A stretch of DNA of 64,000 nucleotides, from NCBI RefSeq assembly GCF_029457495.1, contig NZ_CP120361.1, positions 1,054,001 through 1,118,000 of the forward strand. The letters are read 5' to 3'. The translations under genes and the position numbers were made by a program. Numbering within the stretch: the stretch's first letter is position 1; each line of letters opens with the position of its first letter. Shown one piece after another: positions 1-64,000 of the stretch. The stretch comes from Chelativorans sp. AA-79 (GTDB taxonomy: Bacteria; Pseudomonadota; Alphaproteobacteria; Rhizobiales; Rhizobiaceae). The notes under the pieces were generated by a model. That model searched no databases. It was not told the origin of the DNA and saw nothing but the letters and a program-made list of their open reading frames with translations.

Positions 1-425
1 AGCAACTGGGCGGCTCCGCCTGGAAGCCGATCGCCGCTCACGCGCACGTGGCCGGGGAAGCCGCCGGGCTCCTGGAGACGTTCGGCCTCGCCGACGTGAT
101 GGGGGAGCCCACCAGGCGCCTGCCTTACGGCAAGCAGCGGCTGCTTGAGATCGCGCTCGCCTTTGCCGCCAATCCGCGCGTGCTGCTGCTCGACGAGCCG
201 GCTGCCGGCGTTCCGGAGGAGGAGCGGCATGAGGTGCTCGCCACCGTGCGGGCGCTTCCGTCCGACGTGACCGTCGTTCTCATCGAGCACGACATGGACC
301 TGGTCTTTTCCTTCGCGGAACGCATTTCGGTGCTGGTCTCCGGCGCGCTCTTCACGGAAGGCGCGGTGGCCGAGATCGCCGCCGATCCCCGCGTGAAGGC
401 CATCTATCTCGGCGAGGATGCGTGA
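1..425 (+). CDS. livG: Branched-chain amino-acid ABC transporter ATPase, LivG type (3' part)
   Basis: The C-terminal ~140 residues of an ABC ATPase; the reading frame is open from base 3, so the gene starts before the window and its Walker A motif is missing. Visible are the LivG-style signature region LPYGKQR, Walker B (LLLDEPAAG), the switch histidine (IEHDMDLV) and the usual LivG C-terminus ending in an AIYLGE-like motif. LivG with LivF energises uptake of branched-chain amino acids or related compounds such as amides or urea at the inner membrane. It overlaps the next gene by one base (TGATG), so the two are translationally coupled. The substrate cannot be judged because the binding protein and permeases lie outside the window; the urease genes further on make a urea (UrtD) role possible, but nothing seen here supports it specifically. 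Confidence 0.9.
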   Translation, partial: QLGGSAWKPIAAHAHVAGEAAGLLETFGLADVMGEPTRRLPYGKQRLLEIALAFAANPRVLLLDEPAAGVPEEERHEVLATVRALPSDVTVVLIEHDMDLVFSFAERISVLVSGALFTEGAVAEIAADPRVKAIYLGEDA

Positions 426-1150
426 TGGCGGAGCTTCTGCGCCTTGAAAAGCTTGTCGCCGGCTATGGCGAGGCGCGTGTCCTCTCCGACATCGACCTCG
501 TGCTGGGGGAAGGGCAGTCGCTGGCTCTGCTGGGCCGTAACGGGACCGGCAAGACCACCCTGGTCGACACCATCGCCGGCGTGACGACCCATCACTCGGG
601 CAGCATCCGTTTCGCGGGTAGCGACATCACGCGGATGAGGCCGGAGCGGCGTGCAGCCGCCGGCATCGGCTGGGTGCCGCAGGAGCGCAACATATTCCGG
701 TCGCTCACCGTCGAGGAAAACCTGACCGCCATCGCCCGGCCCGGCGCCTGGAATCCGAACCGGGCCTATACCATGTTCCCGCGCCTGAAGGAGCGGCGCG
801 GCAATCTCGGCAGCCATCTCTCCGGCGGTGAGCAGCAGATGCTGGCCATCGCCCGCGCGCTGATGCTGAACCCCAAACTGCTCCTCCTCGACGAGCCTTT
901 GGAAGGTCTCGCGCCCGTCATCGTCGACGAGTTGCTGGCCGTCCTGCGCAAAATCGTCACCGACGAGGGCATGTCGGCCATTATCATCGAGCAAAAGGCG
1001 CGAAAAGTGCTGCCGCTGACCGACCGCTCCATCATACTCGATCGCGGAGCGATCGTCTGGGAGGGCGAGAGCGCCGCCCTCCTGGCCGACACCGATGCGA
1101 TGGACCGCCATCTGGGCGTCGCGGGTGGGAAGGTGCAACGCGCAGGGTAG
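425..1150 (+). CDS. livF: Branched-chain amino-acid ABC transporter ATPase, LivF type
   Basis: A complete 241-residue ABC ATPase of the short LivF class. Walker A GRNGTGKT lies at residues 37-44, the Q-loop in WVPQERN near 83-89, the signature LSGGE at 132-136 and Walker B LLLLDEP at 152-158, followed by the family-typical EGLAP. It pairs with LivG upstream as the second ATPase of a branched-chain amino-acid-type importer. ATG at 425 overlaps the livG stop; a GTG one codon earlier (422) is in frame, so either could be used. It is the last gene of its operon: the next gene lies on the other strand and a hairpin follows at 1270-1297. The transported substrate is unknown from this sequence. Confidence 0.92.
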   Translation: MAELLRLEKLVAGYGEARVLSDIDLVLGEGQSLALLGRNGTGKTTLVDTIAGVTTHHSGSIRFAGSDITRMRPERRAAAGIGWVPQERNIFRSLTVEENLTAIARPGAWNPNRAYTMFPRLKERRGNLGSHLSGGEQQMLAIARALMLNPKLLLLDEPLEGLAPVIVDELLAVLRKIVTDEGMSAIIIEQKARKVLPLTDRSIILDRGAIVWEGESAALLADTDAMDRHLGVAGGKVQRAG

Positions 1151-1259
1151 CGCGATTCTCCGCGACGGGTGAAAGCGGTTCGCGGGAGCCGTTGTTCTCC
1201 GGATCGGCCGGTCCGATCTTCCGGTTCAATTCAATTGGTTGCACGGCATCTGCGCCGCG

Positions 1260-1297
1260 CGAAAAGAAAATGTCGGTGGCCGTTCGGCCGCCGACAT
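1260..1297 (-). terminator. Rho-independent terminator between livF and the MetE-like gene
   Basis: A 12-bp stem (1270-1281 with 1286-1297) closes a 4-base loop, with one G-T type mismatch. Read on the minus strand the stem is followed at once by a T-rich run (1260-1269 is GAAAAGAAAA on the plus strand), the classic form, so it best fits termination of the MetE-like gene at 1321-2442. It lies between two convergent genes and may also act on livF transcripts, where the following sequence is less T-rich. Confidence 0.7.
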
Positions 1298-1320
1298 GCA
1301 TTTCTTGATCAGGAGGTCCG

Positions 1321-2442
1321 TCACACTTCGCCCCAGATCGCCTCGGCGGTCTTGATCACCAGCTCCAGTTTCCGCTTCTGGTCGTCCTCGGTGATCTTGT
1401 TGCCTTCCTCGGTCGAGGCGAAGCCGCATTGCGGGGCGATTCCGAGTTGGTCGAGATCGGCATGTTTGCTGGCGGCGTCGAACTTGCGCTTGAGGTCTTC
1501 GAGCGGCTCCAGGTCCGGCACCTTGGTGCTGATGAAGCCCGGAAGCACGCGCTTCCTGCCCTTGGGTAGTAGGCGCAGCGGCTCAAGCCCGCCGGCGCGT
1601 TCCGTGTCGTATTCCATGAAGTAGATGTCGACGCCCGTCTTGTTGAACACGGCGTCGGCAGCCGGGTCGTAGGCGCCCTCGGCCACCCAGGTGGACTGGA
1701 AGTTGCCACGGCACATATGCATGCCGATCAGCATGTCCTCCGGGCGGTCCTTGATGGCGTCGTGCATCATCTTTGCGTACTGGTCGATCAGCCAGTCGGG
1801 ATCGAGCCCTTCAGCCTTCTTCTCCGCACGGATCTTCGGGTCGCAGAGATAGGCGAAGAAGATGTCGTCCATCTGCAGGTAGCGGCAGCCGGCCTCATAG
1901 AACTTCTGCACCGCCTTGGCATAGGTGCGGGCGAGATCGGCGAAGAGCACTTCCAGATCGTCATATTCCTTCGGCTTGATGTCCGACTTCGCAACGCGGA
2001 AATGGCAGCAGCTCGGGCCGGGGATGGAGATCTTCGGCGTGACCTTCGCCACCTTCGCCAGATATTTGAAATGGTCGAGCATGGGATGGTCGTCCGGGAA
2101 GTCGAGCCGGCCGGTGATGGTCGGGAAGACCGGGCGCACACTCGCCCCGTGGAACTGCAGGCCCTGTTCGCCCTCGCGCTCCACCAGTTCGAAGCCGTCG
2201 AGCTTCCCCATGAAATCGAAATGCCAGAAGGAGCGGCGCAACTCGCCGTCGGTCGCCACCTGGAAGCCGATATTCTGCTGCATCTTCACGATGTCGGTGA
2301 CGGCGGCATCCTCGACGTCCTTCAGCTCCTCGGCAGAAATGGATTTGTCTTCGTAGAACTTCTTGCGCGCTTCCTTGACGGAGACCGGGCGAAGGAGGGA
2401 ACCGACGTGATCGGCGCGATAGGGCGGAGTGTGGGTCGTCAT
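1321..2442 (-). CDS. Cobalamin-independent methionine synthase-like (MetE C-terminal type) methyltransferase
   Basis: A 373-residue protein matching the catalytic zinc-binding half of MetE alone, as in short YxjG/YxjH-type or archaeal MetE proteins; full-length MetE is about 750 residues. Probable zinc ligands are His242 and Cys244 (in MHMCRGN) and Cys339 (in APQCGF). The N-terminal RADHVGSLLRP motif is typical of this subfamily. Known relatives transfer a methyl group to homocysteine or to other thiols, with methyl donors that are often not polyglutamyl-folate, so the exact donor is uncertain. It stands alone on the minus strand, divergent from the FAH-family gene across a 213-base gap, and ends in a good terminator. 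No SAM riboswitch could be recognised upstream. Confidence 0.85.
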   Translation of the reverse strand: MTTHTPPYRADHVGSLLRPVSVKEARKKFYEDKSISAEELKDVEDAAVTDIVKMQQNIGFQVATDGELRRSFWHFDFMGKLDGFELVEREGEQGLQFHGASVRPVFPTITGRLDFPDDHPMLDHFKYLAKVAKVTPKISIPGPSCCHFRVAKSDIKPKEYDDLEVLFADLARTYAKAVQKFYEAGCRYLQMDDIFFAYLCDPKIRAEKKAEGLDPDWLIDQYAKMMHDAIKDRPEDMLIGMHMCRGNFQSTWVAEGAYDPAADAVFNKTGVDIYFMEYDTERAGGLEPLRLLPKGRKRVLPGFISTKVPDLEPLEDLKRKFDAASKHADLDQLGIAPQCGFASTEEGNKITEDDQKRKLELVIKTAEAIWGEV

Positions 2443-2655
2443 GGCGTCCTCGGTTTCGGCTGATTGGGGCGGACAGGGGTCCGCGAAGAATCCTCTCCTG
2501 TTTAAACCCTTTGGGCTGGCGCTGCAAAGATTCCCCTGTCATTTAGGGCCGCAATTCGTCCGGGAAATCCGGCCGCCGGAACGGCCCGCAGGCTTTCGGT
2601 CGAAAAGATGAGGCGATAGGGTCCGCTCGCTGCGATTCCAGGGAGGCAATGCTCG

Positions 2656-3807
2656 ATGATGCTGCAGGACGAGGAACTGAACCGGGGTCATTTCGTAGGC
2701 CGCGTATGGCTACCTGATCTGAAGGGCCCCGCCGTGGTGGTGGTCAGGAATGGGCGGCTCCTCGACATCACCTCGCGTGACGCCCCCACAATGCGCGACC
2801 TCCTCGAGCTGGACGATCCGGTTTCCTTCGTCGATGCGGCCGAAGGGACCGATCTGGGCTCGCTCGAGGAAATCGCTGCGAATTCCGCTGACGGTGCCGT
2901 GGACAGGCTTCGCCTTCTTGCCCCCTGCGACCTGCAGGCGGTGAAGGCCTGCGGCGTCACCTTTGCGCGTTCCATGATCGAGCGCGTCATCGAGGAAAGG
3001 GCCGCCGGCGACGCGGCCAGGGCTGCGGCCATTCGTGAGCGCGTGGGTGTCATCATCGGTGACAGCCTGCGAAATCTCGTCCCCGGTTCACCGGAGGCGG
3101 CGGCCGTCAAACAGGCGCTCATCGAGGAAGATCTCTGGTCGCAATATCTCGAAGTGGGCATCGGGCCGGATGCGGAAGTCTTCACCAAGGGGCAGCCCCT
3201 CTCCTCCGTTGGCTGGGGTGCTGCGGTCGGGCTCCATCCGGTCTCGCGGTGGAACAACCCGGAGCCGGAGGTTGTGCTGGCGGTCGACAGCCGCGGCAAT
3301 GTGAGGGGCGCAACCCTCGGCAACGACGTCAACCTGCGCGACGTGGAGGGGCGCTCCGCGCTCCTTCTGGGCAAGGCGAAGGACAACAACGCATCCTGCT
3401 CCATCGGCCCCTTCATCCGCCTGTTCGACGATAGCTACGGGATCGAGGATGTCCGCGATGCCGAACTCCAGCTCCTGGTCGAGGGAGAGGATGGGTTCGT
3501 GCTCAACGGCCGGAGTTCGATGAAGGAGATCAGCCGCGATCCGCTCGACCTCGTGTCCCAGACTATCGGCCGGCATCACCAGTATCCGGACGGGTTCATG
3601 CTGTTTCTCGGCACGCTCTTCGCACCCATCGAGGACCGTGACGCGCCGGGCGAGGGCTTCACCCACAAGACCGGCGACGTGGTGCGCATCGCCAACGAGA
3701 GGCTCGGGGTGCTCGAAAACCGGGTCCGGCTCTCCACCGAATGCCCGGAATGGACGTTCGGCGCCGCGGCGCTGATGCGGAATCTCGCGGCGCGCGGGCT
3801 CCTCTGA
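2656..3807 (+). CDS. Fumarylacetoacetate hydrolase (FAH) family protein
   Basis: A 383-residue FAH-fold enzyme. The metal-binding acidic residues are visible as Glu203 and Glu205 in NNPEPE and Asp224 in GNDVNLRD, followed by the family motif AKDNNASCSIGPF. The family includes hydrolases, decarboxylases and 2-keto-3-deoxy-sugar-acid dehydratases. The extended N-terminal region (about residues 1-190) resembles sugar-acid branch members more than short aromatic-pathway hydrolases, so a 2-keto-3-deoxy-acid dehydratase or hydrolase role is my best guess. ATG at 2656 has a GGGAGG-like ribosome site just upstream (2640-2646); the second ATG codon (2659) is also possible. No pathway partner adjoins it, so the substrate is open. 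Confidence 0.8.
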   Translation: MMLQDEELNRGHFVGRVWLPDLKGPAVVVVRNGRLLDITSRDAPTMRDLLELDDPVSFVDAAEGTDLGSLEEIAANSADGAVDRLRLLAPCDLQAVKACGVTFARSMIERVIEERAAGDAARAAAIRERVGVIIGDSLRNLVPGSPEAAAVKQALIEEDLWSQYLEVGIGPDAEVFTKGQPLSSVGWGAAVGLHPVSRWNNPEPEVVLAVDSRGNVRGATLGNDVNLRDVEGRSALLLGKAKDNNASCSIGPFIRLFDDSYGIEDVRDAELQLLVEGEDGFVLNGRSSMKEISRDPLDLVSQTIGRHHQYPDGFMLFLGTLFAPIEDRDAPGEGFTHKTGDVVRIANERLGVLENRVRLSTECPEWTFGAAALMRNLAARGLL

Positions 3808-3887
3808 GGCTGCGCACCGATCGTGGAGCTTGGCAACCCCGTAGCGATGCTGCATTCTTGCGCGGAATGCGAGTCGGGAGGGGCGAT

Positions 3888-4829
3888 ATGGCTCGGCGGA
3901 AATCCATCGTGCCGTTTCTGGCGGCGGGTCTGATTGCGGTCTCGTGCCTTACGGCCGCGGCGGAGGACGTGGCGGACAGCGCCGACCATCCCCTGATCCC
4001 GCGCTATGAAGGTGCGGAGATCGTGCGCTACGAAAACGAGGCCTTCACCGATTACGATCTGCGCACCGGCAAGGAGGCGAAGACCGGAACGACATCCCTC
4101 GAAGGCAAGCTTGCACGCATCACCTATCAGGGGCCGGCGGAGCGCTCGGTGCTCGAGGTGTTCCGCAACTACGAGAACGCACTCGGCGAGGCCGGATTCG
4201 AGACGCTGTTTTCCTGCGCCAGGCTGGAATGCGGCGACATCCCGCGCGCTCTCGAGAGCGGCCCGCGCTACATGCTCCTTTGGGGCGAGGGCGACCACCG
4301 CTATCTCGCCGCCAAGCTGACCCGCGCGGACGGCGATGTCTATGCCGCACTGTACGTGACGAAGAACGGCAGTGGCGGACCGGCCAAAGGCCGCGCCATG
4401 GTGCAGCTCGACGTGGTCGAGCTCGAAGCCATGGAACAGAAGATGGTGGTCGTCGAAGCAAGTGCCATGCATGACGATCTTGCCCGGGAGGGCCGGGTTG
4501 CGCTCCATGGAATCCAGTTCGACTTCGACAAGGATACGCTGCGTCCCGACTCCGCTCCGCAGATCGCGGAGATCGCGAAGCTGCTGAAGGAGAATCCCTC
4601 ATTCTCCGTGCTCGTGGTGGGGCATACCGACATGCAAGGTGCGCTCGACTACAATATGGATCTGTCCCGCCGCCGTGCTGCCCGCGTGGTGGAGGCGCTC
4701 GTCGGCGAGTTCGGTGTCGCCGGGGAGCGTCTGAACGCGCTGGGCGTCGGTCCGGCGGCGCCGCTCGCCAGCAATGACGGTGAAGAGGGCCGGGCGCTCA
4801 ATCGCCGCGTCGAAATCGTGAAGCAATAG
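3888..4829 (+). CDS. OmpA-family outer-membrane/peptidoglycan-associated protein
   Basis: A 313-residue exported protein. ATG 3888 was chosen because it follows a strong GGGAGGGG ribosome site and opens with a clear signal peptide (MARRKS, then a hydrophobic core to about residue 25, cleavage near TAAAED); in-frame codons upstream overlap the preceding gene. Residues ~35-180 look like a DUF4892-type N-terminal domain. Residues ~205-313 are an OmpA-like peptidoglycan-binding domain, with the FDFDKDTL start, the VVGHTD motif and the SRRRAARV helix. Such proteins tie the outer membrane to the cell wall. No transmembrane beta-barrel is evident; it may be periplasmic. It starts 80 bases after the FAH gene and could share its transcript. 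Confidence 0.85.
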   Translation: MARRKSIVPFLAAGLIAVSCLTAAAEDVADSADHPLIPRYEGAEIVRYENEAFTDYDLRTGKEAKTGTTSLEGKLARITYQGPAERSVLEVFRNYENALGEAGFETLFSCARLECGDIPRALESGPRYMLLWGEGDHRYLAAKLTRADGDVYAALYVTKNGSGGPAKGRAMVQLDVVELEAMEQKMVVVEASAMHDDLAREGRVALHGIQFDFDKDTLRPDSAPQIAEIAKLLKENPSFSVLVVGHTDMQGALDYNMDLSRRRAARVVEALVGEFGVAGERLNALGVGPAAPLASNDGEEGRALNRRVEIVKQ

Positions 4830-4927
4830 CATCCGCCGATTGCGAACCGGGATTGCCCCGGCCCTTCCATCCCGTCCGCCACCGCCGCGTAAATCCTTTG
4901 CCGGATATCCGGCCAGGTGATTGTGGG

Positions 4928-4952
4928 GGAACATTCTTTCCCCTTGGAAGTT
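4928..4952 (+). promoter_or_regulatory. Candidate EcfG (general stress sigma) promoter for the inositol-glycoside cluster
   Basis: GGAAC at 4928-4932, a 16-base spacer, then AGTT at 4949-4952. The established alphaproteobacterial EcfG/RpoE2 consensus is GGAAC-N16/17-CGTT, so only the first -10 base differs. It lies about 150 bases before the first gene of the cluster (start 5102), in a 272-base gap that holds no gene. Similar sites precede ino1 (8191) and the trehalose operon (21996). Confidence 0.5.
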
Positions 4953-5101
4953 TTCTGCGCGAGCAGCAGGAACTTCGTCACTTCTTGCAAAGCCGAGAGA
5001 AGCCGGCGTGTGCAATGCACGCCGGTTCGCAAGACGGGCCACCCTCGCTACGGCGGATCAGGGAGAGCCGAGATGTCCAAGGATGAGGAAAGCGGAACAC
5101 G

Positions 5102-5848
5102 ATGAACACGGTATTTCAAGACGATCTTGCGAGGCGCATCGCGGAGCTTGGCCCCTGGTTCCAGAACATGATGATCGGCGGAATCCAGACTGCGCCCGAT
5201 CACTTCCTTGGCGACTACCCCAACTGCAAGTGGCGGAATTTCTCGCATATCATCCCGGATGACCTCGAAGGGCGGACAGTGCTCGATATCGGCTGCAATG
5301 CCGGATTCTACGCGATCGAGATGAAGCGTCGGAATGCCGGCCGCGTGGTCGGCATCGACAGCGACCCTCATTATCTGCGCCAGGCCGACTTCGCGGCGAA
5401 GGAGATGGAGACCGATATCGAGTTCCGGCAGATGTCGGTCTACGAGGTGGGCCGGCTCAAGGAAAAGTTCGATCTCGTCCTCTTCATGGGCGTGCTCTAC
5501 CACCTGCGCCATCCGCTGCTCGCGCTCGATCTCATATACGAGCATGTGGCAGGGGATCAGATGCTCTTCCAGTGCCTGCAAAGGGGCTCGGAGGAGGTGG
5601 CGGACCTGGAGGAGGACTACCCCTTCTCCGAATGGAACCTGTTCTATCGGCCGGATTTTCCCAAGCTCCACTTCATCGAGCATCGCTATACCGGCGACCC
5701 GACCAACTGGTTCTTCCCGAACCGCGCGGCGGTGGAGGCGATGCTGCGCAACAGCGGTTTCGTGATCGAGGAGCGCCCTGAGGCCGAGGTCTATCTCTGC
5801 CGCAGGGGCGAGCGGGGCTTCGCAGTCGATCCGCCGCCGATCGGCTGA
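5102..5848 (+). CDS. SAM-dependent methyltransferase, CmoB-like (TIGR04290-type)
   Basis: A 248-residue class I methyltransferase. SAM-binding motif I is VLDIGCNAG at residues 60-68, with the acidic residue after the second strand at Asp86 (GIDSDP) and post-motif VLFMGVLYHLRHP. The overall layout resembles the catalytic part of CmoB, the tRNA wobble-uridine carboxymethyltransferase. CmoB itself is longer and sits with cmoA, which is absent, so tRNA modification is unlikely; I recall a family of such cluster-associated methyltransferases (Rta_06860/TIGR04290) but cannot confirm membership here. It is the first gene of the eleven-gene cluster that ends at 14794 and probably methylates the cluster's product or an intermediate. 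The EcfG-like site at 4928 lies upstream. Confidence 0.75.
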   Translation: MNTVFQDDLARRIAELGPWFQNMMIGGIQTAPDHFLGDYPNCKWRNFSHIIPDDLEGRTVLDIGCNAGFYAIEMKRRNAGRVVGIDSDPHYLRQADFAAKEMETDIEFRQMSVYEVGRLKEKFDLVLFMGVLYHLRHPLLALDLIYEHVAGDQMLFQCLQRGSEEVADLEEDYPFSEWNLFYRPDFPKLHFIEHRYTGDPTNWFFPNRAAVEAMLRNSGFVIEERPEAEVYLCRRGERGFAVDPPPIG

Positions 5849-5863
5849 TTCCACGAATTCACC

Positions 5864-5888
5864 CGAACAATTTTCCGCCGCGTCCGTT
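5864..5888 (+). promoter_or_regulatory. Weak EcfG-like promoter before the FemAB-like gene
   Basis: CGAAC at 5864-5868, a 16-base spacer and CGTT at 5885-5888: the -10 element and spacing match the EcfG consensus, but the first base of the -35 element is C instead of G. It sits in the 55-base gap between the methyltransferase and the FemAB-like gene and would start transcription very near the proposed start codon at 5904, which argues for the later ATG (5934) if it is real. Low confidence. Confidence 0.25.
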
Positions 5889-5903
5889 GGGCGGGCAGGA
5901 CGG

Positions 5904-6869
5904 ATGTTGCGGCGACGGTGGGTATTTTTTGCGATGCAGACAGAGATCCTGACCGAAGCTCGGCCGCTGGCCGACGAGTGGTGGAACTTGTGGCGCTGCG
6001 ACCCGGACGCCACTCCGTTCCAGAGTCCGGCTTGGCTGTTGCCATGGCGCCGGCATTTCCGGGATGGCGAGAACGTGGTCGTGACGTTGCGTCGGCACGG
6101 CCGTCTGGTGGGGCTTGTTCCCCTCGTGCAGCTCGACGGGAGGCTCATCCTCTGGGGCGCGGGAACCTCCGACTGGCTGGGCGGGTTGTTCGATCCTGAG
6201 CTTGAGCCGGAGGCGGCTGCGGACGCACTTGCCCTTCTCGACAAGCCGCTCGACCTCTTCCAGCTTGCCGAGAGGGCGCCGCTGCTGCGTTTCCCTGCGC
6301 CGGAGGGATGGGAGGATAGGCAGGGCCCTTCCGAAAGCTGCGCAGTGCTTTCCCTGCCGGCCCGGCCCGGCACGCATATGCGCCAGAACTTACGATATTA
6401 TGCGCGGCGGGCAGCCCGTGGCGGCGTGAGGGCGCCCGAACGGGTGGGGGCGGGCCAGGTGAGAAGCCTCGCCGAGTTGCATACGCGTCGCTGGGAGAGC
6501 CGGGAGGAGCCCGGCGTATTCGCCGATCCGCGCATGATTTCGTGGCTGGAGGAGGCGGCGGCGCTTCTCGACCAAGCGGGGCTGCTGCGGCTCTACGCGA
6601 TGCGGAGGGAAGGCCGCGTCATCGCGGCACTCTGCGTGCTCCATGCGAAGGGCAGGGCATTCTATTATATCGGCGGGTTCGATCCGGAGCATGCGAAGCT
6701 CGGGCTCGGAACGGTGCTCGTCGGCCACGCGATCGCCGAGGCCGAGCGCGAGGGGCTCGCGCAGTTCGACTTCCTGCGCGGGCAGGAGGACTACAAATAC
6801 CGGTGGGGCGCTCAGGACCGGCCCACCTATGCCCGATATCTCGTTCCGGCCGTGAGGAGGGCTGCGTGA
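5904..6869 (+). CDS. FemAB/BioF2-like GNAT-fold acyltransferase
   Basis: A 321-residue protein with two apparent GNAT-like halves, as in the FemAB/CelD (BioF2-like) group: an N-terminal part around FQSPAWLLPWRRHF and a C-terminal part with RREGRVIAALCVLHAKGRAFYYIGGFDPEHAKLG-type strands (split here across residues ~235-270) and GLGTVLVGHAIAEA. The C-terminal FDFLRGQEDYKYRWG is characteristic of this family. Relatives move aminoacyl or acyl groups onto amino sugars, exopolysaccharides or peptides. ATG 5904 has a GCAGGA ribosome site; ATG 5934 is the alternative and gives a more family-like N-terminus. It overlaps the next gene by four bases (GTGA). An acyltransferase for the cluster's amino-sugar product is a reasonable inference. 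Confidence 0.7.
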   Translation: MLRRRWVFFAMQTEILTEARPLADEWWNLWRCDPDATPFQSPAWLLPWRRHFRDGENVVVTLRRHGRLVGLVPLVQLDGRLILWGAGTSDWLGGLFDPELEPEAAADALALLDKPLDLFQLAERAPLLRFPAPEGWEDRQGPSESCAVLSLPARPGTHMRQNLRYYARRAARGGVRAPERVGAGQVRSLAELHTRRWESREEPGVFADPRMISWLEEAAALLDQAGLLRLYAMRREGRVIAALCVLHAKGRAFYYIGGFDPEHAKLGLGTVLVGHAIAEAEREGLAQFDFLRGQEDYKYRWGAQDRPTYARYLVPAVRRAA

Positions 6870-7678
6870 CGGAGAAGCTCGGCATCCGCTGGACGGTCGG
6901 CGACGTCTCACAGCGCGGGTTCGAAGCGCTCCGCCTTTCCCTATGGGGTGCGCATCTCGCCTTCGGCGACGAGATCCGCATGGCGGTGGTCGTAAATTCC
7001 CTTCCGCCGGAGGAGGCCAAGAGGAGAACGGGCGACGTGCCGCGCGGGGTCGTGTGGCTGGCCGCCGGAGAGCCGCCGGGGGTGCTTGCCGACTTCCTGG
7101 ACGAGGAGATGGCCGAGGGCGTCGCGTGGAAGCTCGCCCCGCCCAGGGTGTTTCCGGATATCCATGAGCTTTCGCTCGACAATGACTGCATCCTGTGGAG
7201 CGTGCCGCCCGCGATCTTCGCATGGATGGAGGAGGAAGCACCGCGCTGCCTGATCGCGGCGGACGTGACGCTTGCCCTGGGGGCGTTCACCGAGTTCACG
7301 CGGCCGGAGCCGCGCAACACCGGAATCCGGGGCCTGCCGCCGCATCATGATCTTCCGGCTGCCCTGGAGCGCGTTCTGCGGGAGCATCCGGTGAAATTGC
7401 GCTCGGAACTCGACGAGCAGGGCCTGCAGGCGGCGGCATTCGACCTCGACCGGCCGGCGCATATCGTCTCCACAGACGACGTCTCCATCTGCTCGCCCTT
7501 CTGGCCGCATCAACCGGATCTCGGCCGGCATGGCGCGCATTTCGTGGGCCTCAATGCGCGCCGGCTGCCGTGGACTTATTATCGCCGGCCGGCGAGCGAA
7601 TGCGTGGCGGAGAACTGGGAAAGGCATCGGCCCGAGCTCTATCGCCGCGTCGGATTGAAAGTGCCGGAAGATGCGTAA
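6866..7678 (+). CDS. Unknown protein of the inositol-glycoside cluster, possibly GT-A-like
   Basis: A 270-residue protein I do not recognise. GTG 6866 overlaps the preceding stop (GTGA) and the stop overlaps the next start by one base (TAATG), so it is firmly embedded in the operon. No signal peptide or membrane segment is seen. An N-terminal part with alternating strands (MAVVVNSLPP, GVVWLAAGEPP) leads to ELSLDNDCILWSVP, an acidic DND loop after a strand that recalls the DxD metal/nucleotide site of GT-A glycosyltransferases, followed by LIAADVTLALGAF. The C-terminal half holds several paired histidines (GLPPHHDLP, FWPHQPDL, RHGAHF). A nucleotide-sugar-dependent transferase is possible but is only a structural guess. 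Confidence 0.6.
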   Translation: MTEKLGIRWTVGDVSQRGFEALRLSLWGAHLAFGDEIRMAVVVNSLPPEEAKRRTGDVPRGVVWLAAGEPPGVLADFLDEEMAEGVAWKLAPPRVFPDIHELSLDNDCILWSVPPAIFAWMEEEAPRCLIAADVTLALGAFTEFTRPEPRNTGIRGLPPHHDLPAALERVLREHPVKLRSELDEQGLQAAAFDLDRPAHIVSTDDVSICSPFWPHQPDLGRHGAHFVGLNARRLPWTYYRRPASECVAENWERHRPELYRRVGLKVPEDA

Positions 7679-8136
7679 TGTTGCAGGTTGAGACGGATAC
7701 CATAGAGGCAACCATCAGGGCCACTGTCCGCCCCTGCAGGTCCTCCGACCTGCAGGCACTGGAATGGATGGGACTCTACACGCCGCATCGTGCGATCATC
7801 AGGCGGGCTTTCGAGGCGCAGGAGCGCGGAGAGGCGCTCATGCTGCTTGCCGTCTCCAGCGGCTTTCCGATCGCGCAGGTATGGGTGGATTTCACCCGTA
7901 AGGACAATGTCGCCTATTTCTGGGCTGTACGCACCTTTTTCCCCCTGCAGGGCGCCGGGATCGGGTCGCGCATGATCCGCGCCGCCGAGCGGGCGGCCCG
8001 TCGCCGCGGCTGCAGGCGCGCCGAGCTTGAAACGGAAGACGACCTCACCACCTTCTATGAGCGCCTGGGCTGGCGGAGGGCGGGGGAACGCGGCGAAGGG
8101 CGCTGTCTGATGGCCAAGGATCTCAAGGAATTGTGA
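7678..8136 (+). CDS. GNAT-family N-acetyltransferase
   Basis: A 152-residue single-domain GNAT protein. The acetyl-CoA pyrophosphate loop is visible as PLQGAGIGSRM (Q/R-x-x-G-x-G/A), followed by the helix IRAAERAARRRG and the typical C-terminal FYERLGW strand-helix. ATG 7678 shares one base with the previous stop; the shorter in-frame start choices would remove the first strand. The substrate is unknown. In a cluster that also holds a PIG-L deacetylase it could acylate a freed amino group, as MshD does in mycothiol assembly, but MshD is a double-GNAT protein and this one is single. It ends 165 bases before ino1, the largest gap inside the cluster. Confidence 0.8.
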   Translation: MLQVETDTIEATIRATVRPCRSSDLQALEWMGLYTPHRAIIRRAFEAQERGEALMLLAVSSGFPIAQVWVDFTRKDNVAYFWAVRTFFPLQGAGIGSRMIRAAERAARRRGCRRAELETEDDLTTFYERLGWRRAGERGEGRCLMAKDLKEL

Positions 8137-8190
8137 CGGTGTCCGGCCTCGCGCGGGCGATGCCGTTAGCCGGGCAAGCAATCCTACTCT

Positions 8191-8215
8191 GGAACAAAAT
8201 CGCGTCGCGCCTGTT
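8191..8215 (+). promoter_or_regulatory. Candidate EcfG promoter before ino1
   Basis: GGAAC at 8191-8195, a 16-base spacer and TGTT at 8212-8215, one mismatch from the EcfG consensus GGAAC-N16/17-CGTT. It lies in the 165-base gap between the GNAT gene and ino1 (start 8302), leaving a leader of roughly 80 bases with a ribosome site (CGGAGACGAG) just before the ATG. It suggests the second half of the cluster has its own stress promoter. Confidence 0.5.
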
Positions 8216-8301
8216 TCAATCTAGCCGGAGGGAGCAGGATTGCGACACTGCCCGCGTCGCCTCATCGACCGCTTCCTTCCCGAGAAAACGGAGACGAGAC
8301 T

Positions 8302-9405
8302 ATGCATGGTGCTCAAGTGCGCGTGGGTATTGTCGGCGTTGGCAACTGCGCATCCTCCTTCGTGCAGGGGCTCGCGCATTACCGTGGCGTGCGATCCAAC
8401 AATCCCATTCCCGGGATCATGAATCCCGATGTCGGCGGCTATCTGATAGACGACATCGTCATCAGCTCCGCATTCGACGTGAATGCATCCAAGGTGGGGC
8501 GCGACGTCGCCGAGGCGATCTTCGCCCAACCGAACAACACCATCCGCTTCGCCGATGTGGAGCCGACGGGCGTGACCGTCTCGCGCGGCAGGACGCTCGA
8601 CGGTATCGGTAAATATCTCGCCGAAGAGATCGAGGAATCCGACGAGCCGGACGCCGATGTCGCGGCCGTCCTCAGCGAAAGCAGGACGGACGTGCTCGTC
8701 TCCTACCTTCCGGTCGGCTCGGAGCAGGCGGCGCTGTTCTATGCCGAGGAGGCGCTCAAAGCGGGCTGTGCCTTCGTGAACTGCATGCCGGTCTTCATCG
8801 CTTCACGGCCGGAATGGCGCAAGAAGTTCGAGGAGCGCGGGCTTCCGATCATCGGCGACGACATCAAGAGCCAGTTCGGGGCGACGATTGTGCATCGGGT
8901 GCTGACGAACCTCTTTCGCGACCGCGGCGTGCGGCTCGACCGCACCTACCAGCTCAATTTCGGAGGCAATACGGATTTCCAGAACATGCTGGAACGCGAG
9001 CGGCTGGAATCCAAGAAGATCTCCAAGACGCAGGCCGTCACGAGCCAGCTCGGCGTACCCATGGAGAAGGAGAACATCCATGTGGGGCCGAGCGATCACG
9101 TCCCCTGGCTCTCCGACCGCAAATGGGCCTATATCCGCATGGAGGGCACCACATTCGGGGGTGTTCCCATCAATTGCGAGCTGAAGCTCGAAGTTTGGGA
9201 TTCTCCCAACAGCGCGGGTGTCGTGATCGATGCGGTGCGTTGCGCCAAGCTCGCGATGGACCGGGGAGAATCGGGGGCCCTCATCGGGCCTTCAAGCTAT
9301 TTCATGAAGTCCCCTCCGCAGCAGTTCACGGACGCCGAGGCGCGGCTCCGGACGTTGCAGTTCATCTCCGGGGATGAAGAGATAGCGACCGGTCTCAAGC
9401 AGTGA
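8302..9405 (+). CDS. ino1: Inositol-3-phosphate synthase (short, actinobacterial/archaeal type)
   Basis: A 367-residue enzyme converting glucose-6-phosphate to 1D-myo-inositol 3-phosphate with NAD as internal redox cofactor. The N-terminal Rossmann loop [11 protein letters not shown] is at residues 9-19. Family motifs follow: [19 protein letters not shown], the [15 protein letters not shown] core and [12 protein letters not shown]. The length equals that of the mycobacterial Ino1 class rather than the ~510-residue eukaryotic class. Its product is the acceptor for glycosyltransfer in mycothiol and phosphoinositide synthesis. The stop overlaps the GTG start of the phosphatase gene (GTGA). A candidate EcfG promoter lies upstream. 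It makes inositol phosphate the likely entry metabolite of this cluster. Confidence 0.93.
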
Positions 9406-10022
9406 ACACCTTGTTCCATCTCTTGCGCCACGCTTCGCATGGCCATGTCGGCACGGTTCTCACGGGCAGGCTTTCGGGCGCGCCGCTCACGCCCGCGGGG
9501 CGGGAAGAGGCGCTCGCTCTCGGGCGATACCTGGCCGGCCGGAAGCCCGATGCGATCTACACCAGCCCGCGGCTGCGCGCGCAGCAGACGGCCGAGATCG
9601 TCGGACGGGAGACGAATACTCCCTACGAGGTGGCGCCGGAACTCGACGAGATCGATTTCGGCGACTGGTCGGGAAAGGGCTTCGAGGAACTCGGCGAGGA
9701 CCGTGCCTGGCGGCGCTGGAACGAGGAGCGCGACACTGCGGCAACCCCGGCGGGAGACACGATGGAAAGGGCCAGCGCCAGGATGACCGGCTTCATGCAT
9801 CGGCTGCATGCCGACTTTCCGGGCCAGGGATTCGCGCTCGTCAGCCACAGCGACGTCATAAAGGCCGCGCTCTGCCGCACACTGGGCACACCCTTCCGGA
9901 GCGTGCACGAGTTCGAGATCGCGCCGGCCTCGGTCACAACGCTTTCCTTCGACAGTGACGGCGCAAGGCTGGTGACGCGCAATCTCCAGCCCGCGCGTCT
10001 CAACGTGGGGGCCTTTGCATGA
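9402..10022 (+). CDS. Histidine phosphatase (phosphoglycerate-mutase-like) family protein
   Basis: A 206-residue member of the histidine phosphatase superfamily. The phosphohistidine motif reads LLRHASHG (RHA instead of the commoner RHG, a known variant), with [10 protein letters not shown], the acidic IDFGDWSGK segment and the second catalytic histidine in [15 protein letters not shown] 9402 overlaps the ino1 stop and its own stop overlaps the next ATG (ATGA), so it is coupled on both sides. Members dephosphorylate sugar phosphates or act as mutases. Immediately behind ino1 it may remove phosphate from inositol phosphate or from a glycosyl-inositol-phosphate; mycothiol assembly also needs such a step. 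Substrate is inference only. Confidence 0.85.
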
Positions 10023-11116
10023 AGCTTGTCGTCTTCGGGCTCAGCATCAGCTCGTCCTGGGGAAACGGCCACGCGACGCTCTGGCGCGGGCTCGTCCGGG
10101 CGCTCGGGCGGCGCGGCTGGACGGTGGTGTTCTTCGAACGCGACCTTCCCTATTATGCGGGTGCGCGCGATCTCTACGAGATCGAAAATGGCGAGTTGAT
10201 CCTCTACGGCGATTGGGAGGAGGCACTGCCGGCTGCGCGCCGGCATCTCGCCGACGCGGATGTGGCGCTCGTCTCGTCCTACTGCCCGGACGGAATTGCC
10301 GCCTCCGACCTGGTGTTGTCCGCGCATCGCCCGATCCGCGTGTTCTACGATCTCGACACGCCGGTGACGCTCTCCGCGCTCGATCGCGGAGAGGCAACCA
10401 CCTATATCGGTCCCCGAGGTCTCGCCGATTTCGACCTGGTGCTGAGCTATACCGGCGGCGAAGCGCTGGATGCCTTGAAATCGAGGCTCGGTGCGCGCAT
10501 CGTGGCGCCACTCTACGGCCATGTGGACCCTTGCGTGCATCGGCCCACCGCCCCGGCGGCGCACTACGGAGCCGACCTTTCCTATATCGGTACCTATGCG
10601 GAGGACCGGCAAGCGGGCGTTTCCGCCTTTCTGCTCGAGCCGGCGCGCCAGCGTCCCGCCCTGCGCTTCGTCATCGCGGGGGCGCAGTATCCGCAGGATT
10701 TCCCGTGGGGCGAAAACGTTTTCTTCGTCCGGCATCTGCCCCCGGAGGAGCATCCTGCCTTCTACTCCTCCTCGCGGCTGACGCTGAACGTCACGCGGCG
10801 GGCGATGGCCAGGATGGGCTGGTGCCCTCCGGGGCGCCTGTTCGAGGCCGCCGCTTGCTGCGTGCCCATCGTCTCCGACCGGTGGCAAGGTCTCGATACG
10901 TTCTTCGAGCCCGGGCATGAGATCCTGGTCGCGGTCGAGTCTGACGACGTCATCGCCGCCCTCGATCTTGGCGACGCGGAGCTCCGCCGGATTGCGGAAG
11001 CTGCCCGGGACCGGGTGCTTTCGTGCCATACCTCGGAGCACCGCGCCATCGAACTCGAAGCCATCCTCGAGGATTTGAAATCTGCCGCCGCCGGCGAGCC
11101 GGCGCTGCAGGCGTGA
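10019..11116 (+). CDS. CgeB-like glycosyltransferase
   Basis: A 365-residue protein of the CgeB/GT-B type. The N-terminal Rossmann half opens with [18 protein letters not shown]. The C-terminal half shows the typical CgeB segments DLSYIGTYAEDRQ, FFVRHLPPEEHPAFYSSSRLTLN-type motif (residues ~240-262) and CPPGRLFEAAACCVPIVSD with EPGHEILV, matching the nucleotide-sugar binding and glutamate loops of GT-B enzymes. CgeB is known from Bacillus spore-crust glycosylation; other members decorate surface structures. ATG 10019 overlaps the previous stop by four bases. Within the cluster it is one of two clear glycosyltransferases (the other at 13748) and could add a second sugar. Donor and acceptor are unknown. 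Confidence 0.8.
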   Translation: MKLVVFGLSISSSWGNGHATLWRGLVRALGRRGWTVVFFERDLPYYAGARDLYEIENGELILYGDWEEALPAARRHLADADVALVSSYCPDGIAASDLVLSAHRPIRVFYDLDTPVTLSALDRGEATTYIGPRGLADFDLVLSYTGGEALDALKSRLGARIVAPLYGHVDPCVHRPTAPAAHYGADLSYIGTYAEDRQAGVSAFLLEPARQRPALRFVIAGAQYPQDFPWGENVFFVRHLPPEEHPAFYSSSRLTLNVTRRAMARMGWCPPGRLFEAAACCVPIVSDRWQGLDTFFEPGHEILVAVESDDVIAALDLGDAELRRIAEAARDRVLSCHTSEHRAIELEAILEDLKSAAAGEPALQA

Positions 11117-11127
11117 AGGAGCCGTCC

Positions 11128-11973
11128 ATGTGGGGAATCATTCCGGCAGCAGGTTGCGGAAGCCGTATCCAGCCTCTCGCCTTCTCGAAGGAGCTTCTGC
11201 CCGTCGGCAGCTGCCTTACCGACGGCGCCGAACGTCCCTGCGCCGTCAGTGAATATTTGTGTGAGCGCATGATCGCGGGCGGTGCGGACAAGCTCTGCTT
11301 CGTCATCGCGCCCGGAAAATCCGATATCCTCGAATATTACGGCGGGAACTACGGCGACGCCTCCATCGCCTATGTGGTGCAGCCGGAGGCGAGCGGTCTG
11401 TGCGACGCCATTTTCCGGGTGGCGCCGCTGGTCGCGCCGGACGAGCACCTGCTGGTGGGCCTGCCGGACACGATCTGGATGCCCGCCGACGGCTATCAGG
11501 CCTTGCCGGATGGAGCGCTGTCGTTCCTGCTGTTTCCGGTGGAGAACCCGTCGGCGTTCGACGCCGTGGAGACGGATGACGCGGGCAATGTCCGCGAAAT
11601 CCAGGTGAAGCAGGCGCACCCCTCGACCAAATGGGTCTGGGGCGGCTTCAAGATGTCGGGCCGCATCCTCCATGAACTCCGGGCGCTCTGGCTCGAACGG
11701 GAGTGTGCGGACGAATATATGGGCACGCTGGTCAACGCCTATCTGGCGAAAGGCGGCAGCGCGCAAGGCGTCAAAGCCGGTCACGCCTATGTGGACGTGG
11801 GCACGCTCGAAGGCTACCGCGCCGCCAACGATCTTCTGAGGCACGCCAATGCCGAGCGGGATGCGCCGGCTCCCGGCATCCATGTCACGGCAGGCGCTCC
11901 CGCGGGGCGCCAGCTTCTCGCCCACCGGCGCGAACTCGTAATGTCCTTCAAGCAAGTCGAACGAGGGGTCTGA
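11128..11973 (+). CDS. Sugar nucleotidyltransferase (NTP-transferase family)
   Basis: A 281-residue GT-A-fold nucleotidyltransferase. The NTP-binding loop is PAAGCGSRIQPL, followed by SKELLPVGS and, further on, VGLPDTIW with the metal-binding Asp. It resembles glucose-1-phosphate thymidylyl- or uridylyltransferases. ATG 11128 was chosen because MWGIIPAAG starts directly with the first strand and GAAGGAG lies at the right distance; a GTG at 11113 overlapping the preceding stop would add five residues. The C-terminal ~40 residues (after GYRAANDLLRHA) are an extra tail not expected in RmlA/GalU. It most likely activates the sugar for the neighbouring glycosyltransferases. The nucleotide and sugar cannot be read from the sequence. 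Confidence 0.82.
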   Translation: MWGIIPAAGCGSRIQPLAFSKELLPVGSCLTDGAERPCAVSEYLCERMIAGGADKLCFVIAPGKSDILEYYGGNYGDASIAYVVQPEASGLCDAIFRVAPLVAPDEHLLVGLPDTIWMPADGYQALPDGALSFLLFPVENPSAFDAVETDDAGNVREIQVKQAHPSTKWVWGGFKMSGRILHELRALWLERECADEYMGTLVNAYLAKGGSAQGVKAGHAYVDVGTLEGYRAANDLLRHANAERDAPAPGIHVTAGAPAGRQLLAHRRELVMSFKQVERGV

Positions 11974-11976
11974 CTG

Positions 11977-12894
11977 ATGATCGAAGCCGCGATGATCTGG
12001 AACGAGCCGAACAACAAATCCCACTGGGATCCGGAAATCGATCCCGAATGGGCGCTGTTCGCCGAGATGGCCATCGGCGCGGCCGACGCGATCGGCAGCG
12101 TCAATCCCGATGTCGTCCGCGTGCTCGGCGGCATTTCGCCGATCGACCCTCTGTTCATCCAGAACCTGCAGGGCAAGGGCGTGCTCGATCACCTCGATGC
12201 AATCGCCGTGCATGGCTTCCCGCTCGACTGGAACCTGTGGCAGATCCATGAATGGCCGCAGAAGCTGGCCGAAATCCAGGCACTCACGCATCTGCCCGTC
12301 TGGGTGAGCGAGGTGGGGGTCTCCACTTTCGGTGCGGAGGAGGTGCAGCTCTGGGGTCTTGATCGCACCGCGGAGCTGCTCAAGGGCCGCTCGCCGCGCA
12401 TCCAGTGGTACAGCCTCTTCGACTTGCCGCAGGCCTGGGGCGCCACCACGAGGCATAGGGAGGCGGAGGGGTCTTCCTACTACCGCCACTTCTATATGGG
12501 GCTCATACGAGAAGACGGGACGCCGAAGCCGGCACTGGAAAAATTCGCCGAACACACGCCGGAGCTCGGCCTTTGCCAGTGGTTCCATTTCGAGGATCCG
12601 CGGCTCGACGAGGCGGTCACCTGGATGAAGCGGCTCGGTGTCAAATATCTGCGCACGGGCCTTTCCTGGGCCGACAGCTTCCGCCCCGGCGCGCTCGACT
12701 GGTTCGACCGGCAGATGGAGGCGCTCGCCGATTTCGACGTGACGGTCACTTTCTGCTTCACGCCGGAGCATCGCGGCATCGCGCCCCACCACACCAGCGC
12801 TCCACAGGTGCCGCAGGAGTTTGCCGATTTCTGCGGCTCCATGATCGAGCGTTATGCGGGGCGGAACCGGAACCAGATCAGGGGCGCGGCATGA
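11977..12894 (+). CDS. Glycoside-hydrolase clan-A-like protein with permuted TIM-barrel motif order
   Basis: A 305-residue protein related to clan GH-A (GH39/beta-xylosidase-like) barrels. The acid/base motif WNEPN is at residues 8-12, almost the N-terminus; the presumed nucleophile Glu in VWVSEVGVS follows near residue 113, and the strand-8 tryptophan region (WYSLFDLPQ) near 145. Normally three strands come before NEP. Here the missing segment appears at the C-terminus instead: GVKYLRTGLSW, then VTVTFCFTPEHRG and the FADFCGSMIERYAG helix that ordinarily leads into WNEPN. So the barrel looks circularly permuted. No signal peptide is present, so it acts in the cytoplasm. It begins 3 bases after the nucleotidyltransferase and overlaps the PIG-L gene by four bases. 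Hydrolase, transglycosylase or binding role is open. Confidence 0.75.
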   Translation: MIEAAMIWNEPNNKSHWDPEIDPEWALFAEMAIGAADAIGSVNPDVVRVLGGISPIDPLFIQNLQGKGVLDHLDAIAVHGFPLDWNLWQIHEWPQKLAEIQALTHLPVWVSEVGVSTFGAEEVQLWGLDRTAELLKGRSPRIQWYSLFDLPQAWGATTRHREAEGSSYYRHFYMGLIREDGTPKPALEKFAEHTPELGLCQWFHFEDPRLDEAVTWMKRLGVKYLRTGLSWADSFRPGALDWFDRQMEALADFDVTVTFCFTPEHRGIAPHHTSAPQVPQEFADFCGSMIERYAGRNRNQIRGAA

Positions 12895-13757
12895 CCGGCA
12901 TGACATGCCTGGGCGAGGAGGAGCTTTACCTGCCCGCCGGATCCTTGCTGGAGGCGGTCTGCTCGCCCGAGGCGGGCTCCTTCGATTGCCACGACACCGT
13001 GGTGGTGGTTGCGCATCCTGACGACGAGACGATCGCCATCGGCGGGCAACTCGCCCGGATGGAGGGTGTGCGCATCGTGCATGTGACGGACGGTGCGCCC
13101 GCCAACATGAAAGACGCGCAAGTCAACGGCTTTTCCCGGCGGGAGGATTATGCGGCGGCCCGGCGCCGGGAGCTGGAAACCGCGGTCGCCATGGCGGGGG
13201 TGAAACCCGAGGCGTGCCACCTGATCGGCGTTCCCGACCAGTCGGCGGCATACCGGCTCGCCGAGATCGCTTCGCGGCTCGCCGAACTCTTCTCCGAATT
13301 CCGGATCGCCACCGTTCTCACGCATGCCTTCGAAGGCGGGCACCCCGACCATGACTCGACGGCCTTCGCGGTGCGGGCCGCCATCCATCTGGCGGGCCGG
13401 CGCGGACTTCCGCTGCCGGTGGTCTATGAGTTCCCGCTCTATCGGATGAAGCAGGACCAAAGGGCGTTCCAGGAATTCATTCCGGGTGATCAGGTCGAAT
13501 ACGCGATCGCACTCGACAACGAGACGGTGGAATTGAAACGGCGGATGCTCGCCGCCCATGCGACCCAGCAATTCGTTCTGGCTCCCTTCATCACGAAGAC
13601 GGAGCGCTTCCGGTTGGCGGCGCCTTGCGATTTCCGGGAACTGCCCAACAACGGCAACGTATTCTACGCCCAGTTCAACTGGGGGCTTCGCCCTTCGGAC
13701 TGGGCGGATCTGGTCGAGAAGGCAAGCCGGGAGCTCGACCTCCCCAAATGGCTCTGA
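12891..13757 (+). CDS. PIG-L family N-acetylglucosamine-type deacetylase
   Basis: A 288-residue zinc-dependent deacetylase of the PIG-L/LmbE/MshB superfamily. The metal-binding motifs are AHPDDE at residues 41-46 and HPDH at 151-154, with the catalytic Asp in the first. Known members deacetylate GlcNAc-inositol conjugates: MshB in mycothiol, PIG-L in GPI anchors, BshB in bacillithiol. ATG 12891 overlaps the previous stop (ATGA); a long in-frame extension upstream is not coding. Its presence with inositol-3-phosphate synthase and a GT4 transferase in one operon is the main reason to propose a glucosaminyl-inositol-type product. The end overlaps the GT4 start by ten bases. Confidence 0.9.
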   Translation: MTGMTCLGEEELYLPAGSLLEAVCSPEAGSFDCHDTVVVVAHPDDETIAIGGQLARMEGVRIVHVTDGAPANMKDAQVNGFSRREDYAAARRRELETAVAMAGVKPEACHLIGVPDQSAAYRLAEIASRLAELFSEFRIATVLTHAFEGGHPDHDSTAFAVRAAIHLAGRRGLPLPVVYEFPLYRMKQDQRAFQEFIPGDQVEYAIALDNETVELKRRMLAAHATQQFVLAPFITKTERFRLAAPCDFRELPNNGNVFYAQFNWGLRPSDWADLVEKASRELDLPKWL

Positions 13758-14790
13758 CGGTCCTCAGCGTCGCGTATCCCTTCGCGCCGGTCGGGCCCGA
13801 TGTGGTGGGCGGTGCAGAGCAGGTGCTTTCGGCGCTCGACCGGGCGCTGGTGCGCAACGGCCATCACTCGATTATCATCGCCTGCAAGGGATCGGAGACG
13901 GCCGGTCGGCTGATAACGCTGCCGTCGGGACGAGGTCCGATCGATGATGTCGTCCGGCAGGAGAGATGGGCGCAGATGCGCCGGCTGATCGCCTGGGTTC
14001 TGACGCAGGAGCGTGTGGACCTGGTGCATCTGCACGGCATCGATTTCCATGAATACCTGCCGGAGGGTATCCCCACCCTTGCGACCTTGCATCTGCCTCT
14101 CGACTGGTATCCCGGTTGGATCTTTCAGCGCCGCCCGAATCTCTGGCTGCACTGCGTCTCCGAGGCGCAGCACCGCACGGCACCGGACGGCGCATCCCTG
14201 CTTCCACCGGTTCCGAATGGAGCTCCGCAGGCGTTGTTCGAGACGCGGCAGCGCAAGCGCGACCATGCGCTGCTGCTCAGCCGCATCTGCCCGGAAAAGG
14301 GGATTCATCTTGCGCTCCAGGCCTGCCGGCTCGTCGACGTGCCGCTTTTGATCGGCGGGCAGATTTTTCCCTATGAAGCGCATCAGCGCTATTTCAGGGA
14401 GGAGGTGGCGCAGCTACTGGACTCCCGCAGGAAGTTCCTCGGCCCGCTGGACTTCGATCGGAAACGGCGGCTGCTCGCTTCCGCACGATGCGTGATCGTG
14501 CCGAGCCTGGTGGCCGAGACGAGCTCGCTCACGGCCATCGAGGCGCTTGCCTGTGGCACGCCGGTGATCGCCTTTGCCAAGGGAGCGCTGCCGGAAGTGA
14601 TCGAGGACGGCCGGACGGGCTTCATCGTCGATGACGTGCTGGAGATGGCGCAGGCTGTTTCGGCTGCACCATCGCTGGATCCGGCTGCCTGCCGGGCGGC
14701 GGCTCGGGAGCGCTTTTCCCCGGAGACCATGGAACGGCGCTATCTCGATCTTTATCGGCAGCTCACAGACACGGGCCGGCGAGCCGAATG

Positions 14791-14794
<4 letters not shown>
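13748..14794 (+). CDS. GT4-family glycosyltransferase
   Basis: A 348-residue GT-B glycosyltransferase of family 4. Visible are the N-terminal loop [12 protein letters not shown], the central DLVHLHGID strand, and the C-terminal donor site: [42 protein letters not shown] (E-x7-E region, about residues 250-278) and the [13 protein letters not shown] motif. This is the fold and family of MshA, which joins GlcNAc to inositol phosphate, but also of very many other enzymes, so sequence alone does not fix the acceptor. The start lies inside the end of the PIG-L gene. It is the last gene of the cluster and overlaps the convergent ureG by four bases. Confidence 0.88.
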
Positions 14795-15414
<620 letters not shown>

Positions 15415-15448
15415 GCATGCCTCCGGTCGATGTGAAGCGGTTCAGATC

Positions 15449-16129
15449 TCATGAGCGGAAAATCCTCGTGGGGAGCATCTCGTGCGCGATGGCCGCGATA
15501 TCCGCAGCGTAGGCGATGGAGCCGAGTTCGTCGAGCGTGGCACGGGCGAGCGAGGAAGCCGTCTCGGCGATCAGGGGCTCAAGGGCTGCAAGGATCGCCA
15601 GGCCTTCCGTCTGGCCGATCGGGATCAACCGGATGGCGACCGAAATCTGCGCCTGCACATAGGCAGTGAGGAAGGCGACGAGCATCGCCTCCGCCGCAAT
15701 GCCCGCCGCGCCGGCTATCGCACCGAATGCCACCGGATAGGGGCAGGGAGAGGGGAGGCGCCGATGCACCGGGTCCGGCCAGGCGCGGGCGGCGGCAACA
15801 AAAGCATCCCCCGTGACCAGCATTTCGTCGTGACGCTCGCGCGCCGGCGTCAGCGCGAGGCAGAGATCGGCAAGCTTGCCGAGCGCATCGGCATTCCCCT
15901 GCTCCCGCGATGCCGCGACGGCCAGAATGGCATCGTTGCGAGCCGCACCGCTCTGGAGATTTCCCTTGATCCAGTTCTCCGCGGTCTGCGAATCCCTGAC
16001 GCGATGCTGCGCGATGGCCGTTTCCTGCCCAGCCGAATAGGCGAAGGCGCCGATGGGGAAGGCCGGCGACGCCCAGGCAAGCAGGCGCTGCAGCGCCTGC
16101 GCCTCAGTCATGGTGATGGTGGCGGCCAT
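15449..16129 (-). CDS. ureF: Urease accessory protein UreF
   Basis: A 226-residue UreF; the family motif [17 protein letters not shown] near residues 19-35 is diagnostic (AlphaSP-hPhGxFxYSxGLE type). UreF bridges UreD and UreG in the urease activation complex and acts as the gate for nickel transfer. The start shown overlaps the 3' end of ureE by 26 bases; the seventh codon (ATG, complement 16111) gives the commoner MTE start and an 8-base overlap and may be the true one. No strong ribosome site is visible for either because the region encodes the ureE histidine tail. Confidence 0.93.
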
Positions 16130-16586
16130 GGTCGTGGTGATGGCCGTGTCCGCCGTGGCTGTGATAGGCTCCGCGTTCGGGCGAGAAGGGCGCCGAGATC
16201 TCCCGTATCGTGGCGCCGAGGCTCAGGAGCATGTCGCGGATGACGTGGTCGCGCCCGATCAGGATCCGCTCTTCTTCGATCTGTGCCGGCAGATGCCGGT
16301 TGCCCAGGTGCCAGCAGAGCTTCGCCAGATGCGTGCGGTCGCGTGCGGTCACCTCGTAGAGCGGCTCGTCGGCGGCGGCGATCCGTACGAGGCTGCCGTC
16401 TTCCAGTACGAGCGCGTCGCCGTGGCCGAGCGCCACTGCCTGCGGAAAATCCACGAGCAGTTCCATGCCGTTCGCCGATTTCAGAAGTTTCCGGCGCAGA
16501 TGCCGTTCGTCGTGGGCAAGAACGATCGTGTCCGACGACTGTCCGTCGAACTGTTCGGCGTGAAGGTGCGAGATGGCACGGGGCAT
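16104..16586 (-). CDS. ureE: Urease accessory nickel metallochaperone UreE
   Basis: A 160-residue UreE. The N-terminal peptide-binding domain and the C-terminal metal domain are followed by a histidine-rich tail of about 20 residues ([20 protein letters not shown]), which binds nickel. The conserved metal-site segment [13 protein letters not shown] is present near residue 90. It is separated from ureC by three unrelated genes (16610-18127), unlike the usual contiguous ureC-ureE order, and overlaps ureF at its 3' end. Confidence 0.95.
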
Positions 16587-16609
16587 GGGTTACAGAAGTC
16601 TCCGTTCGG

Positions 16610-17149
16610 TCAGTCGGGGATGTTGAAGAGCGTTGCGATCCAGACAGCCTCATAGATCATGTTAAGCCCCACGACGGCCAGATGAAACGCGCGGCTGGCG
16701 GTCCACATCGCCAGAACGCAGAGTGTGAAGAAGATCGGCGTGCTGACGAGAAGTTCGATCCGGTATTCATCGAAATGCTGTTCGCCCTTGACGTAGGTGT
16801 CAATAACATCGAGCACGAGCGTGGAGGCGAGCAGGCCGAAGAACCACTTGCGGCGGTCGAGGAAGAAGTCCTCGTAGTTCTTGTACTCCTTGATGTCGTC
16901 GGGGAACAGAAGGGCGCTCATCAGGAAGAGAACGATCGTGTAGACGATGAGGAAGAAGAAAACCCCGAAGGACCAGCGGCCGATATCGTAGAGCGCTACT
17001 TCCCACCACCAGAAATGCACCAGCATCAAAAGCGTGGTACCGACCCAGGCGAGGTGGATGATAGAAAGGCTGCTTCGCGAGGGGTGCTGCACGAAACGGG
17101 CCACGCCGGCCAGCAGACGCGTGATGCCCATGCCGATGATCAGCGCCAT
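16610..17149 (-). CDS. Small multi-pass membrane protein, N-terminus probably frameshifted
   Basis: A 179-residue hydrophobic protein with about six membrane segments (near residues 2-20, 33-52, 62-83, 100-118, 131-150 and 156-175) and no recognised domain. The only usable start in frame is ATG at complement 17149, which lies inside the first helix (MALIIGMG). A better N-terminus, MEHHLTNAEIFPH, begins at complement 17199 in another frame, with a near-tandem 8-base repeat (CCGCATAT/CCGCATCT, complement of about 17152-17168) between the two parts. Removing 8 bases would join them into one plausible protein of about 192 residues. So the gene may be disrupted or the read carries an error. It sits inside the urease cluster between LysE and ureE. 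Confidence 0.55.
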   Translation of the reverse strand: MALIIGMGITRLLAGVARFVQHPSRSSLSIIHLAWVGTTLLMLVHFWWWEVALYDIGRWSFGVFFFLIVYTIVLFLMSALLFPDDIKEYKNYEDFFLDRRKWFFGLLASTLVLDVIDTYVKGEQHFDEYRIELLVSTPIFFTLCVLAMWTASRAFHLAVVGLNMIYEAVWIATLFNIPD

Positions 17150-17223
17150 GAGATGCGGATATGCGGGAAGATCTCCGCGTTCGTGAGATGGTGTTCCATC
17201 GCCGCCCGCCCGGAGACCGCCGA

Positions 17224-17832
17224 TCAGTGCCGGGAAAGCGCCATGGAGACGCCCGAGGCGACGAGCACGCCGCCCACCAGCCGGTTGAGATTCACAAAGA
17301 CGCGGCCGGATGTGAGCGCCTTGCCCAGCAGCGTGCCCGCAAGCACGTAGAGCAGCACGGCTGCGATCTCGAGCAGGAGGAACACACCGCCCATGGCCGC
17401 AAGCTGACGCCAGGCGGGAGCCGACGCGTCGATGAACTGCGGGAAGAACGCCGTGAAGACGGCGATCGCCTTGGGATTGCTGATCGCTATCAGAAAATCG
17501 CGGCGCATCAGCGTCTTGAGTGCCAAATCCTGCGATTGCGCTTCGGCCAGCGCCCTGGCCTTGCGCCAGAACTGGATGCCGACATAGACGAGGTAGATGG
17601 CGCCTACGATCTTGATGATCGTAAAGGCGATTGCCGAGGTGGCAAGCACTGCGCCAAGTCCCACCACGGTGATGAGGATGAGCAGAGCGAAGGCGGGCAT
17701 CCGGCCGAGCCCGCCGACCATTGCAGGCAAGAAGCCGAGCCGCGCGCCGTTCGAGAACGCGAGCAGGTTGTTCGGCCCCGGCGCGCAATTGAGCGCGAAA
17801 CAGGCGGGGAGGAAAATGGACCAGGCGATCAT
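17224..17832 (-). CDS. LysE/RhtB family amino-acid exporter
   Basis: A 202-residue inner-membrane protein with the LysE family layout: six hydrophobic segments, the N-terminal CAPGPNNL motif (residues ~16-23, APGPN is diagnostic), GARLGFLPAMVGG, and ISNPKAIAVFTAFFPQFID in the middle. Members export amino acids or related small molecules by proton exchange. It lies on the same strand as the urease genes but between ureC and ureE, where it does not belong functionally, so it was probably inserted. Substrate is unknown. Confidence 0.9.
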   Translation of the reverse strand: MIAWSIFLPACFALNCAPGPNNLLAFSNGARLGFLPAMVGGLGRMPAFALLILITVVGLGAVLATSAIAFTIIKIVGAIYLVYVGIQFWRKARALAEAQSQDLALKTLMRRDFLIAISNPKAIAVFTAFFPQFIDASAPAWRQLAAMGGVFLLLEIAAVLLYVLAGTLLGKALTSGRVFVNLNRLVGGVLVASGVSMALSRH

Positions 17833-17842
17833 GGATAAGCCC

Positions 17843-18112
17843 CTAATGCGGATTGTCGCTCAGATGGACATCCTCGCCGAGCACTCTTTCACAGTCCATG
17901 GCACCGTGGAAGATGCGAAGGATTTCCACGCCGATTCTTTCACGCGGTAAAGGATCAAGTCATTCCCGCAGACATGCCGCCTCACGTCGGCCTCTTCGAA
18001 GCCGTCAAGAAGCGCGAACCTTTCCGGCGTCCGCTCAGGTCGAAGCACTTCTCGCGCAGGTCCGGGATGAATTCACGGGCGCGACGATCAAGCGCTCTCC
18101 GGGGAAGTCCGT

Positions 18113-18127
<15 letters not shown>
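17843..18127 (-). pseudogene. Remnant of a RelE/ParE-type toxin gene with two frameshifts
   Basis: Three frames read in sequence on the minus strand give a ParE-like protein lacking its N-terminal part. The first frame (from about 18125) encodes LDRRAREFIPDLREKCFDLSG; the second (to about 17935) encodes PERFALLDGFEEADVRRHV and LILYRVKE; the third encodes VEILRIFHGAMDCERVL and stops at 17843. Together these match the C-terminal two thirds of RelE/ParE toxins. The remnant abuts and slightly overlaps the 3' end of ureC, and no antitoxin gene is present. It is therefore a dead toxin gene, likely a trace of the insertion that split the urease cluster. Confidence 0.7.
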
Positions 18128-19824
<1,697 letters not shown>

Positions 19825-19825
<1 letters not shown>

Positions 19826-20130
19826 CAGAGCGCCCCCATGATTTTCTGCTGGAAGCCGTAGACCTTCCGCGCGCCGGAGAGCGGCACCAGCCGCACCTCG
19901 CGCGTCTGGCCGGGCTCGAAGCGGACGGCCGTGCCCGCGGCGATATCGAGCCGCATGCCGCGCGCCTTCTCGCGGTCGAAGGAAAGCGCGCCGTTCGTCT
20001 CGTAGAAATGGTAGTGCGAGCCGACCTGGATCGGCCGGTCGCCGGTGTTGCTGACCTCGAGCACCACCTGGGGTGCGCCGGCATTGATCTCGATCTCGCC
20101 GGGCTGCGTGATGACTTCGCCGGGAATCAT
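19825..20130 (-). CDS. ureB: Urease beta subunit
   Basis: A 101-residue UreB. ATG at complement 20130 gives the family start MIPGEVI; longer in-frame starts run into the ureJ gene. Typical segments [15 protein letters not shown] and [14 protein letters not shown] are present. It is a structural subunit of the (UreABC)3 enzyme. It is separated from ureA by the nickel permease-type gene ureJ, an order seen in other Rhizobiales. Confidence 0.97.
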
Positions 20131-20143
20131 GATTTCCGCTCCA

Positions 20144-20728
20144 TCAGCCGGCGAAGGCGAGCCAGAGGCCGGCGAGCGCCGTGGCTGCCCCGGCGGTGCG
20201 GGTGAAGGCTTCATTCTCCTTCTGCCACCGGCCGAAGGCGAGGCCGAGCGCGATGCCCGCGGCGTGCAGGAGCGCGGTGGTGACGGCGAATCCGACAGCG
20301 AATCGGGCAGCCCCGGCAGCACCGAGCTCGCCGCCATGGGCGTGGCCGTGGAAGAAGGCAAAGAAGGCGACGATGCCCATCATGCCCGCCGCGGGCAGCG
20401 GGAGCGCCAGCGCCATCATGATGCCGATGAAGACGATCGAGGCCAGGATCACCGGCTCCACGAAGGGCAGCGGCGCGCCGAAAAGGGCTGCGGCAAAGCC
20501 CAGGATCATCGTGCCGACGAAGGCCGCCGGGACCAGCCCCATCGCGCGTCCGCCCAGCGTCGCCGCCCACAAGCCTACCGCCACCATCACCAGGATATGG
20601 TCGAGGCCGAAGAGCGGATGCGAGAAGCCGGCCATGAAGGAGCCATGCGCGGCGGGATCGAGATGCGCGAAGGCGGGCGCCGTGGCGGCGAAGAACGCGG
20701 CGGCGGCGAAGGCGAGACGGTTGAGCAT
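20144..20728 (-). CDS. ureJ: HupE/UreJ family nickel permease
   Basis: A 194-residue membrane protein with an N-terminal signal-like segment ending [11 protein letters not shown] and five to six further hydrophobic helices. The HupE/UreJ metal motifs [13 protein letters not shown] (about residues 37-49) and [13 protein letters not shown] (about 124-136) are intact. Members import nickel (or cobalt) across the inner membrane; lying between ureA and ureB, it most likely supplies nickel for urease. Confidence 0.92.
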
Positions 20729-20749
20729 GTAGGCCCCTCGGATTTCTTG

Positions 20750-21052
20750 TTATCGGATCGGTTCGTGAACGGTGACGAGCTTGGTGCCGTCGGGGAAGGT
20801 CGCTTCCACCTGGATGTCGTGGATCATCTCGGCCACGCCTTCCATCACCTGGTCGCGGGAGATCACATGGGCGCCCGCCTCCATCAGGTCGGCGACCGGC
20901 CGGCCATCACGCGCGCCCTCCACCACGAAATCGGTGATCAGGGCGATCGCCTCGGGATGGTTGAGCTTGACACCGCGTTCGAGCCTCCTGCGGGCGACCA
21001 TCGCGGCCATGGCGATCAGCAGCTTGTCCTTTTCGCGAGGCGTGAGATTCAT
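20750..21052 (-). CDS. ureA: Urease gamma subunit
   Basis: A 100-residue UreA of normal length: [12 protein letters not shown] start, [10 protein letters not shown], and the C-terminal [18 protein letters not shown]. Structural subunit of urease. It starts 16 bases after ureD and ends 21 bases before ureJ, so it is in the same operon. Confidence 0.98.
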
Positions 21053-21068
21053 GCGTGTCGTGTCCCCT

Positions 21069-21911
21069 TCAGGTCGTCCAGAGCCGGGGCAACGACCCCG
21101 CGCCGGACAGAAGCGCTATGGCTGGCATTATGGTGCGCCGCAACATAAGACCCGAAGGCGCGAGAATGCGCAAGACCAGACGCTCGCCAATTGCGCTCGC
21201 GGCGGCCTGCACGGAGGGGTCGAGGATCCCCCGCAGTGCCTCCAGCTTTTCCGCAGCATCCGGTGTTATGGCGAGCACCGTCGCGAAGGCGTTGTGGCCG
21301 GAAAGCAGGGAAAGGCCCTCGCGCTCGAAATCCCAGCCCGTGAGGCGTGTTTCCTCCGCATGGACCAGTTTGCCGTCGCGGTAGATGCGCCAGCTGTCCC
21401 TCAAGCGGGCGCTACGGGCGGTCTCGCCCATGGCCTCGCGGCCGAGGAGCACGGCTTCGACGGCGGTGAAGGTCGCGTCTCCATCGAGGTCGACCCGCAG
21501 CGTGCGGTGAAGCCTGCTTTCCTCGAACAGGATGGTCTCCTGCGGCAGCCAGTCGAGATGCGCTCCGCTGCCCACTTCGAGGGAGGTGGCGATTAGGGCG
21601 TCCTCTCCGGTCGAGCGGTAGATGCGCTCGCACGCCTGCGTCGTCAGCACCAGCTTCGAGCCGGGCGAGGCCGCGGCTTGCCATTCGATCCGGTCGCCGC
21701 CGGTGAGCCCGCCTGATGTGTTGATCAGCACCGCTTCAAGAGCTGCGCCGTGGGTGCGCGGCAGGCGGATCTTGCAGCAGCCTTCCTGATAGAGGGTCAC
21801 GAGGCGGGTCCGGCCGTTGCGCGATTGCGTCGCCACCTTGCCGGCACCGCGTGAACGCTGCATCGGTGCGGAAGACGCGCCTGCCGGTGAGTGTGGTGTC
21901 GCAAAGGCCAT
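21069..21911 (-). CDS. ureD: Urease accessory protein UreD
   Basis: A 280-residue UreD (UreH), which binds the apo-urease and, with UreF and UreG, guides nickel into the active site. Characteristic segments are [37 protein letters not shown] and [19 protein letters not shown] at complement 21911 was chosen; a 33-codon upstream extension is in frame but crosses the divergent promoter region shared with glgE. It is the first gene of the urease cluster. Confidence 0.95.
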
Positions 21912-21995
21912 GCCGGTGATGTTCCCGTGATGCCGGCCCCATACCCCAGGCACCGGCCGGAGGCAAAATATTCCCCTTCCCTCCTTTTCCGCAAC

Positions 21996-22020
21996 GGAAC
22001 CAGAGCGCAAGCCCGGCGTT
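21996..22020 (+). promoter_or_regulatory. EcfG-type promoter of the glucan/trehalose operon
   Basis: A perfect match to the alphaproteobacterial EcfG/RpoE2 consensus: GGAAC at 21996-22000, exactly 16 bases, CGTT at 22017-22020. It lies 40 bases before the glgE start (22061), in the gap shared with divergent ureD, and would give a short leader. It predicts induction of the whole operon by the general stress response; trehalose synthesis is a known target of this sigma factor in rhizobia. Confidence 0.75.
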
Positions 22021-22060
22021 GGCTTTCGGAGGGGAATTCGGATGAGAGATTTCTAGGAAC

Positions 22061-24058
22061 ATGGACCGTCCCGGCCAGACGCTCCTTCAGAAGCTTGCCG
22101 CAAGCCGCATCGCCATCGAGGCCGTCGAACCCGCAATCGACGGGGGCCGGTTTGCCGCAAAAACGATTGTCGGCGAGCATTTCAGGATCGAGGCCGATGT
22201 CTTCTGCGACGGCCATGAAGTGATAGCGGCCGCCGTCCTGCATCGCAGACGTGGGGAGAAGGCGTGGAAAGAGACCCCCTTACGGCACGTCCTGAACGAC
22301 CGCTGGCGCGCCACGATCGTCTTCGAGGAGGTCGGCCATCACGAGTTCAGGATCGCGTCCTGGCGCGATCTCTTCGCCACATGGCGGATGGACACGACAA
22401 AGAAGCACGAAGCGGGGCAGGAGATCTCCCTCGAGCTCCAGGAGGGCCGGCTTCTCGTCGAACAGGTGCTTGCCGCACACAATGGCGGTGGAGAGCCGGA
22501 CGACCGCTCGGCGCTCAGGGCGCTGCTCGCGGAGGTGACGTCCTCTTCCTCCGAAGGCGACGCGCTCGCCGTGCTGATGAGCGACGACATGGCGGTGCTC
22601 ATGCGACGGCTCGGCCTTCGTGTGAACCTCACCGAAACGGACATCGCCTTTCCCGTCTTCGTGGATCGTGAGAAGGCGGGGTTTTCCGCCTGGTATGAGC
22701 TGATGCCGCGGTCGCAGTCCGGCAGCACGGAGAGGCACGGTACGTTCGACGATGTGATCGCGCGGCTTTCCTATGTGCGCGATCTCGGCTTCGACGTGCT
22801 TTATTTCCCGCCGATCCACCCGATCGGCCGCACCAACCGGAAGGGCCGCAACAACAGCCTGACGGCGGGCCCGGAGGATCCCGGCAGCCCCTATGCGATC
22901 GGCTCGGAAGAGGGCGGGCACGATGCGATCCATCCCGAACTCGGCGATTTCGAGGACTTCGCCCGGCTGGTGGAGGCCGCGCGCGAGCACGGGCTGGAGA
23001 TCGCGCTGGACTTCGCCATCCAGTGCTCGCCGGACCATCCCTGGATCAGGGAGCATCCCGAATGGTTCGACTGGCGGCCGGACGGCACCATCAAATTCGC
23101 GGAGAACCCGCCCAAGAAATACGAGGACATCGTCAACGTCCATTTCTACCGCGATGCGATCCCCGGCCTCTGGTACGCGCTGCGCGACATCGTGCTCTTC
23201 TGGCTGGAAAAGGGCGTGCGCATCTTCCGCGTGGACAATCCGCACACCAAGCCGCTGCCCTTCTGGGAATGGCTGATCGAGGAGGTGCGGCAGGTCGACC
23301 CCGGCGTGATCTTCCTGGCGGAAGCCTTCACGCGGCCGAAGATGATGAAGCGGCTCGGCAAGGTGGGCTTCAACCAGTCCTATTCCTATTTCACCTGGCG
23401 CAACGCCAAATGGGAGCTCGCGGAATATCTGACCGAGCTCACGCAGGAGGAGTGCCGGCACTACATGCGGCCGAACTTCTTCGCAAACACGCCGGACATC
23501 AATCCCCACTACCTGCAGACGAGCGGGCGGCCGGGTTTCCAGGTGCGGCTGGTCCTCGCCGCCACGCTCGGCACGAATTACGGCGTCTATAGCGGCTTCG
23601 AGCTGTGCGAGGCCGCTGCCATGCCGGGCAAGGAGGAGTATCTCAATTCCGAGAAATACGAAATCCGCGCCTGGGACTGGGACCGGCCCGGGAACATCAA
23701 GGCCGACATCATGTTCGTGAACCGGCTGCGGCGGGAAAACCCGGCGCTGCAGCAATTTACGAACCTGAATTTCTACAACGCCTGGAACGACAACATCCTC
23801 TATTACGGCAAGCACACGGACGACCTGTCCAACTTCCTGCTCCTCGCCGTCAATCTCGATCCGCACAACGCCCAAGGCGCCCATTTCGAGGTGCCGCTGT
23901 GGGAGTTCGGGCTACCGGACGATGCCATGATCGAGGCGGAAGACCTCGTCACCGGTCAGCCCTTCACCTGGACCGGCAAGGTCCAGCACATGTTTCTCGA
24001 TCCGCACCAGCGCCCATACATGGCCTGGCGGCTCACACCTCCGGGGGGGCGCCGATGA
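22061..24058 (+). CDS. glgE: Alpha-1,4-glucan:maltose-1-phosphate maltosyltransferase
   Basis: A 665-residue GlgE (GH13 subfamily 3), which extends alpha-1,4-glucan with maltosyl units from maltose-1-phosphate. An N-terminal beta-sandwich (to ~200) precedes the catalytic barrel. The nucleophile is Asp392 in FRVDNPHTKP, a signature specific to GlgE, and the acid/base is Glu421 in LAEAFTRPKMM; both numbers fit known GlgE enzymes. The donor is made by the maltokinase domain of the next gene. First gene of a seven-gene operon behind a perfect EcfG promoter; it overlaps treS by four bases (ATGA). Confidence 0.96.
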   Translation: MDRPGQTLLQKLAASRIAIEAVEPAIDGGRFAAKTIVGEHFRIEADVFCDGHEVIAAAVLHRRRGEKAWKETPLRHVLNDRWRATIVFEEVGHHEFRIASWRDLFATWRMDTTKKHEAGQEISLELQEGRLLVEQVLAAHNGGGEPDDRSALRALLAEVTSSSSEGDALAVLMSDDMAVLMRRLGLRVNLTETDIAFPVFVDREKAGFSAWYELMPRSQSGSTERHGTFDDVIARLSYVRDLGFDVLYFPPIHPIGRTNRKGRNNSLTAGPEDPGSPYAIGSEEGGHDAIHPELGDFEDFARLVEAAREHGLEIALDFAIQCSPDHPWIREHPEWFDWRPDGTIKFAENPPKKYEDIVNVHFYRDAIPGLWYALRDIVLFWLEKGVRIFRVDNPHTKPLPFWEWLIEEVRQVDPGVIFLAEAFTRPKMMKRLGKVGFNQSYSYFTWRNAKWELAEYLTELTQEECRHYMRPNFFANTPDINPHYLQTSGRPGFQVRLVLAATLGTNYGVYSGFELCEAAAMPGKEEYLNSEKYEIRAWDWDRPGNIKADIMFVNRLRRENPALQQFTNLNFYNAWNDNILYYGKHTDDLSNFLLLAVNLDPHNAQGAHFEVPLWEFGLPDDAMIEAEDLVTGQPFTWTGKVQHMFLDPHQRPYMAWRLTPPGGRR

Positions 24059-27000
24059 ACACGATGGAAAAGCTTGCTTCGGACGTCGCGACCCCACGCG
24101 AGGACGAGGCGCTGCAGGCCACGCCTGCAAGCGACATCCGGGCGACCGACTGGTACAAGGACGCCGTCATCTACCAGCTCCACATCAAGGCCTTCCAGGA
24201 TTCGAACGGCGACGGCATCGGCGATTTCAATGGCCTGATGCAGCGGCTTGACTATGTGGAACGCCTGGGCGTGAACACGATCTGGCTGCTTCCCTTCTAT
24301 CCATCGCCGCTCAGGGACGACGGCTACGACATTGCCGACTACCGCTCGATCAATCCTTCCTACGGCACGATGCGCGATTTCCGCCGCTTCGTGGCGGAGG
24401 CGCACCGGCGCGGGATCCGGGTGATCACGGAACTCGTCATCAACCACACCTCCGACCAGCATCCCTGGTTCCAGCGGGCGCGCCATGCGAAGAAGGGTTC
24501 GGCGGCGCGGAAGTTCTATGTCTGGAACGACGACGACGAGCGCTACCCTGAGACGCGCATCATTTTCCTCGATACCGAGAAGTCCAACTGGACCTGGGAC
24601 CCGGTGGCCGGCCAGTTCTTCTGGCACCGCTTCTACTCCCACCAGCCCGACCTCAATTTCGACAATCCCCGCGTCCTCGAAGAGGTCGTCAAGACCATGC
24701 ATTATTGGCTCGACATGGGCGTGGACGGGCTCCGCCTCGATGCCATCCCCTATCTCGTCGAGCGTGACGGCACGAACAACGAGAACCTGCCCGAGACGCA
24801 CGAGATCCTGAGGAGGATCCGGCGGGCGCTGGACGAGAAGTATCCCGACCGGATGCTGCTTGCCGAAGCCAACCAGTGGCCGGAAGACACGCGGCCCTAT
24901 TTCGGCGAGGGCGACGAGTGCCATATGGCGTTCCACTTCCCGCTGATGCCGCGCATCTTCATGGCGCTGGCCCAGGAAGACCGGCATCCGATCTCGGACA
25001 TCATGCGGCAGACGCCGGAAATCCCCGAATCCTGCCAGTGGGCCATCTTCCTCAGAAACCATGACGAGCTGACGCTGGAAATGGTGACCGACCGAGAGCG
25101 CGACTATCTGTGGCACACCTATGCCGAGGATGTGCGGGCGCGCATCAATCTCGGCATCCGGCGCAGGCTGGCGCCATTGATGCAGAACGACCGGCGCAAG
25201 ATGGAGCTGATGAACGCTCTTCTCTTCTCCATGCCGGGCACGCCGGTCGTCTATTACGGCGACGAGCTCGGCATGGGCGACAACATCTATCTCGGCGACC
25301 GGGACGGCGTTCGCACGCCCATGCAGTGGTCGCCCGACCGCAATGGCGGCTTCTCGCGTGCCAATCCGCAGATGCTCTACCTGCCGCCGATCATGGACCC
25401 GGTCTACGGCTTCCAGACCATCAATGCCGAGGCACAGGAGGCTGACCCCTCGTCGCTGCTCAACTGGGTGCGCCGTATGATCGGCGTACGCAAGCAGCAC
25501 CCGGCCTTCGGGCGCGGCGACTTCACGATGCTCTATCCGAGAAACCGTCGCATCCTTGCCTATACACGGAGCGACGGAAACGAGACGATCCTGTGCGTGG
25601 CCAACCTCTCGCGCTCGCCCCAGGCCGTGGAACTCGATCTTTCGAAGCACCGCGGCTGTGTTCCCGTGGAACTGATCAGCCAGTCCCCCTTCCCGCCGAT
25701 CGGCGATCTTCCCTACATGCTGACCCTTTCCGGCTACGGCACCTTCTGGTTTCAGCTCGCCGCCGAGGCGCAGGGGCCGGACTGGCACAGCAATGTTCCC
25801 GAGCCGCTGCCGGAATTCATCACGCTCCCCGTGGTGGGAGGACGCATCGAACGGGCGCTCGAGGGGCGCGAGCGGCGGCAGCTCGAACAGGATGTGCTGC
25901 CGCAGTTCATGCAGCGCCAGCGCTGGTACGGCGCCAAGGGCGAGGCGATACGTTCGGCCGCGATCCGCGAGGTGGCCAAGCTTGGCGACGAGGCGGGGTT
26001 CCTCACCATCGTGGATGTCAGGCTCTCCCCGTCGGGCAGCCAGCAATATCTGCTGCCGCTTACGGTGTTGTGGGGCGAGGAGAACGTGCAATTCGGTGCT
26101 CCGAAGCTCTCCGTGACCCTGGCGCGGGTGCGCAAGGGCCCGCAGCTCGGTGCGCTCATCGACGGCTCCTATGACGACCGCTTCGCCTCCGACCTGATGC
26201 GGCGGATGCAAGAGCGGCAGGAGATCGAGGTGCCGGGCGGCGTGCTGCGCTTCTACGGCAACAAGCAGCTTGCCGGCATGAGCTTCGCCGAGCCGCCGTC
26301 GCCGCTGATGGGCGAGCAGAGCAATGTTTCGGTCGCCTTCGAGCGTCAGGCGCTGCTCAAGATCTTCCGCCGCCTGAGGCCCGGCGACCAGCCGGAAGTC
26401 GAGGTGGCGCGGTTCCTGACCGAAGTGGCGGGTTTCAAGAACACGCCGGCCTTCCTGGGGACGGTGGAACTGGAGGATGGCGGAGAGAAGACGGTGCTCG
26501 CCAGCGTGTCCGGCTTCGTCGAGAACCAGGGTGATGCCTGGAGCGTGTTCGTGCATGCGCTGGAGCGGCAGATCGAGGACGAGATCCTGGCACCGCCGGT
26601 CGTTTCGGCGGTTCCGGCGGAGGAGGCGACCTCGCAATTCCTCTATCCTCTGGACCTTCTGAGGAGGCTTGGCGAGCGGACCGGCGAAATGCATGCGGCG
26701 CTCGCCGTCGAAACCGACATCGAAGCCTTCCGCTGCGAGCGGGTGCGCCGTGCAGACATTTCGGGCTGGGTCAAGGATGTGCGGTCTCAGGTTGCGGCCG
26801 CCCGCGCGGCGCTCGATCGCAACAAGGACCGCCTGCCAGCCGGCGTGAAGGAAAGCGTCGAGCGGCTTCTGTCGCTCAGGCAGGAGGTGGACCGGCGGCT
26901 CGGTGCGCTCGCGAAGCTCGCGCCTTCCGGCAAGAAGTCGCGCATCCACGGCGACTACCATCTGGGTCAGGTGCTGGTCTCGCAACAGGACCTCTATATC

Positions 27001-27399
27001 ATCGATTTCGAGGGTGAGCCGCGGCGGAGCCTCGAGGAACGGCGGGGCAAGAGCTCGCCGCTCAGGGACGTTGCCGGCATGCTGCGCTCCTTCGATTACG
27101 CGGCCTGGGCCGCCGTGCGCCAGGTGGCGGCGCGGCTGCCCGACCAGGCGCGTGACAGCGGTTCGCTCGCGCGCCAGTGGCGCGAACGCATGAGCGCGGA
27201 GTTCCTCGATGGTTATTTCGCGGCGTGCGAGGGCGCGCAGAACCAGCCGGAAAATGCGGGGACACGGCAGGCCCTGCTCGAACTTTTTCTGCTTCAGAAG
27301 GGTTTCTACGAGATCAATTACGAACTCTCCAACCGCCCGGATTGGGTGGGCATACCGGTGCAGGGTGTGCTCGACCTGATCGAAAGGAGGAGCACATGA
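24055..27399 (+). CDS. treS: Trehalose synthase-maltokinase fusion protein
   Basis: A 1114-residue fusion. Residues ~30-585 are trehalose synthase (GH13), which interconverts maltose and trehalose: [11 protein letters not shown], nucleophile Asp229 in [10 protein letters not shown], acid/base Glu271 in [10 protein letters not shown] and the [10 protein letters not shown] segment. Residues ~600-1114 are maltokinase (Mak/Pep2), which phosphorylates maltose with [11 protein letters not shown] near the domain start, [10 protein letters not shown] with catalytic Asp967 and IIDFEGEP with metal-binding Asp984. Fusion channels trehalose to maltose-1-phosphate, the GlgE substrate. In actinobacteria the two are usually separate partner proteins; fusions are known in proteobacteria. 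The start overlaps glgE and the stop overlaps glgB, both by four bases. Confidence 0.95.
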
Positions 27400-29609
27400 A
27401 CCTCATGGCGGATACTGCGCCCTGGAGACTGGACGATCCGCACGCCATCGGCGCGCTCGTGGCGGGCAGGCATGGCGACCCGTTTTCGGTCCTCGGACCG
27501 CATCGGAGTTCTGCTGGCATCGTGCTGCGCGTGCTGCGGCCCGAAGCGGAGACGGCGGAGGCGATCGACCCCGAAACCGGCAAGAGCCTGGGAAAGCTCC
27601 TGCGGCGCCATGCGCGCGGCTTCTTCGAGGGGCTGATCTCGAAAAAGAATACCGTACCAGGATACCGGATCCGCTTCACCCGGGAGAGCGATACCTGGGA
27701 GGAGGAGGACCCCTACCGCTTCCCCAGCACGTTCGGAGAGCTCGACCTCTATCTCATGGGGGAGGGGCGACACCAGCGCCTCTATGAAAAGCTGGGCGCT
27801 CATCCCATGACCCTGGAGGGCATCGCCGGCACGCGCTTCGCCGTCTGGGCGCCCAATGCGAGCCGCGTCAGCATCGTCGGCAATTTCAACGGCTGGGACG
27901 GACGGCGCCACCAGATGCGGGTGCACCCGGGCCTCGGCGTGTGGGAGATGTTCGTTCCCGGCGTACAGCTCGGCGAACTTTACAAATACGAGATCATCGG
28001 CAGCCAGGGCGAGGTTCTGCCCACCAAGGCCGATCCGGTGGGCTTTCGGGCCGAGGTGCCGCCTGCCACGGCCTCCGTCGTCAACGGCCTGCCGCAGGTG
28101 GATTGGGACGACAAGGATTGGATGGAAAGCCGCGCGGAGCGCAATGACCGCAGCGCGCCGATCTCGATTTACGAGGTGCATCTGGGTTCATGGCGCAGGC
28201 GCGAGGATGGCGGCTATTTTACCTATGACGAGCTCGCCGACCAGCTCATTCCCTACGTGAAGGATATGGGCTTCACGCATATCGAGTGCATGCCGGTGAG
28301 CGAGCATCCCTTCTCCGGTTCCTGGGGATACCAGCCTGTCGGACTCTACGCGCCAACGAGCCGCTTTGGCACTCCTGAAGACTTCGCCCGTTTCGTCGGT
28401 CGCTGTCATCGGGAAGGGCTCGGCGTCATCATCGACTGGGTGCCGGCGCATTTCCCGTCCGATGCGCACGGGCTCGCCCGCTTCGACGGCACCGCGCTTT
28501 ACGAACACGCCGATCCGCGGCTTGGCTTCCATCGCGACTGGAACACGCTCATCTATAATTTCGGCCGCCGCGAGGTGGCGAATTTCCTGGGTGCCAACGC
28601 GCTGTTCTGGCTCGACCAGTACCACGTGGATGCGCTGCGCGTGGATGCCGTGGCCTCCATGCTCTATCTCGACTACAGCCGCCAGCCGGGCGAGTGGGTC
28701 CCCAACGTGCATGGCGGGAACGAAAACCTGGAGGCGATCGCGTTCCTGCGCGACACGAACATCGCGCTCTTCGGCTCGCATCCCGGCGCCACCTCGATCG
28801 CCGAGGAATCGACCGCTTTTCCAGGCGTGTCACGCCCCGCCTATGCGGGTGGCCTGGGCTTCGGCTTCAAGTGGAACATGGGTTGGATGCATGACACGCT
28901 GGACTATATGAGCCAGGATCCAATTCATCGCAGGTACCATCACGACCGGATGACCTTCGGCCTGATCTATGCGTTCTCCGAGAATTTCATCCTGCCGCTC
29001 AGCCATGACGAGGTCGTCCACGGCAAGGGCTCGCTGATCGGCCGCATGCCGGGCGACCAATGGCAGAAATTCGCCAATCTGCGCGCCTATTTCGCCTTCA
29101 TGTGGACCCATCCCGGCAAGAAGCTCCTCTTCATGGGCGGCGAGTTCGCGCAGGAGCGGGAGTGGAACCACGACTGGCAGCTCGAGTGGCACCACCTCGA
29201 CGATCCGATGCACCGGGGCGTGCGCGACCTCGTGCGCGATTTGAACCGGATTTACCGGAACGAAAAGGCGCTGCACGAGCTCGATTGCGAACCGGAAGGC
29301 TTCGAGTGGATCGACGCCTCGGACCCGGGCATCAGCACCTATGTCTATATGCGAAAGGGTAGGGAGGGAGCACGGCCCATCGTCGTGGCCTGCAATTTCA
29401 CGCCCGTCGTGCGCGAGGATTTCCGCATCGGCCTCCCGCGCGCCGGGGAGTGGCGGGAAATCCTCAACAGCGACGACAGCCGCTATGGCGGTTCCGGCGC
29501 GACGAACGGCACGGTGGCGGCCACGGAGGAAGCGTGGCACGGCCGCCCAGCCTCTGCGAGCGTGAAGCTGCCTCCCCTGGGCACGCTCATCCTCGCCTGC
29601 GAACCATAA
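27396..29609 (+). CDS. glgB: 1,4-alpha-glucan branching enzyme
   Basis: A 737-residue GlgB (GH13, CBM48 plus barrel). The N-terminal [20 protein letters not shown] and the CBM48 segment [27 protein letters not shown] motif (residues ~146-168) are present. The nucleophile is Asp417 in [10 protein letters not shown] and the acid/base Glu470 in [25 protein letters not shown] is also seen. It introduces alpha-1,6 branches into glucan made by GlgE or GlgA. ATG 27396 overlaps the previous stop and has an AAAGGAGGA ribosome site. Glycogen synthase and ADP-glucose pyrophosphorylase are not in the window. Confidence 0.96.
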
Positions 29610-29621
29610 CAAGGACAAGCC

Positions 29622-31697
29622 GTGCGCGTGGATATCGGCCTTCCATACCCGCTTGGCGCCACCTGGGACGGGTCAGGCGTCAATGTCGCCGTCTTTTCGG
29701 CACATGCCGAAAAGATCGAGCTTTGCCTTTTCGATGCGAAGGGGCGGCGGGAAATGAGCCGCATCCCGCTGCCCGAATACACCCACGAGGTATGGCACGG
29801 TTACTTCCCGGACCTAAGGCCGGGACAGGTCTACGGCCTGCGCGCCCATGGGCCCTATGATCCGGCGAACGGCCACCGCTTCAATCCCAACAAGCTCCTG
29901 ATCGACCCCTATGCGAAACAGCTTCTGGGCGATATCCGCTGGCACGATGCCTGTTTCGGCTACCGGGTTGGCTCTGCGCGTCAGGATCTCGTCATGGACC
30001 GGCGCGATTCGGCCTTCGTCATGCCCAAATGCGTGGTGACCGATACCGCCGCCACCTGGGGCAACGATGTGCGCCCGCACCGGCCCTGGGAGGAGACGAT
30101 CATCTACGAGGCCCATGTGAAGGGCATGACGGTGCTGCATCCCGACATGCCGGAGCAACTGCGCGGCACCTTCGGCGGCCTCGCCGATTCCCGCGTCATC
30201 GACTATCTCGTCAAGCTCGGCATCACTGCCATCGAATTCCTGCCGGTGCAGGCCTTCTTCGACGACCGGTATCTCGTGGAGAAGCGCCTCGTCAATTATT
30301 GGGGCTACAACACGGTCGGCTTCTTCGCGCCGGCGCCGCGCTACATCTCGCCGGGGGGCGGCCTGCACGAATTCAAGCGCATGGTGCGCAAGCTGCACGA
30401 GGCCGGCATCGAGGTGATCCTCGACGTGGTCTACAACCACACCGCCGAAGGCAACGAACTCGGGCCCACGCTCTCCTTTCGGGGGCTCGACAACGCCAAT
30501 TACTACATCCTGGGCGACGACCCTCGCTATTATTACGACACGACAGGCTGCGGGAACACGGTCAACCTGAAGCATCCGCGCGTCCTGCAGATGGTGATGG
30601 ACTCGCTGCGCTACTGGGTCGAAGAATGCCATGTGGACGGCTTCCGCTTCGACCTCGCGACGGCGCTCGGCCGCGAGCGGGACAGTTTCGAGCCCTCTTC
30701 CGTCTTCTTCGACACGGTCCGTCAGGATCCGGTGCTGTCGCGCGTGAAGCTGATCGCCGAACCGTGGGATCTCGGACCCGACGGTTATCAGCTCGGCAAT
30801 TTCCCACCCGGCTGGGCGGAATGGAACGGGGCTTATCGCGACTGGGTGCGCAGCTTCTGGCGCGGCGACGAGCGGGCGACCCCCGACTTGGCAAGCGCTC
30901 TTCTGGGGTCGGCCGGCATGTTCGACCGCCGTGGACGGCGGCCGTGGGCCAGCATCAACCTCATCACGGCGCATGACGGTTTCACGCTGGCCGACCTCTA
31001 CGCCTACAACGAGCGCCACAACGAGGCGAATAAGGAGGACAACCGCGACGGCCACAGCGACAACCGGAGCTGGAACTGCGGCGTGGAGGGTCCCACCGAC
31101 GACGAGGACATCAAGGCGCTCCGGGCCAAGATGCGGCGCAACGCCATCGCCACGCTGCTTCTGTCGCAGGGGACGCCCATGATCCTGATGGGCGACGAGG
31201 TGGGCCGCACGCAGCACGGCAATAACAACGCCTATTGCCAGGACAATGAGATGAACTGGCTTTCCTGGGATGGCCGAAGCGAGGAGGACGAAGCCTTCCT
31301 CCAGTTCGTACGGCGCCTCGCCGCCTATCGACGCAACCATCCGCGCCTGAGGCTGAAGAATTTCCTGCACGGCCAGATCGTCGCGGAGAAATACCGCGAC
31401 GTCTCTTGGCTGCGGCCCTCGGGCGAGCCGATGACCGACGAGGACTGGGGCGATCCAGGTCTCAAGAGCTTCGGCCTGATGCTCTGTGACGAGCGCGGCA
31501 CGTGCATCCTCATCCTCATCAACGGCTTTCACGAGCCGCTGGAATTCAGCCTCCCCCGGGAGCTGGGAGCTGCCGGCTGGAAGATGGTCATGCGGACCGA
31601 CACGGGGCAATGGCCGGTCTGGGAGGCGATGCGCACGCCGCACACGCTGGAACTCGCCGACCGCTCGATGGTTGTGCTGGAAGGCCGAGTAAGGTGA
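29622..31697 (+). CDS. glgX: Glycogen debranching enzyme (isoamylase type)
   Basis: A 691-residue GlgX/TreX-type isoamylase (GH13 subfamily 11) hydrolysing alpha-1,6 branches. Starts at GTG 29622 after an AAGGA ribosome site. Key segments: LPVQAFFDDRYLVEKRLVNYWGYN-type loop (residues ~207-230), DVVYNHTAEGNELGP, nucleophile Asp344 in FRFDLATALG, acid/base Glu380 in LIAEPWDLG and TAHDGFTLADL. In operons with treY and treZ it supplies linear maltodextrins for trehalose synthesis. It ends in a four-base overlap with treZ if the GTG start of that gene is used. Confidence 0.95.
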   Translation: MRVDIGLPYPLGATWDGSGVNVAVFSAHAEKIELCLFDAKGRREMSRIPLPEYTHEVWHGYFPDLRPGQVYGLRAHGPYDPANGHRFNPNKLLIDPYAKQLLGDIRWHDACFGYRVGSARQDLVMDRRDSAFVMPKCVVTDTAATWGNDVRPHRPWEETIIYEAHVKGMTVLHPDMPEQLRGTFGGLADSRVIDYLVKLGITAIEFLPVQAFFDDRYLVEKRLVNYWGYNTVGFFAPAPRYISPGGGLHEFKRMVRKLHEAGIEVILDVVYNHTAEGNELGPTLSFRGLDNANYYILGDDPRYYYDTTGCGNTVNLKHPRVLQMVMDSLRYWVEECHVDGFRFDLATALGRERDSFEPSSVFFDTVRQDPVLSRVKLIAEPWDLGPDGYQLGNFPPGWAEWNGAYRDWVRSFWRGDERATPDLASALLGSAGMFDRRGRRPWASINLITAHDGFTLADLYAYNERHNEANKEDNRDGHSDNRSWNCGVEGPTDDEDIKALRAKMRRNAIATLLLSQGTPMILMGDEVGRTQHGNNNAYCQDNEMNWLSWDGRSEEDEAFLQFVRRLAAYRRNHPRLRLKNFLHGQIVAEKYRDVSWLRPSGEPMTDEDWGDPGLKSFGLMLCDERGTCILILINGFHEPLEFSLPRELGAAGWKMVMRTDTGQWPVWEAMRTPHTLELADRSMVVLEGRVR

Positions 31698-33520
31698 TCC
31701 GATCGATGCTTCAAACCCGCTGGGGCGCCCATCTCGAGGATGACGGCACCGTTCGTTTCCGTCTCTGGGCGCCCGCGCTCGAGAGCCTGCGGCTCCGGCT
31801 GGACGGGCAGCACGAGCACGAGATGGAAAAGCTCGCAGGCGGCTGGTTCGAGCTGGAGGTAAGTGGGCCTGCGGACGGAACACCCTACCAGTTCGTGCTG
31901 CCCGACGGCATGGCCGTTCCCGATCCGGCTTCCCGCGCGCAAGTCGAGGATGTCCATGGCCCCAGTGTGCTCATCGCCCCCCGCTTCGACTGGCAGGCGA
32001 CGGACTGGAAAGGGCGGCCGTGGGAGGAGGCGGTCGTCTACGAACTCCACCCCGGCACCTTCTCGCAGGACGGCGGGTTCGACGGCATCAGACGGAAGCT
32101 CGACCATCTGGCTGATATCGGCTTCACCGCGATCGAGCTCATGCCGGTGGCGCAGTTCTCCGGCAACCGCGGCTGGGGCTATGACGGCGTGCTGCCCTAT
32201 TGTCCGCATTCGGCCTATGGCGGTGCCGCGGGATTGAAGCGGCTCATCGATGCGGCGCACCAACGCGGCCTGATGATGATGCTGGACGTCGTCTACAATC
32301 ACTTCGGCCCGGACGGAAACTATCTCGGCCTTTACGCCCCGGACTTCTTCGATCCGGCACGTCACACGCCATGGGGCCCTGCCATCCGCTTCGAGGAGCC
32401 GGCGGTGCGCGCCTTCTTCCTCGACAACCCGATCTACTGGCTGGAGGAATTCCGCTTCGACGGGCTGCGCTTCGACGCCATCGACCAGATCAAGGACCGG
32501 AGCGAGACGCCGATCCTGGAGGAGATGGCGCGCAATATCCGCACGCATTTTCCGGACCGGCACATCCATCTCGCGACCGAGGACGAGCGCAACATCGTGG
32601 CGTTGCATCCGCGCGACGGCAAGAACCGGCCAACCCTGTTCACCGCCGAGTGGAATGACGACTTCCATCACGCCGCGCATTGCATCGCGACGGGCGAGGA
32701 TGCCGGCTATTATGGGGGCTTCGCGGATGATCCCGTGGGGCATCTCGCACGCGCGCTGGCGGAGGGCTTCTGCTATCAGGGCGAGCCCTATGCGCCGCGT
32801 GAAGGCAAGCCACGGGGCGTGCCGAGCGCGGGCCAGCCGCCGCTCGCCTTCGTCGACTTCCTGCAGAACCACGACCAGATCGGCAACCGCGCGTTCGGCG
32901 AGCGCCTGGCGGCGCTGGCCGATGCGAAGACCGTGGAACTGCTGACGGCGGTGCTGCTGCTCAATCCGCAGGTGCCGCTGGTCTTCATGGGAGAGGAGTT
33001 CGGGGAGACGAATCCGTTCCTGTTCTTCACGGATTTTCACGGCGAGCTGGCCGAGGCGGTGCGGGAAGGGCGCAGGAGCGAATTCAAGGATTTTGGCCAT
33101 TTCAGCGGCGAGGAGGCCGCGCGCATCCCCGATCCCAATGCGCGTTCCACCTTCGAAGCCTCGATGCTCGACTGGAGCCGTATAGAGTCGGAAGCCGGCC
33201 GGAAGCGGCTCGATCTCTTCAGAAGCTTGCTGCGGATCCGAAAGGACCATCTCGTACCGCACCTCCCTGCGATGCGGTCGATGCAGGGCAGGGCGGCCCG
33301 TCTCGGAGAGGAGGCGTTCACCGTACGCTGGGATATGGGCGCGCGTCTGCTCCTCATGGCGGCCAATTTCGGGACTGTGGACGTGGAGCTCGACGAGGAC
33401 CTCTCAGCCTTTGGCCTCATCCATGAAAGCCGCGGCGGCATTGACGCGCTCCGGCAGGGTAGGCTCCCGGCAAAAAGCATGGCTTTGCTCATCGGGGAGA
33501 GCAAGGGGGCTGGCGCATGA
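31694..33520 (+). CDS. treZ: Malto-oligosyltrehalose trehalohydrolase
   Basis: A 608-residue TreZ (GH13 subfamily 10), which releases trehalose from the maltooligosyl-trehalose made by TreY. The family-specific ELMPVAQFSGNRGWGYDGV motif is present (residues ~150-170), with nucleophile Asp261 in GLRFDAIDQ, acid/base Glu296 in HLATEDERN and FLQNHDQIGNRA. GTG 31694 overlaps the glgX stop (GTGA) as elsewhere in this operon; ATG 31706 four codons later is equally plausible. It overlaps malQ by four bases. Confidence 0.95.
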   Translation: MIRSMLQTRWGAHLEDDGTVRFRLWAPALESLRLRLDGQHEHEMEKLAGGWFELEVSGPADGTPYQFVLPDGMAVPDPASRAQVEDVHGPSVLIAPRFDWQATDWKGRPWEEAVVYELHPGTFSQDGGFDGIRRKLDHLADIGFTAIELMPVAQFSGNRGWGYDGVLPYCPHSAYGGAAGLKRLIDAAHQRGLMMMLDVVYNHFGPDGNYLGLYAPDFFDPARHTPWGPAIRFEEPAVRAFFLDNPIYWLEEFRFDGLRFDAIDQIKDRSETPILEEMARNIRTHFPDRHIHLATEDERNIVALHPRDGKNRPTLFTAEWNDDFHHAAHCIATGEDAGYYGGFADDPVGHLARALAEGFCYQGEPYAPREGKPRGVPSAGQPPLAFVDFLQNHDQIGNRAFGERLAALADAKTVELLTAVLLLNPQVPLVFMGEEFGETNPFLFFTDFHGELAEAVREGRRSEFKDFGHFSGEEAARIPDPNARSTFEASMLDWSRIESEAGRKRLDLFRSLLRIRKDHLVPHLPAMRSMQGRAARLGEEAFTVRWDMGARLLLMAANFGTVDVELDEDLSAFGLIHESRGGIDALRQGRLPAKSMALLIGESKGAGA

Positions 33521-35355
33521 CGGAGGAACTCGACCGGCTGGCCGCCGCGCATGGCATCGTCCGCTCCTATCGCGCACTCGACGGCACGATCTCCCAGGCT
33601 TCGGACGATGCGGTGACAGCGATCCTCATGACCCTCGGCGTGGAGGAGGGAGCAGACCAGCCGGCCGCCGCTCCGCCCGGCCCATTCCCTCCGCCTCCGC
33701 TCGTGCCGGAAGGGGCGGCCTGCTTCCTTCCGGAGTTCCTGCAGCATGGCCGGGCCTGGGGCGTCACCTGCCAGCTTTACGGTCTTCGCTCCCACCGCAA
33801 TTGGGGCATCGGAGATTTCGAGGATCTGGCGCGGATCGGGGAGACGGCGGCGCGGCTGGGGGCGGATTTTCTCGGGGTCAATCCGCTGCATGCGCTGTTC
33901 CTGGCCGAGCCGCAGAAGGCGAGCCCCTTTTCACCGAGCGATCGCAACTTCCTGAACCCGCTCTATATCGCCGTCGATCAGCTGGAAGGATTCGATGCGA
34001 CGCTGGACCTCGACGACAGCGCCCTTTCCCGGTTGAGGGAAGGCGATCTCGTCGACTACGAGGCCGTAACGGGGCACAAGCTTCGCGTCTTGCGGCGCAT
34101 CCATGAACGGATGCGCGATGCGAACCGGGAAGCCGTGAGAGCTTTCCAGGAAAAGGGCGGCGCGCCGCTGCGGCATTACGCGCTCTTCGAGGCCATCAGC
34201 CTGGAGATGGTGCGGCGGGGCATCGGCACGGGCTGGCACGCCTGGCCCGAGGAGTTTCAGGACCCGGCAAGCGGCGCTGTGGCGGCGTTCGCGCGGGAGC
34301 ACGGGGAGGAGATCGAGTTCCAGGTCTGGCTGCAGTGGCTCGCCGACCGGCAGTTGGGCGAGGCGTCGAAAAGACTGCACGCCGCGGGCATGCGCATTGG
34401 GCTTTATCTCGACCTCGCCGTGGGCACCGCACCCGATGGCGCCGCCACATGGAGCGACCGGACGCTGACGGTGGTGGGCGCGGAGATCGGCGCGCCGCCC
34501 GACATGTTCAATCCGGATGGCCAGTGCTGGGGATTGGCGCCATGGTCGCCTTCGGAGATAGCCGCGCGGGATTTCCGGCCCGTGCGGCGTTCCTACGAGG
34601 CGATCCTCAGATATGCCGGCGCGCTGCGCATCGATCATGCCATGGGCCTTTACCGCCTCTTCTGGATTCCTTCGGGCTTTCCGGCAGGTCAGGGGGCCTA
34701 TGTCCTCTATCCCATGCCGGAAGTGGTCAGCGTGCTGGCCGAGGTGTCCCAGGCGTCCCGGGCCCTGATCATCGGTGAGGATCTCGGCGTGGTGCCCGAG
34801 GGATTTCGCGAGCAGATGGATCGCGCAAACCTGCTCGGCTACCGCATCTTCTATTTCGAGCGGAACGACCACGGCTTCGTTCCGCCCGAGCACTGGCCGC
34901 CCTCCGCGCTCGCCTGTGTGGGAAGCCACGACACCAACACGCTCGCCGGCTGGTGGACGGGCAGCGACATCGATGTCCGCCAGCAGATCGGTCTCTACGA
35001 TGAAGACGGCGCTCGCAAGGAGCGGGAACGCCGCCGCCGGGAAAAGGGCCAGGCGGTGGAGATGCTGCGAGCCCGCGGCGATCACGAGATCGGCGAGGAT
35101 TTCAATGAGATCGTCGCCGCCGGGATTCATCGGCTCGTGGCCAGCACGCCCTGTCGCCTGCTTGCCGCCCAGATGGAGGACCTGCTCGGCCTTCCCGAAC
35201 AGCCGAACATCCCCGGCACCATAGACGAGCATCCCAACTGGCGCCGAAGACTGCCGGTGCCGATCGAGGAGCTGGAGAACTCCTCCATGCTGCGCGCCGT
35301 CGTCGGCGCGATCCGCGAGGAAAGGCCGCGTTGGGACAAGCCCGAAGTGAGATGA
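33517..35355 (+). CDS. malQ: 4-alpha-glucanotransferase (amylomaltase)
   Basis: A 612-residue GH77 enzyme that rearranges maltodextrins (disproportionation), supplying longer chains for TreY. The nucleophile is Asp373 in LRIDHAMGLYR, the acid/base Glu421 in IIGEDLGVVPE and the third carboxylate is in GSHDTNTLAGWW. YGLRSHRNWGIGDF and NPLHALF are typical. ATG 33517 overlaps the treZ stop. A 195-base gap with a palindromic repeat follows before treY, the only sizeable gap in the operon. Confidence 0.95.
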   Translation: MTEELDRLAAAHGIVRSYRALDGTISQASDDAVTAILMTLGVEEGADQPAAAPPGPFPPPPLVPEGAACFLPEFLQHGRAWGVTCQLYGLRSHRNWGIGDFEDLARIGETAARLGADFLGVNPLHALFLAEPQKASPFSPSDRNFLNPLYIAVDQLEGFDATLDLDDSALSRLREGDLVDYEAVTGHKLRVLRRIHERMRDANREAVRAFQEKGGAPLRHYALFEAISLEMVRRGIGTGWHAWPEEFQDPASGAVAAFAREHGEEIEFQVWLQWLADRQLGEASKRLHAAGMRIGLYLDLAVGTAPDGAATWSDRTLTVVGAEIGAPPDMFNPDGQCWGLAPWSPSEIAARDFRPVRRSYEAILRYAGALRIDHAMGLYRLFWIPSGFPAGQGAYVLYPMPEVVSVLAEVSQASRALIIGEDLGVVPEGFREQMDRANLLGYRIFYFERNDHGFVPPEHWPPSALACVGSHDTNTLAGWWTGSDIDVRQQIGLYDEDGARKERERRRREKGQAVEMLRARGDHEIGEDFNEIVAAGIHRLVASTPCRLLAAQMEDLLGLPEQPNIPGTIDEHPNWRRRLPVPIEELENSSMLRAVVGAIREERPRWDKPEVR

Positions 35356-35370
35356 TGATGCCCTTTTTCA

Positions 35371-35526
35371 CCCCCCTCTGGCCTGCCGGCCATCTCCCCC
35401 TCAAGGGGGAAGATTGGCTGTCATTATGGCTTTCGCCAATCGTTGAGGTTACAGAAGAAGAGCCGCAGCAAGCGGCAGGCGTAATCTCTCCCCTTGAGGG
35501 GGAGATGGCCAGCAGGCCAGAGGGGG
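35371..35526. repeat. Interspersed palindromic repeat, copy 1 (between malQ and treY)
   Basis: Two arms of about 38 bases (35371-35410 and 35487-35526) are inverted copies with one mismatch, flanking a unique ~75-base centre; each arm also holds a small internal palindrome (CCCCCTCAAGGGGG). A related element with the same right arm lies at 60984-61107. The structure fits a short rhizobial intergenic repeat (RIME-like); the class name is inference. Its right arm produces a false N-terminal extension (MRGRWPAGQRG) for treY. Confidence 0.85.
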
Positions 35527-35550
35527 TGCGATGGCGCACGAGCCCCGGCA

Positions 35551-38112
35551 ATGACGATCCCCTGCGCCACCTACCGGCTGCAGTTCCGCGAAGGGATGAC
35601 CTTCGAGCGGGCAGCCGGCATCGTACCCTATCTAGCCGAACTCGGCGTCAGCCATCTCTATGCTTCCCCCATCTTCACCGCCGCTCCCGGCTCCACCCAC
35701 GGCTATGACGTGGCCGACCATCAGGAGCTCGATCCCGTGCTCGGCGGCGAAGAGGGATTCGCCGTGCTGGCCGAAGCGCTGAAGGCGAACGGGATCGGCC
35801 TCCTTCTCGACATCGTGCCGAACCACATGGCGGTCTCGACGGCCAATCCCTGGTGGCGGGACGTTTTGAAACACGGGCAGGAAAGCCCCTTCGCCGACCA
35901 CTTCGACATCGACTGGAACGCGCCGAAGCTGCTGCTGCCGGTCCTGGGCGAGCCTTACGGCCAGGCGCTGGCGGAAGGCCGGTTCGAGCTTCGGATGGAC
36001 GAGGCGACGGGCGAGCCGGTGTTCGGTTACTACGATCTGTCGCTGCCGCTGTCACCAGCCTCGCTCTCCCTGTTCGCAGGGGAGGCGGATCTGAGCGATC
36101 CGGCGGTTTTGGAAGAGGCTGTCGCCCAGGCGAATGGAAACAAGGATATTCTGCATCGCATCCACGAAGCGCAGAGCTGGCGCCTCGCCTATTGGCGGCT
36201 TGCCCGCGAGGCGCTCACCTATCGCCGTTTCTTCGAGATCTCCGACCTGATCGGGGTCCGGGTGGAAGATCCGGCGGTCTTCGCCGACGTCCACAAATTG
36301 CCGCTGCAACTCGTCGAGGCGGGCGTCGTCGACGGCCTGCGCATTGACCATATCGACGGCCTTGCCGACCCGAAGGCCTATCTGGCGGAGCTGCGGCAAA
36401 ACTCGGGGCTCGACTATGTGCTGGTCGAGAAGATTCTCGGGGCCGACGAAGACCTGCGCCCGGAATGGCGCTGCGCCGGGACGACGGGATATGAGGTGGC
36501 GCGGCTCATCACCGCGCTCCAGGTGGAGCCTCAGCACCGCGAGGCGATGAACCGCGGCTGGACTCGCTTTACGGGCGAGGACGCGAACTTCGCGGGGCAG
36601 GTGCTTGCCGCCAAGCGGCGCATCCTGACGGTCAATCTCGCCGGCGAGTTGGACGCCCTGGTCCGGCTCGCTGCGGCGATCGCGTCGCGGGACATCGCGA
36701 CGCGGGACTTCGGCTGCGACGCGCTGCGGCTTGCCATCGTGGAGCTCGCGGCGGCCATGCCCGTCTACCGCACCTATATCGACGGAGACGGCGCGTTGGA
36801 CGAGGACCGCGCCATCATCGAAAGGGCGGTCGGCCGGGTCGAGCGCGGCCGCGAGGTGGAGGACGACCGCGTGATCGCCTTCATCGCCGCCTTGCTGCTC
36901 GATCCCACGGGGGGATCGGACGCGCGGGTGCAATTCATCACCCGCTTCCAGCAGACGACCGGCCCGCTGATGGCGAAAGCGGTCGAGGACACGGTCTTCT
37001 ACCGCTTCAACCGGCTGATCGCACTGAATGAAGTGGGCGCCGAGCCCGACGAATTCGGCCTGGATGCGGACGCCTTCCACGCGGCCATGATGAAACGGGC
37101 GGAGCGATGGCCGCACGCGCTTTCGGCCACCGCCACGCACGACACCAAGCGCGGGGAAGACGCCCGCGCGCGGCTCGCGGTCATCAGCGAGATGCCGCAG
37201 GAATGGGCGGCCGCCGTTTCCCGTTGGCACGAGGCGGCCGAGGATCTGCGCGAGACCCTGCCGCGAGGCCCGGCGCCCACTCCCGGCGCGGAATGGCTGT
37301 TCTACCAGGCGCTCGCCGGCGCGTGGCCGGCGGACCTTTCGCTCCAGGACGAAGAAGGGCTGCAGGACCTCGCCGAGCGCCTCGTCGCCTTCATGACGAA
37401 GGCGCTGCGCGAGGCCAAGCGCCACACCAGCTGGACAGACCAGAACGAACCCTATGAGACGGCGGTGGAAAACTACGTGCGCGGAATCTTCGCGCCCCGG
37501 CGGCGGAGCTTCCTGCGCGAGATCCGGGCCCTGATCGCCATCATCGAGCCGGCCGGCATCGTCAACAGCCTTGCCCAGCTCGTCCTCAAGCTCATGCTGC
37601 CGGGCGTTCCGGACATATACCAGGGATGCGAACTCTTCGACTCCAGCATGGTCGATCCCGACAACCGCCGGCCTGCGGATTTCGAATTGCGCCAGCGGCT
37701 GCTCCGGGAGGTGCGGGAGATGCCCGCCGCCGAGACCATGGAGCGTTGGCGGGAGGGCGTGCCGAAGCTTTGGCTTCTGACCCGGCTGTTGGAACTCAGG
37801 CGAACGGATGCGGAGCTGTTCGATCGCGGTGGCTACGAGGCGATGGAGATCGTCGGCGACGAGAACATGCACGCCATCGCCTTCTCACGCGTGCTCGAGG
37901 GAAGGCGGGTGGTGATCGCGGTTCCCCGGCTCGTGCTCCGGCACTGCGAGCCCGGCAGGCGATCCTGGATCAGCAGCGCCTTCGCGCATACCCGGCTCCT
38001 GCTCCCGGCGGGCCGCTACCGCTGCCTGATGGGCAAAACCGTCGATGGCGGAGAGGTTGCCCTCTCCGATCTTTGGCAAGACCTGCCGGTGGCCGTGCTC
38101 AAGACCGAGTAG
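35551..38112 (+). CDS. treY: Malto-oligosyltrehalose synthase
   Basis: An 853-residue TreY (GH13 subfamily 26), which converts the reducing end of maltodextrin into a trehalose unit by intramolecular transglycosylation. ATG 35551 gives the family start TIPCATYRLQF; the longer frame reads into the repeat. Diagnostic segments are SHLYASPIFTAAPGSTHGYDV, LDIVPNHMA, nucleophile Asp266 in GLRIDHIDGL, acid/base Glu293 in VLVEKILG and TATHDTKRGEDAR. It is the last gene of the operon and works with TreZ at 31694. Confidence 0.95.
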   Translation: MTIPCATYRLQFREGMTFERAAGIVPYLAELGVSHLYASPIFTAAPGSTHGYDVADHQELDPVLGGEEGFAVLAEALKANGIGLLLDIVPNHMAVSTANPWWRDVLKHGQESPFADHFDIDWNAPKLLLPVLGEPYGQALAEGRFELRMDEATGEPVFGYYDLSLPLSPASLSLFAGEADLSDPAVLEEAVAQANGNKDILHRIHEAQSWRLAYWRLAREALTYRRFFEISDLIGVRVEDPAVFADVHKLPLQLVEAGVVDGLRIDHIDGLADPKAYLAELRQNSGLDYVLVEKILGADEDLRPEWRCAGTTGYEVARLITALQVEPQHREAMNRGWTRFTGEDANFAGQVLAAKRRILTVNLAGELDALVRLAAAIASRDIATRDFGCDALRLAIVELAAAMPVYRTYIDGDGALDEDRAIIERAVGRVERGREVEDDRVIAFIAALLLDPTGGSDARVQFITRFQQTTGPLMAKAVEDTVFYRFNRLIALNEVGAEPDEFGLDADAFHAAMMKRAERWPHALSATATHDTKRGEDARARLAVISEMPQEWAAAVSRWHEAAEDLRETLPRGPAPTPGAEWLFYQALAGAWPADLSLQDEEGLQDLAERLVAFMTKALREAKRHTSWTDQNEPYETAVENYVRGIFAPRRRSFLREIRALIAIIEPAGIVNSLAQLVLKLMLPGVPDIYQGCELFDSSMVDPDNRRPADFELRQRLLREVREMPAAETMERWREGVPKLWLLTRLLELRRTDAELFDRGGYEAMEIVGDENMHAIAFSRVLEGRRVVIAVPRLVLRHCEPGRRSWISSAFAHTRLLLPAGRYRCLMGKTVDGGEVALSDLWQDLPVAVLKTE

Positions 38113-38139
38113 CCGCGCCCCTGCATGGAGGGCCACGGC

Positions 38140-38469
38140 TCAGCCCGGTTTCTTTGTGCGTCCTGCGGTACTGGCGGCGCGCCTTTTCGGCGTGGCTTTG
38201 GTGCTTTCGCCGGCGGCGGGCTTCGCGCGCGATTTCGTGCCGCCGCTGCTTCGCCGCGTCCGCTTGGCGGAAGTCTCCTCGGCCTGCGGGAAGTCCTCGG
38301 GCATGGGCGGGATCTCCGCGCCGCCCGGTCCGGCGTGCCCGCCCTCTTCGGCCTCCACTTCGCGCGCGGCCTGTACCCAGTGGTCCCACTCGCGCCCTTC
38401 GGGGCGGCCTTCCTGCTCCCAAAGCTCGTAGGCCCGGCGCCGGATTCTATCTTCCCGTTCCGTAGTCAT
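38140..38469 (-). CDS. Small DUF2934-like protein with basic tail
   Basis: A 109-residue protein. Residues ~5-30 (RIRRRAYELWEQEGRPEGREW, DHWVQAA) match the short DUF2934 helix motif common in rhizobia. The C-terminal half is rich in Lys, Arg, Ala, Ser and Thr and probably disordered, perhaps nucleic-acid binding. ATG at complement 38469 was chosen for its GGAGGGAC ribosome site; ten further codons upstream are in frame without one. Convergent to treY. A GGAAC-N17-GGTT stress-type promoter lies upstream. Function is unknown. Confidence 0.75.
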   Translation of the reverse strand: MTTEREDRIRRRAYELWEQEGRPEGREWDHWVQAAREVEAEEGGHAGPGGAEIPPMPEDFPQAEETSAKRTRRSSGGTKSRAKPAAGESTKATPKRRAASTAGRTKKPG

Positions 38470-38492
38470 GATCGTCCCTCCATCTGCGGCAA

Positions 38493-38518
38493 AACCCAAA
38501 TGGCCGGCACATGGTTCC
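38493..38518 (-). promoter_or_regulatory. Candidate EcfG promoter for the DUF2934-like gene
   Basis: On the minus strand GGAAC (complement 38518-38514) is followed by a 17-base spacer and GGTT (complement 38496-38493), one mismatch from GGAAC-N16/17-CGTT. It lies 24 bases upstream of the chosen start codon at complement 38469, a tight but workable leader. Confidence 0.4.
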
Positions 38519-38583
38519 GATGATCACGCCTTCTTGTGTCCGCGCCCGAAAAAGGCCACGTGGAAGATGTCGATTTGTCTAGA

Positions 38584-39711
<1,128 letters not shown>

Positions 39712-39803
39712 GGTTTTCTCCCTCTCTTGTCTGGCGGTCTGGCCGGGGCCAGGCAGCGAATGCATGAGAGTCTTTTACATGCTTTGCGCGGCTGTGCCAG
39801 CAC

Positions 39804-39828
39804 CACCCCTCCCCAGTTGGGGAGGGTG
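39804..39828. repeat. GC-rich hairpin between ABC exporter and frmA
   Basis: An 8-bp stem of CCC(C)TCCCC/GGGGAGGG with a 4-base AGTT loop and one bulged base, extended by two more pairs. It lies 8 bases past the stop of the ABC exporter gene on the minus strand. There is no T run after it, so it may be a small repeated palindrome rather than a true intrinsic terminator. Confidence 0.5.
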
Positions 39829-39835
39829 ATTCGTC

Positions 39836-41662
39836 TCATGCGAAGCCCTTCGTCAGTTCCAGGGCCTGCCGCTCGAACAGGCGGCGGTAGATGCCGCCTT
39901 CCAGCCGGATAAGCTGGCCATGGTCGCCCTCCTCGATGATGCGGCCCTTGTCGAAGACGAGCAGCCGGTCGAGCGAGCGCACGGTCGAGAGCCGGTGCGC
40001 GATCACCAGCGTCGTGCGCCCGACCATCAGCCGCTCCATCGCGTTCTGGATCAGCACCTCCGATTCCGAATCGAGGCTGGACGTGGCCTCGTCGAAGATC
40101 AGGATCGGCGCGTCGGCCAGGAAGGCACGCGCGATCGCCACGCGCTGGCGCTCGCCGCCCGAGAGCTTGATGCCGCGCTCGCCGACCAGCGTCGCGTAGC
40201 CCTTGGGCAGGCTCGCGATGAAGTCATGCGCGCTGGCGAGCTTCGCCGCGTGCTCGACCTCCGTCATCGAGGCGCCCGGCCTCCCATAGGCAATGTTCTC
40301 CGCCAGCGACCTGTGGAACAGGATCGGCTCCTGCTGCACGATGGCGATCTGCGACCTCAAGGAGGACTGCTCCACCTCCGAGATGTCCTGCCCGTCGATC
40401 AGGATCCGTCCGCCGGTCACGTCGTAAAGCCGCTGGATCAGCTTCACGAAGGTCGTCTTGCCGGAGCCGGAATGGCCCACGAGGCCGACGCGCTCGCCGG
40501 GACGGATCGTGAGCGAGAAGTCCCGGTAGAGCGGTGTGGCATGGCCGCGATAGTGGAAGGTGACCTTCTGGAAGTCGATGCGGCCGTCCCGGATGACGAT
40601 CGGCATCGCACCCGGCCGGTCCTCGATGCCGAGCCGCTCGCCATGGATGGCGACCAGCTCCTCCAGATCGTTCACCGAGCGCTGCACGTTGCGCACATGC
40701 ATGCCCACGTCGCGCAGATAGCCCTGCAGCACGAAAAAGGCCGTGAGCACGAAGGCGATGTCGCCCGCCGTGGCCTCCCCGCCGGCCCAGAGCAGGATGG
40801 CGAAGCCGATTACGGCCGCGCGCAGCACCAGCATGGTCAGACCTTGCGTCGTGCCGTTGATCGTGCCGCGCGCCCAGGTGCGCCGCGTGCGGCCGCGCCA
40901 CTTGCCGATCACGCGCGAAAGGCGGGAGTCCTCGCGCTTCTCCGCGCCGAAGGCCTTCACCACTGCGTTGCAGGACACGGCATCGGCGAGCGCGCCGCCG
41001 AGCCGCGTGTCCCACATGTTCGCAAGGCTCGCCGCCGGCGCGACATAGCCCAGCGACAGCGTGATCGTGAGCGCGACATAGACGATCGAACCCGTTGCGA
41101 CGATGAGGCCCATCATCGGCCAATACCAGCCGAGCAGGATGGTCGAGCCGACCAGCATGACGGCCGAGGGGAGTAGGGCCATGAGCAGCGTGTCGTTCAG
41201 GAGATCGAGCGCCCAGATGCCGCGCGTGACCTTGCGCACGGTCGAGCCGGCGAAGCTGTTGGCGTGCCAGTCCGTCGAGAAGCGCTGGACGCGGTGAAAC
41301 GCGTCCGAGGCGACCTCGGACATCATCTTCAGCGTGAGGTCGATGATCCCCATGAAACCGATGTGGCGAAGCAGGATCGCGCCGGCCGACAGGGCGAGCA
41401 GCATCAGGAAGGCGGCGATCGCCGCGTTCCAGGCAACCTCGTCGGTGGCGGCACCCCGTGCCACCGCATCCACCAGCCGGCCGGAATAGAGCGGCGTCAG
41501 CACATCCGCCGTGGTGGACAGCATGAAGGCGCCGACGATGAAGGCGAGCCTTTTCGGCTGGCGCCGCCAGTGCGTGCCGCAGAAACGGAAGACGTCGCGA
41601 AAGGCATTGCCCCGCAGGGCATTGCGGAAGGAAGTCATGGCGTTCGCCGGATGCGAGGACAT
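39836..41662 (-). CDS. ABC exporter, fused membrane and ATPase domains (homodimer type)
   Basis: A 608-residue half-transporter. An N-terminal transmembrane domain with about six helices (to ~320) precedes an ATPase domain: Walker A GHSGSGKTT, Q-loop VQQEPILF, signature LSGGERQR, Walker B ILIFDEATSSLD with an intact catalytic Glu, and the switch histidine in IAHRLST. Because all elements are canonical it can work as a homodimer. Relatives export lipids, drugs or peptides; no specific substrate is indicated. It starts at complement 41662 with a 489-base gap behind it and is divergent from the pair at 42152-45933. Confidence 0.92.
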   Translation of the reverse strand: MSSHPANAMTSFRNALRGNAFRDVFRFCGTHWRRQPKRLAFIVGAFMLSTTADVLTPLYSGRLVDAVARGAATDEVAWNAAIAAFLMLLALSAGAILLRHIGFMGIIDLTLKMMSEVASDAFHRVQRFSTDWHANSFAGSTVRKVTRGIWALDLLNDTLLMALLPSAVMLVGSTILLGWYWPMMGLIVATGSIVYVALTITLSLGYVAPAASLANMWDTRLGGALADAVSCNAVVKAFGAEKREDSRLSRVIGKWRGRTRRTWARGTINGTTQGLTMLVLRAAVIGFAILLWAGGEATAGDIAFVLTAFFVLQGYLRDVGMHVRNVQRSVNDLEELVAIHGERLGIEDRPGAMPIVIRDGRIDFQKVTFHYRGHATPLYRDFSLTIRPGERVGLVGHSGSGKTTFVKLIQRLYDVTGGRILIDGQDISEVEQSSLRSQIAIVQQEPILFHRSLAENIAYGRPGASMTEVEHAAKLASAHDFIASLPKGYATLVGERGIKLSGGERQRVAIARAFLADAPILIFDEATSSLDSESEVLIQNAMERLMVGRTTLVIAHRLSTVRSLDRLLVFDKGRIIEEGDHGQLIRLEGGIYRRLFERQALELTKGFA

Positions 41663-42151
41663 CCGGTCCCGAGATTCGATATCTGGAAGAATGGCGCCGG
41701 ACGAAAAACCGTCCGGAAACGCTGCCGGTTAATGCGAAGCGCGCTCCTCGGCGGAGGCGCTCGAGCGGCAGTGGCCTTGACGGTCCGGCGCGGTCGGCGG
41801 TCTGCGACCTAACGGTGCCGGGAGATCAAGCCGCTGCCTTCATGGGAAGAACCGAATGCTGGCATTCGTGACCTCACTTGAAAGGCTGAACGGAAGCGGC
41901 TTCTTATACAAGGAAGGCGATCCGGCCAACCCCTCCGGCCTCTTTCCGCCGGCACTGTGCCCGCCCTGCAACAGGGTGGCGGTCGGCCTTGATTTCCAGC
42001 AAAGCCGACACAGTTGGAAAAAATCTGACATCTTTCGCCGAAAAGCACTTGAAAGGTCCCGCTATTGCCTTATTCCGTGAAAATCATTCCTGAAGGCGAG
42101 TCGCCCGGCACGCCGCCGCCTCGATAGGCACCATCAGTCTGGAACATCACC
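41663..42151. other. 489-base gap between divergent ABC exporter genes
   Basis: No convincing gene: short frames here (for example at 41809-42048 on the minus strand) have no ribosome site or recognisable protein features. The stretch is somewhat less GC-rich than its surroundings near 41860-42070 and presumably holds the two divergent promoters. No EcfG-type site or clear operator was found. Confidence 0.5.
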
Positions 42152-44020
42152 GTGAGCAGCGAAGCCATCGGCAGCGCGACGAAGCCTCGGGACGCGCTCG
42201 CACACGTGAAGGCGGCAAGCTGGGGCAGGGGCCTCAACACGCTCGCCCGCATCACCCGCATGAACCTGCGGCACCCGTGGCAGGTCACCTTTGCGATCGG
42301 CTCGACCATCATCGCTGCCACGCTGCAACTGCTCATTCCGCAGCTTCTTGGCCGGGCGGTCGACCAGGCGCAGGCCGCTTTTTCCGGCGGGGAGGCGGGA
42401 ACGGTGGCCGAGCTGGCGCTGCTCACCTCCGCGCTGTTGCTCTTCGCCGTCAGCACGTTGCGCGGCCTCTTCACCATGTCGCAGAACTATTTCTCCGAAG
42501 CCGTCGGCCACAATATCGGCTATGAGCTCCGGCTCGCCTGCTACGAGAAAATCCAGCGCCTCTCCTTCTCTTTCCACGACGAGGTGCATTCGGGCGACCT
42601 GATCACCATCGGCATGCTCGATCTGGAGGGCGTGCGGATGTATTTCTCGACGGGCCTGGTCCGCATGGTGCTGCTCGCCATGCTGATCGGCATCGGGGCC
42701 TATCTGCTGCTTTCCATCGACCTCGTGCTCGGGCTCCTGGCGCTGAGCTTCGTCCCCTTCGTGGCCTGGCGGTCCTCGGTGACGCAACTCACGTTGCGCG
42801 CCACCTGGCTCGAGCTGCAGGAGCGGCTCTCGGTGCTGAGCCGGGTCATGGAAGAGAATCTCGGCGGCATCCGCGTCGTGCGCGCCTTTGCCAGCCAGGC
42901 TTACGAGATGCTGAAATTCGACCGAGCCTCGAAAGATGCGCTGAGCCTGGCGCACGAGCGGGTGAACATCCGCGTGCGCAACACCTCGGCAATGACCTTC
43001 TCCTTTTTCCTGGCCATGGGGCTGGTGCTGCTTTTCGGCGGCAACAAGGTGATGGCGGGCGAGATCAGCGTCGGCACGCTTGCGACCTTCCTCACATTCA
43101 TGACCATCCTGCAGATGCCGGTGCGCCAGATCGGCCTGATGGTGAACTCCTTCGCGCGGGCCTCCACCTGCGGCTCGCGGCTCTTCGGCCTGCTCGACAT
43201 GGACGTCGCCATAAAGGACGCACCGGACGCGAAACCGCTCGAAATCGCCGAGGGCACGCTGCGCTTCGAGAACGTTTCCTTCGCCTATCCCAATGCGGAG
43301 GGCCGGCCGATTCTGAAGAATGTGAGCTTCGAGGCGCGGAAGGGTCAGACCATCGGCTTTGTCGGCCCGCCGGGATCGGGCAAATCGACCATCGCGCATC
43401 TGATCCCGCGCTTCTACGATGTGACCGGCGGCCGCGTCACTCTCGACGGGCAGGATATCCGCACGGTCACGCTCGGCTCGCTGCGCCAGGCGGTGGCGGT
43501 GGTGCAGCAGGACGCGTTCCTGTTCACGACGACCATCGAGAACAACATCGCCTATGGCGACCCGTGGGCGAAGGAGCCGCGCATCGAGCGGGCGAGCGAG
43601 TCCGCGCAACTGCACAATTACGTTCTCGGCCTGCCGGCAGGCTACAAGACCGTGGTAGGCGAGCGCGGCGTTTCGCTCTCCGGCGGGCAGCGCCAGCGCC
43701 TCACCATCGCCCGTACCATGATGCTCAGGCCCTCCGTCATCGTCTTCGACGATTCGACCGCGGCGATCGACGCGGCCACGGAGCAGCGCATCCGCTCCGC
43801 CATGCGGCGCTTCGCCAAGGACCGGGTGACGATCGTGATCGCGCACCGGCTGAGTTCCCTCATGCATGCCGACCAGATCCTGTTCGTGGAGAACGGCGAG
43901 ATCGTCGAACGCGGCACGCATGAGGAGCTTCTCGCGATGGGCGGGCGCTACAGGGCGCTCTACGACCTCCAGATGCGGCCGGGGGACGAGGTGCTGAGCG
44001 AATACGGGGAGGCGGGCTGA
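42152..44020 (+). CDS. ABC exporter half with degenerate ATPase site (heterodimer partner 1)
   Basis: A 622-residue half-transporter starting at GTG 42152. About six membrane helices (residues ~35-330) precede an ATPase domain with Walker A GPPGSGKST, Q-loop VVQQDAFLF and canonical signature LSGGQRQR. Walker B reads VIVFDDSTAAID, so Asp replaces the catalytic Glu, as in the YheI/TmrA-type partner of heterodimeric exporters. Its stop overlaps the next start by one base (TGATG), so the two subunits are made together. Substrate is unknown; multidrug or lipid export is typical. Confidence 0.9.
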   Translation: MSSEAIGSATKPRDALAHVKAASWGRGLNTLARITRMNLRHPWQVTFAIGSTIIAATLQLLIPQLLGRAVDQAQAAFSGGEAGTVAELALLTSALLLFAVSTLRGLFTMSQNYFSEAVGHNIGYELRLACYEKIQRLSFSFHDEVHSGDLITIGMLDLEGVRMYFSTGLVRMVLLAMLIGIGAYLLLSIDLVLGLLALSFVPFVAWRSSVTQLTLRATWLELQERLSVLSRVMEENLGGIRVVRAFASQAYEMLKFDRASKDALSLAHERVNIRVRNTSAMTFSFFLAMGLVLLFGGNKVMAGEISVGTLATFLTFMTILQMPVRQIGLMVNSFARASTCGSRLFGLLDMDVAIKDAPDAKPLEIAEGTLRFENVSFAYPNAEGRPILKNVSFEARKGQTIGFVGPPGSGKSTIAHLIPRFYDVTGGRVTLDGQDIRTVTLGSLRQAVAVVQQDAFLFTTTIENNIAYGDPWAKEPRIERASESAQLHNYVLGLPAGYKTVVGERGVSLSGGQRQRLTIARTMMLRPSVIVFDDSTAAIDAATEQRIRSAMRRFAKDRVTIVIAHRLSSLMHADQILFVENGEIVERGTHEELLAMGGRYRALYDLQMRPGDEVLSEYGEAG

Positions 44021-45933
44021 TGGCCCAAGGGCATGCGGGAGAGCTCGAAGCCGAACGGAACGACGTGCGCGAGGACGGTCGACGCCCGCCGCGGGCGGTG
44101 GTGGGCTCGCACCGGATCGAAGAGGAGATGTTCGGCAAGGCGTTCGACAAGAACATCGTCAAGCGCATCTGGGCCTTCGTAAGACCTTACCGCACGAGGG
44201 TGTACATCTCCGTGGCGGCGGTGCTCGTCTTCACGGCCACGCAACTCGTCATTCCCCTCATCATCCGCTATGCGATCGATCACGGCGTGGTGCCGGGCAG
44301 CGTCGACCGCATGCCGCTGCTTCTGGCCTTCGGCGCGTTCCTGCTCGCCATACTGATCAATTACGGCGCGAGCTACACGCAGGAAACGGTCGTCGGCAAG
44401 ATGGCGGAAAACGTGCTCTTCGATATCCGCCGCGCCATGTTCGGGCACCTGCAGAAGGTGTCTCTCTCCTTCATGGACAAGACGGAGGTGGGGCGGCTGA
44501 TGTCGCGGCTCCAGGGCGACGTCAACTCCATGCAGGAGTTCCTGGAGACCTGCGTGCTCTCGGTAGGCGATATCGCGCTCCTCTTCGGCATCGTCTTCGT
44601 GATGCTGTGGCTCGACTTCCGCCTCGGCCTTCTCACCCTTGCCGTGCTGCCCGTCCTCTTCATCGTCCGCCTTTTCTGGCTGCCGCGCGCCCGCAACGCC
44701 TTCATGGCCGCGCACGAGACCAATTCGGTCGCCAACGGCGCGCTCGCAGAGGCGATCCACGGCGTGCGCGCGGTGCAGTCCATGGACCGGCAGCAGGTCA
44801 ATTTCACGCTCTATGACGACAAGGCCCACGCGAATCTCAGGACGCACTTGACGGCGGCCAGATATGCGCAGGTGATGGTGCCGATCGTCGACAGCCTCAC
44901 GGGCATCGCCATGGCGGTGGTGATCGTCGTCGGCGGTTCGATGGTGGTGAATGCGAGCCTGGATATCGGCGTGATGGTCGCCTTCCTGTTCTACATCCAG
45001 CGCTTCTTCGACCCGATCCGCTCGCTGACGCTGCAATATTCGGTCATGCAGCGCGCCATGGCCTCGGGCAAGCGGCTGACGGACGTGCTCGACGTGAAGA
45101 TCGACGTCCAGGACAAGCCGGACGCGAAGGTGCTCTCGCCCGACATGGACGGCTCGGTCGAGTTCAAGAACGTGACCTTCGGCTACAATCCGAAGCACCC
45201 GGTGCTGAAGGAGGTCTCCTTCCGTGTGAACCCGGGCGAGACGGTGGCGCTCGTGGGGCCGACTGGCTCCGGAAAATCCAGCTCGATGGCGCTCATCCAC
45301 CGCTTCTACGACGTGCAGCAAGGGCAGGTTCTGGTGGGCGGGCACGACGTGCGCGATCTCACGCAGGAATCGCTCGGGCGACAGATCGCCATGGTGCTAC
45401 AGGAACCTTTCCTCTTCACCGGCACCGTGTTCGAGAATATCCGCTACCACAAGACCGAGGCGACGCGCGAGCAGGTGGTGGAGGCCGCGAAGGCGGTCGG
45501 CGCGCACGACTTCATCATGAGCCTCGCCGACGGCTATGACGCGATGCTGGGCGAGCGCGGCGGCAATCTTTCGCTCGGCCAGCGGCAATTGATCAGCTTC
45601 GCCCGCGCGCTTGTTGCGGACGCGAAGATCCTCGTGCTGGACGAGGCGACCGCCAATATCGACAGCTATACCGAGATGCTGATCCAGAAGGCGCTGGTGA
45701 AGCTGCTCGAAGGGCGCACGGGCCTCGTCATCGCCCATAGGCTCGCGACCATCCGGGGTGCGGACCGCATCATCGTGCTGCAGAACGGGCAGGTGATGGA
45801 GACCGGCAACCACGACCAGCTCATGGCCAAGGGCGGCCTCTACTCCAAGCTCTACAACCTCAACTACGCCTCCTTCGACGATATTCCGGAGGAGGAACTG
45901 CAGGTGTCGGCGCAGAATGGGTCGAGGACATGA
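44020..45933 (+). CDS. ABC exporter half with functional ATPase site (heterodimer partner 2)
   Basis: A 637-residue half-transporter with a longer polar N-terminus (~50 residues) before the membrane domain. Walker A is GPTGSGKSS, Walker B ILVLDEATANID with an intact catalytic Glu, while the signature is the non-canonical LSLGQRQL typical of YheH-type partners. Combined with the preceding protein this gives one consensus and one degenerate ATP site. The 3' neighbour on the opposite strand is an MFS exporter. Confidence 0.9.
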   Translation: MAQGHAGELEAERNDVREDGRRPPRAVVGSHRIEEEMFGKAFDKNIVKRIWAFVRPYRTRVYISVAAVLVFTATQLVIPLIIRYAIDHGVVPGSVDRMPLLLAFGAFLLAILINYGASYTQETVVGKMAENVLFDIRRAMFGHLQKVSLSFMDKTEVGRLMSRLQGDVNSMQEFLETCVLSVGDIALLFGIVFVMLWLDFRLGLLTLAVLPVLFIVRLFWLPRARNAFMAAHETNSVANGALAEAIHGVRAVQSMDRQQVNFTLYDDKAHANLRTHLTAARYAQVMVPIVDSLTGIAMAVVIVVGGSMVVNASLDIGVMVAFLFYIQRFFDPIRSLTLQYSVMQRAMASGKRLTDVLDVKIDVQDKPDAKVLSPDMDGSVEFKNVTFGYNPKHPVLKEVSFRVNPGETVALVGPTGSGKSSSMALIHRFYDVQQGQVLVGGHDVRDLTQESLGRQIAMVLQEPFLFTGTVFENIRYHKTEATREQVVEAAKAVGAHDFIMSLADGYDAMLGERGGNLSLGQRQLISFARALVADAKILVLDEATANIDSYTEMLIQKALVKLLEGRTGLVIAHRLATIRGADRIIVLQNGQVMETGNHDQLMAKGGLYSKLYNLNYASFDDIPEEELQVSAQNGSRT

Positions 45934-45996
45934 CGTTCCGCACGGCTTGAATGAATCGCGCTCATTCGGCTTAGGCCGGGGCTGAAGCTAGCGCCT

Positions 45997-47622
45997 TCAC
46001 GGCACTTCCGGATACTGCTTGATCGGCATGTCGTCGTGCATGGGCACGGTCTGCCGCTCGATCATGCGGTGCACGCGGGGGCGGCCTTCGCCACGGTGCA
46101 GGGCCAGAAGCCTCTCGTTGATCTCGGCATCCGCCTTGGTGCGCCGCATATTGTGGCGGACATATTCCACCCAGGTCGGCACGTGGTAGGTCTCGGTCCA
46201 GATATTCGGGTTTTCCAGATCGCGCAGGAGGGCCCATTGACGGGCGCCGTCGCGGATTCGGATGCGCCGCCGCTCCGCCATCGCGGCGAGGAAGGCCGGC
46301 ACGTCCTCCTGCGCGATCTCGTAGTCGACCATGATCATGATCGGGCCGCTGCGCGCCCTCAAATCGAGACGAAGCTGGGGCTCTTTGAACTGGTTGAGGG
46401 GGTCTAGATTGAGCTTCGCGAACTCGGGCAGGGCGAAGCGCAGCCCGATCAGAGCGCCAAACACGAGCGCGGCGCTCGACGCCGCCAGTGCGGCGGTCGG
46501 CCCGTAGGTCTCGGCCGCAAGCCCCCAGAGCCAGCTTCCCGCCGCCATGCCGCCGAAGGTCGCCGTCTGGTAGATGGAAAGGGCTCGCCCCACCACCCAG
46601 CGCGGCGTGGAAAGCTGGACCGAGACGTTGAGGAGCGACAGCGCCAGCACCCAGCAGGCGCCGGCGGGGAGAAGACAGAGGCAGCTCAACCAGATCTGTC
46701 TGCTCAAGGCCAGTCCGAGCGCGCTCAGGCCGAAGACGACGAACGCACCGCGCGCGATGGTCTCGTTGTTGAAGGTTTCACGTATTTTCGTGTTCGAGAG
46801 GGCGCCGCCGATGGCTCCGATGCCGAAACTGCCGAGCAGCAGGCCGTAGCTGATGGCGCTGCCGCCCACCAGGTCGCGCGCGACCAGCGGCAGAAGCGCC
46901 AGGATGGCGACGGCCCCCAGGCCGAAGACGAAGCCCCGGAAGATGACCCTGGTAAGGTTCGGCGACATGGCGACATAGCGCAGCCCGGCGGAAATCGCAT
47001 GCGCGAAGGCCTCGCGCGGCAGGCTCGCGGGCAGCCGGCGGTGTTTCCAGCGCATGAGCGCGATGATGAGCGGGATATAGCTCACTGCGTTGAATGCGAA
47101 GGCCATCGCCGCGCCTGCGACCGCGACGATCAAGCCGCCGATGGCCGGTCCCACGCTGCGCATCAGGTTGAAGGCCATGCTGTTCAGCGTCACCGCGGCG
47201 GGGATGTCCTCGCGGGGCACGATATCGCCCATCGAGGCCTGCCAGGAAGGGTTGTGCAGCGCCGTGCCGCAGCCGATCAGGAAGGTGAAGGCCAGAAGCA
47301 GCCACGGCGTCATCATGCCCGCCAAGGCAAAGAGCGCGAGGACCACCGAGACGAACATCATGAGCGATTGCGCCGCCAGCATGATGCGGCGGCGGTCGAT
47401 ATTGTCGGCGAGCGCGCCCGCGGCAAGGGAAAAGATCATCACGGGCAGCGTGGTGGCCGATTGCACGAGCGCCACCATGTCGGCGGACTCGGCGATCGTC
47501 GCCATCATCCATCCCGCGCCCACCGCCTGGACCAGGCCTCCGAGGTTGGAGACCAGGCTCGCGCTCCAGAGAAGCCGGAAATCGATGCTTTCAAAGGGTT
47601 TTGCTAGAGGCGATCCGGGCAC
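45997..47622 (-). CDS. MFS transporter with C-terminal soluble domain (EntS/MFS_3 type)
   Basis: A 541-residue protein starting at GTG (complement 47622). Residues ~10-405 form about 12 membrane helices with the MFS motif AGALADNIDRRR between helices 2 and 3, as in the enterobactin-exporter (MFS_3) group. The last ~125 residues (IMIMVDYEIAQEDVPAFLAAM... as separate strands, then NIWTETYHVPTWVEYVRH) resemble a dimeric alpha-beta barrel (antibiotic-biosynthesis-monooxygenase-like) domain. This extra domain is known in the family but its role is unclear. Convergent with the ABC pair. Confidence 0.88.
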   Translation of the reverse strand: MPGSPLAKPFESIDFRLLWSASLVSNLGGLVQAVGAGWMMATIAESADMVALVQSATTLPVMIFSLAAGALADNIDRRRIMLAAQSLMMFVSVVLALFALAGMMTPWLLLAFTFLIGCGTALHNPSWQASMGDIVPREDIPAAVTLNSMAFNLMRSVGPAIGGLIVAVAGAAMAFAFNAVSYIPLIIALMRWKHRRLPASLPREAFAHAISAGLRYVAMSPNLTRVIFRGFVFGLGAVAILALLPLVARDLVGGSAISYGLLLGSFGIGAIGGALSNTKIRETFNNETIARGAFVVFGLSALGLALSRQIWLSCLCLLPAGACWVLALSLLNVSVQLSTPRWVVGRALSIYQTATFGGMAAGSWLWGLAAETYGPTAALAASSAALVFGALIGLRFALPEFAKLNLDPLNQFKEPQLRLDLRARSGPIMIMVDYEIAQEDVPAFLAAMAERRRIRIRDGARQWALLRDLENPNIWTETYHVPTWVEYVRHNMRRTKADAEINERLLALHRGEGRPRVHRMIERQTVPMHDDMPIKQYPEVP

Positions 47623-47802
47623 CGATTTCGACCTTGGAACGTGTTGCCTTGCTATCGAGTTCTGGCTTGCAGCAACGGAACGTGACGATTCACGACTCGT
47701 GGACGAAGCGCAATCCCCAACCGGATATAGCGCGCTCGCGGTTTTCGAACCGTTAGCCGGCGGCGTCCGTCGAATGGACAGGCGATCTGGTGGAACCTCC
47801 CC

Positions 47803-47833
47803 TTGACCTTCCAGTAACTGGAAGGACTAGGTC
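47803..47833 (+). promoter_or_regulatory. CueR/HmrR-type copper-responsive promoter and operator
   Basis: A -35 box TTGACC (47803-47808) and weak -10 TAGGTC (47828-47833) are separated by 19 bases, the overlong spacing typical of MerR-family promoters. Between them is a perfect 9-1-9 dyad (47807-47815 with 47817-47825; CCTTCCAGT and ACTGGAAGG), matching the CueR operator. It sits 23 bases before the ATPase start (47856). No merR-type gene is in the window. Confidence 0.85.
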
Positions 47834-47855
47834 TTGTTTCAAAGGAGCATCACCG

Positions 47856-50363
47856 ATGAAGCACGACCATCATCACGATCACGGTCATCACGATCATTGC
47901 TGCGGCGCAGATGATTCGCATGGAGCGGCGGAAGTGATCCGCGATCCGGTCTGCGGCATGACGGTCGACCCGAATGCCGGCAAGCCCACGGCCGGCCATG
48001 AAGGCCGCACCTATCACTTCTGCAGCCAGTCCTGCCACGACAAGTTCGTCAGGCAGCCGGAGGATTATCTGCAGGCGACGGACCCGGTTTGCGGGATGAA
48101 GGTGGACCGTGCGACCGCGAAACACTTCGCGCGGCACGAAGGGCGCGGCCATTATTTCTGCTCGGCCGGATGCAAGGCGAAATTCGAGGCGAACCCGGAG
48201 CAGTATCTGGGCGAGCGGCCAGTGCCGGAGCCCGCGCCGGAAGGCACGCTCTACACCTGCCCCATGCACCCGGAAATCATCCGGGACAAGCCGGGCTCCT
48301 GCCCGATCTGCGGCATGGCTCTCGAGCCGATGGGGGTTCCCACCGGCGAGGAGGGACCCAACCCGGAGCTGGTCGACTTCACCCGGCGGCTCTGGGTGAG
48401 CGCGGTGCTCTCCATCCCGCTGCTGCTCGTCGCCATGGGGCCGATGATCGGGCTTCCCTTCCGGGATTGGATCGGGGAGCGGACAGCCGTCTGGCTGGAA
48501 CTCGCCCTCGCCACGCCGGTGGTGTTGTGGGCCGCCATTCCCTTCTTCGAGCGCGGCTACCAGTCCATCGTCAACCGCAGCCCGAATATGTGGACGCTGA
48601 TCTCGATCGGCGTCGGCACCGCCTATCTCTACAGCTTGGTCGCCACGCTTTTCCCGGGCATCTTCCCGCATCGGTTCCGCGGCCACGGCGGCACGGTGCC
48701 GGTCTATTTCGAGGCGGCTTCGGTGATCGTGGCGCTCGTCTTCCTCGGTCAGGTGCTGGAGCTTCGGGCGCGCGAGCGCACAGGCTCGGCGATCCGCGCG
48801 CTGCTCGACCTCGCGCCCAAGACGGCGCGGCGGCTCGGCGACGACGGGTCGGAAACGGATGTTCCCCTGGAGGAAGTGCAAACCGGCGACCGCCTGCGCG
48901 TCCGCCCCGGTGACAGCGTGCCGGTGGACGGCACCGTTCTCGAGGGCCGATCTTCGGTGGACGAATCCATGATCACGGGCGAACCGGTGCCGGTGGAGAA
49001 GGTGGAAGGCGACGTGCTCACCGGCGGCACGCTCAACAAGAACGGCTCGCTGATCATGCGTGCCGAGAAGGTCGGCAAGGACACGATGCTCTCGCAGATC
49101 GTGGAGATGGTCGCGAAGGCACAGCGGTCGCGCGCGCCCATCCAGGGGCTCGCGGACCGTGTGTCCTATTACTTCGTGCCCACCGTGGTGCTCGTCGCCA
49201 TCTTCGCCTTCATCGTCTGGGCGATCTTTGGTCCGGCCCCCAGCATGGTCTTCGCCATCGTCTCGGCCGTCTCCGTGCTAATCATCGCCTGCCCCTGTGC
49301 GCTGGGGCTCGCCACGCCCATGTCCATCATGACGGCGACGGGGCGCGGCGCGCAGGCGGGCGTGCTCATCAAGGATGCGGAGGCGCTGGAGCGCTTCTCC
49401 AAGGTCGATACGCTGATCATCGACAAGACGGGCACGCTGACCGAGGGCAAGCCTCGGCTGACGGATGTGGTGTCCGCCGAGGGTGTGGATTCCGCCGAGC
49501 TTCTCTCGCTCGCCGGCGGCCTGGAAAAGGGCTCCGAGCACCCGCTGGCCGAGGCGATCGTGGAAGGCGCGCGCGAGAAGGGCGCGGCCTTGCCCAACGC
49601 CTCGGACTTCCAGGCGACGACCGGCAAGGGCGTCTCCGGCATGGTCTCCGGCCGCTCCGTAGCACTTGGCAATCTCTCGATGATGGAAGACATCTCGGTG
49701 GATGTGGCGCCGCTCCTCGCCCGCGCCGATGCGCTGCGCGGCGAGGGCAAGACGGTCATGTTCGTGGCGGCCGACGGCAAGCTTGCCGGCATTGTCGCGG
49801 TGGCCGATCCCATCAAGGAATCGACCGCCAGTGCGATCCGCGCGCTGCACGAGAGCGGGCTTCGGATCATCATGGCTACAGGAGACAACGAGCGCACCGC
49901 GAAAGCGGTGGCTTCGAGGCTGGGCATCGACGAGGTGCGTGCCGACATGCTGCCCGAGAGCAAGAACAAACTGGTCGATGAGCTTCGTGCCGGCGGCGCG
50001 AAAGTCGCCATGGCCGGCGACGGCGTGAACGACGCGCCCGCGCTTGCGGCGGCGGATGTCGGCATCGCCATGGGCACGGGCGCAGACGTGGCGGTGGAAA
50101 GCGCCGGCATCACGCTCGTGAAGGGCGATCTCAACGGCATCGTACGGGCGCGGACGCTGGCACAGGCCACGATCCGCAACATCAGGCAGAACCTGTTCTT
50201 CGCCTTCGTCTACAACGCGGTGGGCGTGCCGATTGCCGCGGGCGTGCTCTACCCTGTTTTCGGGATGCTGCTTTCGCCCATGATCGCCGCGGCGGCGATG
50301 AGCCTCTCCTCGGTCTCTGTCATCGCCAACGCGCTGCGGCTGAGGGCGCTTGCGCTGAAATAA
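47856..50363 (+). CDS. copA: Copper-exporting P1B-type ATPase with two YHS domains
   Basis: An 835-residue heavy-metal ATPase. ATG 47856 follows AAAGGAG. The N-terminus is His-rich ([16 protein letters not shown]), followed by two YHS/TRASH domains (DPVCGMTV near 32 and DPVCGMKV near 84, each with a later Cys pair) and a heavy-metal-binding TCPMHPEI segment near 137; no classic HMA GMTCxxC domain is seen. Catalytic parts: TGES/TGEP loop ([12 protein letters not shown]), CPC metal site Cys479-Cys481, phosphorylated Asp523 in [15 protein letters not shown] and [10 protein letters not shown]. It exports Cu(I) across the inner membrane. Regulation by a CueR-like activator is expected from the operator upstream. 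Confidence 0.94.
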
Positions 50364-50401
50364 CGGCGACCACAATATTTGACCGCTGACGAGGCGGCGA
50401 T

Positions 50402-50448
50402 GCTCAGGCATGGATCCTCGGGCTTGACCCGAGGATCCATGCCTGAGC
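50402..50448. repeat. Perfect 21-bp palindrome after copA
   Basis: Arms 50402-50422 and 50428-50448 are perfect inverted copies separated by a 5-base CTTGA loop. The core (CCTCGGGCTTGACCCGAGG) matches a palindrome very common in intergenic regions of alphaproteobacteria. It starts 38 bases after the copA stop and could terminate its transcript, although no T run follows. Confidence 0.85.
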
Positions 50449-50610
50449 GCTCCCGAACGGCACAAAAGTCAAAGCAAGCTGCTTCGCTTGGCCGGCGCTT
50501 TGCCCGCCAAGCGTGCCTTGCGCTTTCCGTGCTTGAGGTTGTATCACGGCTTTCCACGCGGCATTGATCTTGCCGCTCGAGCCTGTTCCGATCTCAGCTC
50601 TGGAAGAACA

Positions 50611-52446
50611 ATGCCCGCTTATCGCTCTCGCACGACGACCCATGGCCGCAACATGGCCGGTGCACGCGGCCTCTGGCGCGCCACCGGCATGAAGGATTCG
50701 GACTTCGGCAAGCCGATCATCGCCGTCGTCAATTCCTTCACCCAATTCGTGCCGGGGCATGTGCACCTGAAGGATCTCGGCCAACTCGTGGCGCGCGAGA
50801 TCGAGGCGGCGGGCGGTGTCGCCAAGGAATTCAACACGATCGCCGTGGACGACGGCATCGCGATGGGCCATGACGGCATGCTCTATTCGCTGCCGTCGCG
50901 CGAGCTCATCGCGGACTCGGTCGAGTACATGGCGAATGCCCACTGCGCGGACGCCATGGTCTGCATCTCCAACTGCGACAAGATCACGCCGGGCATGCTG
51001 ATGGCGGCCCTCCGGCTCAACATCCCCGTCGTCTTCGTCTCCGGCGGGCCGATGGAGGCGGGCAAGGTCGTGCTCTCGGGACAGGAGAGGGCGCTCGATC
51101 TCGTGGACGCGATGGTCGCTGCGGCGGACGAGCGTGTGAGCGACGAGGACGTGCAGGTGATCGAGCGTTCGGCGTGTCCCACCTGCGGTTCCTGCTCGGG
51201 CATGTTCACAGCCAATTCCATGAACTGCCTCACCGAGGCGTTGGGTCTTTCGCTGCCGGGCAACGGCTCGACGCTTGCCACTCATGCCGATCGCCGGCGT
51301 CTCTTCGTGGAGGCGGGGCATTTGATCGTCGACCTCGCCCGCCGCTATTACGAGCAGGACGACGACAGCGTGCTGCCGCGCAGCATTGCGAGCTTCGCCG
51401 CCTTCCAGAACGCCATGACGCTCGATATCGCCATGGGCGGCTCCACGAACACAGTGCTGCACCTGCTTGCCGCCGCACACGAGGCGGAGGTGGACTTCAC
51501 CATGGAGGAGATCGATCGGTTGTCGCGGCACGTGCCCGTGCTCTGCAAGGTGGCGCCCGCGAAGTCGGACGTGCATATGGAGGACGTGCACCGGGCCGGC
51601 GGTATCATGGCGATCCTTGGCGAGCTCGACCGCGCGGGCCTCGTCAACCGCGACGTGCCTACGGTGCATACGACGACGCTCGGGCAGGCGATCGAGCATT
51701 GGGACATCGCACAGACCAAGAGCCAGAAGGTGCGCGACTTCTTCCTGGCGGCGCCCGGCGGGGTGCCCACGCAGCAAGCATTCAGCCAGGACCGGCGCTG
51801 GGGGGACCTCGACCTCGACCGCGAGAACGGCGTCATCCGCAGCGCCGAGCGCCCCTTCTCCAAGGACGGCGGGCTTGCGGTGCTGAAGGGCAATCTCGCC
51901 GAGGACGGCTGCATCGTGAAGACCGCCGGCGTGGACGAGTCGATCCTGAAGTTCTCCGGCCCCGCGCGCGTGTTCGAAAGCCAGGATTCTTCCGTGCAGG
52001 CGATCCTGTCGGGCAAGGTCGATGCCGGCGACGTGGTGGTGATCCGCTATGAAGGCCCGCGTGGCGGGCCGGGCATGCAGGAGATGCTCTATCCCACGAG
52101 TTATCTGAAGGCGAAGGGGCTGGGAAAGGCCTGCGCGCTTATCACCGACGGGCGCTTCTCGGGCGGCTCGTCCGGCCTCTCCATCGGCCATGTCTCGCCG
52201 GAAGCCGCCAATGGCGGGCTGATCGGGCTCGTGCGGGAGGGCGACCTGATCGACATCGACATCCCCAACCGGAAGATCCATCTTGCCGTCGACGATGCGG
52301 AGATCGCGCGCCGTCGCGCCGAGCAGGATGCCAAAGGCTGGAAGCCTGCGGAAAATCGCAAGCGTCAGGTCAGCACCGCGCTCAAGGCCTATGCCGCCTT
52401 CGCCACCAGCGCGGACAAGGGCGCGGTGCGCAAGCTGCCGGACTGA
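50611..52446 (+). CDS. ilvD: Dihydroxy-acid dehydratase
   Basis: A 611-residue IlvD, the [Fe-S] enzyme that dehydrates 2,3-dihydroxy-3-methyl(iso)valerate in valine, isoleucine and pantothenate synthesis. Cluster cysteines lie in [13 protein letters not shown] and [18 protein letters not shown]; the catalytic-serine region [14 protein letters not shown] is intact. Length and the [20 protein letters not shown] start (ATG 50611) match E. coli-type IlvD; a 41-codon in-frame extension upstream is not coding. The related sugar-acid dehydratases (Edd type) are less likely from length and motifs. Confidence 0.94.
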
Positions 52447-52520
52447 ACCGCAGGCTTCCAAGCGGGTTCAGCAGGTCCAGCCGGCGGACGCTCCGCCGGC
52501 TTCCTCTCGATGGAGTTTGG

Positions 52521-53327
52521 ATGCGGTATTCGAACGTGCTGCTGACGGGCGCTGCCGGTAAGATCGGCAGTGCATTGCGCAAGGCTCTGGCGCCCAAATG
52601 CGACCACCTGCGGATATCCGATCTCCGCCCGCTCTCGGCGGAGCATCCGTCGGAAGAGGCGGTGCAGTGCGACCTGAACGACGCCGACGGGGTGCGCCGG
52701 CTCTGCGAGGGGATGGATGCCGTCATCCATATGGGCGGCCGCGCCTCGGACGGACCCTGGCCTCAGCTCCTGCAGGAGAACATCGTCTGCACGATGAACC
52801 TGCTCGAGGCCGCACGCATCAATGGGGCAGATCGGGTCCTATTCGCAAGCAGCAACCATGTCACCGGCATGTATCCCATCGACCGCAGGATAGCCGGCCG
52901 GGACCCTGTGCGGCCCGATTCCATCTACGGGCTGACAAAGGCCTTCGGCGAGGACGCCACGGCATTCTACGCCTTCAAATACGGGGTGCGCGGCTTCTGC
53001 ATGCGGATCGGCACTTTTGCCGAGCGGCCCGCGCACCGTCGCGCGCTTTCCACCTGGTGCTCGCCGGCCGATCTCGTTCGCCTCGTCGAGGTGGGGCTTT
53101 CGGCGGACTATGTCCACGAAATCGTCTACGGGGTTTCCAAGAACACCCGTTCCTGGTGGGACAATTCCGCCGCCGAACGCCTGGGTTACCAGCCGCTGGA
53201 CGATGCGGAGGACTACGCCTTTCAGGTCGAGCACATCGCGCCGGACAATGAGCTGGAGCGGAATTTTCAGGGCGCCGACCGCGTCTCCGACGATTTTTCC
53301 GGCCGGGAAGAATGGCTCCGGCGCTGA
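52521..53327 (+). CDS. udh: Uronate dehydrogenase-like SDR
   Basis: A 268-residue extended short-chain dehydrogenase. NAD-binding LLTGAAGKIGSAL at residues ~7-19, the ASSNHVTGMYP segment (Ser/His near ~110), catalytic YGLTK (Tyr136 region) and WWDNS near the C-terminus. This combination and the length match uronate dehydrogenases, which oxidise glucuronate or galacturonate to the aldaric-acid lactone. A lactonase-family gene (54624) lies two genes on, which fits. It begins 74 bases after ilvD. Confidence 0.82.
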   Translation: MRYSNVLLTGAAGKIGSALRKALAPKCDHLRISDLRPLSAEHPSEEAVQCDLNDADGVRRLCEGMDAVIHMGGRASDGPWPQLLQENIVCTMNLLEAARINGADRVLFASSNHVTGMYPIDRRIAGRDPVRPDSIYGLTKAFGEDATAFYAFKYGVRGFCMRIGTFAERPAHRRALSTWCSPADLVRLVEVGLSADYVHEIVYGVSKNTRSWWDNSAAERLGYQPLDDAEDYAFQVEHIAPDNELERNFQGADRVSDDFSGREEWLRR

Positions 53328-53534
53328 AGCATTCTGCAGCCGGCGGAATCACCCAGTGTGACACAGATACGGCACGGAGAGATGGAGCGAATGCGAGCGC
53401 ATCGCGCCCTCTCTCAAATTGACAGCTCTATTTGCGAGACGATAGCTTCATCCGCTGGGTGGAGCCGAGCCTATGCTCGGCGCGGCGTGACGGTGACCAG
53501 CGGGAAGCCGGGTCGAATTTGGTCGGGAGGAAAA

Positions 53535-54617
<1,083 letters not shown>

Positions 54618-54623
54618 AGGCGC

Positions 54624-55640
54624 CTAGCCCTTCACGATCTCCACCCAGCTCGGAATGCGTCCCGTGGGCAGTGTCAGCCTCTTGTCGAGTGTGCCGGTCG
54701 CCGGATCGATCGCGAACACGTCGATGAAGGCGCTTTTTTCGCCAAGCGCGAGCAGGAACCTGCCATCGGGATCAATATTGACCGAGCGCGGCCAGGGAGC
54801 CGCAAAGGTGATCCCCGTCGGCTCCAGGCGCCCGGTTTCGGCATCGACGGCGAAACCCGCTATGGCGTTCGCGCTGCGGTCCGTGGCGTAGAGGAAACGT
54901 CCGTCAGGCGTGATGCGGATGTCCGCTCCCCAATGCTTTCCGCGCCAATGGGGCGGCAGGATCGGGAGCCTCTGGAGCGGCTCGGGCGTAAGCGCATCGC
55001 CGTCGAAGCCGAAGACCTCGACCGCCGAGATCTTCTCCGTCAGGAGATAACCGAAGCGCATCGATGGATGGAAGACGAAGTGCCTCGGGCCGCTTCCCGT
55101 GGCCGATCTTGCGCGTTCGGGAAGAAGCGTCAGCTTTCCCGCCGGATCGAGGCGATATTTCAGGACGACGTCGCTGCCGAGGCTGGCGGCAAGAAAGGTG
55201 TCGGTGCCGGGGATCGGCACGCAGCAATGCATGTTGGGCTCGGCGTCGAGCGTGTCGCTCGGGTCCTTCGCCACACCGTCAGGCCCGATCGGATTGATGC
55301 TGATCCTGCCGCCCGAATAGGATGCGGAAAGCAGGAACCGGCCGCTGCTATCGGTCGCGACATAGGCCATGCTGTCGGTCAGCGCGCTCTTGCCGAGGAA
55401 GGTCAACGACCTCACGGCGGCATCGACCGCATAGGTGAGCACCGCGCGGGGCGTGCCGCGGCAGGCGACGTAGAGCCTGCTCCGATCGGGGCTGAGCGTC
55501 ATGGGATAGGCGTTGTCGGGGGCGCCCGTCTCCGCCAGCGGCATGTCCTCGAGATGGGCGAGCCCGCCGGATTCCTCCAACTCGTAAAGAGCAAGGCTGT
55601 TGTCGCCCGAATTGCAGACAATCACGAAACGGCCGGCCAT
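54624..55640 (-). CDS. Beta-propeller lactonase family protein (6-phosphogluconolactonase-like)
   Basis: A 338-residue seven-bladed-propeller lactonase (Pgl/YbhE family): repeated blade motifs such as LSPDRSRLYVAC, GRFLLSASYSGG, SGPRHFVFHP, ITPDGRFLYATDRS and IDPDGRFLLALGEKS. The SGPRH segment is the family's most conserved stretch. Members hydrolyse 6-phosphogluconolactone or other sugar lactones. Near a uronate dehydrogenase, an aldaro-lactonase role is a fair inference. ATG at complement 55640 follows GAGGGGGA. Convergent with the ATPase gene, 6 bases apart. Confidence 0.82.
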   Translation of the reverse strand: MAGRFVIVCNSGDNSLALYELEESGGLAHLEDMPLAETGAPDNAYPMTLSPDRSRLYVACRGTPRAVLTYAVDAAVRSLTFLGKSALTDSMAYVATDSSGRFLLSASYSGGRISINPIGPDGVAKDPSDTLDAEPNMHCCVPIPGTDTFLAASLGSDVVLKYRLDPAGKLTLLPERARSATGSGPRHFVFHPSMRFGYLLTEKISAVEVFGFDGDALTPEPLQRLPILPPHWRGKHWGADIRITPDGRFLYATDRSANAIAGFAVDAETGRLEPTGITFAAPWPRSVNIDPDGRFLLALGEKSAFIDVFAIDPATGTLDKRLTLPTGRIPSWVEIVKG

Positions 55641-55925
55641 CGTTCCCCCTCTGATCGATACGGATCGCGGCACACGCATATGTCAACTCCGTCGGCATTG
55701 CTGATTGCCGCACCGCCTTCGCTCAACGGTTTTCTCCACGGGTGCGGAAATTGTCAATCGACTTGCCAATCGTGTTGCTCAATCAGTGACCTTGTGGTTG
55801 AAGCGTCTATGGTTGGGGGAGCCGCGAGGACGCCGGACCTCCGCGATTCGGACGAGGTTTTGTTCAGGTACCAATGCTTGATGCCGCGGGAGGAGACTTC
55901 GCGGCCGGGCACAGGGAGGAAGACG

Positions 55926-57170
55926 ATGGGGGAGAGAATTCGCAGGCGCCGTTATGCGCTGGTCGGGACGGGAAACCGCGGCACGAATATGTGGGGGAGC
56001 AGCCTGCTCGAAAAGTGGTCCGACTATGTGGACCTCGTGGCGATCTGCGAGACCAATCCGCTGCGCGGCGAGCGCGCGCGGGCGATGATCGGCGTCGATG
56101 CGCCCATCTATGCCGATTTCGACCAGTTGCTTGCCGATAAGCGGCCGGATCTCGTCATCGTCTGCACGCCGGACCACACGCATGACGACATCATCGTCAA
56201 AGCACTCGATTTCGGCTGCGACGTCATCGCGGAAAAGCCGATGACAACCACGCCGGAAAAGATTCGCCGCATCCTGGAGGCGGAAAGCCGGTCCGGCAAA
56301 AAGGTCGACGTCTCCTTCAATTACCGCTTCGCGCCGACATCGGCCAGGATCAAGGAACTCCTGATCGAAGGTGCGATCGGCACCGTCACGTCCGTCGACT
56401 TCCACTGGTATCTCGATACGCGGCACGGTGCGGATTATTTCCGCCGCTGGCATGCGTACCGGCAATATTCCGGCAGCCTGTTCGTGCACAAGTCGAGCCA
56501 TCATTTCGACCTGCTCAACTGGTATCTCGACACAGAGCCGGAGACGGTGAGCGCCTTCGGCGAGCTTCGCAACTACGGCAAGGCCGGGCCATTCCGCTGG
56601 TCCCGCTGCAAGACGTGTCCTTACAAGGCCGAATGCAACTACTATTTCGATCTCGGCTCGGATCCGTTCCTGGACGCGCTTTATGAAGAGCCGTCGGAAT
56701 ATGACGGCTATTTCCGCGATGCCTGCGTCTATCGCGAGGATATCGACATTCCCGATACGATGGTGGCAACGATCCGCTACCGTAACGCGGTGACGGCATC
56801 ATACTCCGTCAATACCTTCATGCCGATCGAAGGCCACCACATCGCCTTCAACGGCACCATGGGGCGCATCGAACTGCGCCAGTACGAGGCACAGCCCTGG
56901 GAGACACCGCGAAGCGACGAGATACTGCTCGTGCGTAATTTCGGCGGCGAGGTCGAGCGCATCACCGTCCCGCATCAACCCGGTGGCCACTATGGCGGCG
57001 ACGACCGGATGCGGAACATGATCTTCAAGCCCGGCATGGTGGATGGGCTGAGGCAGCGTGCCAATTCGCGGGCAGGGGCCATGTCCGTCCTTTGCGGCGT
57101 GGCTGCCATGGAGAGCGTCCGGACGGGCCGCATGGTCCGCATCGACGAATTGATGCCGGAACTCGATTGA
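55926..57170 (+). CDS. Gfo/Idh/MocA family oxidoreductase
   Basis: A 414-residue NAD(P)-dependent sugar oxidoreductase. N-terminal Rossmann loop GTGNRGTNMWG near residues 14-24, VCTPDHTHDD, and EKPMTTT with the catalytic lysine of the EKP motif near 103. The C-terminal domain holds KSSHHFDLLNWYL with the catalytic His region, and an unusual Cys-rich insert CKTCPYKAECNYYF near residue 225 that could bind a metal. ATG 55926 follows GGGAGGAAG. Substrate unknown; likely a sugar, inositol or sugar acid. Confidence 0.88.
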   Translation: MGERIRRRRYALVGTGNRGTNMWGSSLLEKWSDYVDLVAICETNPLRGERARAMIGVDAPIYADFDQLLADKRPDLVIVCTPDHTHDDIIVKALDFGCDVIAEKPMTTTPEKIRRILEAESRSGKKVDVSFNYRFAPTSARIKELLIEGAIGTVTSVDFHWYLDTRHGADYFRRWHAYRQYSGSLFVHKSSHHFDLLNWYLDTEPETVSAFGELRNYGKAGPFRWSRCKTCPYKAECNYYFDLGSDPFLDALYEEPSEYDGYFRDACVYREDIDIPDTMVATIRYRNAVTASYSVNTFMPIEGHHIAFNGTMGRIELRQYEAQPWETPRSDEILLVRNFGGEVERITVPHQPGGHYGGDDRMRNMIFKPGMVDGLRQRANSRAGAMSVLCGVAAMESVRTGRMVRIDELMPELD

Positions 57171-57210
57171 AGGGGCGGTGGCTGCCGCCTCAGCCGGGCG
57201 CCTGCGGTTT

Positions 57211-57399
57211 CTACCGCTGATCGGGGGCGGGCGTTTCGCAGAGGCTTTCGCCTTTGGCATCACGCGCCATGCATTCGGCCCGGTCGAAGCTCTCGCCGGT
57301 CGTCCGCACCGCACTCGCCATTCCCCCCATGCCGCAGCCGGAGGCCGATAGCGCCAACAGGATCACCGGCACGATTTTCAGGCCCCGCTCTGTTCGCAT
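57211..57399 (-). CDS. Small lipoprotein
   Basis: A 62-residue protein with a lipoprotein signal: a basic start (MRTERGLK), a hydrophobic core VPVILLALSA and the lipobox LSASGC near residue 23, so Cys would be lipidated. The mature part is about 40 residues with one more Cys pair (AEC, SLC) and no known domain. A longer start seven codons upstream is in frame. Convergent with the Gfo/Idh/MocA gene. Function unknown. Confidence 0.6.
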   Translation of the reverse strand: MRTERGLKIVPVILLALSASGCGMGGMASAVRTTGESFDRAECMARDAKGESLCETPAPDQR

Positions 57400-57679
57400 C
57401 GACGTTCCGGCCCGTCTCATTCCGTCGTCCAGCCTGTTCGTTGCTTCGCCTCAACGGCGAGAAGTAATGCGTTTCCGCGGCGTTGCAATCCCTTCATGCG
57501 CCGGTTTTCTCGTTCATGGAGGATCGGGTCGGCGCCTGCCGGATCGCGCGATTACGGCCTGGCCCATCGGTTGGTCATTGAGTGCACCGTTGCGCCGGCC
57601 TTATGATCGCCTTGGAACACCAGAGGGTTTCGTCCCGCCGCCGGCGGTCGTCGGGATCACAAGAAGAAAGGAACAGCCC

Positions 57680-59137
57680 ATGTCGACAGTCATCAAAGGT
57701 GGAACCATCGTGGCCGCGGACCGCAGCTACGAGGCCGACATCCTGATCGAGGGGGAGACGATCGCCGCGATCGGCAGGGACCTGAAAGGCGACAAGGTGG
57801 TCGACGCCGAAGGCGCCTATGTCATGCCTGGCGGTATCGACCCGCACACGCATCTGGAAATGCCCTTTATGGGCACCACCGCCGCCGAAACCTGGGAATC
57901 GGGCACCTATGCCGCGATCTCCGGCGGGACGACCATGGTGGTCGACTTTGTGATCCCCGGGCCGGCAGGGATGCTGGCCGCCCTCGACGAGTGGCAGGAG
58001 CGGGCTGCCCGCCAGGCATCGTCGGACTATTCGCTGCATATGTGCGTGACCGGCTGGTCGAAGCAGAACTTCGACGATATGGCACTCGTCGTCGAGCGTG
58101 GCATCAACACCTTCAAGCATTTCATGGCCTACAAGGGCGCGCTGATGGTGAACGACGACGAGATGTTCGCCTCCTTCCAGCGCTGCGCCGCTCTCGGCGC
58201 GCTGCCGCTGGTGCATGCGGAGAACGGCGACATCGTCGCGGCCCTGCAGCAGAAATACCTGCAGGAGGGCATTTCAGGGCCCGAGGCGCACGCCTATTCG
58301 CGCCCGCCGGAGGTGGAGGGCGAGGCCACCAATCGCGCCATCATGATCGCGGACGCGGCGGGAGTCCCCGTCTATATCGTGCACACCTCCTGCGAGCAGT
58401 CGCACGAGGCGATCCGTCGCGCCCGGCAGAAGGGCATGCGCGTTTACGGCGAGCCCTTGATCCAGCATCTCCTGCTCGACGAATCCGAATACCGCAATCC
58501 TGACTGGGAAGAGGCGGCGCGGCGGGTGATGTCGCCGCCTTTCCGCGACAAGCGGCATCAGGACAGCCTTTGGGCGGGGCTCGCGGCAGGCTCGCTCCAG
58601 GTCGTGGCGACCGATCATGCGGCTTTCACCACGGAGCAGAAGCGCCTCGGTCTCACCGACTTCACCAAAATTCCCAACGGCACCGGCGGGCTGGAGGATC
58701 GCATGCCGCTCCTGTGGACGTATGGGGTGAAGACCGGCCGGCTCACGCCCAACGAGTTCGTGGCGGTCACCTCCACTAATATCGCCCAGATCCTCAACAT
58801 CTACCCGCAGAAGGGGGCGATCCTGCCGGGCTCCGATGCCGACCTCGTGGTGTGGGACCCGTCGAAGTCGAAGACGATCAGCGCGTCCGCGCAGCGGTCG
58901 ATCATCGACTACAACGTGTTCGAAGGCTTCGAGGTGAACGGGCTGCCGCGCTACACGCTGTCGCGCGGCGAAGTGGTCTATGGCGAGGAGGGCAGCAACG
59001 AGCCGCGTCCGGGACGCGGACGCTTCGTGCCCCGCCCGGCGTTTCCCGCCGTCAACAAGGCGCTGTCCACCTGGAAGGAGATCGTCGCCCCGCGCGCGGT
59101 GGAGCGCTCCGCGAAACATATGCCGATCGGCGTGTGA
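57680..59137 (+). CDS. hydA: Dihydropyrimidinase (D-hydantoinase)
   Basis: A 485-residue cyclic-amide hydrolase that opens dihydrouracil, dihydrothymine or hydantoins. Metal ligands: HTH in GGIDPHTHLEMP, carboxylated Lys in FKHFMAYKG, His in LVHAENGD and IVHTSCEQ, and Asp in ATDHAAF. The C-terminal GEVVYGEEG segment is typical. ATG 57680 follows AAAGGAACAG; 280 bases upstream hold no gene. Partner enzymes of reductive pyrimidine breakdown (preA/preT, beta-ureidopropionase) are not in the window; they may be elsewhere. Confidence 0.93.
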   Translation: MSTVIKGGTIVAADRSYEADILIEGETIAAIGRDLKGDKVVDAEGAYVMPGGIDPHTHLEMPFMGTTAAETWESGTYAAISGGTTMVVDFVIPGPAGMLAALDEWQERAARQASSDYSLHMCVTGWSKQNFDDMALVVERGINTFKHFMAYKGALMVNDDEMFASFQRCAALGALPLVHAENGDIVAALQQKYLQEGISGPEAHAYSRPPEVEGEATNRAIMIADAAGVPVYIVHTSCEQSHEAIRRARQKGMRVYGEPLIQHLLLDESEYRNPDWEEAARRVMSPPFRDKRHQDSLWAGLAAGSLQVVATDHAAFTTEQKRLGLTDFTKIPNGTGGLEDRMPLLWTYGVKTGRLTPNEFVAVTSTNIAQILNIYPQKGAILPGSDADLVVWDPSKSKTISASAQRSIIDYNVFEGFEVNGLPRYTLSRGEVVYGEEGSNEPRPGRGRFVPRPAFPAVNKALSTWKEIVAPRAVERSAKHMPIGV

Positions 59138-59150
59138 TCCGCGCTGAAAA

Positions 59151-59176
59151 GCAGGCCGGCCGTCCTGCCGGCCTGC
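59151..59176 (+). terminator. Hairpin after the dihydropyrimidinase gene
   Basis: A perfect 10-bp stem (59151-59160 with 59167-59176, GCAGGCCGGC) with a 6-base loop, 13 bases after the stop codon. It is preceded by AAAA but followed by no strong T run, so termination is plausible but not certain. Confidence 0.55.
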
Positions 59177-59335
59177 TCCAGCCGCGGGGCGGTCAGCCCC
59201 TCTCGGGCGAGAATTTTCTCCGGCTCCCGTCTCCAGCGCAACTCCATTTCTCGATTCCGGTGGCCCTTGCCGTGAAATAGACTTATTCCTCACTGGGTGG
59301 CCTTGGGGCCGCTACGCTACATCCGGAGCAAGCCG

Positions 59336-60943
59336 ATGACCGCGATCCATTTCTCCCGACGTTCGCTGCTGCAGGGTAGCGCCTCCCTTATCGCTCTGGC
59401 CGCCATGCCCTCCGCTGCTTTCGCGCAGGCTTCGGGTGGGCGGCTGGTGGTCGCCGCGGATTCGGAGCCGAAGAACCTCAATCCCGCGATCGTCGCCTCC
59501 AACGGCGTGTTCTTCATCTCGAGCAAGATCGTGGAGCCCCTGGCCGAAGCATCCTTCGAGGGAGAGGACGGGCTTGCGCCGCGGCTGGCCACCTCATGGG
59601 AAGGATCGGAGGACGGGCTGTCGGCCACCTTCAAGCTCAGGCAGGGCGTGACCTGGCATGACGGGCAGCCCTTCACCTCCGCCGATGTCGCCTTCTCGGC
59701 GCTGCAGGTCTGGAAGCCGCTGCAGAATCTCGGCCGGCTGGTCTTCGCCAATCTGGAGGCGGTGGACACGCCCGACGAGCACACGGCGATCTTCCGCTTC
59801 TCTAAGCCGACGCCTTTCCAGCTCATCCGCAACGCGTTGCCTGTGGTGACGGCTGTGGTGGCGAAACATGTCTACGAGGGGGAGGCGGACATCGCCGCGA
59901 GCCCCAAAAACAACGAACTCATCGGAACGGGACCGTTCAAGTTCGCCGAATACAGGCCGGGCGAATATTACCGGCTGACGAAGAACGAGAACTATTGGGA
60001 CGAAGGCCTGCCCAGGCTCGACGAGATCATCTATCGCGTGCTGCCAGACCGGGCGGCGGCCGCCGGCGCGCTCGAGGCGGACGAGATCCAGCTTGCCGCC
60101 TTCAGCCAGGTGCCGCTTTCGGACCTCGAGCGCATCTCCAAGGTGGACGGCATCGCCGTCTACACCAAGGGCTACGAGGCTCTGACCTACCAGCTCACGG
60201 TGGAGATCAACCACCGCCGCAAGGAGTTGGCCGATCTCAAGGTGCGCCAGGCCATCGCGCATGCGATCGACAAGGATTTCGTCGTGAGGACGATCTTCCT
60301 CGGCTATGCGACCGCCTCCACCGGCATCGTGCCGAAGAACGCGCCCGAGTTCTACGATCCCTCCGTCCCCACCTACGCGTTCGACGTCGACAAGGCGAAC
60401 GCCCTGCTCGACGAGGCCGGTTATCCGAAGGATGCGAACGGCCAGCGCTTCTCGCTCAGGCTTCTGCCGGCACCCTATTTCAGCGAGACGCGCCAGTTCG
60501 GCGACTATCTGCGCCAGGCGCTGGCCAAAGTCGGGATCGACGCGCGGATCGTGAACAACGACGCCGCCGCTCACCAGAAGGCCGTCTACACCGACCATGA
60601 ATTCGATCTGGCGGTGGCCCCGACCGTCTTCCGCGGCGATCCGGCGATCTCGACCACCATCCTCGTGAAGAGCGGCATTCCCGCAGGTGTGCCGTTCTCG
60701 AACCAGGGCGGTTTCGAGAACCAGGAGCTCGACGCGCTGATCGAGAAGGCCAACACGACGGTCGACACGGCCGAACGCACCGAGCTGTTCAAAGAGTTCC
60801 AGAAACGGGTGGCGGAGACCCTGCCGCTCATCAACGTTGCCGAGTGGGGATTCGTGACCGTGGCGCGCACCAGCGTGAAGAACGTCTCCAACAATCCCCG
60901 CTGGGCGGTCTCCAACTGGGCGGACACGGCAGTGGAGGCGTAG
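59336..60943 (+). CDS. ABC transporter substrate-binding protein (peptide/nickel/opine family)
   Basis: A 535-residue SBP_bac_5 protein. The N-terminus HFSRRSLLQGSASLIALAAM followed by AFAQA is a twin-arginine-like or Sec signal peptide. Family segments: RLATSWEGSEDG, FKLRQGVTWHDGQPFTSADV-type stretch (residues ~98-117), GTGPFKFAEYRPGEYY and VRQAIAHAIDK. It binds a peptide-like, amino-acid derivative or nickel-chelate ligand in the periplasm. With permeases at 61159 and 62145 and two ATPases it forms a full importer; adjacency to dihydropyrimidinase hints at an amide-type nitrogen compound. Confidence 0.92.
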   Translation: MTAIHFSRRSLLQGSASLIALAAMPSAAFAQASGGRLVVAADSEPKNLNPAIVASNGVFFISSKIVEPLAEASFEGEDGLAPRLATSWEGSEDGLSATFKLRQGVTWHDGQPFTSADVAFSALQVWKPLQNLGRLVFANLEAVDTPDEHTAIFRFSKPTPFQLIRNALPVVTAVVAKHVYEGEADIAASPKNNELIGTGPFKFAEYRPGEYYRLTKNENYWDEGLPRLDEIIYRVLPDRAAAAGALEADEIQLAAFSQVPLSDLERISKVDGIAVYTKGYEALTYQLTVEINHRRKELADLKVRQAIAHAIDKDFVVRTIFLGYATASTGIVPKNAPEFYDPSVPTYAFDVDKANALLDEAGYPKDANGQRFSLRLLPAPYFSETRQFGDYLRQALAKVGIDARIVNNDAAAHQKAVYTDHEFDLAVAPTVFRGDPAISTTILVKSGIPAGVPFSNQGGFENQELDALIEKANTTVDTAERTELFKEFQKRVAETLPLINVAEWGFVTVARTSVKNVSNNPRWAVSNWADTAVEA

Positions 60944-60983
60944 GCGGAAGGCGGATTCATGACAGGATCGGCGCTCCTTCACG

Positions 60984-61107
60984 CCCCCCTCCGGCCTGCC
61001 TGCCATTTTCGCCGACATTCTTCGTGCAACGCAGATGGTTGGCAAAAGCTTGGACGACAGCCGATCTTCCCCCTTGAGGGGGAGATGGCCGGCAGGCCGG
61101 AGGGGGG
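60984..61107. repeat. Interspersed palindromic repeat, copy 2 (between binding protein and permease)
   Basis: Left arm 60984-61009 and right arm 61069-61107 are imperfect inverted copies (about 24 of 26 bases pair), around a unique centre. The right arm (CCCTTGAGGGGGAGATGGCC and on) is nearly identical to the right arm of copy 1 at 35487-35526; the centres differ. Like copy 1 it sits inside an operon. Confidence 0.85.
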
Positions 61108-61158
61108 TGCTCAGGGGCGATACGCTGCCCGGTCGAACTCGACCCGTTCGGGTCCTCG

Positions 61159-62148
61159 ATGAACCGGGCATTACGGCTCCTGAGACGCAGGCTGGTGAGC
61201 AGTATTCCGGTGCTGCTGATCGTCGTCGTGGGCACCTTCTTCCTCCTGGAGCTCGCGCCGGGTGACGCGGTGGATGCCTATCTCGTCACCATCGGCGGGG
61301 GCGATCCGGCGCTCGTCCAGGCGCTCAGGGAAAGCTACGGACTGGACCAGTCGCCGCTTGCGCGCCTCTGGATCTACCTCGTCTCGCTCGCGCGCCTCGA
61401 TCTCGGCTGGTCCGTGCAGTTCGCCCGGCCCGTGCTCGACATCATCCTGGAGCGGCTGCCCAACACGCTCTGGCTGATGGGAAGCGCGCTCGCTCTCTCC
61501 TTCGGCCTGGGCACGGCGCTCGGGGTCGTCGCCGGCGCGCGGCCGGGCAGCGCGCGCGACCGCGTCCTCTCCGTCGGCTCGCTCGCCCTTTACGCGGTGC
61601 CGAGCTTCTGGCTCGGGCTCGTCTTGAGCATCGTCTTCGCCGTGCAGTTGCGCTGGCTGCCCACCTCGGGCATCGAGACGATCGCCTCGGGCAAGGAGGG
61701 GCTTGCCCGCGCGCTCGACATCGCGCGGCATCTGATCCTGCCGGTGAGCGCGCTCGGCTTCATCTATCTCGCGCTGTTCCTTCGCATGATGCGCGCCGGC
61801 ATGGCCGAGATCTGGCGGCAGGATTTCGTGCTTGCCGCCCGCGCAAAGGGGCTTGCACGCGGGCGCATCGTGCTCAGGCACGTGGCGCGCAACGCGCTCC
61901 TGCCGCTCGTCACCATGCTCGGGCTCCAGGCGGCTGCCATGCTCGGCGGCAGCGTGGTCATAGAGAGCGTCTTCGCCATTCCCGGTTTCGGCCGGCTGGC
62001 GCAGGAGGCCGTCGCCGGGCGCGATGCGCCGCTCCTGATCGGCATCATCATCGTCAGCGCGGTGCTGGTGATCCTCATCAATCTCGTCGTCGACATCGCC
62101 TATGCCTTGCTCGACCCACGCGTCGGCGCCTCGGAGGCGGCGGCATGA
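61159..62148 (+). CDS. ABC permease, DppB/OppB type
   Basis: A 329-residue inner-membrane permease with about six helices. The N-terminus RRRLVSSIPVLLIVVVGTFF is typical of the family, as are LGTALGVVAG, FLRMMRAGMAE and the EAA-type loop DFVLAARAKGLARGRIVLRH (residues ~221-240), which contacts the ATPases. FAIPGFGRLA and DPR near the end are family marks. It overlaps the next gene by four bases (ATGA). Confidence 0.93.
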   Translation: MNRALRLLRRRLVSSIPVLLIVVVGTFFLLELAPGDAVDAYLVTIGGGDPALVQALRESYGLDQSPLARLWIYLVSLARLDLGWSVQFARPVLDIILERLPNTLWLMGSALALSFGLGTALGVVAGARPGSARDRVLSVGSLALYAVPSFWLGLVLSIVFAVQLRWLPTSGIETIASGKEGLARALDIARHLILPVSALGFIYLALFLRMMRAGMAEIWRQDFVLAARAKGLARGRIVLRHVARNALLPLVTMLGLQAAAMLGGSVVIESVFAIPGFGRLAQEAVAGRDAPLLIGIIIVSAVLVILINLVVDIAYALLDPRVGASEAAA

Positions 62149-62975
62149 CGGTGCTCGCCCGCCTCGTCCGTTCGCCCGAGGGCCTGGCCGGGCTTCTGCT
62201 GCTGGCGTTGCCTGTTGCCGCCGCCCTTCTGGCGGATGTCTTCTTCCCCGGCGATCCGCTTTCCATCGCGGGCCCGGCCCTGGTGCCGCCCTTCAGCGAT
62301 ACGGCCTTTCCGCTCGGGACCGATCGGCTGGGCCGCGACGTGCTTGCCGGCCTCGTCCATGGCGCGCGCGCTTCGCTGGCCGTGGGCCTTGCGGCGGCGA
62401 TCGTCGCGCTCTTTATAGGCGCGCTGGTGGGCACCGTCGCCGGTTTTGCCGGGGGGCTGGTCGACGAGGCGCTGATGCGGTTGGTCGAGGCCTTCCAGAT
62501 CGTGCCCGGCCTGCTGCTCGCGCTCGCCTTCGTCAGCGTTGCGGGCGCCTCTCTTCCGGTCGTCATCTTCGCCATCGCGCTCAGTGCATGGACCGGGCCG
62601 GCGCGCCTGGCGCGTGCCGAGGTGCTCTCGATCCGCGAGCGGGATTACGTCGCCTCCGCCCGCGTGATCGGCATGCATCCGGCGGAGATCGCCTTCCGCG
62701 AGGTGCTGCCCAACGCGTTGCCGCCGGTGCTGGCGCTCAGTTCCGTGATCGTCGCGGGTGCGGTGCTCATAGAGGCCGCGCTCTCCTTCCTGGGGCTCGG
62801 GGACCCCAACATCGTCACCTGGGGATCGATGATTGCGGAGGGGCGCAACGTGCTGCGCTCCGCACCCTTCCTGTCGATCGTGCCGGGGATCGGGCTGGTG
62901 GTGACGGTGCTCGGCGTCTACCTCCTTTCCGAGGGGCTGAGCAACGCCCTGGCCGTGCGCAGGATCAGCCCGTGA
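62145..62975 (+). CDS. ABC permease, DppC/OppC type
   Basis: A 276-residue second permease. PLGTDRLGRDVLAGLVHGAR near residues 57-76 is diagnostic of DppC, followed by the EAA loop RERDYVASARVIGMHPAEI and ALSFLGLGDPNIVTWGSM. Five to six helices. Start and stop both overlap neighbours by four bases. It forms the channel with the preceding permease. Confidence 0.93.
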   Translation: MTVLARLVRSPEGLAGLLLLALPVAAALLADVFFPGDPLSIAGPALVPPFSDTAFPLGTDRLGRDVLAGLVHGARASLAVGLAAAIVALFIGALVGTVAGFAGGLVDEALMRLVEAFQIVPGLLLALAFVSVAGASLPVVIFAIALSAWTGPARLARAEVLSIRERDYVASARVIGMHPAEIAFREVLPNALPPVLALSSVIVAGAVLIEAALSFLGLGDPNIVTWGSMIAEGRNVLRSAPFLSIVPGIGLVVTVLGVYLLSEGLSNALAVRRISP

Positions 62976-63757
62976 CTGCGCCGCTTGCCACACTCCGCAA
63001 GCTGTCGGTGAGCTACCGCGCTGGCGGCGCGGCGCATGCCGCGCTCTCCTCGGTGGATCTCGACCTCTTCCAGGGCGAGCGGCTTGCGATTATCGGGGAA
63101 AGCGGGTCGGGGAAGAGCACGCTTGCGCTTGCGCTTGCCGGTCTGCTGCCGGAAAACGCGGTGCGGACGGGCGTGGTCGACTGGCCGGGCCTCGGCCGAG
63201 AGCCGGTTCCCGGCCGTGACATCGGCTTCGTCTTCCAGGATGCGAGTGCGAGCCTCAACCCGGTTCTGACCGTGGGCGAGCAGGTCGCAGAGGTCGTGCG
63301 GCGGCACACCGGGGCCGGTTGGCCGGAAGCCTTGAAGGAAGCGGAACGGCTGCTTGCGCGCGTGCGCATCCCGCAACCCGAGAAGGCGGTGAGATCCTAT
63401 CCGCACCAGTTTTCCGGCGGGCAGCGTCAGCGCATCGCCATCGCCGCTGCCATTGCCGCCCGGCCGAGGCTGCTCGTCGCCGACGAGCCGACGAGCGCGC
63501 TCGACACCATCGTGCAGGCCGAGATCGTCGGGCTGCTCGACGGTCTCGTGCGGGAGGCGGATATGACGCTCGTCTTCATCACGCATGACATCGCGCTCGC
63601 TTCCGGCTTTGCCGACCGCATCGCGGTATTCCACGAGGCGCGGTTGGTCGAGGCAGGTCCCACCCGAAGCCTGCTCGCCGGGCCGCGCGAGCCCTATACC
63701 AGGCGGCTGCTCGAAAGCAGCATCGATCTTGCAACGCCGCCGCTGGTTTCGCCATGA
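62972..63757 (+). CDS. ABC ATPase, DppD type
   Basis: A 261-residue ATPase starting at GTG 62972 (GTGA overlap). Walker A GESGSGKST near residues 42-50, Q-loop FVFQDASASLNP, signature FSGGQRQR, Walker B LLVADEPTSALD, switch His in FITHDIALA. PREPYTRRLL near the end is typical of peptide/nickel importers. It lacks much of the C-terminal iron-sulfur extension of full DppD, being shorter than the usual ~320 residues. Confidence 0.92.
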   Translation: MTAPLATLRKLSVSYRAGGAAHAALSSVDLDLFQGERLAIIGESGSGKSTLALALAGLLPENAVRTGVVDWPGLGREPVPGRDIGFVFQDASASLNPVLTVGEQVAEVVRRHTGAGWPEALKEAERLLARVRIPQPEKAVRSYPHQFSGGQRQRIAIAAAIAARPRLLVADEPTSALDTIVQAEIVGLLDGLVREADMTLVFITHDIALASGFADRIAVFHEARLVEAGPTRSLLAGPREPYTRRLLESSIDLATPPLVSP

Positions 63758-64000
63758 CGCTGCTTTCGATTCAAGGTGTGTCGAAGACCTATGCGGACGG
63801 AGGGCGCCGCGTGGCGGCGCTTCAGGATATCTCGCTGAGCCTCGAAACGGGCAGGACGCTTGGGCTTGTCGGACCCTCGGGAAGCGGAAAGTCCACGCTT
63901 GCGCGTGTGCTCCTGCGGCTTCTCGAGCCCGATTCCGGGCAGATCCATTTCGCGGGGGTCGATCTGCTGGCGCTGAAGAGCGCGCCGCTCCGGACCATGC
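63754..64000 (+). CDS. ABC ATPase, DppF type (5' part)
   Basis: The first 82 residues of a second ATPase, cut by the window end. ATG 63754 overlaps the previous stop (ATGA). Visible are MTLLSIQGVSKTY and Walker A GPSGSGKST, followed by LLRLLEPDSGQI. It completes the two-ATPase set of a peptide/nickel-type importer. Confidence 0.9.
   Translation, partial: MTLLSIQGVSKTYADGGRRVAALQDISLSLETGRTLGLVGPSGSGKSTLARVLLRLLEPDSGQIHFAGVDLLALKSAPLRTM

What the first reader, a model, noticed from the sequence alone, without database searches (positions are those of the whole stretch)
5102..14794. Stress-linked inositol-glycoside biosynthesis cluster with mycothiol-like logic in an alphaproteobacterium
Eleven co-directional genes, most overlapping by 1-10 bases, combine inositol-3-phosphate synthase of the actinobacterial length class, a histidine phosphatase, a GT4 glycosyltransferase, a PIG-L deacetylase, a GNAT and a FemAB-like acyltransferase, a methyltransferase, a CgeB-type glycosyltransferase, a nucleotidyltransferase and two unusual proteins. 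Seen: the motifs and gene order. Known: MshA (GT4), a phosphatase step, MshB (PIG-L) and MshD (GNAT) build mycothiol on inositol-3-phosphate. Inference: this cluster builds an N-acylated or methylated amino-sugar/inositol conjugate. No MshC-like cysteine ligase is present, so a thiol is not predicted; a solute, lipid headgroup or surface glycan is more likely.
Basis: partly seen in the sequence, partly recalled or inferred. Interest (0 to 1): 0.88.

Follow-up and report, generated by a model that had tools for sequence, protein, structure and literature searches.

The report
Stress-controlled inositol-oligosaccharide pathway, rearranged glycosidase
This gene cluster is half of a widespread, apparently undescribed bacterial pathway that probably makes an inositol-containing sugar chain inside the cell under stress, and one of its enzymes has its two halves in swapped order compared with its relatives.

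Summary
The 11 genes are real and co-directional. The inositol reading holds, and promoter motifs support the stress link. The mycothiol analogy misses the core: MshA and MshB models score far below cut-off, no gene reaches the MshC cut-off, and PIG-L, GT4 and FemAB occur in 17, 29 and 27 of 80 related loci, against 74-76 for INO1 and the histidine phosphatase.

Three points go beyond the finding. (1) The glycosidase-like protein (11977-12894) is a natural circular permutant of a TIM-barrel glycosidase; its canonical-order homologue, fused to a sugar epimerase, occurs in sister clusters without INO1. (2) A second module (epimerases, GT4, three CgeB) adjoins this one in many genomes and lies about 170 kb away here. 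(3) EcfG-type sites precede INO1 in 53 of 79 loci, about 2.7 expected, and rarely precede internal genes.

Best explanation: a cytoplasmic, general-stress-controlled pathway for an inositol-containing, O-methylated oligosaccharide. Product and glycosidase role are inferred. The paper searches made found no description.

The parts
4928..4952 (+). EcfG-like site GGAAC-N16-AGTT, ending about 150 bp before the methyltransferase start
   Evidence: one mismatch to GGAAC-N16-CGTT; such matches are no more frequent in the window than chance (16 against 12.45 expected), so weak on its own
5102..5848 (+). TIGR04290-family SAM methyltransferase (248 aa)
   Evidence: 394 bits over cut-off 300; 66 of 80 loci
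5904..6869 (+). FemAB-like acyltransferase (PF13480, 321 aa)
   Evidence: 27 of 80 loci
6866..7678 (+). orf3, 270 aa, family without Pfam or NCBIfam name; 1591 homologues found
   Evidence: 2 of 80 loci
7678..8136 (+). GNAT acetyltransferase
   Evidence: 1 of 80 loci
8191..8215 (+). EcfG-like site GGAACAAAATCGCGTCGCGCCTGTT, ending 87 bp before the INO1 ATG
   Evidence: a site of this type in 53 of 79 loci (window included)
8302..9405 (+). INO1, 1D-myo-inositol 3-phosphate synthase (367 aa)
   Evidence: 62% identity to M. tuberculosis Ino1; 74 of 80 loci
9402..10022 (+). histidine phosphatase (206 aa), probable (glyco)inositol-phosphate phosphatase (substrate inferred)
   Evidence: 76 of 80 loci
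10019..11116 (+). CgeB-type glycosyltransferase (PF13524, 365 aa)
   Evidence: some CgeB in 62 of 80 loci; three more CgeB in module B of the same genome
11128..11973 (+). sugar-1-phosphate nucleotidyltransferase (281 aa)
   Evidence: 46 of 80 loci
11977..12894 (+). circularly permuted TIM-barrel glycosidase-like protein (305 aa); candidate catalytic Glu10 and Glu112
12891..13757 (+). PIG-L (LmbE-like) deacetylase, AHPDDE and HPDHD motifs
   Evidence: 17 of 80 loci
13748..14794 (+). GT4 glycosyltransferase
   Evidence: run from codon 13754; 29 of 80 loci

Best explanation
The cluster is module A of a two-module cytoplasmic pathway, expressed under the alphaproteobacterial general stress response (PhyR-NepR-EcfG), that makes a soluble inositol-containing, O-methylated oligosaccharide. 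Module A: INO1 makes 1D-myo-inositol 3-phosphate and the histidine phosphatase removes the phosphate before or after glycosylation. The nucleotidyltransferase supplies an NDP-sugar, CgeB and GT4 add sugars, and the TIGR04290 enzyme O-methylates. In this lineage PIG-L deacetylates a HexNAc and FemAB/GNAT acylate the freed amine. Module B (about 882-890 kb of the same contig) supplies epimerised NDP-sugars, three more CgeB-type enzymes and a GT4. The circularly permuted glycosidase trims or transglycosylates an intermediate, doing the job that the canonical-order glycosidase-epimerase fusion does in sister clusters without INO1. Shown: gene content, conservation, permutation, linkage of the two modules, promoter-site enrichment. 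Inferred: every reaction other than INO1's, the order of steps, the product, its location and its protective role.
For: Core conservation in 80 loci. Among 289 class genomes, 12 of 14 with TIGR04290 have the glycosidase against 0 of 275 without; the permuted form goes with INO1 (5 of 6), the canonical form does not (0 of 6). Module B within 10 kb: 58 of 80 loci have at least one of six families, 50 of 80 at least two; module B is also in this genome. Promoter sites: INO1 53 of 79 against about 2.7 expected; controls glycosidase 0/87, NTase 1/49, CgeB 3/75, HisP 3/82, GT4 1/30, PIG-L 0/19, MT 6/79; module B first gene c8 21/45; a site precedes c8 in this genome. A sigma-factor family whose representative matches PhyR_sigma2 lies in 15 of 80 loci. 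The genome has two divergent PhyR_sigma2-domain genes 0.5 kb apart, read as phyR and ecfG from score and arrangement. None of the 11 proteins has a hydrophobic segment at the threshold used.
Against: 19 of 25 INO1-positive class genomes lack TIGR04290, so INO1 has other uses. G147 has the permuted glycosidase with no INO1 at E 1e-50 or better. Promoter sites are absent in all five unnamed loci with INO1, in 11 of 12 Acetobacteraceae loci, in both Methylobacterium and both Steroidobacter-type loci and in 3 of 4 Bradyrhizobium loci. Within the window itself near-matches to the motif are not in excess (16 against 12.45 and 8 against 12.09 expected), and the INO1 site has TGTT rather than CGTT. 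22 of 80 loci show no module B gene within 10 kb. Polysaccharide pyruvyl transferase and FrhB homologues in 13 of 80 loci each suggest a surface glycan in some species. Apart from INO1 no substrate is known for any step.
Confidence: 0.5

Rival explanations
1. Surface glycan: the two modules build a repeating unit or decoration of LPS or exopolysaccharide, with inositol as a constituent and export done by unlinked machinery.
For: Many glycosyltransferases and epimerases; polysaccharide pyruvyl transferase and FrhB homologues in 13 of 80 loci each; the closest solved glycosidase by profile is PslG, which belongs to Psl exopolysaccharide (recalled).
Against: No flippase, polymerase, ABC exporter or priming transferase among the 17 recurrent non-window families that I annotated, by one representative each (rarer families were not annotated); no hydrophobic segments in the 11 proteins.
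Confidence: 0.3
2. Mycothiol-like molecule: GT4, phosphatase, PIG-L and acyltransferase act on inositol 3-phosphate as in mycothiol to make a GlcN-inositol conjugate, perhaps with an amino acid added by FemAB.
For: All four enzyme types are present beside INO1.
Against: MshA, MshB and MshC models all far below cut-off; PIG-L in 17 and GT4 in 29 of 80 loci while INO1 is in 74, so it cannot be the core.
Confidence: 0.08
3. Inositol supply or turnover: INO1, HisP and the glycosidase form a small unit that makes free inositol and releases it or a sugar from a glycoside after stress; the rest is a separate glycan cluster.
For: In 8 of 80 loci INO1, HisP and the glycosidase are the only window genes found (L049, L051, L061, L062, L065, L087, L100, L108; mostly Sinorhizobium, Ensifer or Rhizobium).
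Against: All 12 glycosidase-positive class genomes also carry TIGR04290; in S. meliloti strain ABS7 a TIGR04290 methyltransferase and three glycosyltransferases lie about 8-13 kb from INO1.
Confidence: 0.12

Closest known systems
Mycothiol biosynthesis (Ino1, MshA, phosphatase, MshB, MshC, MshD; pathway recalled)
   Same: Ino1 62% identical to M. tuberculosis Ino1; presence of GT4, PIG-L and GNAT proteins
   Different: No gene reaches the MshA, MshB or MshC cut-off (MshB tested on the cluster PIG-L only); GT4 and PIG-L are accessory; TIGR04290, CgeB, glycosidase and module B have no counterpart in mycothiol as I recall it
NCBIfam hypothetical families TIGR04290 (meth_Rta_06860) and TIGR04295 (B12_rSAM_oligo)
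   Same: The methyltransferase is a member by score; the family of TIGR04295 occurs in 10 of 80 related loci and, judging by its name alone, was seen by its curators as oligosaccharide-linked
Clan-A TIM-barrel glycosidases (PslG by sequence profile; GH1 by fold of the canonical homologue)
   Same: Candidate catalytic Glu after the 4th and on the 7th canonical strand, NEP and SE motifs, eight-stranded alternating model
   Different: Chain starts at canonical strand 4 and ends with strands 1-3
GH70 against GH13 (known circular permutation among glycosidases; recalled; one search lists a GH1/GH13/GH70 paper that holds the words 'circularly permuted', not read)
   Same: Natural circular permutation of a TIM-barrel glycosidase
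   Different: Different clan and lineage; here the canonical form is fused to an NDP-sugar epimerase in sister clusters
EcfG regulons of Alphaproteobacteria
   Same: GGAAC-N16/17-nGTT sites in front of operon-first genes; passages of PMC6599016 give GGAAC-N17-20-GTT for S. melonis
   Different: I saw no published regulon that names this operon, in the passages and listings looked at

Membership tests
Mycothiol pathway | MshA (TIGR03449) | tested here: not met
   Cluster GT4 42 bits; best in genome 116 bits; cut-off 462.5; control genomes over cut-off: 1 of 14
Mycothiol pathway | MshB (TIGR03445) | tested here: not met
   Cluster PIG-L 34 bits against 224; the rest of the genome was not searched with this model
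Mycothiol pathway | MshC cysteine ligase (TIGR03447) | tested here: not met
   Best in genome 240 bits against 485.1; control genomes over cut-off: 1 of 14
Mycothiol pathway | Ino1 of TIGR03450 | tested here: inconclusive
   527 bits against 638, yet 62% identity to M. tuberculosis Ino1
Bacillithiol pathway | BshA and BshB1/B2 | tested here: not met
   Cluster GT4 48 bits against 274; cluster PIG-L 45 against 195 and 31 against 182
TIGR04290 methyltransferase | score over curated cut-off | tested here: met
   394 against 300
Clan-A glycosidase | NEP and second Glu invariant | tested here: met
   E10 and E112 invariant in 35 rows
Clan-A glycosidase | closed eight-stranded barrel with Glu at strands 4 and 7 | tested here: inconclusive
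   Model pLDDT 82, pTM 0.85 has eight strands; after undoing the permutation Glu10 follows strand 4 and Glu112 is on strand 7. It is a prediction, residues 11-15 have pLDDT under 50, and barrel closure was not measured
Clan-A glycosidase | glycosidase activity | not testable with these tools
   needs assay
Circular permutant | doubled sequence aligns continuously to canonical homologue | tested here: met
   One HSP 198-489 of the doubled protein to 10-291 of L028 (E 2.4e-37); same for L022 and L018
EcfG regulon | promoter motif conserved in front of operon | tested here: met
   53 of 79 loci; absent in 26 of 79
EcfG regulon | expression depends on EcfG | not testable with these tools
   needs reporter assay

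The most novel reading that the evidence does not exclude
The alphaproteobacterial general stress response makes a new class of intracellular protectant, an inositol-capped, methylated oligosaccharide. Its synthesis uses a naturally circularly permuted clan-A glycosidase that acts as a transglycosidase (synthetic), and that replaced a canonical-order domain fused to an NDP-sugar epimerase when the pathway acquired inositol.
Probability: 0.3. Interest if true: 0.8.

Novelty: new variant of a known kind. Interest (0 to 1): 0.66.

Why it matters
Much of the EcfG regulon has no assigned function (about 40% of EcfG-dependent genes in S. melonis, according to passages of PMC6599016). A conserved multi-enzyme pathway with EcfG-type sites in Sinorhizobium, Mesorhizobium, Microvirga and other rhizobial genera gives a concrete candidate output of that response that can be tested in S. 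meliloti. The permuted glycosidase with a living canonical counterpart in the same type of pathway is a natural experiment on barrel topology.
Full report
OBSERVATION. One search gives 11 ORFs on the + strand from 5102 to 14794; six of ten junctions overlap by 1-10 bases. Pfam and NCBIfam name a TIGR04290 methyltransferase, a FemAB-type protein, a GNAT, INO1, a histidine phosphatase, a CgeB-type glycosyltransferase, a nucleotidyltransferase, a PIG-L and a GT4. Two proteins have no family above cut-off: orf3 (6866-7678) and the 305-aa protein at 11977-12894. INO1 is 62% identical to M. tuberculosis Ino1 over 354 aligned residues, so inositol 3-phosphate synthesis is well supported. The genome is 5.76 Mb in 3 contigs; the best named relative of the 305-aa protein is from Chelativorans (93%).

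CONSERVATION. The 305-aa protein was used to collect named loci. Within 10 kb, window proteins found by tblastn at E 1e-8 or better are: histidine phosphatase 76, INO1 74, methyltransferase 66, some CgeB 62 (module B paralogues included), nucleotidyltransferase 46, GT4 29, FemAB 27, PIG-L 17, orf3 2, GNAT 1 of 80. Profile searches gave the same picture (INO1 74, HisP 76, MT 66, NTase 46, GT4 28, FemAB 27, PIG-L 17). Contig ends cut some loci. The mycothiol-like genes are therefore an accessory submodule and the core is INO1, phosphatase, glycosidase and methyltransferase, usually with a CgeB.

THE PERMUTED GLYCOSIDASE. Canonical-order homologues exist in TIGR04290 clusters without INO1 (L018, L022, L028; partial at the stretch ends in L025 and L027). 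In the three complete ones, residues matching 198-294 of our protein come first and those matching 3-184 follow at once. When our protein is written twice, one continuous HSP runs from 198 to 489 against residues 10-291 of the L028 protein (31% identity, E 2.4e-37), and likewise for L022 and L018. A profile of 35 permuted sequences against solved chains finds PslG in the same swapped order: 200-295 to chain 25-130, then 3-185 to chain 132-320; whole-sequence E 7.5e-7, the two segments weak on their own (i-Evalues 2.8 and 0.0026). The model (pLDDT 82, pTM 0.85) has eight strands alternating with helices; invariant E10 follows the first strand and E112 lies on the fourth, which are canonical strands 4 and 7, the clan-A pattern (recalled); residues 11-15 are of low confidence. 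In the canonical clusters this domain is fused to an NAD-dependent epimerase (676-695 aa in the three complete cases). In loci with the permuted form the epimerase ORF is 359-462 aa in 39 of 41 cases and 559 and 562 aa in two, which I take as over-extended starts but did not check.

CO-OCCURRENCE. In one sample of 289 class genomes, TIGR04290 is in 14 and the glycosidase in 12, all of them among the 14 (Fisher p 1.6e-19, ignoring relatedness). Six are permuted over the full length and six match only in the part expected of the canonical form; the gene order of the latter was seen whole in three (L018, L022, L028) and in part in two (L025, L027). The two TIGR04290 genomes without it, G071 and G137, are 82% and 83% complete. 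INO1 is in 25 of 289: five of the six permuted genomes, none of the six canonical ones, G071, and 19 genomes without TIGR04290, so INO1 alone is not specific to the pathway. The exception is G147, permuted without INO1 at the threshold. In a 398-genome sample of the phylum, 12 have the permuted protein.

SECOND MODULE. Neighbouring ORFs were clustered. Recurrent families in the 80 loci: GT4 c4 45, CgeB c6 44, epimerases c7 38, c8 38, c10 22, TIGR04295 radical-SAM family 10, Zn-dehydrogenase 26, Gfo/Idh/MocA 25, second methyltransferase 25, pyruvyl transferase 13, FrhB 13, phosphopentomutase 12, EcfG-like sigma factor 15, unknown 592-aa protein 30 (one representative of each annotated). 58 of 80 loci have at least one of six module B families; 22 have none within 10 kb. 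In the window's own genome module B lies at about 882.2-889.9 kb of contig 1 (L134 6250-13907): c8, c7, c4, c6, CgeB, CgeB, c10, then a topoisomerase IB, about 169 kb from the window's cluster. TIGR04295 has no match in this genome.

STRESS CONTROL. GGAAC-N16/17-nGTT occurs between 350 bp before and 30 bp after the INO1 start in 53 of 79 loci (window, five unnamed and 73 named); background density predicts about 2.7. The stricter CGTT form is in 17 of 79 (about 0.8 expected). The same test before other genes gives 0/87 glycosidase, 3/75 CgeB, 3/82 phosphatase, 0/19 PIG-L, 1/30 GT4, 1/49 nucleotidyltransferase, 6/79 methyltransferase. A second count by ORF start gives INO1 49/79 and module B first gene c8 21/45, against 0/48 for c4, 3/44 for c7, 2/136 for CgeBx, 0/87 for the glycosidase, and intermediate values for c20 5/13, DeoB 3/12, Zn-dehydrogenase 6/26, second methyltransferase 5/32 and c6 7/46. 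In the window the site is at 8191-8215 with TGTT; another loose match lies at 4928-4952 before the methyltransferase; near-matches as such are not in excess in the window. Module B of this genome has one at L134:6178, just before the similarity to c8 begins; that 20-kb stretch holds eight such matches in all, against about 3.6 by the background. The 26 negative loci are 11 of 12 Acetobacteraceae, both Methylobacterium, 3 of 4 Bradyrhizobium, both Steroidobacter types, the five unnamed loci, and Alsobacter, Mangrovicella and one Rhodospirillales bin. The genome encodes three PhyR_sigma2-domain genes, two of them divergent and 0.5 kb apart, which I read as phyR and ecfG.

WHAT IT MAKES. None of the 11 proteins shows a hydrophobic segment at the Kyte-Doolittle threshold used. 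Among 19 families two or more segments are rare (INO1 1 of 80, c4 2 of 56, c11 3 of 30); single segments are common in some (c13 25 of 26, c11 20 of 30, c4 21 of 56, INO1 22 of 80), partly in families known to be soluble, so the test is crude. It favours a soluble product made in the cytoplasm. This is the weakest step: exporters may lie elsewhere, and pyruvyl transferases in 13 of 80 loci point to surface glycans. GT4 resembles enzymes that glycosylate a small soluble acceptor. A stress-protective inositol-containing, O-methylated oligosaccharide is the reading I prefer, at 0.5.

NOVELTY. The families TIGR04290 and TIGR04295 were already in NCBIfam without a stated function in the outputs seen. 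I found no description of the operon, of its EcfG link or of this permutation; the library lacks most subscription papers. S. meliloti 1021 carries the glycosidase on pSymB at 257009-257890 (its record shows no gene table). Strain ABS7, which is annotated, has INO1, phosphatase and glycosidase (called beta-xylosidase) in a row and a TIGR04290 methyltransferase, an SDR and three glycosyltransferases about 8-13 kb away, which makes S. meliloti the natural test organism.

Mended: Acetobacteraceae count (11 of 12), INO1-positive genomes without TIGR04290 (19), distances in S. meliloti, barrel closure set to inconclusive, chance expectation of the motif in the window added.

Noticed in passing
window 19384-19672 (+): Rfam 5' ureB small RNA (118 bits) near the urease genes (UreG at 14791-15414, - strand) that follow the cluster.
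   Followed up: no
L089:14020-15264 and other loci: A full-scoring phosphopentomutase (DeoB, 510 bits for this representative) recurs beside the cluster in 12 of 80 loci, among them Belnapia, Plastoroseomonas, Bradyrhizobium, Rhodoplanes and Steroidobacter types; a pentose-1-phosphate supply role is possible.
   Followed up: partly
L096:3726-5501 (-) and other loci: A conserved protein of about 592 aa with no Pfam hit in 30 of 80 loci; divergent from INO1 in 7 of the 8 such loci displayed.
   Followed up: partly
window 3891-4829 (+): OmpA-domain protein with DUF4892, directly upstream of the cluster.
   Followed up: no
L134:14304-15392: Topoisomerase IB follows module B in this genome; a TopoIB family also occurs in 6 of 80 loci, and a TopoIB is EcfG-dependent in S. 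melonis (PMC6599016 passages).
   Followed up: no
window 6866-7678 (+): orf3 belongs to a family of 1591 detected proteins of about 270 aa; names seen among the 120 listed are alphaproteobacterial, mostly 'hypothetical protein'; no fold tested.
   Followed up: partly
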